Shown here piece by piece: positions 1-45,220 of a stretch of 45,220 bases of DNA. How positions within the stretch are numbered: the first letter of the stretch is position 1; every line of letters starts with the position of its first letter. Source of the DNA: a bacterium (GTDB lineage Bacteria; Chloroflexota; Dormibacteria; Aeolococcales; Bog-877); the NCBI GenBank assembly GCA_021809895.1, contig JAJZJU010000007.1, positions 1-45,220 of the forward strand. The letters run 5' to 3'. The position numbers and the translations under genes are program-made. A model generated the notes under the pieces. The model made no database searches, was not told the origin of the DNA, and saw nothing but the letters and a program-made list of their open reading frames with translations.

Positions 1-274
1 ATAGGTTGACCGTGAACAGCAGCAGGCCGAAAGCGGCGTGGACCTCCAGCACCAGCAGGGGAACCGAGATCCACCATTCACCCAGGTTGAGGGTGTACAG
101 GGTGCGCCAGGCCAGGTATGCGACCGTGACCAGCAGCGCCGCCACCGCCACCGTCTGGGTCAGCCGTCGGCTTGCCGTGGTCTCGGGCTCGGGCAGGGCG
201 GTTCGAGGGAAGGGGCGGTTACCGAGCGGCTGGTCCTTGGCGGGATGACGGGTGGGCAGGGTGGTGGTCGACAT
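1..274 (-). CDS. N-terminal part of a membrane glycosyltransferase-like protein (partial)
   Basis: The reading frame starts at ATG 274 and runs off the window at base 1, so only about 91 residues are visible. AAGGA lies just upstream of the start. A basic, proline-rich cytoplasmic stretch of about 45 residues is followed by a hydrophobic segment (TVAVAALLVTVAYLAW) and then LGEWWISVPLLVLEVHAAFG and a second membrane segment. That arrangement resembles the N-terminus of BcsA-like cellulose synthase or other processive family-2 glycosyltransferases, where two helices precede the catalytic domain. The catalytic domain is outside the window, so the function is inferred only from this N-terminus. 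It could be another polytopic membrane protein. It is divergent from the FMN enzyme next to it, with about 230 bases between the starts. Confidence 0.5.
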   Translation of the reverse strand, partial: MSTTTLPTRHPAKDQPLGNRPFPRTALPEPETTASRRLTQTVAVAALLVTVAYLAWRTLYTLNLGEWWISVPLLVLEVHAAFGLLLFTVNL

Positions 275-503
275 GCTTCCTTTGAAATTGGCACTGAGCG
301 CCGGCTGCAGGACCGCCCTGCCCGACCCGCTGTCGAAGTGCAACAACCTTCGCCGATACCCAACGGTTCGGATCGTGACGAAACGGTCGCAACACCTGTC
401 GACGGTGTCTCACCCAAGACGCGGGGCCAGGGTGGCCCCACCGACCTGTGGGCACCGCCCGTTAAATTTCAGAGATTCGTTGGAAACTTGTGGAGGGCCC
501 GCC

Positions 504-1688
504 ATGGCGGCCAGTCCCCGGTTCGCCGACTTCCAGGCGCAGATCTATGAGGCGGGGGCCCAGGGCAGCCCGCCGAGCCTGCCCATGACCCCGGAGGGGA
601 TGGAGGAGCTGGCACGGTCACGGATGTCAGAGCGGGCTTATTCATATGTAGCTGGGGCGGCCGGTAGAGAGGGCACCGCCAGATCCAACCTGGCGGCGTT
701 CGACCGCTGGCAGATAGTGCCACGCCATCTCCGCTCAGCCCCCCAGCGCGACCTGACAACGCAGTTGTTCGGACTGCGGTTGCCTACCCCGATCCTGCTC
801 GCGCCGGTGGGGGCGCTGAGCACGGTCCACCCTCGAGCGGAGTTGGTGGCTGCCGAGGTGGCCGCCGCCATGGGCATCCCCATCATCCTCTCCACCCTCT
901 CCGGCAGCTCCCTTGAGGAGGTGTCTGCGGTTTGGGAACAGGCTGGGGCCGGAGTCGGCTGGTTCCAGCTTTACTGGCCCACCGATAGGGAGGTGGCTCG
1001 CAGCCTGGTCAAACGCGCCGAGAGCGCCGGGTACCGGGCCCTGGTGCTGACGGTGGACACCTGGACGCTGGCCTGGCGGCCGAGGGACCTGGCCCTGGGT
1101 TACCTGCCATTCCTGACCGGCCAGGGGCTGGCCAACTACCTGAGCGATCCATGCTTCCGATCCCGCCTTGAGGTGCCGCCTGAACAAGATCCCAAGGCGG
1201 CGATCTCGCTCTGGGCGCGGATCTTCAACAACCCAGGGCTCAGCTGGGACGACCTCAAGTGGCTCCGGGAGCAGACCAAGCTGCCGATCCTGCTGAAGGG
1301 AATCTGCCATCCCGATGATGCCCGCCAGGCCTTCGCCTGCGGGGCTGACGGGGTGATCGTCTCCAATCACGGCGGGCGGCAGATAGACGGTGCCAGGCCC
1401 GCGCTGGATTGCCTGCCGGAGGTGGTGGACGCAGTTCCGGGCCAGGTGGTGCTGTTCGACTCCGGGATCCGCGGCGGCTCTGACGTACTCAAGGCGCTGG
1501 CTCTGGGCGCCACGGCGGTACTGCTGGGGAGGCCGTTCGTGTTCGGGCTGGCGGCAGCAGGCGGCGACGGCCTGCGTCACGTGCTGCTTTGCCTGCTGGC
1601 CGACCTTGACCTGACCCTGGGCCTCAGTGGCCATGCCTCCGTCTCCGACCTGGGCCGTGACTGCCTGGTCAGAGCAGCCGGGACCTGA
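504..1688 (+). CDS. FMN-dependent alpha-hydroxy-acid oxidase, lactate 2-monooxygenase-like
   Basis: A 394-residue TIM-barrel flavoenzyme of the L-lactate dehydrogenase/glycolate oxidase family, which oxidises 2-hydroxy acids with FMN. I chose ATG 504 because GGAGG (492-496) sits 7 bases upstream and the protein then has normal family length; the open frame continues further upstream without family features. Visible motifs are LLAPVGALSTVHPRAE, WFQLYWPTDREV, the FMN-side lysine in ILLKGICHPDD, the catalytic histidine in SNHGGRQ, and the phosphate-binding stretch DSGIRGG plus GATAVLLGRPFVFG. The stretches DTWTLAWRPRDL and LANYLSDPCFRSRL recall mycobacterial lactate 2-monooxygenase more than glycolate oxidase. 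The true substrate cannot be read from sequence. It is followed by an alpha/beta hydrolase after 132 bases on the same strand. Confidence 0.88.
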   Translation: MAASPRFADFQAQIYEAGAQGSPPSLPMTPEGMEELARSRMSERAYSYVAGAAGREGTARSNLAAFDRWQIVPRHLRSAPQRDLTTQLFGLRLPTPILLAPVGALSTVHPRAELVAAEVAAAMGIPIILSTLSGSSLEEVSAVWEQAGAGVGWFQLYWPTDREVARSLVKRAESAGYRALVLTVDTWTLAWRPRDLALGYLPFLTGQGLANYLSDPCFRSRLEVPPEQDPKAAISLWARIFNNPGLSWDDLKWLREQTKLPILLKGICHPDDARQAFACGADGVIVSNHGGRQIDGARPALDCLPEVVDAVPGQVVLFDSGIRGGSDVLKALALGATAVLLGRPFVFGLAAAGGDGLRHVLLCLLADLDLTLGLSGHASVSDLGRDCLVRAAGT

Positions 1689-1820
1689 GCTGGGCGGGCT
1701 GGGGAAGAGCCGGGTGCACCGAGGCTACTTCCCTGCCACTGTCCCAGCTGGCCGGTTCGCCAGGGTGGATGCCCCCAGGGCGGCTTGTTGGGCCGACCCA
1801 CCCAGCCATAGAGTGGGCCG

Positions 1821-2645
1821 GTGCGCAGCGGGACTCCAAAGCAACTTCGGTTCCCGGTCGAAGAATCCGAGATAAGGGGCACCGTCTGGCCGGGGGGCCC
1901 TGAGACGGTCGTGCTCCTCCATCCCGGCGTCGGCGATCGTCGCTGCTGGGAGGAGATGGTCCCCTGGCTGCCTGACGAACTCACCGTCATCGCTTTCGAT
2001 CTGCGCGGATACGGCGAATCCCCTTCCTCCTCGGTGCCGTTCACCCACCTCGGTGACCTCATGCTCCTGATCGACCTGGTGGCGAACGCGAGGTCCGTGT
2101 GGTTGATAGGGAGCTCGTTGGGCGGGGGGATCGCGCTGGATGCTGCAGCCGAACACCCCGACCGGGTGAGTGGACTCGTCCTCCTGGCTCCCGCCATCAG
2201 CGGCGCGCCCGAGCCCAGCTTGGACCCAGACACCCAGACGCTCGTCGATGAGCTGGAGGCAGCGGTTGCCAACGGGACAATGGAGAACGCTGAGGCCGAG
2301 GCGCGGATCTGGCTCGACGGCACAGGACCGCCCGGTCGGGTTGGCGGACCCGCTCGACAGCTGATGCTGGCCATGAACCGCGGCATCGCCGAGCAGGGTG
2401 AGCCCGAGAGACAGGGTGAATCAGGCCTCGCAACCTGGGGCCGATTGGAATCCATCGACACACCCACCAGCTGCGCCTGCGGCGACCTGGATCTGCCCTT
2501 TCTGGTCGAGCGCACCGAGGAGGTCAGCCGGCGCCTCCCCAGGGGCCGATATCAGACTATCCCGGGCACCGCTCATCTGCCCTATCTGGAGCAGCCTGCC
2601 CAGGTCGCCCGCCTGATCGCGGACGCTGTCGTCACGCGAAAGTAA
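1821..2645 (+). CDS. Alpha/beta hydrolase
   Basis: A 274-residue cytoplasmic alpha/beta-hydrolase-fold protein with no signal peptide. The usual elements are in order: the oxyanion region VVLLHPGVGDRRCW, the strand and turn FDLRGYGES, the nucleophile elbow G-S-S-L-G with Ser99, an acid in GDLDLPF (probably Asp224) and the final histidine in GTAHLPYLEQP (His252). The triad is therefore complete. The start is a GTG at 1821 without a clear ribosome-binding site, so a slightly different start is possible. The substrate is unknown; the family includes esterases, lactonases and C-C hydrolases. It may be co-transcribed with the FMN oxidase 132 bases upstream. Confidence 0.85.
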   Translation: MRSGTPKQLRFPVEESEIRGTVWPGGPETVVLLHPGVGDRRCWEEMVPWLPDELTVIAFDLRGYGESPSSSVPFTHLGDLMLLIDLVANARSVWLIGSSLGGGIALDAAAEHPDRVSGLVLLAPAISGAPEPSLDPDTQTLVDELEAAVANGTMENAEAEARIWLDGTGPPGRVGGPARQLMLAMNRGIAEQGEPERQGESGLATWGRLESIDTPTSCACGDLDLPFLVERTEEVSRRLPRGRYQTIPGTAHLPYLEQPAQVARLIADAVVTRK

Positions 2646-2666
2646 GCGGGAGCCGGGACCTGGGCC

Positions 2667-3677
2667 TCAGCTGGGGGCGGGGCTGGAACCGTAGCGGTAG
2701 CCGGCGTCGGGATAGCGGGTGCCCGAGACGCTGCCCGGCGGGATCAGGCTGGACAGCCGATCCCGGTCCTCTGGGCTCAGGGGCACCTCAAGGGCACCCA
2801 GGTTCTCCATGAGGTTGGTGCGGCGCTTGGTGCCGGGAATGGGGACCACGTCGTCGCCCTGGGCCAGCAGCCAGGCCAGCGCGAGCTGGGCCGGGGTGAC
2901 TCCCTTCTCCTCCGCCAGCTGCCGCACCAAGCCCACCAGGTCCAGATTGCGCTCAAAGTTCTCGCCCTGGAAGCGCGGGTTGTGGCGCCGGAAGTCATCC
3001 TCGCCAAAGTCCTCGGTGGAGGTTATCTTGCCGCTCAGAAAGCCTCTCCCCAGCGGGCTGTAGGGCACTATCCCGATGCCGAGCCGCCTGGCCACCGGCA
3101 GCACCTCCTCTTCGAGGTCGCGCGTCCAAAGCGACCACTCGCTCTGCAGGGCCGTGATGGGATGGGTGCGGGCGGCCCTCTCCAGCGAGTCGGCGCTGGC
3201 CTCAGAGAGCCCCAGGTACCTGACCTTGCCCTGCTGCACCAGCTCACCCATCGCCCCTACCGTCTCCTCGATGGGAACCTCGGGGTCGACCCGGTGCTGG
3301 TAATAGAGGTCGATGTGGTCGGTACCCAGCCGCTGGAGCGACTCCTCACAGCACCTGCGCACGTAGTCGGGACGGCCGCAGATGCCGTTGGCAGCAGCGG
3401 AATCGTGGACTATCCCAAACTTGGTGGCCACTGTCACCCGCTCGCGACGGCCCTTCAAGAAACGCCCGATCAGGCTCTCGTTGTGGCCATCGCCGTAGGC
3501 GTTGGCGGTATCGAAGAAGTTGACCCCGATCTCCAGGGCCCTCTCCAATGTCGCCAGCGACTCCACCTCATCAGCCGGCCCGTAGGACTGGGACATGCTC
3601 ATGCAGCCCAGCCCCAGCGCGGACACCGACAACCCCTGGCTGCCCAGATGGCGGTGCAGGAGATGGGGCTGAGCCAT
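2667..3677 (-). CDS. Aldo/keto reductase
   Basis: A 336-residue NAD(P)H-dependent aldo/keto reductase, a single TIM barrel of typical length. The catalytic tetrad is visible: Asp56 and Tyr61 in [11 protein letters not shown], Lys86 in VATKFGI and His128 in LYYQHRVD. The C-terminal cofactor-binding strand appears as [18 protein letters not shown]. The sequence pattern ([13 protein letters not shown] near the N-terminus) matches the YajO/Tas-like group that reduces varied aldehydes and ketones; the natural substrate is not known. It converges with the hydrolase gene, the two stop codons being about 20 bases apart. ATG 3677 is the start; AAATC in front of it is not a strong ribosome-binding site. 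Confidence 0.92.
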
Positions 3678-3818
3678 GCCTGAAATCTACCGTAGCCCAG
3701 ATGGGTGCCGACGGGATGATCTGGGTGCCGGACTCTGCCCGGTACCCGCCCCCAGCCCCGGTGACCTGCCTGAGTGCGGCGGTCAGGATCTACCAGCTCT
3801 CCAGCGCAGCGGGCACGG

Positions 3819-4691
3819 TCAGCGCAGCAACCGCGACATCCGTCGGTCGGCCAGGGCCCGGCCCCCGGTCTGACATCTGGGACAGTAGAACAAGCTGCGC
3901 GTCACGTAGCTCACCTCCCGGATCACCTCGTTGCAGTCGGGGCACGGCTGACCGGCTCTGCCATGTACCCGGAAGGCGTCGCGCCGATGTCGGGTGGGCA
4001 GCCCGCCCGTGGACTCGACCGCCGCCGTGGTGGCCGACCGCAGCACCTCGACGATGGCTCTGTGGAGCTCCGTACGCTCACCGGGCTCGAGGCTGCCAGT
4101 TGGTTGGAACGGGGACAGCCGGGCCCGGTGCAGGATCTCGTCGGAATAGGCGTTGCCGATTCCGCCTATCCGCGTCTGGTCGGTGAGAGCGGACTTCAGA
4201 GTCGCGTTGGGGCCCCCCAAAGTTCTCTCCAGCTGAGCCACGGTGAACTCTGAACCTAGGGGATCGGGCCCCAGTGCCGCCACTCCAGGAACCAAAGCTG
4301 GATCCCGCACCACCCACAGTCCCAGCCGCTTCTCGGTGCCGGCCTCGATGACCTCCAGCTCGCACCCGGGCGTCTCCGCGCTGACCTCGGAGAGCCGCAG
4401 CCGCAGCGCGATCTCCGTGCGGCGTCCGGCCCCCACCACCGGCGCAGCTCGCAACCTGATCCAGCCAGCGTGCGCAAAGCTGATCACAAGCCAGAGGTTG
4501 CCGAAGTCGATGCCGAGCTGCTTTCCGAACCGGCGGCAACCTCCACTGGTGCGCCCCTCGAGATCCTCCAGCGGTGGGTCGAAGGTCTTCAGAGCCGCGA
4601 TCGAGATGAGCTGGCAGCGCGTGACCAGCCGCCCGGTGCAGCTGCGGTTGACCGCCTGCGCCATGGCTTCGACTTCAGGCAACTCCGGCAC
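3819..4691 (-). CDS. Fpg/Nei-family DNA glycosylase (GTG start)
   Basis: A base-excision-repair glycosylase/AP lyase of the formamidopyrimidine/endonuclease VIII family, 290 residues. The GTG at 4691-4689 must be the start, because after removal of the initiator it places the catalytic proline at the N-terminus (sequence PELPEVEAM) with Glu3 behind it. Starting at the upstream ATG (4715) would bury that proline. Lys57 is in place in RRFGKQLG, the helix-two-turn-helix region reads TRIGGIGNAYSDEILHRA, and a C-terminal zinc finger has Cys250, Cys253, Cys270 and Cys273 with the aligned arginine of the beta-hairpin at 265. Substrate choice (8-oxoguanine versus oxidised pyrimidines) cannot be decided by eye. 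It is divergent from the SIS-domain gene. Confidence 0.92.
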   Translation of the reverse strand: MPELPEVEAMAQAVNRSCTGRLVTRCQLISIAALKTFDPPLEDLEGRTSGGCRRFGKQLGIDFGNLWLVISFAHAGWIRLRAAPVVGAGRRTEIALRLRLSEVSAETPGCELEVIEAGTEKRLGLWVVRDPALVPGVAALGPDPLGSEFTVAQLERTLGGPNATLKSALTDQTRIGGIGNAYSDEILHRARLSPFQPTGSLEPGERTELHRAIVEVLRSATTAAVESTGGLPTRHRRDAFRVHGRAGQPCPDCNEVIREVSYVTRSLFYCPRCQTGGRALADRRMSRLLR

Positions 4692-4789
4692 CCGGTAATT
4701 GAAGCCGATTCTCAACCTTCGGCGCCGCCTCCGATGGGCCGAGGACCGCCCCCGGTCGAGGTGGGGATTTGCCTCCCCGGTCAGGGACC

Positions 4790-4811
4790 TATACTGACGC
4801 CCGTTCGGGCG
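4790..4811 (+). promoter_or_regulatory. Predicted -10 box and overlapping palindrome before the SIS-domain gene
   Basis: TATACT at 4790-4795 matches the sigma-70 -10 consensus at five of six positions, with a weak TTTGCC 16 bases upstream. The palindrome CGCCCG-TT-CGGGCG at 4798-4811 covers the expected transcription start, which would suit a repressor operator or a 5'-end hairpin. Both are predictions from sequence alone. Confidence 0.4.
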
Positions 4812-4851
4812 CCCCGCACCAGCTCGCTGTTTGCGCAGAGATTGGGAGTTG

Positions 4852-5859
4852 ATGGCAACGGCCCACTTCGCCTTCGATGATCAGATCGAGTCCCAGGCTG
4901 ACGCCGTTGGGGCAGCCCTTTCCGCCAGCGCCGTCCCGCGCCTCGATCCGACACGGCCGTTGCTCTTTTCGGGGGTGGGCACCTCTCTGCATGCCTGCCG
5001 GGTCGCCGCCTGCTGGGTGTCTGAGCTGTCGCAGGGCGGACTGCGCCCAGCGGCGGTGGAGTCGCACGAACTGGCCCTGCACGGACGCTTCCACGCCGGC
5101 GATCAGGTGGTGGTGGTCTCCCACCGCGGCACCAAGCGCTTTCCCAACCAGGTGCTGGCCAGAGCCTCCTCCGCGGGAGCGACAACGATCATGGTGACCG
5201 GCCTCGGCGCCCCGGAGCCGGCCGCCGACTTCGTGCTCAGGACATGCCCTGATGAGCGCGCCAGCACCCACACTGTCTCCTACCTTTCTGCTCTCGCCGT
5301 TCTCGGTCGGCTGGTAGCGACAGCCCTGGACGCGGAGGAGTTCGCAGACCAGTTGAGCCTGGTGCCACAGGCGATCGCCCAGACCTTGGCAGAGCCAGCC
5401 CCCACCGCGATTCCCGCCCGGCTCATCAACCGAGAGCCAATAGTGGTCACCGGGTACGGCATCGACGAGATCACCGCCGATGAGGCGGCCCTCAAGATCA
5501 AGGAGGGCGCCTACCTCTTTGCGGAGGGGATGTCCCAGGAACTGGCTCTGCATGGGACCCCAGCCGTCTTCGAATCGCGCATGGCGGCGATCATGATCCA
5601 GCCCGGTCGCGATGACGGCGGCCGCCAGCGGGAGCTGCGGTCCCTGCTGGAGGAGCTCGGCGTCCTGGTGCTCACCTGCGGGCCGGATCAGGCGGACCTC
5701 GCCTTCGCCAGGACCGACTATCTGCTGCGCCCTTTTGTGTCGGTCATCCCGTTTCAGAGACTTGTCGCCGAACTCGCCCGGCGCCGAGGCTCCAACCCTG
5801 ATCTCACCCGCGGCGATGTAGAGCCGTGGGCGTCCGCCATCCCGAGGGTCGGCCTCTGA
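4852..5859 (+). CDS. Double-SIS-domain protein (sugar isomerase/deaminase-like)
   Basis: A 335-residue cytoplasmic protein made of two SIS (sugar isomerase) domains. The first contains LLFSGVGTSLHACRVAA and VVVSHRGTK, the second VVTGYGIDEITADEAALKIKEG followed by GMSQELALHGTP. This is the layout of the isomerase half of GlmS and of AgaS/FrlB-like enzymes, without the glutaminase domain. Such proteins bind phosphosugars and isomerise or deaminate them. ATG 4852 is preferred over the in-frame TTG at 4831 because GGGAG lies just before it, although the spacing is short. It is divergently transcribed from the DNA glycosylase. It could be related to the sugar-transport operon a few kilobases away, but no direct link is visible. 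Confidence 0.8.
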   Translation: MATAHFAFDDQIESQADAVGAALSASAVPRLDPTRPLLFSGVGTSLHACRVAACWVSELSQGGLRPAAVESHELALHGRFHAGDQVVVVSHRGTKRFPNQVLARASSAGATTIMVTGLGAPEPAADFVLRTCPDERASTHTVSYLSALAVLGRLVATALDAEEFADQLSLVPQAIAQTLAEPAPTAIPARLINREPIVVTGYGIDEITADEAALKIKEGAYLFAEGMSQELALHGTPAVFESRMAAIMIQPGRDDGGRQRELRSLLEELGVLVLTCGPDQADLAFARTDYLLRPFVSVIPFQRLVAELARRRGSNPDLTRGDVEPWASAIPRVGL

Positions 5860-5982
5860 GCCAACGGCCAGGGAGCGGGCAGCAGCTGCCGCTGCCGCCA
5901 GCACCTGGGTGGCGGGACCTCCGACAGCGCCGTGGCCAGCAGAGGCGGCGAAGCCTCGTCATCCATCGGCTATCCCTAACGA

Positions 5983-6960
5983 TCAGCCCAGCAGGCGCTG
6001 GATGTGATACCGGCGCTTGGCATAGAGATAGGCGCCCAGACCGGCCACGGTCGCCACCCCCTGGCCTCCGGCTCGCTGCATGAGCGCAACCGCGGTCGCC
6101 GTGGCTGGCGAGAGCCCGGCGACGATCAGGACGCCTGCCAAGGTCGCCTCGGAGGCCCCCAGCCCCCCTGGGATGAGGCTGATGGCGCCACTGATGCTGC
6201 CCACCGCGTACACCGACGCCGCCTCTGGCCAGGTCAGGGATCCGGGAGCCAGTGCCTGGGCCACGAGCCAGAAAACGGTGGTCATGGCCGCCACCTGGGC
6301 CAGCCCGATCAGGGACCAGCTGAGGGTGTCCGGCCGCTGCAGCAATTGGACTGTCTCCGCGTGCAGCTCATCAAGTGGGTCCAGCAGTCGGCGAACCCCC
6401 AGGATGCGTCCCCCAATGGTGTGCAGGGCGTGGAACAGGGGCGGCACCGTCAGCACCGAGATCGCTGCCGCAGCCACTACCGCGGCGGCAATCGGCACGG
6501 CCGGGCTGATATGAAACTCGAAGAGACCCGGCACGGCCACCACCACCAGCAGCAGGCCATAGATCAGTTCCTGGACGGTCACCGTCGCCAGCACATCGCT
6601 GAAGGAGGCATCCGACTCCCTGGCTGCCAGCACCACCCGGGTCAGCTCCCCCAGCGGCAGCATGGTGGTCACCTGCCCAGCCAGATTGAGCGCCACGGTC
6701 TCGCCCATGGGCAGGTGTGCCCCGACGTCTCGGAGCAGAAAGTGCCAGCGCACCCCCTGCATCACGTAGTACGCCAGAGAGCACGCCACGATGGCTGGGA
6801 TCAAGATCAGGTCGAAGTGAGTCAGCGCCTGCCCCAACTTGCCGGGGTTGATCACCACGACCAGGGCGGCCAGGCCCGCCAGCCCTACTCCAGCCGACAG
6901 CCATGCGACCAGGCTGCGGTGGCGTCTGCCCCCGCCCTCCGCGGTCAGCTCAGTGGCCAT
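5983..6960 (-). CDS. Flippase-like / LPG-synthase-type integral membrane protein (UPF0104-like)
   Basis: A 325-residue polytopic membrane protein with about eight hydrophobic segments. The sequence fits the lysylphosphatidylglycerol-synthase transmembrane (YbhN/UPF0104, flippase-like) family: an N-terminal helix LVAWLSAGVGLAGLAALVVV, then YYVMQGVRWHFLLRDVG, then LPLGELTRVVLA, and near the C-terminus GSISGAISLIPGGLGASEATL followed by ALMQRAGGQGVATVAGLGAY, which are the family's most conserved stretches. There is no soluble aminoacyl-transfer domain, so it is not a complete MprF. Members are thought to move lipids or lipid-linked sugars across the membrane; the substrate here is unknown. It converges with the SIS-domain gene. 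Confidence 0.8.
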   Translation of the reverse strand: MATELTAEGGGRRHRSLVAWLSAGVGLAGLAALVVVINPGKLGQALTHFDLILIPAIVACSLAYYVMQGVRWHFLLRDVGAHLPMGETVALNLAGQVTTMLPLGELTRVVLAARESDASFSDVLATVTVQELIYGLLLVVVAVPGLFEFHISPAVPIAAAVVAAAAISVLTVPPLFHALHTIGGRILGVRRLLDPLDELHAETVQLLQRPDTLSWSLIGLAQVAAMTTVFWLVAQALAPGSLTWPEAASVYAVGSISGAISLIPGGLGASEATLAGVLIVAGLSPATATAVALMQRAGGQGVATVAGLGAYLYAKRRYHIQRLLG

Positions 6961-7060
6961 CTCCCCTCGACACTAGCGCGTTGTGCCATTCCAACGGCCG
7001 CAGGCGAGCTGGAAGGGTCGCACCTCTGCCATCAAATCGCTGGTGATCAGAGCTTGCATC

Positions 7061-8422
7061 TCAACCGACCACTGCCCCGCCGGGGCTGAACTCAAACTTG
7101 CGCTGACTCCACAGGATCGCTCCGAACCCGACGACTGGCAGCAGCAGCACCATGGCCATGCCCCGGTACCCGGTCGCTGGAATGAGCACCCCCAGCAGCG
7201 CGGGGACCACGATTGAGGTCGAATTGCTCACCGCCAGCAGGGCCGCGTTAGCTCCCGCGAGGCCGCCGGGACCGGCGCTCTCCGCCACCTGGGCCAGCAC
7301 AATTGGAAAGGTCAAGCCGTGCGGCACGCCCAGAATCCCCATCGCCACCAGCAGCAGGCCGAACCCGTGGCCGGTGGCCAGCAGCAGAAGGCCGGCCAGG
7401 GTGAGAGCCCCCGACCACAGCAATACTGGGATCTTGCGCGAGATGGGAGCCCGCCAGGCGACCAGAGCCCGCGCTGCCAGCGAGGTGACGAAGAAACAGC
7501 TGAACCCCAGCTGCGCCTGCTCCGGAGTGACCCCGAAAGCCGACCTTGCCAGAACCGCGCCGAACACGGTGATGGCTGCGAAGGGAACCGAGTAAAGGAG
7601 CTGGGCGGTGACCGCCATCCGCCAACCGGGGTTCCCCAGGGGGCTGCGACGCAGGACCGAAATCGCCCTTTCCCGAGCGTACGCGACCGAGGTCCCTATA
7701 CCTCTTGAGCCGGCGGTCCCGTCTGCGACCACGGGGGCGTCAAGGTCCTGGCTGGCGCGCGGGCGGTGCCCGCTGCCGACGCGGCTGGACAAACCCAGGG
7801 CGGCTAGCCCCAGGCAGGGAAGGAGCAGAAAGGCCAGGAAGGGGCTGCGCAGGTCCTGACGGCTAATTCCCAAGATGCCCGACTCCAGGAGCGGGCCAAT
7901 CGCCAGGCTCCCGCTCAGGGTCAGCGTGAACAGAGCCAGCGCCCGCTCGCGGGCTGCTGGCTCTGCCTGGCCGATGGCGGTGGCCAGGGCCGGGAACACA
8001 ACGCCACCGCCCGCTCCCAACAGCACCGTCCCAAGACCCAGTGCCAGGAAACTGTGGGCGGTGGCGAGCAGCGCCAGTGCCGGCAGCATCAGTGCGATCC
8101 CACCGGCCGCGGCGATCCGGCTCCGCTCCACGGGCACCCGGCTGGCGATCCCCAGATTCACCGCCACGGTCACGGCGGCCGCCACCGCCGCCAGACCCCC
8201 GATGGCGGCAATTCCCAATCCCACGGCGTCGTGAGCCAGCAGGGAGAAGGTGGTCAAGGCCATGTTCTGGGTGGCCCGAAAGCAGGCGGCGGCGATCAGG
8301 AGGCCGATCAACCCGATCCACTGGAAGCGTGGTCGCGCCCCCCGCGTTCGTCCCGATTCCTCCACCGCAGGCAGGGAAGTCGGCCGCGCCGACGCTTGCG
8401 GATCCGGGGTGGGCCGTGCCAT
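7061..8422 (-). CDS. MFS transporter
   Basis: A 453-residue major-facilitator protein with about 12 predicted membrane segments in two halves separated by a hydrophilic loop around residues 205-250 (SSRVGSGHRPRASQDLDAPV and following). The N-terminal tail of about 30 residues is polar. The sequence includes FRATQNMALTTFSLLAHDAVGLG in the first half and GVPHGLTFPIVLAQVAESAG in the second, as in sugar- or drug-transporting MFS proteins. The substrate is not recognisable. It lies downstream of the ROK regulator on the same strand, after a 262-base gap that contains strong hairpins, so it may be transcribed separately. Confidence 0.82.
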   Translation of the reverse strand: MARPTPDPQASARPTSLPAVEESGRTRGARPRFQWIGLIGLLIAAACFRATQNMALTTFSLLAHDAVGLGIAAIGGLAAVAAAVTVAVNLGIASRVPVERSRIAAAGGIALMLPALALLATAHSFLALGLGTVLLGAGGGVVFPALATAIGQAEPAARERALALFTLTLSGSLAIGPLLESGILGISRQDLRSPFLAFLLLPCLGLAALGLSSRVGSGHRPRASQDLDAPVVADGTAGSRGIGTSVAYARERAISVLRRSPLGNPGWRMAVTAQLLYSVPFAAITVFGAVLARSAFGVTPEQAQLGFSCFFVTSLAARALVAWRAPISRKIPVLLWSGALTLAGLLLLATGHGFGLLLVAMGILGVPHGLTFPIVLAQVAESAGPGGLAGANAALLAVSNSTSIVVPALLGVLIPATGYRGMAMVLLLPVVGFGAILWSQRKFEFSPGGAVVG

Positions 8423-8590
8423 CAGCGATCTCCTCTACGGCGGCCTCCGAGATTCAGAGGCGGCAGGCAGCGCCCAGCAGCGAATGCGAGTGGGCGATGC
8501 CAGCTGTCGACCGCTCCGAGGGACGCGGCCACCAACGGTTCTCCGCGCTCAACTCTAAACACATCAGGGCAGCCGAGCCACCGGCGGGTG

Positions 8591-8620
8591 CCCTGGCGAA
8601 ACCAGGGCGCCTCGGGCGCC
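8591..8620 (-). terminator. Two adjacent hairpins between the ROK and MFS genes
   Basis: CCCTGG-cgaaa-CCAGGG (8591-8607) is followed at once by GGCGCC-tcg-GGCGCC (8606-8620), overlapping by two bases. Both can fold in either orientation. There is no T-tract, so a classical intrinsic terminator is not certain, but back-to-back GC-rich hairpins after the ROK stop codon would suit termination or attenuation. Confidence 0.4.
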
Positions 8621-8684
8621 GCATCCAGCCTGTGAAGCCCATGACGGTCAGTCACCAGGGGCTACCCATGGCCGAGGTCAGCCG

Positions 8685-10022
8685 CTACGCCGTCTGCCGG
8701 CGCGCCCCCGTGGACCCGGCGTCGACCGCATCGACGATGGAGACGCTGCGACTCGAAGCCCCCTCTCTGCGCTTCCTGGGTGGGGAGGCGGTGGAGTCGC
8801 CACGTCGTGCCGCGGCGGCGTGTAAGGAATAACCCTGGGGCACGGTGCTGGGGTCGCTGAGAACCCTTTGCAGGCCCAGCTCAGCTGCTCCCATCAGGAC
8901 CGAGCTGCCGTCGAATTTGGGCTTCATGAGAGCCACTCCGGAGGGATGAGAGTAGCGGGAATTGTTGTTCAACTGCTCCCCCAGGGCCGGCCGGGCAAGT
9001 TCCAGGATGTCCTCGAAGACCCCACCCAGGATCACTATCTCGGGATCCATGGAGCTGACCATGTTCACCAGTCCCACCCCAATCCACCTGGCGGTCTCGT
9101 TCACCGCCTGCATACAGGTGGGGTCTCCCCGCCTGGCATTGGCGAGCACAAGCTCGACCTTGGCGCGGCCCCCTGGGATGAGGCCCGCGCGGCGGACCAG
9201 CGCATCCTCGCCGACCTCGGTCTCCCAACAACCCCGCGCTCCGCAATGGCATGGCGTCCCCGCCGGATTGACCTGCATGTGGCCGACCTCTCCCGCGTAC
9301 CCCCTGGCCCCGGTGAGCATCTGGCCCCCGGTGATGATGCCGCCACCGACCCCCACCTCGGCGTGCAGGTAGATCAGGTCGCTGGAGCGAATGCCCACCC
9401 CCCGCGAATGCTCGGCCATGGCCCCTAGATTGGCGTCGTTGCCAACCTGAACCGGCCCGTGGAAGTCGAGCCCCTCAGCCAGAAGCTGCGCCAGGGGCAC
9501 CTGATGCCAGCCGAGGTTGGGGGCGAAGTTGACCACGCTGCCATCTGGGCTGACCGAGCCGGGGACCGCCACCCCAACCCCAACCACGCCATTCGCAAGC
9601 GCCGCCAGTTGGGGCACCGCGAGCTTGGTCACGGCCCTGATCACTCGCTCGACCGTGCGGTCCGCGTCCCTGCTGATAGAGACGCGGCCACGCCACAGGG
9701 TCGGGCCGCCGAGGCCGACTAGGGCTACCTCGATGGCGTCTACGCCCACCTGCACCGCCAGGACCTGACATCGCTCCGGGCTGGCCGCGACCACCTTTGA
9801 TGGCCGTCCCCTGGCCGCCCGCTCAGTTTCTGACTGCTCCTCCACCAGCCCACGAGAGACCAGGTCGTCGACGAGGTCGCCGATGGTGGCGCGATTGAGG
9901 CCGAGCAAACGGGTCAGGCGTGCCCGAGATGTCGGTCCATAGCGGTGCAGATGCCCCAGTAGAGCGGCCAGGTTGTGCCTGCGCACGGTCTCCTGGGTCG
10001 CCCCTCGCGCAGTCCTGGCCAC
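8685..10022 (-). CDS. ROK-family transcriptional regulator (XylR/NagC type)
   Basis: A 445-residue repressor-type ROK protein. Residues 1-80 form an N-terminal winged helix-turn-helix (LLGLNRATIGDLVDDLVSRGL), followed by a glucokinase-like actin-fold domain: GVGVAVPGSV, a sugar-site stretch VQVGNDANLGAMAEHSRG, GVGGGIITGG, EVGHMQVNPAG and the zinc-binding CHCGARGCWE. The last 50 residues are a basic, disordered extension. It is preceded by the sugar permease gene on the same strand (144 bases away), so the natural assignment is sugar-responsive control of that ABC operon, as XylR does for xylose genes in Gram-positives. The GTG start at 10022 lacks a strong ribosome-binding site. Confidence 0.9.
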   Translation of the reverse strand: MARTARGATQETVRRHNLAALLGHLHRYGPTSRARLTRLLGLNRATIGDLVDDLVSRGLVEEQSETERAARGRPSKVVAASPERCQVLAVQVGVDAIEVALVGLGGPTLWRGRVSISRDADRTVERVIRAVTKLAVPQLAALANGVVGVGVAVPGSVSPDGSVVNFAPNLGWHQVPLAQLLAEGLDFHGPVQVGNDANLGAMAEHSRGVGIRSSDLIYLHAEVGVGGGIITGGQMLTGARGYAGEVGHMQVNPAGTPCHCGARGCWETEVGEDALVRRAGLIPGGRAKVELVLANARRGDPTCMQAVNETARWIGVGLVNMVSSMDPEIVILGGVFEDILELARPALGEQLNNNSRYSHPSGVALMKPKFDGSSVLMGAAELGLQRVLSDPSTVPQGYSLHAAAARRGDSTASPPRKRREGASSRSVSIVDAVDAGSTGARRQTA

Positions 10023-10101
10023 AGATCACACGTCAGGATGGGTGGGCGTGACGGGTCGGAGCAAAAGACTCTGCAAGGACACGCCCGCAGGGCCGGTTCC
10101 G

Positions 10102-10124
10102 CGCCGCCGGGACGTGCGGCGGCG
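10102..10124 (-). terminator. GC-rich hairpin between permease and ROK genes
   Basis: CGCCGCC (10102-10108) and GGCGGCG (10118-10124) are perfect complements around a 9-base loop. It lies in the 144-base gap after the permease stop codon. There is no T-run, so it could be a weak terminator or attenuator reducing ROK transcription relative to the transporter genes, or simply GC-rich sequence. Confidence 0.3.
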
Positions 10125-10166
10125 GTGCGACAGCGCCCAAGCCCTGATGAGAAGTGTGCATGGGAT

Positions 10167-11513
10167 TCAGATCCGGGTCGAACTCCCGGACAGCGTTCCC
10201 CTTCGCGAAACGGTGTCGATGAGCACCGCCGCCACCAGGACCGAGCCGGTGGCGATCAACTGCCACTGGACCTGGACGCCCTGGAGGTACAGACCGTTGT
10301 AGATGGCCCCTATGACCAGACCGCCGATCACGGCCTGCGCGATCTTGCCCCGGCCACCAAACAGGCTGGTGCCGCCGATGACAGCCGCCGCCACACCATA
10401 GAGGACGTACTGGCCGCCGTTCACGTTGGTGGACGTGCCGCCCTGCCAGGACAGGTAGAGGATGCCGGCGAAGCCGGCGGTGACCGAGCAGAGCACAAAG
10501 GCCCAGGTCCTGACCTTGGCCAGACTGATGCCGGCACGTCGAGCCGCGTCGGAGTTACCTCCGATCGCATACACGTAGCGCCCGAACTGGGTCCGCTGCA
10601 ACAGCATCACCCAGAGCAGCAGGACGATGAAGACTATCGGCACAACCCAGGGAACTCCATCCACGACCGAGGTCGCCGAGCCCCGGTTGGCGTCGCAGAT
10701 GAGGACCACCACGATCCCCGACAGTGCAAAGAGCGCGATCTTGATGGCGGTCAGCCCGGGCGGCGGAGCCACCAGACCACGACGTCGGCGGCCCGCGTCG
10801 CGGGCCCACAGCACGCCGCCGAAGAGCACCACCACCAGCGCCAGCACCACCCAGCCGGCCAGCGGGGGGATGTTGCCGTTGACGATCTCGTAGAGGACGT
10901 GCTGGTTGACCAGGATGGGACTGGCGATGGAGACGGCTCCGGCGTTGCCCAGGATCACCAGCATGACGCCCCACATGATCAGAAGACCGGCCAGGGTGAC
11001 CACGAAGGACGGCAGGTGCAGCCGGGACACCAGAGTTCCCCAGACCGCTCCGGTGAGGCCGCAGCACACCAGGGCCACGATTATGGCCAGCCACCATGGC
11101 CAGTCGAACCCGGGTTTCTGGACCAGGATGGCGGCGATTCCCGCTCCCACGGCGAGCACGTAGCCGGCTGCCAGATCGATCTCGCCGAGCAGCAGAACGA
11201 AGATCTCGGCCATTCCCAGGGTCATGAAGACCATGCTCTCGATGAACAGGTTCACCAGGTTTCCCGGCGACAGGAACAAACCTTGGGTCCAGATTTGGAA
11301 GGCGACGGCGATTACCACCAGCCCCAGGAGCACGGGCAGGGCGCCACTGTCCCCGCTGCGTATCCGTGCCGCCCTGGTCCGCAGGTACGACGCCAGCGAA
11401 TCCGAGACTATCTCCGCGGGAAGCGCGTCGACCGCGGCCGAGGCCGGAGGCGGAGTGTCGGGGAGCGAGGCCTCCACGGCCCCCTGGCGGATTTCGTCCT
11501 GAGCTTTGGCCAT
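10167..11513 (-). CDS. Sugar ABC transporter permease (XylH/RbsC type)
   Basis: A 448-residue inner-membrane permease of the carbohydrate-uptake-2 (ribose/xylose) family. After a polar N-terminal tail of about 60 residues come roughly 10 or more hydrophobic segments. The family signature around LGMAEIFVLLLGEIDLAAG near residue 105 is clear (E-I-D-L replaces the more usual G-I-D-L-S), and the cytoplasmic coupling region appears as RTQFGRYVYAIGGNSDAARRAGI. The C-terminal part has GGTSLFGGRGKIAQAVIGGLVIGAIYNG. The extra length compared with RbsC (about 320) matches XylH-like proteins. ATG 11513 is preferred; the open frame extends upstream into the ATPase gene but lacks family character there. 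The ATPase gene ends 41 bases upstream. Confidence 0.9.
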   Translation of the reverse strand: MAKAQDEIRQGAVEASLPDTPPPASAAVDALPAEIVSDSLASYLRTRAARIRSGDSGALPVLLGLVVIAVAFQIWTQGLFLSPGNLVNLFIESMVFMTLGMAEIFVLLLGEIDLAAGYVLAVGAGIAAILVQKPGFDWPWWLAIIVALVCCGLTGAVWGTLVSRLHLPSFVVTLAGLLIMWGVMLVILGNAGAVSIASPILVNQHVLYEIVNGNIPPLAGWVVLALVVVLFGGVLWARDAGRRRRGLVAPPPGLTAIKIALFALSGIVVVLICDANRGSATSVVDGVPWVVPIVFIVLLLWVMLLQRTQFGRYVYAIGGNSDAARRAGISLAKVRTWAFVLCSVTAGFAGILYLSWQGGTSTNVNGGQYVLYGVAAAVIGGTSLFGGRGKIAQAVIGGLVIGAIYNGLYLQGVQVQWQLIATGSVLVAAVLIDTVSRRGTLSGSSTRI

Positions 11514-11554
11514 CTCTTTGGATATCCTCTGTTTCCCTGGTGGTTCCGTGCCCG

Positions 11555-12370
11555 CTAGCGCTCCGACCGTCCCGTGGTCATGTACTCGACCACGCTCTGA
11601 CGGTCGAACTCCGAGGCCGGGCCCTCGGCCACCTTGCGCCCCAGGTGCAGAATCGCAAGCCGATCGGCAACTTCGAAGATGTCGTTCAGGTTGTGGGTGA
11701 TCAGCATCACCCCCAGCCCATGGTCCTTGAGCGTTTTCACCAGGTCCAGCACCATCCTGGTCTGCACCACCCCAAGCGCCGCGGTGGGCTCGTCCAGCAG
11801 CACCAATTTCGAATTCCACATGACCGCCTTGGCCACCGCCACCGCCTGCCGCTGTCCACCTGAGAGCGACGCCACGGGCTGGCGGATCGAGCGCACGGTG
11901 GTTACCCGGAGGCTGGCCAGCGTCTCCGCCGCCGACCGCTCCATCGAGTCCTCGTCCAGCAGGCCCCGACGCACTCGCTCACGCCCAAGGAACATGTTCT
12001 GGACGATGTCCAGGTTGTCGGCAAGAGCGAGGTCCTGATAGACGACCTCAATCCCCAGCTCGGATGCCGCGCGGGGCCCGGTGATGTGCACCGGCTTCCC
12101 CTCCCAGAGGATCTCGCCACGGTCGGGTTGATGGATTCCGGCGATGCAGCGTGTCAGAACCGACTTGCCGGCGCCGTTGTCACCGCAGAGCGCCGTGACC
12201 TGACCGGAGGGAAGGTCCAGATCCACCTGGTACAGCGCCTGCACGGGACCGAAGTGCTTGTCGACGCCGCGCATCTGGAGCAGGGCCGTGCCTGACCCCG
12301 CCACTGCGGTGGCCCCTAACTCCAAGCCCGTAGATTGCGCCAAAGGACCGTCGCCCAAGTCGGAACTCAT
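11555..12370 (-). CDS. Sugar ABC transporter ATP-binding protein, single nucleotide-binding domain
   Basis: A 271-residue ABC ATPase. Walker A is GDNGAGKS (about residues 63-70), the Q-loop is VVYQDL (about 112), the signature is SLSGGQRQ (about 169), Walker B is LVLLDEP and the switch histidine is in LITHN. It carries one ATPase domain, unlike XylG/RbsA, which carry two, so it should act as a homodimer in the manner of FrcA-like systems. ATG 12370 follows a purine-rich GAAGAGGTGGG. It lies between the binding-protein gene and the permease gene, and a strong hairpin stands in front of it. Confidence 0.92.
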   Translation of the reverse strand: MSSDLGDGPLAQSTGLELGATAVAGSGTALLQMRGVDKHFGPVQALYQVDLDLPSGQVTALCGDNGAGKSVLTRCIAGIHQPDRGEILWEGKPVHITGPRAASELGIEVVYQDLALADNLDIVQNMFLGRERVRRGLLDEDSMERSAAETLASLRVTTVRSIRQPVASLSGGQRQAVAVAKAVMWNSKLVLLDEPTAALGVVQTRMVLDLVKTLKDHGLGVMLITHNLNDIFEVADRLAILHLGRKVAEGPASEFDRQSVVEYMTTGRSER

Positions 12371-12416
12371 CAACTACCCACCTCTTCAATGCCCAATAGT
12401 CGTGGTGCCATGGTTG

Positions 12417-12445
12417 GGGCCGCACCCAGAGTCTGGGTGCGGCCC
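12417..12445 (-). terminator. Perfect 14-bp hairpin between the binding-protein and ATPase genes
   Basis: GGGCCGCACCCAGA (12417-12430) and its exact complement (12432-12445) surround a single base, so the RNA would open into a small loop on a GC-rich stem. No T-tract follows on the transcribed strand. Such intercistronic hairpins after a substrate-binding-protein gene are known to stabilise the upstream message or cause partial termination, giving more binding protein than transporter. That role is an inference. Confidence 0.6.
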
Positions 12446-12473
12446 TCACAGCTAGGGCCTCAAAGGGCCATGG

Positions 12474-13766
12474 TCAGCTGATGCCGTACTTGCTGCAGAC
12501 GCTCTGTCCCACGGCAGAGCAGAGCTGCGCGGCCGGAATGAACTTGTCCTTGATCACCGTCGCCTCCATGTTAGTAGGGGTCACCCACTCCGGAGTGAGC
12601 AAGGACGCGGGCTCGGTGATGCTGGAGTTGGCGGGATCCACTGTGGTCGCGTTGACGAGCGCGGCCGGAGGAGTCTTGCCAGCCCGGAGGATGGTGGCCA
12701 GGGCAACCGCATCCTGGGCCTCCAGGTAGATGGGCTTGTACACGGTTCCGCACTGGTAACCCTCGAGGATGTTCTCCATCCCGGTCAGAGTCGCGTCCTG
12801 GCCCGTGGTCGGAACGGTGAAGGGCTTGACCCCGTGGTTCTTGAGATCCTGCACCACATTCGCGTTCATCTCATCGTTGGCCACGACCACCGCGTTGATG
12901 TTCGGGTGAGCGGTCAGCGCCTGGGCGAAGTTGGTGCCGGCGGTGGCAACGTCCCAGTTGAGAGTGACCTGGTCCCCGACCAGCTTGTAGCCCAAGCTGT
13001 TGGTCATGGGCGGAGTCAGCGGCGTCTTCTTGGTTCCCCAGATGACGGAGTTGTACCCCTGAGCGAAGGAGATCGCGTTGGGGTCGCTGTTCTCCCCGCC
13101 ATCCACCTCCCAGACCTGAGGATGCGCAACATGCCATGCGGTCACACAGGCCTCGAAGCCCTGGCCGATGAGCTGGCCGACCCGGAAGTTGTTGAAGCTG
13201 ACGTAGTAGGTGTTGGTGCCGGCGAAGGTTGCCCGGTCGTAGCTGATCAGGGCCACACCATGGCTGGATGCATAGGCCTGGATCTCACTGGCGACGGTCG
13301 GGTCCAGCGGGTCCACTATCAGCACCTTGGCCCCATGGGTGATGTCCGATTCGGCCATCGAAAGCTCGGTGGCGTCGCTGCCCTGCGCGTTGGTGACCGT
13401 GAACTGGGAGCTGGAGTATCCGGCCGCCTTGAAGGCCTGGGTCAGGTAGGGCGCGTCGAACTCGGTGTAGCGGGTTGAGGAGGTGGTGTCGGGCAGGATC
13501 GCTCCCACCAGGCCCTTACCGGCCGCCTGCAGTCCCTTGAGCTGGCTCATCGCGGAGAAGTTGAGAGTGAACGAGTTGATGCCAATGTTCGGCACCGTCA
13601 CACTGGTCTTCTTATGGGGCGTGGTCGTGGTGGTCGTCGCACCACAGGCCGCTGTCAACAGGGCCAGGCCGGCCACCAGAGCCGCCCAGCCTGTCCGCTT
13701 CAGTCCTCTTCGAGAGCGCACACCCAAGTGGGTGCCACCTCCAGTCGCCTCAGCCTCTAGAGACAT
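12474..13766 (-). CDS. Sugar ABC transporter substrate-binding lipoprotein (XylF-like)
   Basis: A 430-residue extracellular solute-binding lipoprotein. ATG 13766 is chosen because GGAG precedes it by 8 bases and it gives a proper signal peptide: a basic region (RSRRGLKRTG), a hydrophobic core (WAALVAGLALL) and the lipobox LTAAC, cut before the cysteine, followed by a Thr-rich linker. The mature part is a type I periplasmic-binding fold: GLVGAILPDTTSSTRYTEFD, then VLIVDPLDPTVASEIQAYA, ALISYDRA, and VVVANDEMNANVV. These resemble XylF/ChvE-type binding proteins for xylose and related sugars. The C-terminus has two cysteines (LCSAVGQSVC) that may form a disulfide. First gene of the binding protein-ATPase-permease-ROK cluster. 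Confidence 0.92.
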   Translation of the reverse strand: MSLEAEATGGGTHLGVRSRRGLKRTGWAALVAGLALLTAACGATTTTTTPHKKTSVTVPNIGINSFTLNFSAMSQLKGLQAAGKGLVGAILPDTTSSTRYTEFDAPYLTQAFKAAGYSSSQFTVTNAQGSDATELSMAESDITHGAKVLIVDPLDPTVASEIQAYASSHGVALISYDRATFAGTNTYYVSFNNFRVGQLIGQGFEACVTAWHVAHPQVWEVDGGENSDPNAISFAQGYNSVIWGTKKTPLTPPMTNSLGYKLVGDQVTLNWDVATAGTNFAQALTAHPNINAVVVANDEMNANVVQDLKNHGVKPFTVPTTGQDATLTGMENILEGYQCGTVYKPIYLEAQDAVALATILRAGKTPPAALVNATTVDPANSSITEPASLLTPEWVTPTNMEATVIKDKFIPAAQLCSAVGQSVCSKYGIS

Positions 13767-13925
13767 GCAAAAACTCCTTCGAACGTGATGTCGAATACCA
13801 GCGTCGGTCGCTTGCCATCGATTTGGCCTTCCTCCAGCAATCGGAACCATTGATCCGCCGTCTGCCAGGGCCGAACCGGCCCCACCAAGCGCATGCGACT
13901 TCGCGGCTCAATGAGGCCGCAACTG

Positions 13926-13969
13926 TTGTGGGTCCGGCCGACCCAACGGTGGCCCCGGACTGACCGGGG
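13926..13969 (-). promoter_or_regulatory. Structured leader of the sugar ABC operon
   Basis: Two hairpins lie close together in the predicted 5' leader. GGGTC-cggcc-GACCC (13930-13944) is lengthened by TTG/CAA arms with one bulged base. CCCCGG-actga-CCGGGG (13953-13969) follows. The leader from the predicted start to the ATG would be about 265 bases. It matches no riboswitch class I know. Confidence 0.4.
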
Positions 13970-14038
13970 GACCCTCTCGCTGCCCTCTGTACCCTCCCGA
14001 TGACGGGCCACCGGACCCGCTGCCTTCTGCTGGGAGGC

Positions 14039-14067
14039 AGCATATGTTGTCGCGCACAACTTGTCAA
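14039..14067 (-). promoter_or_regulatory. Sigma-70 promoter with an operator palindrome in its spacer
   Basis: On the minus strand TTGACA (14067-14062) is a perfect -35 box and TATGCT (14044-14039) a fair -10 box, exactly 17 bases apart. The spacer contains the inverted repeat GTTGT-gcgcg-ACAAC. A repressor bound there would block RNA polymerase directly, so this is the likely control point of the sugar ABC operon. The ROK protein encoded at its end is the obvious candidate regulator, though that is inferred. Confidence 0.65.
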
Positions 14068-14317
14068 TGAGCAGAGGCGCTCCTCCTGCGAGCGGGGCGC
14101 CGACTGCCGGTGCCCTCGCCGAGCCCACCGAGGCCCTCCGGGCGCCGCTCCGGCAACCCGGCGGCCTACCGCACAGCCGAGGCTGGGGCTCCTGGCCCAG
14201 CCGTGCTTCCGTTAGCCACTCAAGTCTGGCCGGATCCGGGCAAAAGACAAGGGCCCCGGTCTCGTGGGCCAAGCCCTGCCCGCTCCCAGCTCGCGGAGAC
14301 GGGCGCGTCCCACGGTT

Positions 14318-15157
14318 TTACGGGTAGCCGGCTCCGGCCCCTCCATCCACCAGCATCACCACACCATCGACGAAGCTGGCTCGCTCCTGCCCCAGGAAGG
14401 CGATTACCTCGGCGACCTCCCTCCCCTGCGCGAAGCGTCCCATCGGTGAGGGAGTCCAGCGGGCAGGGTCCTCTGCGCTCGCCTCCGGCTCCTCCAGGGT
14501 GCCCATGTAGCGCATCCCCGGCAGGGTGTCTCCGGGGCAGACCACGTTCACCCTGATCCCCTGGGGGGCCAGGTCCACCGCCAGCATCCTGCCCATCATG
14601 TTCACGGCGGCCTTCGACACTGAGTACGCACCCAGGGGCACGTCCCCTCTCACACCGGAGTCCGATGAGACCAGCACGATCGCGGACGGACGGCTGCGTG
14701 CGAGCAGGTCACGAGCCGCCTGGACCTGGATCATGGAGCCGAGCACATTGACCGCCAGGAGGCGCTCCAACTGACCCACCGGGGTGTCGATGAGCGGGGC
14801 CACGACCCCAACCCCGGCGCACGCGACCAGCAGGTCCAACCGCCCGAACTGCCGCTCCACGAAGCTCACGACCGTCGCCGCCGCCGCCTGATCGCGCGAG
14901 TCGGCGGGCAGGAAGTGGGCGACCAGGCCATCGGCGCGCAGGCCTGCCGCCGCGTCCTCCCCACGGGCGGGGTCACGCCCGGTGAGAACGAGGGCAAACC
15001 CGTCCTCGCCCAGCCGGCGGGCGGTCGCCAACCCGATCCCGGAGGTACCCCCGGTGATCAGGGCAGCTTTCGCAGTGACTCCCGGAGCCGTCTTCGCGGA
15101 ATCAGAGGACATGCGCTCAGATGGTACGAGAGAGGGCGGCCCATATCCCTGGGCCAT
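14318..15157 (-). CDS. Short-chain dehydrogenase/reductase
   Basis: A 279-residue classical SDR with a Rossmann fold. The NAD(P)-binding glycine motif is TGGTSGIG, and an arginine follows in LVLTGRDPARG, which favours NADP. The usual NNAG is replaced by ACAGVG. The catalytic serine is in VLVSSDSG and the Tyr-x3-Lys pair is in YSVSK; the C-terminus ends in the typical VDGVVMLVDGGAGAGY. The substrate is unknown. Either ATG 15157 or ATG 15112 could be the start; neither has a good ribosome-binding site, and the shorter form (264 residues) is the more usual length. It precedes the sugar ABC operon on the same strand. Confidence 0.88.
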   Translation of the reverse strand: MAQGYGPPSLVPSERMSSDSAKTAPGVTAKAALITGGTSGIGLATARRLGEDGFALVLTGRDPARGEDAAAGLRADGLVAHFLPADSRDQAAAATVVSFVERQFGRLDLLVACAGVGVVAPLIDTPVGQLERLLAVNVLGSMIQVQAARDLLARSRPSAIVLVSSDSGVRGDVPLGAYSVSKAAVNMMGRMLAVDLAPQGIRVNVVCPGDTLPGMRYMGTLEEPEASAEDPARWTPSPMGRFAQGREVAEVIAFLGQERASFVDGVVMLVDGGAGAGYP

Positions 15158-15220
15158 GACCGCCCGAGCAGAGGCGGAGGAGTGCCGGCCGGTAGTGTTC
15201 GGTGGCCGGAGCCGCCATCT

Positions 15221-16465
15221 TCACAAAAGCCCCCTGGCCAGCTTGATGAGGCGGTCCAGCACCCGCGAGCCGTCCACTCGCAAGGCGTTGTGCTCGTACT
15301 CGTTGGTGATCCATGGGCGCAGTCCCCTCACCATCTCGGCCGTCTCCTCGGAGAACCGCCGCTCCACATAGGCGTCGTCGGCAAAGATCGCCGCTGCAGC
15401 CGGCACCTGGTTGTTACGCAACACGCTGGCGTCGTAGAGACGCGGCCACGGCCAGTCCGCGAGCAGGTGGGCCGCCTCGCGCATGGGCGCCAGGGCCCGG
15501 TACTCCTCAAACATCCAGGAGAAGACGTGCTCTCCTGTGAAGAGCTCGGGGTGCTCCTGGAAGAGCTGCGGCTGGACCCGTTGGGCCGACCACCGGGTGG
15601 CCACCCCGTCCGCGTAGCAGGCCTCGTGGATGATGGCGTAGAGGGGATTGCGAGCGAAGCCCAGGGCCGCTTCCAGGTCGTGCAGAAAGGCGGGGGAGTT
15701 CGGAGGCAGCTCCAAGATGTAGTGGAGCTGCTCCTGGCCACCACTCATGCCCAGCATGATGCCCAGTTGGCGCAGCCGGCGCGAGCTCAGCTGGTCCCCT
15801 CCGGGAAGAATCAGCTGGTCCTCTTGCAACTGGCGGTGGAGCTCCAGAACCCGCTGTTTGTCTGCGGGATAGGTCCGGTAATAGCGGTGATTGCGCTCCT
15901 CCATCCGCTGGTAGGTGGCCTCATAGACCTCGTCGACGCCGCGCCCAATCGGCGGCAGGCCACCGGTGAAGAACACCTCGCGCAGCCCATCGGGGGCCTG
16001 CGACAGGTAGGCCAGTGCGCAAAAACCCCCGAACGACTGGCCCAGCAGACTCCAGCGATCCACTCCCAGGGCTAGGCGCATGACCTCCAGGTCCGCGACT
16101 ATGGAGTCGGCGCGAAAGTGACTCAGGTACTGCGCCTGCTCCTGGGGGCTGAGACCGGGGAGCGCGCCCACCGGCGCGGACCGCCCGGTGCCACGCTGGT
16201 CGAGCAAGAGAACTCGGTAGTCCTGAAGCGCTCGGTCGAGCCAGCCCGGGGAAGGGGGCAGGGCGGTGGGACGGCTGGCCTCGTGCCCCGGTCCTCCCTG
16301 CAGATACACCAGGTATGGACGATCTCCCCCATCAGGGGACGCCACCTCCCGCGCAAAGACCGTGATGGTCGGCCCGCCGGGTTGCGAATGGTCCAGGGGA
16401 ACCTCCACCTCGTGGTCGGTGACCACCAACCCGGCCACCTTGAATGTCGCTCCAGAACTCGCCAA
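15221..16465 (-). CDS. Proline-iminopeptidase-like alpha/beta hydrolase (TTG start)
   Basis: A 414-residue alpha/beta hydrolase of the prolyl aminopeptidase family (peptidase S33). The oxyanion motif YLVYLQGGPG, the DQRGTGRS strand and the nucleophile elbow GQSFGG (Ser144) are as in enzymes that remove N-terminal proline. The long insert with YRMEERNHRYYRTYP and the C-terminal NEYEHNALR are typical of the larger members. I place the start at TTG 16465 because a perfect AGGAGG (16478-16473) lies 7 bases in front; the frame also contains an ATG at 16522 without a ribosome-binding site. The final histidine is likely that of EYEHNALR. Cytoplasmic, no signal peptide. Peptidase substrate specificity is inferred from the family. 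Confidence 0.88.
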   Translation of the reverse strand: MASSGATFKVAGLVVTDHEVEVPLDHSQPGGPTITVFAREVASPDGGDRPYLVYLQGGPGHEASRPTALPPSPGWLDRALQDYRVLLLDQRGTGRSAPVGALPGLSPQEQAQYLSHFRADSIVADLEVMRLALGVDRWSLLGQSFGGFCALAYLSQAPDGLREVFFTGGLPPIGRGVDEVYEATYQRMEERNHRYYRTYPADKQRVLELHRQLQEDQLILPGGDQLSSRRLRQLGIMLGMSGGQEQLHYILELPPNSPAFLHDLEAALGFARNPLYAIIHEACYADGVATRWSAQRVQPQLFQEHPELFTGEHVFSWMFEEYRALAPMREAAHLLADWPWPRLYDASVLRNNQVPAAAAIFADDAYVERRFSEETAEMVRGLRPWITNEYEHNALRVDGSRVLDRLIKLARGLL

Positions 16466-16650
16466 CTGCAGTCCTCCTGGTATCTTGCGATCCCGACGAG
16501 ACCACGATATGCGAAGGCGCATCGCACGGCATCGGACCCGCTCCGAGCTCTGCCATCAGTGAGGACACCGCGGCCGCGGCCACCCCTCCAGAGGGGGGCC
16601 GGGGGCCCCGCGGCGCCTTCACGGTCGACGGCACCAGATGGCTCAGAGGG

Positions 16651-18213
16651 TCAGCGCCTGGCTCTTGGCCTCCTCCCTCCTGCGCCGCCTTGCAGCAGGT
16701 GTCGGCGCACCCGCACCAGCATCCGGACCATCTCCTCGCCGAGCTCGTCACCGGCCGAGCGTGGGTGGTTGTAGACGACGTATTCCTTGGCGACCAGTGT
16801 CGCCAGATAGTCCAACAGGGCGGCCTCCTCCTCCTTGACCAGCAGAAAGTCTGGATGTCCCTCGTTGTAATAGACGATCCCATCCTCCGGATCGAATCGG
16901 CTGCGCCCGCCGGTCGGCTCCGGGTCCGGGAGCAGCGTCGGCAGGGCCCGGGACCGGCGCCGGTCAGAGCTGCCGGTGCCAACCGATACCGGTGGCTCAG
17001 GAGGGTGGTCCGGCGGCGGGGACGGCTCGAGCTGCACCGGTTCGAAGTCCTCGTCCTCGGCGGTGCCGGACAGAGCCGCATCGGATGGCTGCTCCTCATC
17101 GAAGGGGATCGCCATCAGCCCGCCGTCACCGGGCTCGGTGCCCAGCCAGCTGTGCATCGGGTTGTCCAGGTCCGCCAACTCCCGCAGGACCCTGGCGAAC
17201 ACCTGGCGCACCGCCTCGGAGATCCTCTCTGTCAGCGCACGGTCGAGCTCGGCTGTGACCCGGTCCAGAGCCAGCCCAACCGCCACCTCCACATCCTGGA
17301 CCGCCTGCACCAGCGCGGGGAAGGCCTCCCGGTCCCGGAGGATCGCGCGCCGGCCAGCGCTCTGCTGCAACGGTTCGTAGATTATCTGACCGCCTACGTG
17401 GTCACTGTTCCAGGGGGGATGGTCGAACTCCTCCAGCTCGCACAGGTCGTCGACGATGGTGGTTCCCGCTCGCCCCACCAGAGCGACGCGCCGACGGTGA
17501 TCGGGACGAGGGGCCAGATACAGACCGAACTCCACCGGCCCCAGCAGGGTCGCCCGCTGAGGCACCGGGAGGCGCACTCCATCTGGTGGTTCCGGATTCA
17601 CAAGCTCGGCACTCCGGCCCTGGACGACCTCGATCTGGTAGTCCCCGCGGGCCAGCGCCACGCCACGACGCCGCTGCAGGTAGTCGACCAGGCGACGCAG
17701 GGTCAGGCCGCGCACAGCCTCGGGATCCAGGTCGCTGAGGTACACGGTCGTCCCGGGGATGACTCTGGCGCGGCGGCGCTCGTCAAGCTCGAGTCTGGCC
17801 CGCACAGTGCCGCGCTCCAGCCTCAGCGCATGGGTCTTCTCTCCACCCTGGGGCCGGGTGACGATGTCACAGCGGCCGCCCAGCTGCTGGAACGCGAGGA
17901 TACCGATCGCCTTCTCCCCGAGGGTGCGCGGATCGGATGCCTTGCCCGACTCGAAGAGGTTGCTCGCCACCCGGCGGAGCTCCTCCACGGACATGCCACG
18001 ACCGCTGTCGTCCACCGCGATCACCGGGTGACGGCCCTGGCGCCGCAGCACCACGGTGATGCGCCCACCTCGAAGACCGGCCTCCAAATACTCGTCAGCG
18101 GCATTGGAGATGAATTCGTTGAGGGCGTCCTTGGGATCTTGGTACGCCTGACCCGTCACCAGCACGGCCTTGGCCAGGTTGCCTATGCGCAGTCGGATCT
18201 CCTCGGTCGTCAT
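16651..18213 (-). CDS. GHKL (Hsp90/MutL-type) ATPase with acidic proline-rich linker
   Basis: A 520-residue protein with an N-terminal GHKL ATP-binding fold. The N-box is NEFISNAADEY (residues 32-42), the G1 box VDDSGRGMS (67-75) and the G2-like region GEKAIGILAFQQLGG (99-113), the pattern of Hsp90, MutL and related ATPases rather than histidine kinases. No histidine-phosphotransfer domain, MutL endonuclease motif or Hsp90 C-domain was seen. A second domain follows to about residue 360, then an acidic and Pro-rich linker (EDEDFEPVQLEPSPPPDHP), then a conserved-looking segment DGIVYYNEGHPDFLLVKEEEAALLDYL and a basic tail. It lies 60 bases after the SWIM gene in the same direction. Role unknown; chromatin-like or DNA-remodelling work with the SNF2 partner is an inference. 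Confidence 0.78.
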   Translation of the reverse strand: MTTEEIRLRIGNLAKAVLVTGQAYQDPKDALNEFISNAADEYLEAGLRGGRITVVLRRQGRHPVIAVDDSGRGMSVEELRRVASNLFESGKASDPRTLGEKAIGILAFQQLGGRCDIVTRPQGGEKTHALRLERGTVRARLELDERRRARVIPGTTVYLSDLDPEAVRGLTLRRLVDYLQRRRGVALARGDYQIEVVQGRSAELVNPEPPDGVRLPVPQRATLLGPVEFGLYLAPRPDHRRRVALVGRAGTTIVDDLCELEEFDHPPWNSDHVGGQIIYEPLQQSAGRRAILRDREAFPALVQAVQDVEVAVGLALDRVTAELDRALTERISEAVRQVFARVLRELADLDNPMHSWLGTEPGDGGLMAIPFDEEQPSDAALSGTAEDEDFEPVQLEPSPPPDHPPEPPVSVGTGSSDRRRSRALPTLLPDPEPTGGRSRFDPEDGIVYYNEGHPDFLLVKEEEAALLDYLATLVAKEYVVYNHPRSAGDELGEEMVRMLVRVRRHLLQGGAGGRRPRARR

Positions 18214-18273
18214 CGCCGGCCGATGTTAGCCGCTGCTGGCCCGGTGCCGCCTCGGCCAACCTCCAGCGCTTGG

Positions 18274-19638
18274 CTACCAGTCGTCGGCGATTTCCTCATC
18301 GTCGTCCTCGTACCGGTCGCGATCCTGACCGCCGTCGGAGGCCAGCGCCCCCTGGGCCGGGGCAGGGTTGAGGCCATCACCTCCTCCCGCATGGATGGCG
18401 ACCAACCCCATCGGATCTCGTGATGGTGGTTCGTGCAGCTCCCAGTTGGCGCCCCGGCGGCGAAGGAGATACCAGAGCCCGTCTCCACCCCAGCGCAGCT
18501 GCAGACCCATCCTCGAGTTGGTGATCCGGTTCCCGCGCGCCACAGAGCCCGGCCCCAGGGTGGCCATCGCCGCCCTGGCGCGCCGCAGCTCGGAATCAGG
18601 AGCCATTCCCTGATCGGCCTCCAGGATCGCCAGCCCACCGGCACCGGCCGCCCTCCAGGCGAGTGCCATGCGCATAAGCGAGCGTGGTTGCACTCCCAGC
18701 CCCTGTGCCCAGGTGTCGAAGGCCGGGTCTCCGATCCGCGCTTCGGCCAGCCGGGCCAGGTCCTCATCTTCAGTGAGCCGGAGAGCGCCGTCACCTGCGC
18801 CTGTGGCCAGCTGAAGTGCCCGCTGGGCTGCGTCGGACGCAAGTCGGCGCAGGGCCGCGATGTCGATCGGTCCGTCGTCGCTGAGCTGGTCGATAAGAGG
18901 GGACGGCGGGCCCGGAACCGAAGGCATTGGCAGTGGGTCCGGCAGCTCAAGTAGCGAAGACGGGCGGGTCAGGGACTCAAGCGACACCCCCTCCTTGAGG
19001 CGGTTGACCACCTCACCGTGGACTCCTAAGCCAGGAACCTCGAGTGCTCCCGCCGACTGGGCCCTGAGAGCACGCAACCCCGCCAGCAGATGCTCCCTTC
19101 CGCGCCCGCGCAAGGCAAAGATGACAAATGGATCCGCGTCCAGCAGGTCCGACACCAAATAGCAGACGGCAGCCGCGTGCTTGCAGGGAGTGGCCCAGTC
19201 GGGGCATGAGCACTGTGGACCGAGCTCTCCCGGACCGGGCAGGAGGCTTACCCCCTGTTCTCGCAGGTCAACCTCCACCGCGGCGGGGATCACCCCGTCA
19301 AGAAGTGCCGCGGCGTGGGCCGCCATGGCCGCCAGCGTCTTGGTGACCCGGTCCCACTCCTCCGGCGAGAACTGCCTGACCCGAAGGCGAACCCTGTAGG
19401 GCTCTGGCCGCGACCCCTGGACATCGGCCTGGACCTCTCCAGGAACCAGCCAGAGCTTGCTGACCGCGCCGCTGCGGGCGTAGGTGCGGCCCCGAGGGAG
19501 CCGGTTGGGATCCAGCCGGGCGCTCGATTCCAGCGCCTCCACCCAGGCGCGTCCCCACCACGTCTTGCCGAACGCGGCCAGCGAGCGGCCGGGTGCCCTG
19601 GCAAGCCGACCCTGACTGCGCCGTTGAACCCAGCTCAT
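18274..19638 (-). CDS. SWIM zinc-finger protein
   Basis: A 454-residue protein with an N-terminal region FGKTWWGRAWVEALE that is characteristic of bacterial SWIM proteins. It is followed at about residues 141-158 by the SWIM finger CSCPDWATPCKHAAAVCY (C-x-C-x6-C-x-H), which binds zinc and is thought to contact DNA or protein. The rest is hydrophilic and alanine/leucine-rich, with an Asp/Glu-rich C-terminus (RDRYEDDDEEIADDW). Its start overlaps the SNF2 stop by 4 bases (ATGA, 19635-19638), so translation is coupled. The same pairing exists elsewhere, for example ywqA/ywqB in Bacillus subtilis. It probably serves as a targeting subunit for the helicase; the cellular role of the pair is not well known. 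Confidence 0.88.
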   Translation of the reverse strand: MSWVQRRSQGRLARAPGRSLAAFGKTWWGRAWVEALESSARLDPNRLPRGRTYARSGAVSKLWLVPGEVQADVQGSRPEPYRVRLRVRQFSPEEWDRVTKTLAAMAAHAAALLDGVIPAAVEVDLREQGVSLLPGPGELGPQCSCPDWATPCKHAAAVCYLVSDLLDADPFVIFALRGRGREHLLAGLRALRAQSAGALEVPGLGVHGEVVNRLKEGVSLESLTRPSSLLELPDPLPMPSVPGPPSPLIDQLSDDGPIDIAALRRLASDAAQRALQLATGAGDGALRLTEDEDLARLAEARIGDPAFDTWAQGLGVQPRSLMRMALAWRAAGAGGLAILEADQGMAPDSELRRARAAMATLGPGSVARGNRITNSRMGLQLRWGGDGLWYLLRRRGANWELHEPPSRDPMGLVAIHAGGGDGLNPAPAQGALASDGGQDRDRYEDDDEEIADDW

Positions 19639-22385
19639 CGGAAGTCTCGCAGCTCGACCAACTTGGCCAGCTCCTCATCGGAGAGCTCGGTGATCCAGGA
19701 CTCCCCAGCGCCCACGATCGAGTCGGCCAAGCCGCGCTTGCGGTCCATGAGCTGCGCAATCCGTTCCTCCAGGGTTCCCTGGCAGATGAGCCGGTGCACC
19801 TGTACCGGCTGGGTCTGCCCGATCCGGTAGGCGCGATCGGTCGCCTGGTCCTCGACTGCCGGATTCCACCAGCGGTCGTAGTGGATCACATGGGAGGCGC
19901 GGGTGAGGTTGAGGCCCACGCCGCCGGCCTTGAGAGAGAGCAGAAAGACCGGGACATCGCCGGCCTGAAAGGCATCCACCATCTGGTCCCTCTGGCGGGG
20001 CGGTATCCCCCCGTGCAGGAGCAGGGTCGCAGTCCCCCGGTCTTGAAGGTGGCGCTCCAGGAGGCGGGCCATGGCGACGTACTGGGTGAACACCAAGGTC
20101 GACTCCCCTTCCGACTCGATGATGGGCAGCAGCTCGTCGAGAGCGACCAGCTTTCCAGAGCGGCCCGGCAGGGGCCCGGTCTGGCGCAGATAGTGGGCGG
20201 GGTGATTGCAGATCTGCTTGAGAGCGGTGATCAACTTCAGGACCGTTCCACGCCGCTGGATTCCGTCCATCCTTCTCAGCTGGTCCAGCGTCTCTCGCAC
20301 CACGGCCTCGTACAGAGTTGCCTGTTCAGGACTGAGAGGCAGCAGCTGATCGGTCTCGGTCTTGGGCGGCAGCTCCGGCGCGATGTCCGGGTCTGCCTTT
20401 CGCCGACGCAGGATGAACGGCCTGACGATCGTGGTCAGACGTTCCCGGGCGGCCTGGTCTCCGAAACGCTCCACCGGGGACGCCACCTGTTCTGTGAAGT
20501 CGGCGAGGCGCCCCAGCAATCCCGGCGTGGTCCAGTCGAGGATCGCCCACAGCTCGCTCAATCGGTTCTCGATGGGGGTGCCCGTCAGCGCCAGCCGAGC
20601 GTGGGCCCTGATCCCTCGCAACTCGCGCGCGCCCTTGGACTGGGGGTTCTTCACATGCTGGGCTTCGTCGGCGATGACGAGATCCCAGTCGACCTGAGCC
20701 AGTGCCTGTCGGTCCCGCCTCACCACCCCGTAGGTCGTCAACACGACCTCCTTCTTCCCGACCCCGGTCAGATGGCGGTCGCCCCCGTGGAACCGCCTCA
20801 CCGGTAGGTCTGGCCCGAAGCGGGCTATCTCGCGCTCCCAGTTGCCGATCAGAGAGGCCGGGCACACCACCAGTGCTGGACCCCGGGCACGGCGCAGTTG
20901 CAGGGCGATCACCTGGATGGTCTTGCCCAAACCCATGTCGTCGGCCAGGCATCCTCCCAGGCCTAGCTGGCACATCGTGTCCAGCCAGGCCAGTCCCCTG
21001 TGCTGGTAGGGCCGCAACTCTCCCCTCAACCCGGGGGGCGGCTCACCGATTGGGGCCACCGCCACGTGTTTCAGCCTCTCCACCAGGTCGGCCAGCGCTC
21101 CCGACACCCGCATGGGAATCCTCGCGCCCGAGACGGTCACCATCCCATCGCCCAGGGCCGCCGCCAGCGCCGCCCCTCCTCTGAGCTCGGGCAGTGGCTC
21201 GCGCATGCGGCGGATGAGCTCCGGGTCGACCGTGATCCAGTGGTCGCGCAGCCTCACCCAGGGGCGCTTGGCCTCGGCCAACTCCTCCACCTCCTGGGCG
21301 GTCAGCGGCTCACCGTCGAGAGTCAGCTCCCACCTGAACCGAAGCAGCGCGTCCAGGTCGAAGAGGCCCGAGGAATCCCCGACCGTTGACTCCGGGGTGA
21401 GGGTCGCGTTCACCTTCAGCGCTCCCGCCAGCTCTCTTGGCCAGAGCAGCTCCAGTCCGGCCGCCGCCAGACCGGCCGCCGCGTTGCCCAGCAACTCCTC
21501 CACCTCGTCATCGGAGACCTCGACGGAGTCGGGCCGAGGGCTCTCCAGCAGCCTTCGGATCGGACCCCAAACGGCGCTGCCACGGCGCAGTGCCAGCAGC
21601 AGGTCGCTCTCCACCATCGATCCAAAACGAGCCATGAGCCGCTGGGGAGAGCTCCAGAGGTCAGCGGCATCGACCACCAACCCTGGGTCCTGGTGGCTGC
21701 GCAGCTGCACAGTCACCCGCGCCAGGCGGTCCGTGGCCGTCGGCAGCTCGACTCGAAGCCCCGGCCGGGACTGCTCCCTGGTCGGCTGGTCGGTGGTCTC
21801 CAACCACTCCTCCCAGTCCTCGAGGCAGACCGGATCGTGTCCCGAGTAGGCTCTGACGCCGGCCATCAGGGGCGCCGCAGCAGTGCGGGGCAGGGTGTCA
21901 GCCAGGGCGTCCCAGAACTCCCGGACCAGGATGTCGAACGGCAGAATCCTGGATGGACCCCTCTCTCCCGACGGTACTCCCCGCCCCTCCCACGGGAAGT
22001 TCGCCGACAGCTTCCGCAACCATTCCTCATCGGCCAGGTCGAGAGGGCCGACTCTCCAGTTGTCATAGCAGGACACGCTTCTGGATGGGAATATCCGACC
22101 CCTGGCGATCAGGGACATCCCACTGCGCAGCACCACCTCCCAGGCGCGGGCGGATGGGACTGTCTCTGCTCCAGGGCTCCCGGCCAGCAGCCACTCGATA
22201 CCGACCTTCATCGGCAGCACCTGGGCATTCACCAGTTCCCGGCGGGCGGTCGAGCCATGCTCGACCACCAGATCGGCCAGGTCCAGCTTACTTCCGGGAA
22301 TGCGCCCCACCGGGGGTGTTATGACCAGGCGCCCGTCCCGGCCCGGATCCCCGGGAACGAACACGACGGCGGGAGTCTCGGACAC
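19635..22385 (-). CDS. SNF2-family DNA-dependent ATPase/helicase
   Basis: A 916-residue Swi2/Snf2 ATPase. The N-terminal half (about 1-440) is the bacterial SNF2-associated region. The motor follows with motif I DDMGLGKT near residue 480, Ia VVCPASLIGNWEREI, II DEAQHVKN near 570, III LTGTPIENRLSELW, IV STLVFTQYV, V LKAGGVGLNLT and VI DRAYRIGQTQ near 848. All motifs needed for ATP hydrolysis and DNA translocation are present. No nuclease or methylase domain is fused. The GTG start at 22385 has only a weak GGA before it, and a TAGTCT box 7 bases upstream could give a leaderless message. It is the first gene of the SNF2-SWIM-GHKL set. Confidence 0.93.
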   Translation of the reverse strand: MSETPAVVFVPGDPGRDGRLVITPPVGRIPGSKLDLADLVVEHGSTARRELVNAQVLPMKVGIEWLLAGSPGAETVPSARAWEVVLRSGMSLIARGRIFPSRSVSCYDNWRVGPLDLADEEWLRKLSANFPWEGRGVPSGERGPSRILPFDILVREFWDALADTLPRTAAAPLMAGVRAYSGHDPVCLEDWEEWLETTDQPTREQSRPGLRVELPTATDRLARVTVQLRSHQDPGLVVDAADLWSSPQRLMARFGSMVESDLLLALRRGSAVWGPIRRLLESPRPDSVEVSDDEVEELLGNAAAGLAAAGLELLWPRELAGALKVNATLTPESTVGDSSGLFDLDALLRFRWELTLDGEPLTAQEVEELAEAKRPWVRLRDHWITVDPELIRRMREPLPELRGGAALAAALGDGMVTVSGARIPMRVSGALADLVERLKHVAVAPIGEPPPGLRGELRPYQHRGLAWLDTMCQLGLGGCLADDMGLGKTIQVIALQLRRARGPALVVCPASLIGNWEREIARFGPDLPVRRFHGGDRHLTGVGKKEVVLTTYGVVRRDRQALAQVDWDLVIADEAQHVKNPQSKGARELRGIRAHARLALTGTPIENRLSELWAILDWTTPGLLGRLADFTEQVASPVERFGDQAARERLTTIVRPFILRRRKADPDIAPELPPKTETDQLLPLSPEQATLYEAVVRETLDQLRRMDGIQRRGTVLKLITALKQICNHPAHYLRQTGPLPGRSGKLVALDELLPIIESEGESTLVFTQYVAMARLLERHLQDRGTATLLLHGGIPPRQRDQMVDAFQAGDVPVFLLSLKAGGVGLNLTRASHVIHYDRWWNPAVEDQATDRAYRIGQTQPVQVHRLICQGTLEERIAQLMDRKRGLADSIVGAGESWITELSDEELAKLVELRDFR

Positions 22386-22654
22386 CGTTCCAAGACTACC
22401 GTCAGACGGCGGTCCGACGCGGGCTTCAGAATCCGGAGCGCTGGGTCCGGAAGCCCCCAGTCACGAAGCACCACGGCACTCCACGGAGCGCACCGCAGGA
22501 AACGGGGCCCCAGAATGCCTGGGACTCCCCGGCCCCTGCCCGACCGGAACCCACCGCCATGAGCGGTCGCGAGCGCCACTGGCCCCGCCACCGCGAGGCC
22601 CATGGTGTGGTCTCTCGAGACGACGTCCGCCGTGAGGCGCTCAGCTTCGTCCGC
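22386..22654. other. Intergenic region between the SNF2 start and the IS element
   Basis: 269 bases without a supported gene. It holds the small palindrome CCGTC-a-GACGG (22399-22409) just upstream of the SNF2 start, which may be part of its promoter region. The first bases beyond the insertion end (22654 downwards) would be read as the natural guide of the TnpB-associated RNA. Confidence 0.45.
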
Positions 22655-22688
22655 TTGACCCCTCCCCACGGATAAATCCGGGGGATTC
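22655..22688 (-). repeat. IS right-end hairpin with guide and cleavage site
   Basis: Read on the minus strand: GAAT (22688-22685), hairpin CCCC-c-GGAT-tt-ATCC-gt-GGGG (22684-22664), linker, TCAA (22658-22655). Guide, imperfect stem and terminal tetranucleotide match the IS608 right-end plan. Confidence 0.75.
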
Positions 22689-22860
22689 CCGTCTCGCCCC
22701 TACTGTCTCGCTGACCGCCCATCGCTTAGGCGGCCGTTGCCGTAGGCAGGGGTTGTACGAGCTTCGGCCGAGCAGCTCTGTCGGAGCGCCTGTTGAGGCG
22801 CTTGGCGATCCGTACCACTGAGCGACGCCCCGAAGGACTACGTCGGTGGACTTGCTGCTT
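22655..22860 (-). ncRNA. Probable TnpB-associated omega (re) RNA
   Basis: In IS605 elements the RNA that guides TnpB is made from the 3' end of tnpB through the right-end hairpin, with the guide taken from the DNA just past the terminal TCAA. The right end here has the expected hairpin directly after the tnpB stop codon. The 5' limit given is a guess based on usual lengths; only the 3' scaffold end at 22655 is supported by sequence. Confidence 0.4.
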
Positions 22861-24318
22861 CGCGGCGCCAGCCGCGTTCCTCGACGCCGGCGCCCCACCG
22901 AGGTCGTGGCGGGTGGAGTAGGCCGCGTTGGCTTCCCCCGCGTCGAGGGTGTCGATGCCGTCTTTGGGCTCCACGAAGAACCCTAGGAATGCGGAGAACA
23001 GGTCCCGGTCCGCCACCACCCCGCAGGGACACCTGTGGGTCCGCTCGGACAGGGGCTTCTTGGCTTGGCGCGCGCAGATGCAGGTCTGGGAGAGTGCAGT
23101 GGTCCTGGGGTCGTACTCGTAGAGTCCGCCACCGGCGCTTTCAGCCTTGTAGCGGAGCTTGGCGACGAACGAACCAGGGGCGCGGTCCCGGACCGACTTT
23201 GGGAAGCGCTTCTGCCATGCGACGTAGTTGAGCTTCTCGGCCCGAAGGGTCGGGCCGAGGCCGATGAGCTGGTTGGCGAGCTGGCAGTGCTCGGTGTCGC
23301 GGCGGGCGGAGAGGACCCTGTGGAGCTCGCCAACCAGCACCTGGGTGCGCTGGGCGTTGTGGGAGCGCTCGTTCCAATCGCAGCGGCCTGACTTGTGGCG
23401 ACGCTGGGCGTCGAAGCAGCTCGGGCTGCCCTTCCTGTGCTGGCGGTCCAGCTTCCGCTGGGCGCGACGCAGGGCCTTCGCGGCGTAGGCGACGCCCGGC
23501 GCCAGCTGGCAGTGTTGTGCGGTCGTCTGGCTCACCACGTGGACCGTGCTCGGGCCCATGTCGATGCTGACCTGCTCAGTTCCCACGGAGTGGCGGACCG
23601 GCGGTGGGCCGTCCAGGACGAACTGGGCGCGGTAGGCCCAACGGCCCCGGACCTTGGCCCGAGTGATCCTGCAGGAGATGAGCTTGCCTGCGGCGACGAG
23701 GCCCGTGATCCGGTCCAGTTCCGCCTGCTCGTCATGGCTCTTGGGCTGGGCGAAGGGAACGACAAATCCGCGGCCCCACTGCAATCCTGTGAGATTGTCC
23801 TTGGTGAACTTCACTTTCAGCGAGCCGCACCCGTCCTTGCACTCGAGTGAGTGGATGCCCCTTCTTTGGGCCTTGAAGCGAGGCTTGCCGCCCTTGCCGT
23901 AGTGCCACCTCTCGGCCGCCAGGAATGCCCGGCGGGCCAGCGTCTGGGCTTCTTGGCAGAGCACTTGGTCTCTCACCCAGGACTGGCGCAGCCACGAGCC
24001 GAACGACATGATCGCGCTCTCGGTGAAGCCGTGGGCACAGTCGATGGCATCGAATGCCTGGTGGCGAGCCAAGCCTTGCGGTGATTCCGGCTTGCCCTTG
24101 GGCAAGGCTTTGGCTTCCTCGAAGCGGGGGTCCGCCCGCAGTGCCCGGTCGCGCCGGAGTGCCTCGCCCAGGCAGGCGTTGTAGACCCGCAGACCGCCGT
24201 AGAAGCGAGTGTCGATCACCGAGCGCATCCGCGGCGTCGGGCGCAGGGGAAGTTGTGCAACATGGGTCGGCGCTCCCCGCGGCCGTTTGCGAGCGCGGGG
24301 CTTGCGCTCCCCGCTCAT
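22726..24318 (-). CDS. tnpB: TnpB-type RNA-guided nuclease of the IS605 element
   Basis: A 530-residue TnpB with an N-terminal basic helical region (to about 240) and a split RuvC nuclease. The first acidic residue is Asp253 in VSIDMGPSTVHVV, the second Glu361 in RAEKLNYVAWQKRF, the third probably Asp439 in VADRDLFSAF. The zinc ribbon between the last two has paired C-x-C motifs, C413/C415 and C430/C432, in SQTCICARQAKKPLSERTHR. All three catalytic acids are therefore present, and the frame is open throughout. It is longer than the common 400-residue TnpBs, with a Ser/Arg-rich extension after residue 455. TnpB proteins are programmable nucleases that favour retention of the element. ATG 24318 overlaps the tnpA stop. 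Confidence 0.85.
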   Translation of the reverse strand: MSGERKPRARKRPRGAPTHVAQLPLRPTPRMRSVIDTRFYGGLRVYNACLGEALRRDRALRADPRFEEAKALPKGKPESPQGLARHQAFDAIDCAHGFTESAIMSFGSWLRQSWVRDQVLCQEAQTLARRAFLAAERWHYGKGGKPRFKAQRRGIHSLECKDGCGSLKVKFTKDNLTGLQWGRGFVVPFAQPKSHDEQAELDRITGLVAAGKLISCRITRAKVRGRWAYRAQFVLDGPPPVRHSVGTEQVSIDMGPSTVHVVSQTTAQHCQLAPGVAYAAKALRRAQRKLDRQHRKGSPSCFDAQRRHKSGRCDWNERSHNAQRTQVLVGELHRVLSARRDTEHCQLANQLIGLGPTLRAEKLNYVAWQKRFPKSVRDRAPGSFVAKLRYKAESAGGGLYEYDPRTTALSQTCICARQAKKPLSERTHRCPCGVVADRDLFSAFLGFFVEPKDGIDTLDAGEANAAYSTRHDLGGAPASRNAAGAAKQQVHRRSPSGRRSVVRIAKRLNRRSDRAARPKLVQPLPTATAA

Positions 24319-24716
24319 CGGTTTTTCTGCTCCGCGACGTACTGCTTCACGACCTCAAGGCTCGCACCGCCGACGGTGGCCACAAAGTAGCTGTTCGTCC
24401 AAAGCGTGGGCAGCCGGGACCGCAGGCTGGGAAACTCTTTGCGGAGCAATCTGCTCGTGTGTCCTTTGACGGCTTTGACCAGACGGTGGATCCCCAACTG
24501 AGGGTCCACCTCAACTAGCAGTTGGACGCGGTCAGGCATGGTCTCCATCTCAATGAGCCACGCCCCCTTGTTGGCGACCGCTTCTCGGATCAGTTCCTTC
24601 AGCCGCATCTCGACGTCCCCGGTGAGCACCCCGCGCCGATACTTCGGGCACCACACCACGTGGTAGGCGCAGCGGAACGTGACGTTGGCATTCGATCGCA
24701 GAGTTGCGCCAGCCAT
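24315..24716 (-). CDS. tnpA: IS200-like TnpA transposase with substituted HUH motif
   Basis: A 133-residue Y1 transposase by overall sequence: CAYHVVWCPKYRRGVL near the N-terminus, GIHRLVKAVKGHTSRLLR, and SRLPTLWTNSYFVATVGG. The nucleophile Tyr126 is present in VVKQYVAEQK. However, the metal-binding HUH motif, normally MPDHVHLLV, here reads MPDRVQLLV: Arg63 and Gln65 replace both histidines. Without them the protein is predicted unable to nick DNA. ATG 24716 is preferred over the ATG at 24728, which falls inside the left-end hairpin. The gene is otherwise undamaged, so either this copy decayed recently or the protein has kept a binding role. Confidence 0.85.
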   Translation of the reverse strand: MAGATLRSNANVTFRCAYHVVWCPKYRRGVLTGDVEMRLKELIREAVANKGAWLIEMETMPDRVQLLVEVDPQLGIHRLVKAVKGHTSRLLRKEFPSLRSRLPTLWTNSYFVATVGGASLEVVKQYVAEQKNR

Positions 24717-24726
24717 CCCCAACAGC

Positions 24727-24750
24727 ATACGCTCCAGGCGTATCTACGCC
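24727..24750 (-). promoter_or_regulatory. Two mutually exclusive hairpins just before tnpA
   Basis: GGCGTA-tc-TACGCC (24737-24750) and ATACGC-tccag-GCGTAT (24727-24743) share bases 24738-24743, so only one can form at a time. They sit 11-34 bases upstream of the tnpA ATG. Such structures could limit tnpA translation or form part of the left end. Confidence 0.4.
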
Positions 24751-24789
24751 ACACGTTCGTTCCCTACGTCTCTCCGCCAGACTCGCTCA

Positions 24790-24814
24790 CCCCATGTCTA
24801 AAGCCAGGGGCTTG
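24790..24814 (-). repeat. IS left-end hairpin with guide
   Basis: On the minus strand CAAG (24814-24811) precedes CCCC-TGGC-ttta-GACA-t-GGGG (24810-24790), an imperfect stem with one unpaired T. This matches the hairpin type at the right end and the known IS608 left end (guide plus CCCC...GGGG hairpin). Confidence 0.65.
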
Positions 24815-24862
24815 CGCTCGCCACATGGTCAGAGTCAATTGGATTTTCGGCGACGCCCTCGC

Positions 24863-26095
24863 TCAGGGCATCGGAATTGTGTCTCCCCTGGAGAGGGTGG
24901 GCACCGAGACCACGACCGTCTCCGGGTACTTGACCCCCGCTCCGGTGTTGAGCACCACCACCTCCTCACCCTCATCGATCCAACCCTGCTGGCGCAGGCG
25001 CTCCGCGGCGGCGAAGCAGGCCGCCCCTTCCGGGCAGATGAACGCGCCCTCCAACCGCCCCACCCGCGCCTGGGCGCGCAGGATCTCCTCATCATCAACG
25101 GCCACCGCACAGCCCTGGGTCGCCCGCAGTGCGCTCAGGATCATGAAGTCCCCAAGCGCCTTGGGTACGTTGATCCCAAAGGCCACGGTGGTGGCTTCCG
25201 CCCAGGCTTGGGAGACCTCGTCGCCGTTCTGCCATGCTCTCACGATGGGGGCGCAGCCGCTGGCCTGCACGCTCACCAGGCGAGGCATTTTCTCCCCGAT
25301 CCAGCCCATCTCGCGACACTCCTGGAGGGCCTTGTGGATGCCAATGAGGCCGACCCCGCCCCCCGTCGGGTACAGGATCACGTCCGGGACGCGCCAGCCG
25401 AGCTGCTCGAAGAGCTCCAGCCCCATGGTCTTCTTCCCCTCCAATCGGTATGGCTCCTTGAGGGTGGAGCTGTCGAAGTAGCCCTGGGCGCGGACCGCCT
25501 CTGCGATCATGGCGCCGGCGTCATTGATGAGACCGTCCACCAGGTACAACCGGGCCCCGGAGATCGCGCACTCTGCCCTGGTGATGGCGGGGGCGTCAGT
25601 CGGCATCGCAATGAGCGCCTCGATGCCCGCCCGAGCAGCGTAAACCGCCCAGGCCGCCCCGGCATTCCCGTTGGTCGGCATGGCGATCCGGCGCACCCCG
25701 AGCTCGCGGGCCCGGGAGACACCCACGGCAGCTCCCCTGGCCTTGAAGCTGCCGGTCGGCAACAGCCCTTCGTCCTTCATCAGGAGTCGCGGCAGCCCCA
25801 TCTGGCGCCCCACTTCAGTCATGGGCAGCAACGGCGTCATCCCCTCTCCAAAGGTCACAACCGATTCCTCTTTGGAAACCGGCAGCAGTTCGTGGTAACG
25901 CCAGAGGCTGGCTGGGCGATCCCGAAAGTCGGCGGGTGCAACCGCGGCCGCGACTCTGGCCAGGTCGTAGCGGGCCAGCAGAGGTGCACCGCACTCGCAC
26001 AGTCCCTGGGGCACCCCAGCGTCGTACTCACGCTGGCAACGCCCGCATTCGAGGTGGTCCAGATAGCTGTAAATCAACTTATTGGTGATCTCCAA
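24863..26095 (-). CDS. thrC: Threonine synthase
   Basis: A 410-residue PLP enzyme converting O-phosphohomoserine to threonine. An N-terminal zinc-ribbon-like segment (LECGRCQREYD...LCECGAPLLARYD) comes first, as in many type II threonine synthases. Then come the PLP lysine Lys118 in TGSFKARG, the substrate stretch PTNGNAGAAWAVYAARAG and the phosphate-binding glycine loop PTGGGVGLIG. The C-terminus contains CPEGAACFAA, typical of the family. The start may be TTG 26095 or TTG 26077; the latter has GGAG 12 bases in front. It is the last of four minus-strand genes with cysK, cysE and the LLM oxidoreductase, but 115 bases separate it from cysK. Confidence 0.9.
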   Translation of the reverse strand: MEITNKLIYSYLDHLECGRCQREYDAGVPQGLCECGAPLLARYDLARVAAAVAPADFRDRPASLWRYHELLPVSKEESVVTFGEGMTPLLPMTEVGRQMGLPRLLMKDEGLLPTGSFKARGAAVGVSRARELGVRRIAMPTNGNAGAAWAVYAARAGIEALIAMPTDAPAITRAECAISGARLYLVDGLINDAGAMIAEAVRAQGYFDSSTLKEPYRLEGKKTMGLELFEQLGWRVPDVILYPTGGGVGLIGIHKALQECREMGWIGEKMPRLVSVQASGCAPIVRAWQNGDEVSQAWAEATTVAFGINVPKALGDFMILSALRATQGCAVAVDDEEILRAQARVGRLEGAFICPEGAACFAAAERLRQQGWIDEGEEVVVLNTGAGVKYPETVVVSVPTLSRGDTIPMP

Positions 26096-26210
26096 TTACC
26101 GCCGCAACAACCGCCCTGTACGCGCCGCGGCGCGCCTTCTCACCCCGCCATCCCGGCCCGCACGGGATCGTCATCGGTCCCAGGGAACGCGTTCGTGGTG
26201 TTCCCAACGC

Positions 26211-27125
26211 TCAGTCGAAGAGCGCGTCGATGGAGAGGTAGCGCTCTCCGCTGTCGTAGCTGAAGGTGAGGACCCGTGCCCCGTCAGCCATCTGGGGCGC
26301 CAGCGCCGCCACCGCCGCCAGGGATGCGCCCGAGGAAACACCCACCAGGATCCCCTCCTCCCGGGCACAGCGCCTGGCAAAGTCATACGCATCCTTGGCA
26401 TCGACCTTGACGATGCCGTTGAGAAGGTCGGTCCGCATCACTCCGGGGACGAACCCTGCGCCGATCCCCTGTATGGGGTGCGGCGAGTGCTGGCCGCCGG
26501 AGAGCACCGGGGAGAGGCTGGGCTCGACGGCGTAGACCTGAAGCTTGGGCCAGGTCTGCTTAAGCACCTCGGCGCAGCCGGTGATATGGCCGCCGGTGCC
26601 AACTCCGGTGACCAGATAGTCCAGCCCTTCCGGGAAGTCCTGAGCTATCTCCTCAGCGGTGGTGCGGCGGTGGATCTCCACATTGGCCTGGTTGTCGAAC
26701 TGCATGGGCATCCAGGCCCCCTCGGTGGCGGCGACGATCTCCTCGGCCCTGGCGATGGCGCCCCGCATCCCCAGCTCGCGCGGGGTCAGGTCCAGCTCGG
26801 CCCCGTAGGCGGTCATCAGCTTGCGCCGCTCCATGGAGAAGGACTCGGGCATGACCAGGATCAGGCGGTAGCCCTTGACCGCGGCCACCAGGGCCAGGCC
26901 GATCCCGGTATTACCTGAGGTTGGCTCGACGATCACCGAGCTGGCGGTCAGGATGCCGCGGCGTTCCGCGTCTTCGACCATCGCCAGAGCAATCCGGTCC
27001 TTGATGCTGCCACCGGGATTCACCCGCTCCTGCTTGGCCCACACCTGGACCCTGGGGTCGAAAAGGTGGTTGATGCGCACTTCCGGGGTGCGTCCCACGG
27101 TTTCCAGAATGCTGTCGGCTCTCAT
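26211..27125 (-). CDS. cysK: Cysteine synthase A (O-acetylserine sulfhydrylase)
   Basis: A 304-residue PLP enzyme making cysteine from O-acetylserine and sulfide. The Schiff-base lysine is Lys42 in [11 protein letters not shown]; the substrate loop is [12 protein letters not shown], the phosphate-binding loop [11 protein letters not shown], and the C-terminal serine is in GVSSGAS. Length and motifs are those of CysK/CysM. It begins 34 bases after the serine acetyltransferase stop codon, so the two steps of cysteine synthesis are encoded together. ATG 27125 follows GGGAGG at 27130-27135. Confidence 0.95.
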
Positions 27126-27159
27126 GGCACCTCCCTTGGTCTCGGTTGCAGGCCCGTTC

Positions 27160-28008
27160 TCAGATGACGAAGTCCAGCAGTTGATCGCCCTCGCTCACTT
27201 TGCGCACCCTGACCGCGCTGCTGTGATAGACCAGAGAGTATGGGGAGACGCTCTGGGTCAGCCAGACGTTGCCCCCCACCACGCTGTCGTGACCCACCAC
27301 CGTGTCGCCCCCGAGCACGGTCGCGTTGGCGTAAATCACGACCCTGTCCTCAATGGTCGGATGACGCTTGGTGCCGGCGGCCAGCTTGCTGACGCTGAGC
27401 GCGCCCAGGGTGACTCCCTGATAGATCTTGACCTCGTCTCCCAGCACCGCGGTCTCGCCGATGACGATCCCGGTGCCGTGGTCGATGCAGAAGGAACGGC
27501 CGATGGACGCTCCCGGGTGAATGTCTATCCCGGTCCTCGTGTGTGCAACCTCAGCCAGCAGCCGGGGCAGGACCGGGACCTCCAGGTGGTACAGGTGGTG
27601 GGCGACCCGATGAGTGGCGATGGCCATGAAGCCCGGGTAGGCGGCAACCACCTCGTCAAGGCTCTCCGCGGCCGGATCGCCGGCGACGATCGCATCAGCG
27701 TCGAGCTGGACGCGGGCGTACAGGTGCGGAAGCTCGGCCGCGAACTGGCCCGCCACCTCCTCAGCATGTGGCCGCTGGAGGCCCGGCTGCAAAAGCCGAG
27801 CCAGCTCCCACCGCACCAACTCCAGCCGCGCCTTGATCTCCTCAAGTGTCCCGGCGGCTTCTTCCGCGAGCTGCGGGAACAGTAACCCCAGAAGTCCATC
27901 CACAAAGTGGGCCACATCGCGCTTCAACGGCAGGGAGCGGGCCGGCGGGCGACAACTGTCCGCCAGAACCTGGGCGAACTCAGACTCACTCACATTTGAC
28001 GCGGACAT
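27160..28008 (-). CDS. cysE: Serine O-acetyltransferase
   Basis: A 282-residue left-handed beta-helix acetyltransferase that makes O-acetylserine from serine and acetyl-CoA. The N-terminal helical part (to about 150) includes [17 protein letters not shown], followed by hexapeptide repeats containing the catalytic region [31 protein letters not shown] and the loop GVTLGALS. The lysine-rich tip [16 protein letters not shown] precedes the last coils. It resembles the longer EpsC-type enzymes. The C-terminus ends in DFVI; a terminal isoleucine is what lets CysE insert into the CysK active site, consistent with its neighbour. It is co-directional with and directly upstream of cysK. Confidence 0.94.
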
Positions 28009-28055
28009 CGAAACCAGTGTCCCAGGATTGCAGCCCGCCAGTCAGCAGGAACTTG

Positions 28056-28997
28056 TCACCTCAGCAGCCGCTTGAGCTCTCCAGCCGCCGCGATCAGCTC
28101 AGGCGTGTGCAGGTTGGCGTTGGCGAAGGTGAAGCCGCCGATGCCAGCCTCCACGTACGGGGCCAGCCGTTCGGCCGCCTGCTCGGGGGTGGCGGGATCT
28201 CCCAAAAGCTGCAGTCGCTCCGGGGGAATCCCCCGGATCACGGCTGCGGTGTCGCGCTCGGAGGTGACCAGCAGGACCTGGGCCATGGCGGTGCGCAGGA
28301 TCTCGCTGGGATCACGCCCCTCCTCGGCACAGTAGCGCTCCAGAATCTCTCCCTTACGCCTCATGTCGTCGACCGAACCGAACCAGTTCGAGATATCGGC
28401 GTAGCGGGCCACCAAGCGCAGAGTCCGCTGCTCACCTCCGCCTCCCACCAGGATCCGAGGACCGCCTGGTTGCAGCGGCCGAGGGACATTGAGGGCACGG
28501 TCGATTTGGTAGTAGCGGCCCGAGAAGCTGGGGCGGTCCTCTGTGAACATCGCCTTGGCGATGCGCAAGGCCTCCTCGAGGCGATCCATCCGCCGACCCA
28601 CGGGTGGGAAGTCGAACCCGTAGCCGCGGTGCTCGGATTCGTTCCAGGCGGCTCCTATACCGAGGATCGCCCGACCCCTTGAGAGTGTGTCCAGGGTGGT
28701 CACCTGCTTGGCGAGCAGAGCGGGATTCCGGTAGGTGACTCCGGTCACCAGGGCGCTCAGGAAGATGTGATTGGTGCGCTGTGAGAGCGCCCCCAGGGTC
28801 GTATACGCCTCCAGCATCGGTTCGGTTTCCGGTCCGGTCATGGGAATCTGGTAGAAGTGGTCCATCACCGTGACCATGTCGAATCCGGCCGATTCTGCGG
28901 CCACCGCCAGCTCGGCCACCCGGTCGAACAGATCCGCGGGCGCGATCCCGGGGAAGCTGAAGTTGGGAATGTGAAATCCGAAGAAGGGAGCTGTCAT
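28056..28997 (-). CDS. LLM-class F420-dependent oxidoreductase
   Basis: A 313-residue luciferase-like TIM-barrel oxidoreductase. Typical stretches are FDMVTVMDHFYQIP near the N-terminus, TNHIFLSALVTGVTYRNPALLAKQVTTLD, and GRAILGIGAAWNESEHRGYG, followed by the GPRILVGGGGEQRTLRL strand. These are usual for enzymes using deazaflavin F420, though an FMN enzyme cannot be excluded; the substrate is unknown. ATG 28997 is preferred: GGAG lies about 8 bases upstream and the protein then starts at the family position. The cysE start is 47 bases downstream, so they may share a transcript. Confidence 0.88.
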   Translation of the reverse strand: MTAPFFGFHIPNFSFPGIAPADLFDRVAELAVAAESAGFDMVTVMDHFYQIPMTGPETEPMLEAYTTLGALSQRTNHIFLSALVTGVTYRNPALLAKQVTTLDTLSRGRAILGIGAAWNESEHRGYGFDFPPVGRRMDRLEEALRIAKAMFTEDRPSFSGRYYQIDRALNVPRPLQPGGPRILVGGGGEQRTLRLVARYADISNWFGSVDDMRRKGEILERYCAEEGRDPSEILRTAMAQVLLVTSERDTAAVIRGIPPERLQLLGDPATPEQAAERLAPYVEAGIGGFTFANANLHTPELIAAAGELKRLLR

Positions 28998-29263
28998 GGC
29001 ACTGTCTCCAACAAGAGGGCTTCGGCCGTCGACGGGGAGTTCTGTCTGCCCCAGATTAGACTGCTCGACCCGGGGGCCGTCGCCGGCATCGGCACAGATC
29101 TGAGCGCGCCACCCATCATCGCCGACCACGCTTTCACGCGGTCGAGGTGCCGATCTAACCGACCGCAGCCGCCATCGGTTGAGTTGGTGCAGTTAGGTTG
29201 ACGAGCGCTGGCCGGGAGGATCCTGCAGGTCGCGTCGGCGCAAGCGGCGAGGGCTTACAACTT

Positions 29264-29740
29264 GTGGTGGTGCGCATTGTCGACTGGCAGCAGCTGCGTG
29301 AGCTGCGACTGCAGGCGCTGGCCGACGCTCCCCATGCCTTCGGTTCCACCCTGGAGCGGGAGCGCGCCTTCAGCCAGGACGAATGGCGGCTGCGCTGCGA
29401 AGGTTCTGTGTGGGCTGGGGCCCACTTGGCCGGCCGCCCGGTGGGTCTGGCATGCCTGGGTCGAGGGCCGGACGATGAGCAGCAGACCTGCCGGCGTATC
29501 TTCGCGATGTGGGTGGCGCCGCGGGCCCGCGGTGGCTCAGCGGCCACAGCTCTGCTCCACTTTATTCTCGGTTGGGCTGCCGCCGAGGGAGCCCGCTTTG
29601 TCCTCCTGAATGTGGCGGAGGACAACCTCCTCGCCCACAACCTGTACCTGCGGCACGGATTCCGTCCCACCGGCGAGTGGGAGGCGCTGGCCAGCAATCC
29701 ATCGGTGCGAGCTGTGGAGATGCGCTTCGACTTGGTCTGA
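29264..29740 (+). CDS. GNAT-family N-acetyltransferase
   Basis: A 158-residue GCN5-related acetyltransferase. The N-terminal part has DWQQLRELRLQALADAPHAFGS. Motif A for acetyl-CoA is MWVAPRARGGSAATALL and motif B ends in LNVAEDNLLAHNLYLRHGFRPTG, the classic GNAT C-terminal signature (Y...GF). It may acetylate a small molecule or a protein; the closest group is the ribosomal-protein/aminoglycoside-like class of stand-alone GNATs. The start is one of several GTG codons; GTG 29264 fits the spacing from GAGGG at about 29250, and GTG 29270 is also possible. It diverges from the LLM gene. Confidence 0.85.
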   Translation: MVVRIVDWQQLRELRLQALADAPHAFGSTLERERAFSQDEWRLRCEGSVWAGAHLAGRPVGLACLGRGPDDEQQTCRRIFAMWVAPRARGGSAATALLHFILGWAAAEGARFVLLNVAEDNLLAHNLYLRHGFRPTGEWEALASNPSVRAVEMRFDLV

Positions 29741-29787
29741 CCAGCAGGCGACAACCTTCGCTGAGCAGCCGCCGAGGTCCGGACCGA

Positions 29788-30966
29788 TCAGCTGGTCTGG
29801 AAGTCGCTCCAGGGGATGTTCCAGTCCCCCTCCCCGTTCACCTCGGTCGCCTGCAGCGGGGTTCCACTGACCTCGACCACATCGCCGGGAATCGAGAAGT
29901 TGTAGAACCAAACGGCGTTGGCCGGGTTCTGCTCGATACAGCCGAAGGACACGTTGGCCCGACCATGGTCGTACACGTCCCAGTTGGCGGCGTGCATGTA
30001 GTAGCCGTCGGTGCTGATGGCGACATCGTTGTACACATTCTGGGCGTAGAGGCCCGGGTAACCGATGGTGGCCGAGTTCATGAACACGACCGGGGTCTTG
30101 AAGAGGACAACCAGGGTGCCGGAGATCGTCGGGAACCCCGGCTTGCCCAGGCTCACCGGAAGGGTCTTGAGCAGCTGGGTGCCGTTGTAGACCTGCATCT
30201 CATGGGTGATGGCGCTGACCTTGGTCAGGTGCTGGTTGACCACTGTGAACTGGCTGTTGGCGGTGGTGCCGACGATGCGATAGCCCCCGATCACCATCCC
30301 ATTCAGGTTGACCGACAGCGAAGCGTGCTCGTTGAGCGGCCAGAACTGCTGGGGACGCCCATCGACCTCGGTGGAAGACCACCAATGCCAGCCCACGGTG
30401 TCCGGGATGGATTCCGTGGTGGTCAAATGCTGGATGACGGCCGCCTGGTCAGCGGTTGGAATCGGCTTCGAGAACTGGATCACCCAGGCGGCTCCCATGC
30501 CGACCTGACCCCCGTTGCTGGGAGATATGGTCAGCCCGATGGACTCCACCGGCAGCGGTTGGGACGCGGTGGTCCAGCTGGCCACGGCGGTGACGGACTT
30601 GACCGGCAGACCGCCCTTGGCGGTCAGGGTCATCTCCAGCTTGGTGGCCCAAGGCATCGGCTGATCCGGCTTCCAGCCCGCGGCGGTGACAGTTCCGCTG
30701 AGAGCGGTGCCAGCTGAGGTGGTCACCTTGACCTGCTGCAGACGCGCGTGGCGGAGGTGGATGGCGATGGTCGCGGTGGGGCTGACCGCGCCAGGACTGC
30801 CGGGCACCACGATCGCGGCGACAGGCACGACCGGCGGGCCGGGCTTGGACGCGACCACTATTCCGGTGGCGGCGCCACCGGCGATCACGATGGCGGCTCC
30901 AAGACCCCCGAGCAGCAGGCGCCGATGTCGCCGCCAGCCCCGGCTGGGAGTTTGCATCTGATCCAT
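29788..30966 (-). CDS. L,D-transpeptidase with Ig-like domain (variant catalytic motif)
   Basis: A 392-residue membrane-anchored cell-wall enzyme. An N-terminal basic region and hydrophobic helix (LLLGGLGAAIVIAGGAATGIVV) precede one or two Ig-like domains, then a YkuD catalytic domain near residues 250-370. These enzymes form 3-3 cross-links in peptidoglycan or attach proteins. His325 (in YYMHAANWD) and Cys343 lie 18 residues apart, as in mycobacterial LdtMt2, but the usual SHGC reads SFGC (340-343), so the second histidine is a phenylalanine. A TATATT box 8 bases before ATG 30966 suggests a leaderless or very short-leader message. It diverges from the MFS-MarR-Nudix genes. Confidence 0.88.
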   Translation of the reverse strand: MDQMQTPSRGWRRHRRLLLGGLGAAIVIAGGAATGIVVASKPGPPVVPVAAIVVPGSPGAVSPTATIAIHLRHARLQQVKVTTSAGTALSGTVTAAGWKPDQPMPWATKLEMTLTAKGGLPVKSVTAVASWTTASQPLPVESIGLTISPSNGGQVGMGAAWVIQFSKPIPTADQAAVIQHLTTTESIPDTVGWHWWSSTEVDGRPQQFWPLNEHASLSVNLNGMVIGGYRIVGTTANSQFTVVNQHLTKVSAITHEMQVYNGTQLLKTLPVSLGKPGFPTISGTLVVLFKTPVVFMNSATIGYPGLYAQNVYNDVAISTDGYYMHAANWDVYDHGRANVSFGCIEQNPANAVWFYNFSIPGDVVEVSGTPLQATEVNGEGDWNIPWSDFQTS

Positions 30967-31127
30967 CAGCCCTAAATATATCCTGCTGGATCAGATTTCG
31001 TGCTCAGGATCGTAGGGATCGGGTCACCGGCCGGTTGACGGCGCCACCAGCCACTGATCCTGGCCGTCCCGCTTCTGGAACAGGGCACCGCCGTGGGCGA
31101 GATCGCACCGGCACACCGTTCCCCAAA

Positions 31128-31149
31128 TTGGTTAGTATGTGCCAACCAA
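31128..31149 (+). promoter_or_regulatory. MarR-type operator before the MFS-MarR-Nudix operon
   Basis: TTGGTT (31128-31133) and AACCAA (31144-31149) form a 22-base inverted repeat with partial symmetry inside, the size and AT-rich edge pattern of MarR-family operators. TATCTG (31151-31156) lies 17 bases past TTGGTT, so the repeat would overlap the core promoter. It sits 28 bases before the transporter start; autoregulation by the MarR protein of the same operon is the likely use. Confidence 0.6.
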
Positions 31150-31176
31150 CTATCTGGACACAAAGGAGACTCCAGC

Positions 31177-32997
31177 ATGCCCCAGGGACCAGCGAAGGCG
31201 GGATTGGTCAGCGCCACCGGGCAGCCCTTGGGGCCCCACTACAAGTGGATCGCGCTCTCCAACACCACCCTGGGCATCCTGATGGCGACGATCAACTCCT
31301 CGATCGTGATGATCGCCCTGCCCGACATCTTCCGGGGCATCAAGCTCAACCCCCTGACCAGCGGCAACAGCCCCTACTTCCTCTGGCTGCTGATGGGCTA
31401 CATGGTGGTCACCGCCGTGCTGGTGGTGAGCCTGGGCCGGATCGGGGACATGTACGGGCGCGTGCGCATGTACACCCTCGGCTTCGCCATCTTCACCATC
31501 TTCTCCATCCTGCTGTCCATCACCTGGGGAACCGGCTCCGGCGCCGCCCTTTACCTGATCGCGATGCGGATCTTCCAGGGGGTCGGGGGCGCTCTCCTGT
31601 GGGCCAACTCCTCGGCGATTCTGACCGACGCGTTCCCCTCCAACCAGCGCGGGCTGGCGCTCGGCACCAACATGGTGGCGGCCATCGCAGGTTCCTTCAT
31701 CGGGCTGGTGCTCGGGGGACTCTTGGGGCCCCTCTCCTGGCACCTGGTCTTCCTGGTATCGGTGCCGTTCGGGATCTTCGGCACGGTCTGGGCCTACATC
31801 AAGCTGCATGACACCGGCCTGCGGCGCCCATCCAGGATCGACTGGTGGGGCAATCTCTTCTTCGCCGTCGGCTTGATCGCCCTGCTGGTGGGCATCACCT
31901 ACGGGATCCTCCCCTACGGGACCGAGACCATGGGTTGGACCAATCCCTGGGTGCTGGGCGCCCTGATCGGAGGAGCCCTGATGCTCGGCGTCTTCGTCTG
32001 GGTCGAGACCAAGGTGGACCAGCCCATGTTCCGGATCCCGCTGTTCAGGATCCGTGCCTTTGCCGCCGGCAACGCTGCGGGCCTCTTCGCAGCCCTGGCC
32101 CGGGGCGGCCTGATGTTCATCCTGATCATCTGGCTGCAGGGAATTTGGTTGCCGCGGCACGGGTACAGCTTTGCCCAGACGCCGCTTTGGGCGGGCATCT
32201 ACCTGCTGCCGCTCACGGTCGGGTTTCTGGTGGCGGGACCTCTGGCGGGAATCCTCTCGGACCGCTACGGCTCGAGAACCTTCGCAACCCTGGGGGTCGT
32301 CGGATCAGCGGTGATCTTCGGCCTCTTCCAGCTGCTCCCCGCCGACTTCAACTACCTCCTCTTCGCAGCCCTCCTTTTTGCCTATGGGCTCTCCAGTGGG
32401 CTCTTCGCGTCTCCCAACCAAGCCGGCATCATGAACAGCCTGCCGCCCGAACAGAGAGGCGCCGGGGCCGGTATGGCCGCCACCTTCCAGAACTCGGCGA
32501 TGGTGCTCTCGATCGGAATCTTCTTCACCCTGATCATCATCGGGCTGTCGGGGACTCTCCCTCACGCCCTCTATCACGGTCTGGTCGCCCAGGGCGTTCC
32601 CTCCGCCTACGCCAGCCGGGTGGCCCACCTTCCGGCCGTGGGCAGCCTCTTTGCCGCCTTCTTGGGCTACAACCCCATCGGCACCCTGCTGGGGCCGGTA
32701 CTCCCGCACCTGAGCCACGCCAAGGCGGCGTACCTCACCGGGCGAGCGTTCTTCCCGCAGCTGATCTCGCCGCCGTTCATGACCGGCCTGCGGGCCGCCT
32801 TCGACTTCGCGATCGCCGCCTGCGTGCTGGCAGCGGTGGCCAGCATCCTGCGTGGCGGCAAGTATGTCCACGAGGACCAGCCAACACCGGTCGGCGGCGC
32901 CGCCGCCAGCCGGCGGCCGCCCACCATCGGGGCGTCTCCACGGCCGGCCACAGAACCTGGGTCGTCCGCGGCCAGGTTCGAGGACGGGGCTCCGTGA
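31177..32997 (+). CDS. DHA2-type MFS efflux transporter
   Basis: A 606-residue polytopic protein with about 14 hydrophobic segments, as in EmrB/QacA-like drug:proton antiporters. The first segment contains LGILMATINSSIVMIALPDI, then RIGDMYGRVRMYTLGFAIF (motif A, G-x3-D-x-x-G) and ANSSAILTDAFPSNQRGLALG with the motif-C-like region MVAAIAGSFIGLVLGGLLGP. A proline- and alanine-rich cytosolic tail closes it. ATG 31177 follows AAAGGAG (31162-31168) by 8 bases. Substrate unknown; efflux of a toxic compound is implied by the MarR partner, whose GTG start overlaps its stop by four bases (32994-32997). Confidence 0.9.
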   Translation: MPQGPAKAGLVSATGQPLGPHYKWIALSNTTLGILMATINSSIVMIALPDIFRGIKLNPLTSGNSPYFLWLLMGYMVVTAVLVVSLGRIGDMYGRVRMYTLGFAIFTIFSILLSITWGTGSGAALYLIAMRIFQGVGGALLWANSSAILTDAFPSNQRGLALGTNMVAAIAGSFIGLVLGGLLGPLSWHLVFLVSVPFGIFGTVWAYIKLHDTGLRRPSRIDWWGNLFFAVGLIALLVGITYGILPYGTETMGWTNPWVLGALIGGALMLGVFVWVETKVDQPMFRIPLFRIRAFAAGNAAGLFAALARGGLMFILIIWLQGIWLPRHGYSFAQTPLWAGIYLLPLTVGFLVAGPLAGILSDRYGSRTFATLGVVGSAVIFGLFQLLPADFNYLLFAALLFAYGLSSGLFASPNQAGIMNSLPPEQRGAGAGMAATFQNSAMVLSIGIFFTLIIIGLSGTLPHALYHGLVAQGVPSAYASRVAHLPAVGSLFAAFLGYNPIGTLLGPVLPHLSHAKAAYLTGRAFFPQLISPPFMTGLRAAFDFAIAACVLAAVASILRGGKYVHEDQPTPVGGAAASRRPPTIGASPRPATEPGSSAARFEDGAP

Positions 32998-33491
32998 AGC
33001 CGGGCCTGGGGGCGCCGCCGGCTTCAGCCCCCATTCCTGGTTCCGCGCCCCCACGCGATCGCGCCTCCGGCGAACTGCTGGACGAGGCGATCACGACCCT
33101 GGTGCGCTGGGCTGGCCGCCACGACGTCCAGGCTCGAGTCATGCAGCTGGCCCGGTGCGACCTCCCCCTCTCACACGTGTGGCTCCTGACCCGGATCGTA
33201 AACTGCGGCCCCTGCCATCCCAGCGAGCTGGCATCCCATTTGGGAGTCGACAACTCGACCATCACTCCGAAATTGCAGCGGCTGGAGGCCGAGAAGCTGG
33301 TGGTCCGCGAACCCGACCTCAGCGACCGTCGCGCCGCCCTGGTCCGCGCCACCCCGACCGCGGTGCGGCTGCTGCACAAGCTCAGGCGCACCCGGGCGTC
33401 GATTCTCGAGGAGCGGCTCATCCCGGTGCCGGGTGACCGCCGCGGGGAGATCGTGTCAGCCCTGGCTGAGCTGGCTCGGCTGCTGGAGTGA
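32994..33491 (+). CDS. MarR-family transcriptional regulator
   Basis: A 165-residue winged-helix repressor. A Pro/Ala-rich N-terminus is followed by the dimerisation helix, then the DNA-binding part: helix-turn-helix SELASHLGVDNSTITPKLQRLEAEKLV and the wing REPDLSDRRAALVRATP, which matches the MarR wing D-x-R-D/S-x-R. Start GTG 32994 shares the sequence GTGA with the transporter stop, so translation is coupled. It should repress the operon from the palindrome at 31128-31149 and be released by a ligand, perhaps the exported compound. Confidence 0.9.
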   Translation: MKPGLGAPPASAPIPGSAPPRDRASGELLDEAITTLVRWAGRHDVQARVMQLARCDLPLSHVWLLTRIVNCGPCHPSELASHLGVDNSTITPKLQRLEAEKLVVREPDLSDRRAALVRATPTAVRLLHKLRRTRASILEERLIPVPGDRRGEIVSALAELARLLE

Positions 33492-34033
33492 CGCCGGACC
33501 AACCAGGTCGAGTAGCCGACTGGGAGTTGCTGTCTGAGCGTCCGGGCCCGAGCGGCTACGTCACGGCCACAACGCGCAGGTATCGCATGCCAGACGGCAG
33601 CACCCAGGAGTGGGACATCGTTGACTCGGCTCCCACGGTTGCCGTGCTGGCGATTACGCAGTCCCAAGAGGTCTTGCTGGTGCGCCAGTTCCGCCCGGGG
33701 CCGGCCACCATCCTTCTGGAAATGCCCGGTGGCATGGTGGAGCCCGGGGAGACGGTGCTTGCCGCAGCCGCTCGCGAGCTCCTGGAGGAGACTGGCTACA
33801 AAGGGCTCCTCGAGCCCGCCGGGTCATGCTGGCTGTCGGCTCGAGACACGCGCCGGCAGCATGTGGCGGTGGCCCGGCAGTCGCACTTGGTGGCCGAGCC
33901 CAACTTGGACGATGGCGAGTTCTGCGAGACGGTGAGAGTGACTCTTGATCAGTTCCGCCAGCTGCTCCACCAGGGCGACATGACCGATGTCGGCCTGGGC
34001 TACCGGGCCCTGGACCATCTGGGACTGCTGTAG
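33488..34033 (+). CDS. Nudix hydrolase (ADP-ribose-pyrophosphatase-like)
   Basis: A 181-residue Nudix protein. The Nudix box is complete: G-MVEPG-E-TVLAAAA-R-E-LLEETGY, matching Gx5Ex7REUxEExGU. An N-terminal beta-domain with TVAVLAITQSQEVLLVRQFRPG is typical of the ADP-ribose/GDP-mannose pyrophosphatase group, which hydrolyses nucleoside diphosphates linked to another group. Its GTG start (33488) overlaps the MarR stop by four bases, so it belongs to the same operon. Why a Nudix enzyme accompanies an efflux pump is unclear; it may act on a modified nucleotide made under the same stress. Confidence 0.9.
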   Translation: MTPDQPGRVADWELLSERPGPSGYVTATTRRYRMPDGSTQEWDIVDSAPTVAVLAITQSQEVLLVRQFRPGPATILLEMPGGMVEPGETVLAAAARELLEETGYKGLLEPAGSCWLSARDTRRQHVAVARQSHLVAEPNLDDGEFCETVRVTLDQFRQLLHQGDMTDVGLGYRALDHLGLL

Positions 34034-34165
34034 GAAGCTGGACCGGGATGGAGCGAGCCACCAACGTGGTCGGAGTGTTGGTCGGTCCGCCTCGAGGCGA
34101 CAGTCCAAGACACCTTCCGCGCCCTGGGGGCGCCGTCTGCACGGTGCCCTTCTAAACTGGTAGCC

Positions 34166-34525
34166 ATGTGCCGAGTCTGCTTAAAGCGACCAGAGATTCC
34201 CGACGAGCCTCACGGGCGCTGTGAGTCGTGCGCCAAGGCCGGACGGCGCGCTTACTCCTTCCGGCTGACCCCCACCGCCAGTGGGTTCAAAGTGAGCGCA
34301 GGCGAGCTGTCGCCCCGAGCCCTGCGGGACCATGTTGGCCCCGCCCTGCAGACCTTCGCCGGCAAGCCCGCGGTCAAGCCGCACCTGGTCGCCACCCAAT
34401 GCGAACTGGTCGTGGCCGGAAAACGGCTGGAATCGGTTCGGATCGGCCCGGGTCTGGCCACCAAGGCGGATCGGGTGCTCGACTCCCTGCGCCAGGCTTC
34501 GAACAGGACTGAGGCCGCCTGGTAA
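34166..34525 (+). CDS. Small protein with two CxxC motifs
   Basis: A 119-residue protein I do not recognise. The first 28 residues hold two pairs, C-R-V-C and C-E-S-C, the layout of a short zinc ribbon, followed by a basic stretch (KAGRRAYSFRLTP) and a mostly hydrophilic C-terminal part. The start is ATG 34166; no ribosome-binding site is evident, but TAAACT at 34153-34158 could be a -10 box placing transcription at the start codon. It ends 22 bases before the clpB stop codon on the other strand. A DNA- or RNA-binding role would be a guess. Confidence 0.55.
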   Translation: MCRVCLKRPEIPDEPHGRCESCAKAGRRAYSFRLTPTASGFKVSAGELSPRALRDHVGPALQTFAGKPAVKPHLVATQCELVVAGKRLESVRIGPGLATKADRVLDSLRQASNRTEAAW

Positions 34526-34547
34526 GAACCACCTCCCGGCCCGCGAG

Positions 34548-37211
<2,664 letters not shown>

Positions 37212-37517
37212 TTGAACCTCCAGAGCGAAGGTGTCGCTCACCAGGGATATACCCCGCTCGGGAGTTCGCGAACCGCCTTCGAGGGGACGTGCCCGGCCAC
37301 CGGCCGGCAGCGCCGAGCCCGCAAACATGGACGCCCTCCCGCTTCGCGGCGCCGGCTGGAGTTGCCGAATTTAAGCCAGGTCTCAGCGAGGGCTGAGGGG
37401 CCTTGGAGCCTTGCCTGACAACCTGGCAGGGAGCCTCGGTCACAACGCCAGGCGATTTGGAGGATCCAGCAGACCAAGGCGCCCGCCACAGGTCAGACAG
37501 TTGAGGAGGCTGCCGGT
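37212..37517. other. Divergent clpB/acyltransferase intergenic region
   Basis: 306 bases with no supported gene. It contains the clpB ribosome-binding site (37217-37221), the palindrome GTTCGCGAAC (37264-37273) about 50 bases before the clpB start, a run AATTTAAG near 37370 that could hold a -10 box for clpB, and a strong GAGGAGG (37503-37509) for the acyltransferase. No heat-shock operator of known type is seen. Confidence 0.5.
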
Positions 37518-38945
37518 TTGCAGTCCAGCCGCGTCTCGACCCGACAGAGCTCCCAGAGCCCCAGCCACATCCGCATCCCGGTGCCAACCGGCCCCCCCAG
37601 GGCGGCCGAGCTGGTCGCCGGTCCTCTTGAGGTCAGCGAGCCCTTGGGCTCCAGGCGTCCCACCCGCCTCTACCGGCTCACGGGCCTGCGAGTTTTCGCC
37701 GCCCTGGCGGTGGTCCTGGTCCACGTCGGATATCACTTCTCCAGCTCGAACACCGTGGACGTGGCCGAGGCATACGGCTACACCGGAGTCACCTTCTTCT
37801 ACCTGCTCTCCGGGTTCGTCCTCACCTGGTCCAGGCCAGCTGCCGGACCGAGGCGCTTCTGGTGGAGCCGGTTCTCCCGCATCTGGCCGCTGACTGTGCT
37901 GTTGACGGTATTCGCCTTCACGGTCGTGGCCGCTCAGGAGCGCATCCCCGGCACTCTGGGCCAGGTTGCCAACCTTCTCCTCCTCCAGGCCTGGTGGCCC
38001 AAGGGAGACTGGTACTTTGGCGGCAACGGCGTCAGCTGGTCGCTCTCCTGCGAGATGTTCTTCTACCTGCTGTTTCCGCTGCTCATCATTCCGATCCGGC
38101 GGTTGAGGTGGCGGGGATTGGGGCTGGCGGCGGCAATGGTGCTCACTGTCCAGGTTGGGGCTCCCGTGGTCGCCGCCCTCCTGGGTGTGCCGGGAAATGT
38201 GTACTTCTGGCTCTTTTTCGTCTTTCCGCCCTACCGCCTGCTCGAGTTCATCCTGGGCATGTTGCTGGCCCGAGCCGTGCTGCTGGGTCTCAAGTTGCGC
38301 TGGCCCAGGGCCGCATCGCTGCTGGCGTTGGCTGCCCTGGGATTGGTCGCCTTCGCCTGCACCGACTACACGGTCTCCACTGGCCAGTACTTGGACCGCC
38401 CCTTTGTCGCGCTGGCGGTAATCCCGTGGCTCGCGGTGCTGCTGCTCGCGGCCAGCACCCAGGACCTTCGCCATGTCTCCTCCTGGCTCCGATCCGGGCT
38501 ACTGGTCGCTCTGGGCGAGTCCTCTTTCGCCCTCTACCTGGTCCACAAGCCGCTGTACCTGTTCACCAGCAGCTTCGGCTGGTGGCGCAACACCGGTCAC
38601 CTTCTGGCGACCGGCCGCCTCATCCTGTTCATCGCCCTGGCGCTGGGCACCGCCGCCGCCCTTCACTATTGGCTGGAGGGCCCCCTGGATCGCCTCCTGC
38701 GGAGCCTCCCAGATCGGATCCATCGTGGCCGCCGACTCCAGCCGGCGCTTGCCGGTGGCGCGAGCGGCGAGGGCCCACCGGGTTGGGTTACCGCCGTCTA
38801 CCCGAAGGACCTGGGGCCCGTCCGACCCAGGCCGATCCCGCTCAGGACGGATCCAGACCAGAGGTGCACCAGCGGGCGATCTCGGCCGCAGTCGAACCGG
38901 GATCCTCAAATGGAAACAGATGGCCCACCCCCTCGAGCACCCTGA
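37518..38945 (+). CDS. Membrane acyltransferase (acyltransferase-3/OafA family, TTG start)
   Basis: A 475-residue integral membrane O-acyltransferase. Hydrophobic segments run from residue 55 to about 395. The first carries LTGLRVFAALAVVLVHVGYHF, with the histidine that is conserved in this family, then GYTGVTFFYLLSGFVLTW, RFWWSRFSRIWPL and SLSCEMFFYLLFPLL. Near the end is GESSFALYLVHKPLYLF. Such enzymes transfer acetyl or other acyl groups to sugars of surface polysaccharides or lipids. TTG 37518 is well supported by GAGGAGG 8 bases upstream. The last 65 residues are hydrophilic, Pro/Arg-rich, and run over the end of the opposing hydrolase gene by 104 bases. It diverges from clpB. Confidence 0.85.
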   Translation: MQSSRVSTRQSSQSPSHIRIPVPTGPPRAAELVAGPLEVSEPLGSRRPTRLYRLTGLRVFAALAVVLVHVGYHFSSSNTVDVAEAYGYTGVTFFYLLSGFVLTWSRPAAGPRRFWWSRFSRIWPLTVLLTVFAFTVVAAQERIPGTLGQVANLLLLQAWWPKGDWYFGGNGVSWSLSCEMFFYLLFPLLIIPIRRLRWRGLGLAAAMVLTVQVGAPVVAALLGVPGNVYFWLFFVFPPYRLLEFILGMLLARAVLLGLKLRWPRAASLLALAALGLVAFACTDYTVSTGQYLDRPFVALAVIPWLAVLLLAASTQDLRHVSSWLRSGLLVALGESSFALYLVHKPLYLFTSSFGWWRNTGHLLATGRLILFIALALGTAAALHYWLEGPLDRLLRSLPDRIHRGRRLQPALAGGASGEGPPGWVTAVYPKDLGPVRPRPIPLRTDPDQRCTSGRSRPQSNRDPQMETDGPPPRAP

Positions 38946-39867
38946 GGGTGATGTCGGGATAGCCCCGCAACTCCGCTCGGGCTGGCGCCAGGGCGACCTG
39001 GCCGTCGCGGTCACCCCAGATCACCAGGGTGCGCTCGGCCAGGGCATCCAGGCCAGGCAACAGCAGTGTCGCGGGGCGGAACCCGAATGGCCGCATGATC
39101 CTGGGCACGGCCTCAAGATCCGCTCCCCTGGTGAAGCGCCGCCCCACCAGGTAGCGATAGCGGGCCAGGTCTGGGGTCACCCTGATCGGCGCCGAAGCTG
39201 CCTCCACAGTGGCTCCCTCAGGGTCCTTCGTCTGCCGGGCCAGCGCCAGCCGCGCGGCCGCACCCAGGACATCGGTCATCCCAGGCAACATCGACATGCT
39301 CCAGATCAGGGGCAGCCGTGAAGAGATCCCAACCGGGCTGAGAAGCACCAGACGGCGTACCCGGTCCCGATGGTCGAGCGCATAGCCGCCGGCCGCAAGC
39401 CCCCCCAGGGAATGCCCGACCATGTAGAACCTGTCGACCCCCAACCGGTCGACCACACCCGACACCGCCTCATTCCACGCCGGTCTGGGATGTCCCTCGA
39501 ACTGAATTGGGGCGCTGAGCCCGCTCCCAGGCCGGTCGATGCCGATTACCCGGAATTGGTTTCCCAGTTCGGCGGCGAGGGCGGCATACTCCCCGACGCT
39601 GGCGCCCAGGCCGTGGAGCAAGACCAGCGCCTCCTCACCACTCCCCAGTTCGAGAGCGTGAATCCGCCCGACCGCCGTCTCGACATAGTGGTGAATGCCG
39701 CTCGCCCCACGCTGGGCGAGCCAGCGGTCGAGGATCGCCTCCACCTCCTGATCGGCGGTCAGCCGGCCCGCCTGCCGCCGCGCCAGACCCACCGCCGAGG
39801 CGTACCCGGCAGATGCCAGGGCTCCGGCGCCCAAGCCTATGGTGAGACCGCGTCTTTTCGACTGCAA
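38842..39867 (-). CDS. Membrane-anchored alpha/beta hydrolase, second paralogue (TTG start)
   Basis: A 341-residue alpha/beta hydrolase with a short N-terminal hydrophobic segment (LTIGLGAGALASAGYASAVGLA) followed by RRQ, which should anchor it in the membrane. The fold elements are complete: VLLHGLGASVGEY, the nucleophile GHSLGG (Ser153), an acid in VIWGDRDGQV and the final histidine in EGVGHLFPFE. It closely resembles the next upstream gene in layout and sequence (both have GRxH...LExGSG and a RF..G.dL.A region), so the two arose by duplication. TTG 39867 has GGAG six bases upstream. Its 3' end overlaps the opposing acyltransferase gene. Substrate unknown; esterase or lipase-like activity is possible. 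Confidence 0.87.
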   Translation of the reverse strand: MQSKRRGLTIGLGAGALASAGYASAVGLARRQAGRLTADQEVEAILDRWLAQRGASGIHHYVETAVGRIHALELGSGEEALVLLHGLGASVGEYAALAAELGNQFRVIGIDRPGSGLSAPIQFEGHPRPAWNEAVSGVVDRLGVDRFYMVGHSLGGLAAGGYALDHRDRVRRLVLLSPVGISSRLPLIWSMSMLPGMTDVLGAAARLALARQTKDPEGATVEAASAPIRVTPDLARYRYLVGRRFTRGADLEAVPRIMRPFGFRPATLLLPGLDALAERTLVIWGDRDGQVALAPARAELRGYPDITLRVLEGVGHLFPFEDPGSTAAEIARWCTSGLDPS

Positions 39868-39946
39868 TTCCGCTCCTGCACCTGATCATTGACCATGCCC
39901 AATTCTGCCGACTGTGACCGGGCCGCCACCGTGGGCATCTGCTGGC

Positions 39947-40957
39947 TCAAGGGCCGGGCTGCAGCCAGGTGTGCAGCATGGCGGCGGTCCGCTCGGGCTC
40001 GAGAAACGGAAACAGGTGCCCCCAGCCAGGCACCATCTCAAGGGCGATGCCGGGGTAGTGGGACAGCTGATCTCGGGCCGGCCCCGGCGGCACCTTGCGG
40101 TCGTCCTCTCCGAATATCACAAGCGCCCTCTTCGAGAGCAGCCCCAACCCCGGCAGCAGCCTGGTGTCGGGGTGGAAGCCGGTCATGGTGACCAGCCTGG
40201 CGAATGCCTGTAGGTCGAAGCCGTGGTGGAAACGGCGGCTGACCAACCGACGGTAGCCATCAGGGTCTGGACCAACCTCGACAGGCCCACCTGGAAGACC
40301 TGAGATGTCGGCGGCCCCGTGGGCCCACTGCCAATCCATGGCCCATCCGTCAAGGCCGAATATCAGATCCGGCAAGCCCGGGATGCGTGCCGCCAGCCAG
40401 GTCTTGGGAGGCTCGGTCGCCAAGCCGACCGGAGCCAACAGCGCCATCCTGCCAATCCGCTCGGGGGCGGCCACACCGTAGGCCCCGGCCGCCAGCCCAC
40501 CCATCGAATGCCCGACCAGATGTGGGCGGTCCAATCCCAGTTGCTCCGCGACCTCCCCTATCACCTGGACCCAGGCGGAGCGAGGGTGGCCGGTGAACCC
40601 GATGGGATCGCTGAGCCCGGTCCCGGGAAGGTCGAGCGCGAGCACCCGAAAGTCTCGGGCGAGCTCGGCGATCAGGGACGAGTAGGAGCCTGAGCTGCCC
40701 CCCAACCCCGGCACCAAGATGATCGCGGCCGGGCCGGAGCCTGCCTCCAGGATGTGGACTCGCCCCTGCGACGTCCCCAGGTAAAGGTGGTGGCCGGCGG
40801 CGCCCTCGCGCCCCAGCCGCTCCTGGACTACCCGTTCCACCTCTTGGTCAGAGACGGCGGCAGGGGGTCGCCTGCGGGCGACCCCCACCGCAACCGCGTA
40901 GCTCAGAAGCCCCAGGCCGAAGGCGCCGATCGCCAGCTCGGCCGGCCGCCTGCTCAC
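39947..40957 (-). CDS. Membrane-anchored alpha/beta hydrolase, first paralogue, coupled to dnaK
   Basis: A 336-residue alpha/beta hydrolase with an N-terminal membrane segment ([20 protein letters not shown]) followed by RRR. Triad: Ser151 in GHSMGG, an acid in FGEDDRKV and histidine in [13 protein letters not shown]. Its GTG start shares GTGA with the dnaK stop (40954-40957), so ribosomes finishing dnaK can restart here. It lies 79 bases before its paralogue. The sequence is that of an active hydrolase; why one is tied to dnaK is not known. It might act on membrane lipids or damaged acyl compounds under stress, but this is inference. Confidence 0.88.
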
Positions 40958-42870
40958 ACCTCTTTGAATTCCGCGTCCACGACGTCCCCGTCACCGCCGG
41001 CCCCGGCGCCCTCACCAGCGGCTGGAGGGATGTCCTCCGGCCCGTGGCCGTCGGTGGGCTCACCGGCCCCCCCTGCGCTCGAGTAGATCGCTTCACCAAC
41101 CTTCTGGATCGCTTCGGACAGCTCGCGCTCAGCGCTCTGCATGTCCACCGTGCTCTTGGCCGCGACCGCTGCCTTGAGCTTCTCGATCTTCTGGTTGATG
41201 TCATCGCGAAGCTCTTCGGGAACCTTGTCGCCGTGCTCACGCATGGTCTTCTCGGAGCTGTACACCAGGGAGTCGCAGCGGTTGCGCAGCGCGACCTCCT
41301 CCGCCTTGCGACGGTCCTCCTCGGCGTTGGACTCCGCCTCCCTCACCATCCGCTCCACCTCCTCCTTCTGCAGGGTGGTGGAACCGGTGATGGTGACCTT
41401 CTGCTCCCGGCCGGTGCCGCGGTCCTTGGCTGTCACATTCAAGATCCCGTTGGCGTCTATGTCGAAGGTGACCTCGATCTGCGGCAGGCCCCGGGGAGCT
41501 GGGGGGATGCCGTCCAGCATGAAGCGGCCCAGGGTGCGGTTGTCGCGAGCCAGGGGCCTCTCTCCCTGCAGCACCACGATCTCCACCGAGGGCTGGTTGT
41601 CAGCGGCGGTTGAGAATACCTGACTCTTGCTGGTTGGGATGGTGCTGTTGCGCTCGATGAGCTTGGTGTTGACCTCGCCCTCGGTCATGATCCCCAGGGA
41701 AAGTGGGGTCACATCCAGCAGCAGGACATCCTTCACCTCGCCCTTGAGCACGCCCCCCTGGATGGCGGCGCCCACCGCCACCACCTCGTCGGGGTTCACG
41801 CCCCGGTGGGGATCCTTGCCGGTCATGCCCTTGACCAGCTCCTGGATTACGGGCATGCGGGTGGAGCCTCCGACCAGGATCACCTCATCGAGGTCTCCCA
41901 CCTTCATATTGGCGTCCTTGAGCGCGTTCTCGAAGGGACCCTTGCAGCGGTCGGTGAGATCCGCCGTGAGCTGCTCGAACTTGGAGCGGGAAAGCTTCAG
42001 GTCGAGGTGCTTGGGTCCATTCTGGTCGGCGGTCACGAAGGGCAGGTTGATCTGGGTCTCCTGAAGCTGGGAGAGTTCGATCTTGGCCTTCTCCGCAGCC
42101 TCGGTGAGGCGCTGGAGAGCCTGCCGGTCCGACTTGAGGTCGATCCCCTGGTCACGCTTGAACTCCTCGGCCATCCAGTCGACCACGCGGCGGTCGTAGT
42201 CGTCGCCACCCAGATGGGTGTCTCCGTTGGTTGACTTGACCTCGAAGACGCCCTCCCCCACCTCCAAGATGGAGACATCGAAAGTGCCACCACCCAGGTC
42301 GAAGACCAGGATCTTCTCCGACTCCTTGCGATCCAGCCCGTAGGCCAGCGCGGCTGCGGTCGGTTCGTTGATGATGCGGAGCACATTCAGCCCAGCGATC
42401 TGGCCCGCATTCTTGGTGGCCTGACGCTGAGCATCGTTGAAGTAAGCGGGCACGGTGATCACCGCATCGGTGACCTTCTCGCCCAGGTAGGCCTCAGCAT
42501 CCCCCTTGAGTTTTTGCAAGATCATGGCGGAGATCTGCTCGGGGGTGTAGTTGGTCCCGACCACCTCCACCTCGGCCCGGCCGTCCTTACCGGAGACCAC
42601 CTTGTAGGGAACGATCTTGCGCTCCCCCTCCACCTCGTTGAAGAGGCGCCCCATGAACCGCTTGATGGAGTAGATCGTGTTCTCAGGGTTGACAGCCGCC
42701 TGACGTCGGGCCAGCTGTCCCACCAGTCGATTCCCGTCCTTACCGAAAGCCACCACCGACGGGGTCGTCCGGCCACCCTCGGTGTTGGGGATTACGACCG
42801 GCTCACCCGCCTCCATGACGGCGACTACTGAGTTGGTCGTGCCCAGGTCAATTCCAACGGTCTTGGCCAT
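40954..42870 (-). CDS. dnaK: Chaperone DnaK (Hsp70)
   Basis: A 638-residue Hsp70. The ATPase domain begins [14 protein letters not shown], with [44 protein letters not shown] and [14 protein letters not shown]. The linker and substrate-binding domain follow ([13 protein letters not shown]), then the lid helices and an acidic Gly-rich tail ending [10 protein letters not shown]. Length and motifs are complete. The genes that usually follow, grpE and dnaJ, are absent; instead two alpha/beta hydrolases come next, the first overlapping by four bases. GGGAGG (42888-42883) lies 12 bases before ATG 42870, a rather long spacing. It diverges from the small membrane protein at 43024. Confidence 0.97.
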
Positions 42871-43023
42871 GAATTCTGGAAACCTCCCATTGCATCAGTC
42901 GGGGGCTGCGGATTCGCGGCCCGTCCGCTACCGTAACCCTACCGCAGCCCGCCAAGGTCGAAACAGGCCAGCAGTTCGAGCACTCGCCGGACCGCCCCAG
43001 GTCACGATCATGGGTGCTGTCCG

Positions 43024-43515
43024 ATGTTGCCAACAGTTCCACCCCGGTCCACCCACCGGCTCGCCTCGGGAGTTCTGTACGGCCTGGTTGTCACGGCGGT
43101 GGTCGTGCTCACCCTGCTGGCGGTGGCGGCTCCCCCACAACCCAACGGATTCGGGCTCCTGCCGAGCACGGTGCAACTGATGCAGCGCAGTGGAGTCATC
43201 CTCAGCGAGCCGGTGGGGAGCCCGACCGTCCCCGAGTCCCAGGCGGTCGCGGTGGCCAGGCGACAGGGACGCCAGAACCAGGTGCAACGGGTGGTGCTGG
43301 CTCGGGCCACCAGCATCGGAGGCGGCCCCCTGGGGCAGCGGGGACGGCTCTGCTGGGTGGTGCTGCTGCGAGCCAATCCGAACGCCGCCGGCAACCTGCC
43401 CGCACCGGGGCGCATCGAGCTCTACATGGTGCTGGTGGATGCCCGCACCGGCCACTTCCTGGACGGCGTCATCGCCTTCGCCGGTCAGCCACAGACAGGG
43501 GTGGGATCCGAGTGA
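43024..43515 (+). CDS. Small membrane-anchored protein, PepSY-like
   Basis: A 163-residue protein I cannot name with certainty. One hydrophobic segment near the N-terminus (VLYGLVVTAVVVLTLLAVAA) acts as signal or anchor, followed by an outside domain. The part SQAVAVARRQGR...CWVVLLRAN...ELYMVLVDARTGHFLDG resembles the PepSY fold, found in proteins that inhibit or bind proteases and wall enzymes: a helix followed by strands and a final V-D-A-x-T-G. It starts at ATG 43024, divergent from dnaK, and precedes the GH5 gene by 63 bases in the same direction, so they may share a transcript. Confidence 0.6.
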   Translation: MLPTVPPRSTHRLASGVLYGLVVTAVVVLTLLAVAAPPQPNGFGLLPSTVQLMQRSGVILSEPVGSPTVPESQAVAVARRQGRQNQVQRVVLARATSIGGGPLGQRGRLCWVVLLRANPNAAGNLPAPGRIELYMVLVDARTGHFLDGVIAFAGQPQTGVGSE

Positions 43516-43578
43516 TCGCCGCGACGCGGCCCGCTTCCTGACTCTGGGCGCGCCGGCACTTAGTCGACAATCGCTGCC

Positions 43579-45021
43579 ATGCCCTGGCTCCATGGCGCCC
43601 CTCCATTCCGGCGCGAGCGGGGGATCACCACGATTTGTTGCCTGCTGGTCGCCGCCCTCGGTCTGCTGGCGGTGGTGGTGCTGCCGGCGCCGGCTTTGGA
43701 GGCCAAGGTGTTGCCCCAGCGCCCCCCTCCCCAGCCGGGCCTGCCCTGGCTCCAGGTGACCGGATCCAGGATCACCACCACCGCGGGAGAGACGGTGATC
43801 CTGCGTGGGTTCAACGATGACGCTCTGCTCCAGACTGGAACCGCTCCGCTACCCACTCCGCTCACGGCCGGGGATGTGTCCCTGATGCAGCAGCAGGGCT
43901 TCGATGTGGTCCGGCTGCCGATCTCCTGGTCGCTGCTGGAGCCGCGCCCAGGCCACTTCAGCCAGAGGTACCTGCGCCGTCTCGCCGCCCTGGTTGCCCT
44001 GTGCGCACGTCACCACATCTACGTGGTCCTGGACATGCACACCGAGGACTTCGGGGTCGCCTACGGCGGCAGCGGAGCTCCCGCGTGGCTGGGCGTCCCG
44101 GCAGTTCCCAACCTGCATCTGCCAGGGCTCAGCGTGGCCTGGCAACGGCACCTGTCCCCCGCGGTCAACGCATCCTTGGCCTTCTTCTGGTTGTATCCCA
44201 ACTGGCAGCGTCTCTACTGGCGGGCCTGGACAGTGGTCGCCCGAAAGTTCCGGGCCGACTCCGCGGTCGCGGGCTACGACCTGTACAACGAGCCACATCC
44301 CATCCCCATCCCACCGGGGATATTCGCAACCCACTTGCTGTGGCCCTTCTACGCCACCGGCATCCGCACCATTGCCAAGGTCGATCCCAACCACCTCTTC
44401 ATCGTGGAGGGCGACCTGTTCGGCGAGTTACCGACCGCAATCAGGCCGCTGCACGCCGCCGATGTCGTGTACTCGACCCACCTGTATGCCGGCAGCATCC
44501 TGGGATCTCCGTTCACAGGCCAGGAGAGGCCGCTCCAGCAGGAGTGGAACCAGGCACTTTCCGAAGCCGGGCAGGTGCCCGCGCCCTATTGGGTGGGCGA
44601 GGTGGGCATTCAGCACAGCCGGCCGAAGGCTCAGCTCTGGGCGCAGGACGAGATCGCTCTCTCCAACCGCCACCTAGCGGGCTGGGCCTGGTGGCAGTGG
44701 GATGATTCGGGGGGTTGGGGGGTCCGCCAGGGTCGGGGGCCGGTGGACCGATCCTGGCTGGAGACGCTGTCCCAGCCCTTCATCCGTTCAGCACCGGGCG
44801 ACCTGCTTTCGATGGGGTACTCGCCCGGGCGCAAGCTCCTGTGGGCCGACATCGTCCACGCACTAAGGGGCAGCACGGTTGTCGTCTCCTGGCCGAAAAC
44901 CCAAGGGCCGGTCCGGCTGGAGAGCAGCTGCGTCAGACTGGCTGCCAGGCCGGCCCCGGGCTCGGGCCAGGTGCGTCTGGTGATGCTGGCCCAGAGCTGC
45001 CGGCTCCAGCTGGCCAGCTGA
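43579..45021 (+). CDS. Glycoside hydrolase family 5 (endoglycoceramidase/cellulase-like)
   Basis: A 480-residue secreted or membrane-anchored glycosidase. Basic residues and a hydrophobic helix (TTICCLLVAALGLLAVVVLPAPA) form a signal or anchor. The (beta/alpha)8 barrel starts ILRGFNDDALL and holds FDVVRLPISWSLLEP, YVVLDMHTEDFG, the acid/base Glu238 in GYDLYNEPHP, and the nucleophile Glu341 in YWVGEVGIQ. RGFN and the NEP region recall endoglycosylceramidases and related GH5 enzymes, and a C-terminal beta-sandwich follows from about residue 410. The natural substrate could be a glycolipid or a glucan. ATG 43579 has no clear ribosome-binding site. It may be co-transcribed with the PepSY-like gene upstream and converges with the partial gene at the window's end. 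Confidence 0.85.
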   Translation: MPWLHGAPPFRRERGITTICCLLVAALGLLAVVVLPAPALEAKVLPQRPPPQPGLPWLQVTGSRITTTAGETVILRGFNDDALLQTGTAPLPTPLTAGDVSLMQQQGFDVVRLPISWSLLEPRPGHFSQRYLRRLAALVALCARHHIYVVLDMHTEDFGVAYGGSGAPAWLGVPAVPNLHLPGLSVAWQRHLSPAVNASLAFFWLYPNWQRLYWRAWTVVARKFRADSAVAGYDLYNEPHPIPIPPGIFATHLLWPFYATGIRTIAKVDPNHLFIVEGDLFGELPTAIRPLHAADVVYSTHLYAGSILGSPFTGQERPLQQEWNQALSEAGQVPAPYWVGEVGIQHSRPKAQLWAQDEIALSNRHLAGWAWWQWDDSGGWGVRQGRGPVDRSWLETLSQPFIRSAPGDLLSMGYSPGRKLLWADIVHALRGSTVVVSWPKTQGPVRLESSCVRLAARPAPGSGQVRLVMLAQSCRLQLAS

Positions 45022-45027
45022 AAGTCA

Positions 45028-45220
45028 TCAGACGCTGGGAGCTTTCCCCCAGCTGAGGCGGCAGCGATCGAGCACGGCCAGGTTGGCGGCCCCGTCGCCT
45101 GCCGAGGTGAGCAGCGGTTGCCCGGTCGCGATCGCCGCGTGAAAGGACCGCACCATCTCCAGGTAGGGGTCCGCCGCCAAGACCGGTATCTCCTCGATCT
45201 GGCCGGAGGCGGGGCGCAGA
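45028..45220 (-). CDS. C-terminal end of a Gfo/Idh/MocA-type oxidoreductase (partial)
   Basis: The last 63 codons of a gene that enters the window from the right; stop TGA at 45030-45028. Residues PVLAADPYLEMVRSFHAAIATGQPLLTSAGDGAANLAVLDRC (split here only for reading: PVLAADPYLEMVRSFH, then AAIATGQPLLTSAGDGAANL) resemble the final helix pair of NAD-dependent sugar or inositol dehydrogenases of this family, where F-x-x-A-I-x-x-G-x-P-x-x-T-x-x-D is common. The catalytic part is outside the window. It converges with the GH5 gene, the two stop codons being 6 bases apart. Confidence 0.6.
   Translation of the reverse strand, partial: LRPASGQIEEIPVLAADPYLEMVRSFHAAIATGQPLLTSAGDGAANLAVLDRCRLSWGKAPSV

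What the first reader, a model, noticed from the sequence alone, without database searches (positions are those of the whole stretch)
24315..24716. IS200-type TnpA with both HUH histidines replaced
The family motif MPDHVHLLV reads MPDRVQLLV, so both metal-binding histidines are lost (Arg63, Gln65), while the rest of the protein, including the nucleophile Tyr126, is intact and the frame is open. A dead nicking enzyme beside an apparently intact TnpB suggests an element kept for TnpB or on the way to domestication. The codons CGC and CAA were read directly from the sequence.
Basis: partly seen in the sequence, partly recalled or inferred. Interest (0 to 1): 0.6.

Follow-up and report, generated by a model that had tools for sequence, protein, structure and literature searches.

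The report
Transposon copy with broken cutting-enzyme motif
This is a small bacterial jumping-gene copy whose DNA-cutting protein has lost both of its metal-holding histidines; comparison with relatives shows that losing one of these histidines is a recurrent event in this protein family, so the copy is most likely a crippled but still hitch-hiking element rather than a gene adopted by the cell.

Summary
The ORF at 24728-24315(-) is an IS200/IS605 TnpA in which R67 and Q69 replace the two HUH histidines (IS608 H64/H66); Y130 and Q134 (IS608 Y127/Q131) are intact, and tnpB overlaps with a complete RuvC triad. The element runs from 24827 to 22655(-), with hairpins, target TGAC and end TCAA.
Three relatives with the same ends lie at unrelated sites. 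A 98.3% identical copy in a sister species shares R67 but keeps H69. The other two read QVH (same genome) and HVR. So R67 predates the spread to different sites, while Q69 is seen only in the window copy. TnpA of the window/sister pair looks relaxed.
HUH loss is recurrent: 16 of 92 TnpAs have a changed histidine (at least 13 events), while Tyr and Gln never change. On viral contigs, 0 altered against 99 intact. In Micromonospora, QVH elements sit at three sites under normal constraint, so His1-to-Gln may be functional.
Best reading: a cis-defective IS copy with intact ends, moved in trans or before full loss. Domestication and 'kept for TnpB' are not demonstrated: two sibling copies have frameshifted tnpB beside open tnpA, although tnpB-only relatives exist in the family.

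The parts
22655..24827 (-). whole IS200/IS605-type element (2173 bp): left end at 24827, right end TCAA at 22655
   Evidence: Alignment boundaries shared with three other copies at unrelated sites
24828..24831 (-). target tetranucleotide TGAC just 5' of the left end
   Evidence: TGAC present at this place in all four copies with otherwise different flanks
24789..24811 (-). left-end hairpin, CCCC/GGGG stem, preceded by CAAG
   Evidence: Sequence and fold; conserved in all four copies
24315..24728 (-). tnpA, Y1 transposase of 137 aa (133 aa from the ATG at 24716)
   Evidence: Pfam Y1_Tnp 133 bits, NCBIfam IS200 139 bits
24522..24530 (-). degenerate HUH motif R67-V68-Q69 (CGC GTC CAA)
   Evidence: aligned to IS608 H64-I-H66
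24339..24341 (-). nucleophile Tyr130, intact; Gln134 at 24327-24329 also intact
22726..24318 (-). tnpB, 530 aa, overlaps tnpA by ATGA; RuvC residues D253/E361/D439 and the zinc-finger cysteines are intact
   Evidence: NCBIfam guided_TnpB 83.5 bits (cut-off 100), Pfam Cas12f1-like_TNB; motif alignment with nine relatives
22655..22688 (-). right end: guide-like GAAT (22685-22688), hairpin CCCCCGGATTTATCCGTGGGG (22664-22684), cleavage site TCAA (22655-22658)
   Evidence: GAAT and TCAA equal the IS608 right guide and cleavage site given in PMC5934647

Best explanation
This is a cis-defective copy of an ordinary tnpA+tnpB IS200/IS605 element. Its TnpA lost the metal-binding HUH pair in two steps, H67R before the element reached its present sites and H69Q afterwards in the window lineage. 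It is probably unable to nick on its own. Both ends (hairpins, TGAC, TCAA) and tnpB are intact, so the copy can still be mobilised in trans by an HUH-intact TnpA. Because the active site is shared between subunits, the Tyr-bearing helix of a dead subunit could still serve a wild-type partner. Shown: the residues, the shared R67, the different insertion sites, the intact ends and the raised dN/dS. Inferred: loss of activity, the order of the two changes, and mobilisation in trans.
For: R67/Q69 align to IS608 metal ligands H64/H66. PMC5934647 reports metal coordination by H64, H66, D61 and Q131 and a catalytic site assembled in trans. The sister copy at another site shares R67 and keeps H69; other shared residues group the two tnpA genes (G33, N53). 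TnpA dN/dS is 0.47 (11 N, 8 S) between window and sister; 11 N of 19 is unlikely under the family baseline (P=0.003 at w=0.12, 0.02 at w=0.17) and compatible with neutrality (P=0.09). HUH-altered TnpAs are recurrent on chromosomes (16/92 rows, at least 13 changes) but absent from viral contigs (0 against 99). Ends are intact. tnpB-only relatives with the same type of ends exist in the bacterial family, so elements without their own tnpA are found there.
Against: No HUH-intact TnpA of this subfamily was found in either genome, although both are incomplete MAGs (86% and 92%) and repeats are often lost from such assemblies. The QVH elements of Micromonospora show that one HUH change is compatible with normal constraint and spread, so a changed HUH does not automatically mean dead. 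Few changes underlie the relaxation test, one other HVH group reaches dN/dS 0.39, and very close pairs tend to show raised dN/dS anyway.
Confidence: 0.6

Rival explanations
1. HUH-variant TnpA is still active: Gln (and perhaps Arg with Gln) can complete or bypass the metal site, as in HUQ Rep proteins, and the element moves by itself.
For: QVH tnpA+tnpB elements at three sites in Micromonospora, dS about 0.55-0.6 apart, with dN/dS 0.11-0.14 like HVH relatives. Gln is the commonest first-His change in the sample (7 of 9 rows). HUQ is a known variant of HUH (PMC10833120). R67 copies lie at two sites in two species.
Against: Arg is not a usual metal ligand, and the window copy loses both histidines. 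dN/dS is raised for the R67 pair. No altered motif was found on viral contigs. One HVH row (L213, broken tnpA) nests within the QVH clade, so Q may have arisen more than once.
Confidence: 0.2
2. The element is retained for TnpB (RNA-guided nuclease acting as a retention or gene-drive device), with tnpA left to decay.
For: tnpB open with triad intact; window and sister TnpB 99% identical; tnpB-only relatives in G009 and G006.
Against: tnpB is frameshifted in both other copies, G000:C14 and G002:C24, while tnpA is open. Window/sister tnpB differences are 7.5 N to 0.5 S, with no sign of purifying selection. The high tnpB identity reflects a mosaic, because synonymous divergence differs too: 8/107 in tnpA against about 0.5/410 in tnpB.
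Confidence: 0.1
3. TnpA is domesticated as a DNA-binding repressor (dominant negative) that binds LE/RE hairpins without cutting.
For: Open frame, most invariant residues of the family conserved, Tyr and Gln retained.
Against: No fixed locus and no conserved neighbourhood: four copies, four flanks. dN/dS of the R67 pair is elevated. The motif is altered differently in different copies.
Confidence: 0.06
4. Assembly or sequencing artefact, for example a chimera of IS copies collapsed in a short-read MAG.
For: Fragmented assembly of 159 contigs. The abrupt change from about 5% to 0% divergence at the tnpA/tnpB junction could come from repeat collapse.
Against: R67 with the same codon is present in another assembly; frame open; the two tnpA genes share other residues not found in the remaining copies.
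Confidence: 0.04

Closest known systems
IS608 (Helicobacter pylori; IS200/IS605 family)
   Same: Y1 TnpA, Tyr and Gln of the YxxxQ motif, tnpA then tnpB, subterminal hairpins, right guide GAAT and right cleavage site TCAA
   Different: HUH is H-I-H in IS608 and R-V-Q here; target TTAC there, TGAC here
tnpA+tnpB element of an Acidimicrobiales MAG (L037/L133)
   Same: Nearest HVH relative found: TnpA 77%, TnpB 49% identity
   Different: Intact HVH motif
QVH elements of Micromonospora (L053/L054, L143, L058)
   Same: First HUH histidine replaced, Tyr and Gln kept, tnpB present
   Different: Second histidine kept; strong purifying selection; a different TnpB (405 aa)
HUQ Rep endonucleases of CRESS-DNA viruses (e.g. 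smacovirus Rep, PMC10833120)
   Same: Gln in place of a HUH histidine
   Different: Gln replaces only the second His; here the first His is also lost
tnpB-only IS elements (IS1341-like)
   Same: No functional TnpA of their own; relatives occur in the same bacterial family (G009, G006)
   Different: Here tnpA is still present and open

Membership tests
IS200/IS605 insertion sequences (by descent) | Y1_Tnp (IS200-type) TnpA | tested here: met
IS200/IS605 insertion sequences (by descent) | Subterminal hairpins and insertion 3' of a short fixed target | tested here: met
   Hairpins at both ends; TGAC left of all four copies and TCAA at the right end
IS200/IS605 insertion sequences (by descent) | No target-site duplication, shown against an empty site | tested here: inconclusive
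   No orthologous empty site found
IS200/IS605 insertion sequences (by descent) | Adjacent tnpB with RuvC triad and zinc finger | tested here: met
   the NCBIfam guided_TnpB score of 83.5 is below its cut-off of 100
HUH endonuclease (catalytically competent) | Two metal-binding histidines, HUH | tested here: not met
   R67-V-Q69
HUH endonuclease (catalytically competent) | Nucleophilic Tyr and Gln of the YxxxQ motif | tested here: met
   Y130, Q134
HUH endonuclease (catalytically competent) | ssDNA cleavage and joining | not testable with these tools
   Needs biochemistry
HUQ variant | First His kept, second replaced by Gln | tested here: not met
   First position is Arg
Domesticated TnpA (TnpAREP/RAYT-like) | REP-associated, Y---NP motif, no IS ends | tested here: not met
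   YxxxQ motif, full IS ends, copies at several sites; the TnpAREP signature is given in PMC6006769

The most novel reading that the evidence does not exclude
The HUH pair of IS200/IS605 TnpA is a labile part of an otherwise invariant active site. A 'QUH' form (first His to Gln) is a functional transposase variant that has arisen repeatedly and spread. In HUH-less subunits the retained Tyr/Gln helix could work in mixed dimers with an intact subunit, so that 'dead' copies take part in transposition.
Probability: 0.25. Interest if true: 0.6.

Novelty: new variant of a known kind. Interest (0 to 1): 0.38.

Why it matters
The HUH motif gives this enzyme superfamily its name and is normally treated as indispensable. 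Here it is the part of the TnpA active site that changes most often, while Tyr and Gln never changed in 91 sequences. If some of these variants are active, annotation by motif is misleading and the metal site is more flexible than thought. If they are dead, they are natural dead-TnpA elements beside an intact TnpB, useful for separating what TnpA and TnpB each contribute to IS persistence.

Tried and rejected
(1) Empty site: the flanking helicase has an 81% orthologue in G002, but the sequence upstream of it is unrelated, and the neighbouring threonine synthase has no close orthologue in the genus; no orthologous empty site was found. (2) tnpA against tnpB rates as evidence of selection: rejected, because synonymous sites differ as strongly as all sites, pointing to a mosaic or collapsed repeat with a junction near 24312-24324. 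(3) 'R/Q shared by a lineage': R67 is shared by one sister copy only and Q69 by none; the QVH rows of other actinobacteria are separate events on the tree. (4) Altered motifs on viral contigs: the seven DNA pattern matches were not TnpA. (5) A QVH pattern search of 395 genomes of the class found only its own centre. (6) An Rfam scan of the element found only a sub-threshold hit. (8) Structure prediction was not run, as it would not decide activity.

Full report
Observation. The ORF 24728-24315 on the minus strand encodes a 137-aa IS200-type TnpA (Pfam Y1_Tnp 133 bits; NCBIfam IS200 139 bits). Its motif is MPD-R67-V-Q69-LLV, codons CGC and CAA. In the alignment with IS608 TnpA R67, Q69, Y130 and Q134 take the places of H64, H66, Y127 and Q131. 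In IS608 the metal is held by H64, H66, D61 and Q131, and the active site is assembled in trans, Tyr from one subunit and HUH from the other (PMC5934647). Two ligands are therefore lost and the nucleophile is kept. The finding is real.

The element. Comparison with three other copies fixes the ends: the element runs from 24827 to 22655 on the minus strand, preceded by TGAC and ending in TCAA, with a hairpin near each end. The right end has GAAT before its hairpin; GAAT and TCAA are the right guide and cleavage sites of IS608. tnpB (24318-22726) overlaps tnpA by ATGA, is open for 530 aa and keeps the RuvC residues D253, E361, D439 and the zinc-finger cysteines.

Copies. G002:C21, in a genome of the same genus, is 98.3% identical over 2177 bp with unrelated flanks; its motif is RVH. 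G000:C14, in the window's own genome, is 83.5% identical with the same ends; its motif is QVH. G002:C24 is about 75% identical; its motif is HVR. For scale, the flanking helicase is 81% identical as protein between G000 and G002, so the 98.3% pair moved between genomes recently, most simply by horizontal transfer. R67 is present at both sites together with other residues shared by that pair. It therefore most simply predates the spread, while Q69 is seen only in the window.

Selection. Window against sister tnpA gives 19 differences, 11 nonsynonymous and 8 synonymous, dN/dS 0.47. The main HVH comparison set gives 0.05-0.18; one other HVH group reaches 0.39. Under w=0.12 the chance of 11 or more nonsynonymous changes is 0.003; under neutrality the chance of 11 or fewer is 0.09. 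This fits relaxed selection but rests on few changes. tnpB has 8 differences, about 7.5 of them nonsynonymous. The low tnpB divergence cannot be read as constraint, because synonymous divergence also drops from 8/107 to about 0.5/410 at a sharp junction near 24312-24324, followed by 970 bp without a difference. The element is a mosaic or a collapsed repeat.

How unusual is it? In 92 distinct TnpAs at least 45% identical to the window protein, Tyr130 and Gln134 never changed (0/91), whereas the first His changed in 9 (7 Gln, 2 Arg) and the second in 7 (3 Arg, 3 Gln, 1 Asn). At least 13 changes of motif state are needed on the tree, which is poorly resolved. A motif-pattern scan of 395 genomes of the Actinomycete class gave about 6 altered of 37 matches, some of them in decayed copies. 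With equal flanking sequence, the genome loci held 12 altered to 57 intact and viral contigs 0 to 99 (Fisher P about 1e-5). Caveats: most genome loci were chosen by similarity to the window protein, one of six search seeds included the Tyr, four of the altered rows are the window's own lineage, and the two collections differ in taxonomy.

Are altered motifs always dead? Probably not. In Micromonospora, QVH elements with tnpA and tnpB both open lie at three different sites. Their tnpA genes differ by dS 0.55-0.6 with dN/dS 0.11-0.14, as in intact relatives. They form a clade with full support that also holds one HVH copy with a broken tnpA. His1-to-Gln therefore looks tolerated, perhaps functional. 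No such support exists for Arg.

Kept for TnpB? Two facts speak against it: both other copies have frameshifted tnpB beside open tnpA, and tnpB shows no purifying selection between window and sister. One fact speaks for it: G009 and G006, of another genus in the same family, carry tnpB-only relatives with hairpin ends of the same type and no tnpA, so tnpB-bearing elements do persist without their own tnpA in this bacterial family.

Conclusion. The window copy is best read as a cis-defective IS200/IS605 element with intact ends, whose TnpA lost HUH in two steps and which depends, or depended, on another TnpA to move. Inactivity and mobilisation in trans are inferences. The broader and more interesting point is that the HUH pair is the most labile part of the TnpA active site in this group. 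I found no description of this in the papers searched, which is a limited library.

Noticed in passing
window 24312-24324 against L114 (G002:C21): Sharp junction between a 5% diverged left-end+tnpA block and a 970-bp identical tnpB block: a mosaic element or a collapsed repeat.
   Followed up: partly
L325 (G009:C21:1-4000), 300-1916: tnpB-only relative (58% identity) with hairpin ends and no tnpA; the RuvC-III Asp reads Asn (PRNRFSAF), so it may be a nuclease-dead TnpB.
   Followed up: partly
L209, L210, L211, L212 (Micromonospora): QVH tnpA+tnpB elements at three sites under normal purifying selection: candidate functional QUH transposases.
   Followed up: yes
L116 (G000:C14) and L115 (G002:C24): Sibling copies with open but HUH-altered tnpA (QVH, HVR) and frameshifted tnpB.
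   Followed up: yes
window 24863-28008: Threonine synthase-like, cysteine synthase-like and serine acetyltransferase-like genes lie in a row next to the insertion (read from the translations; no search was run on their function).
   Followed up: no
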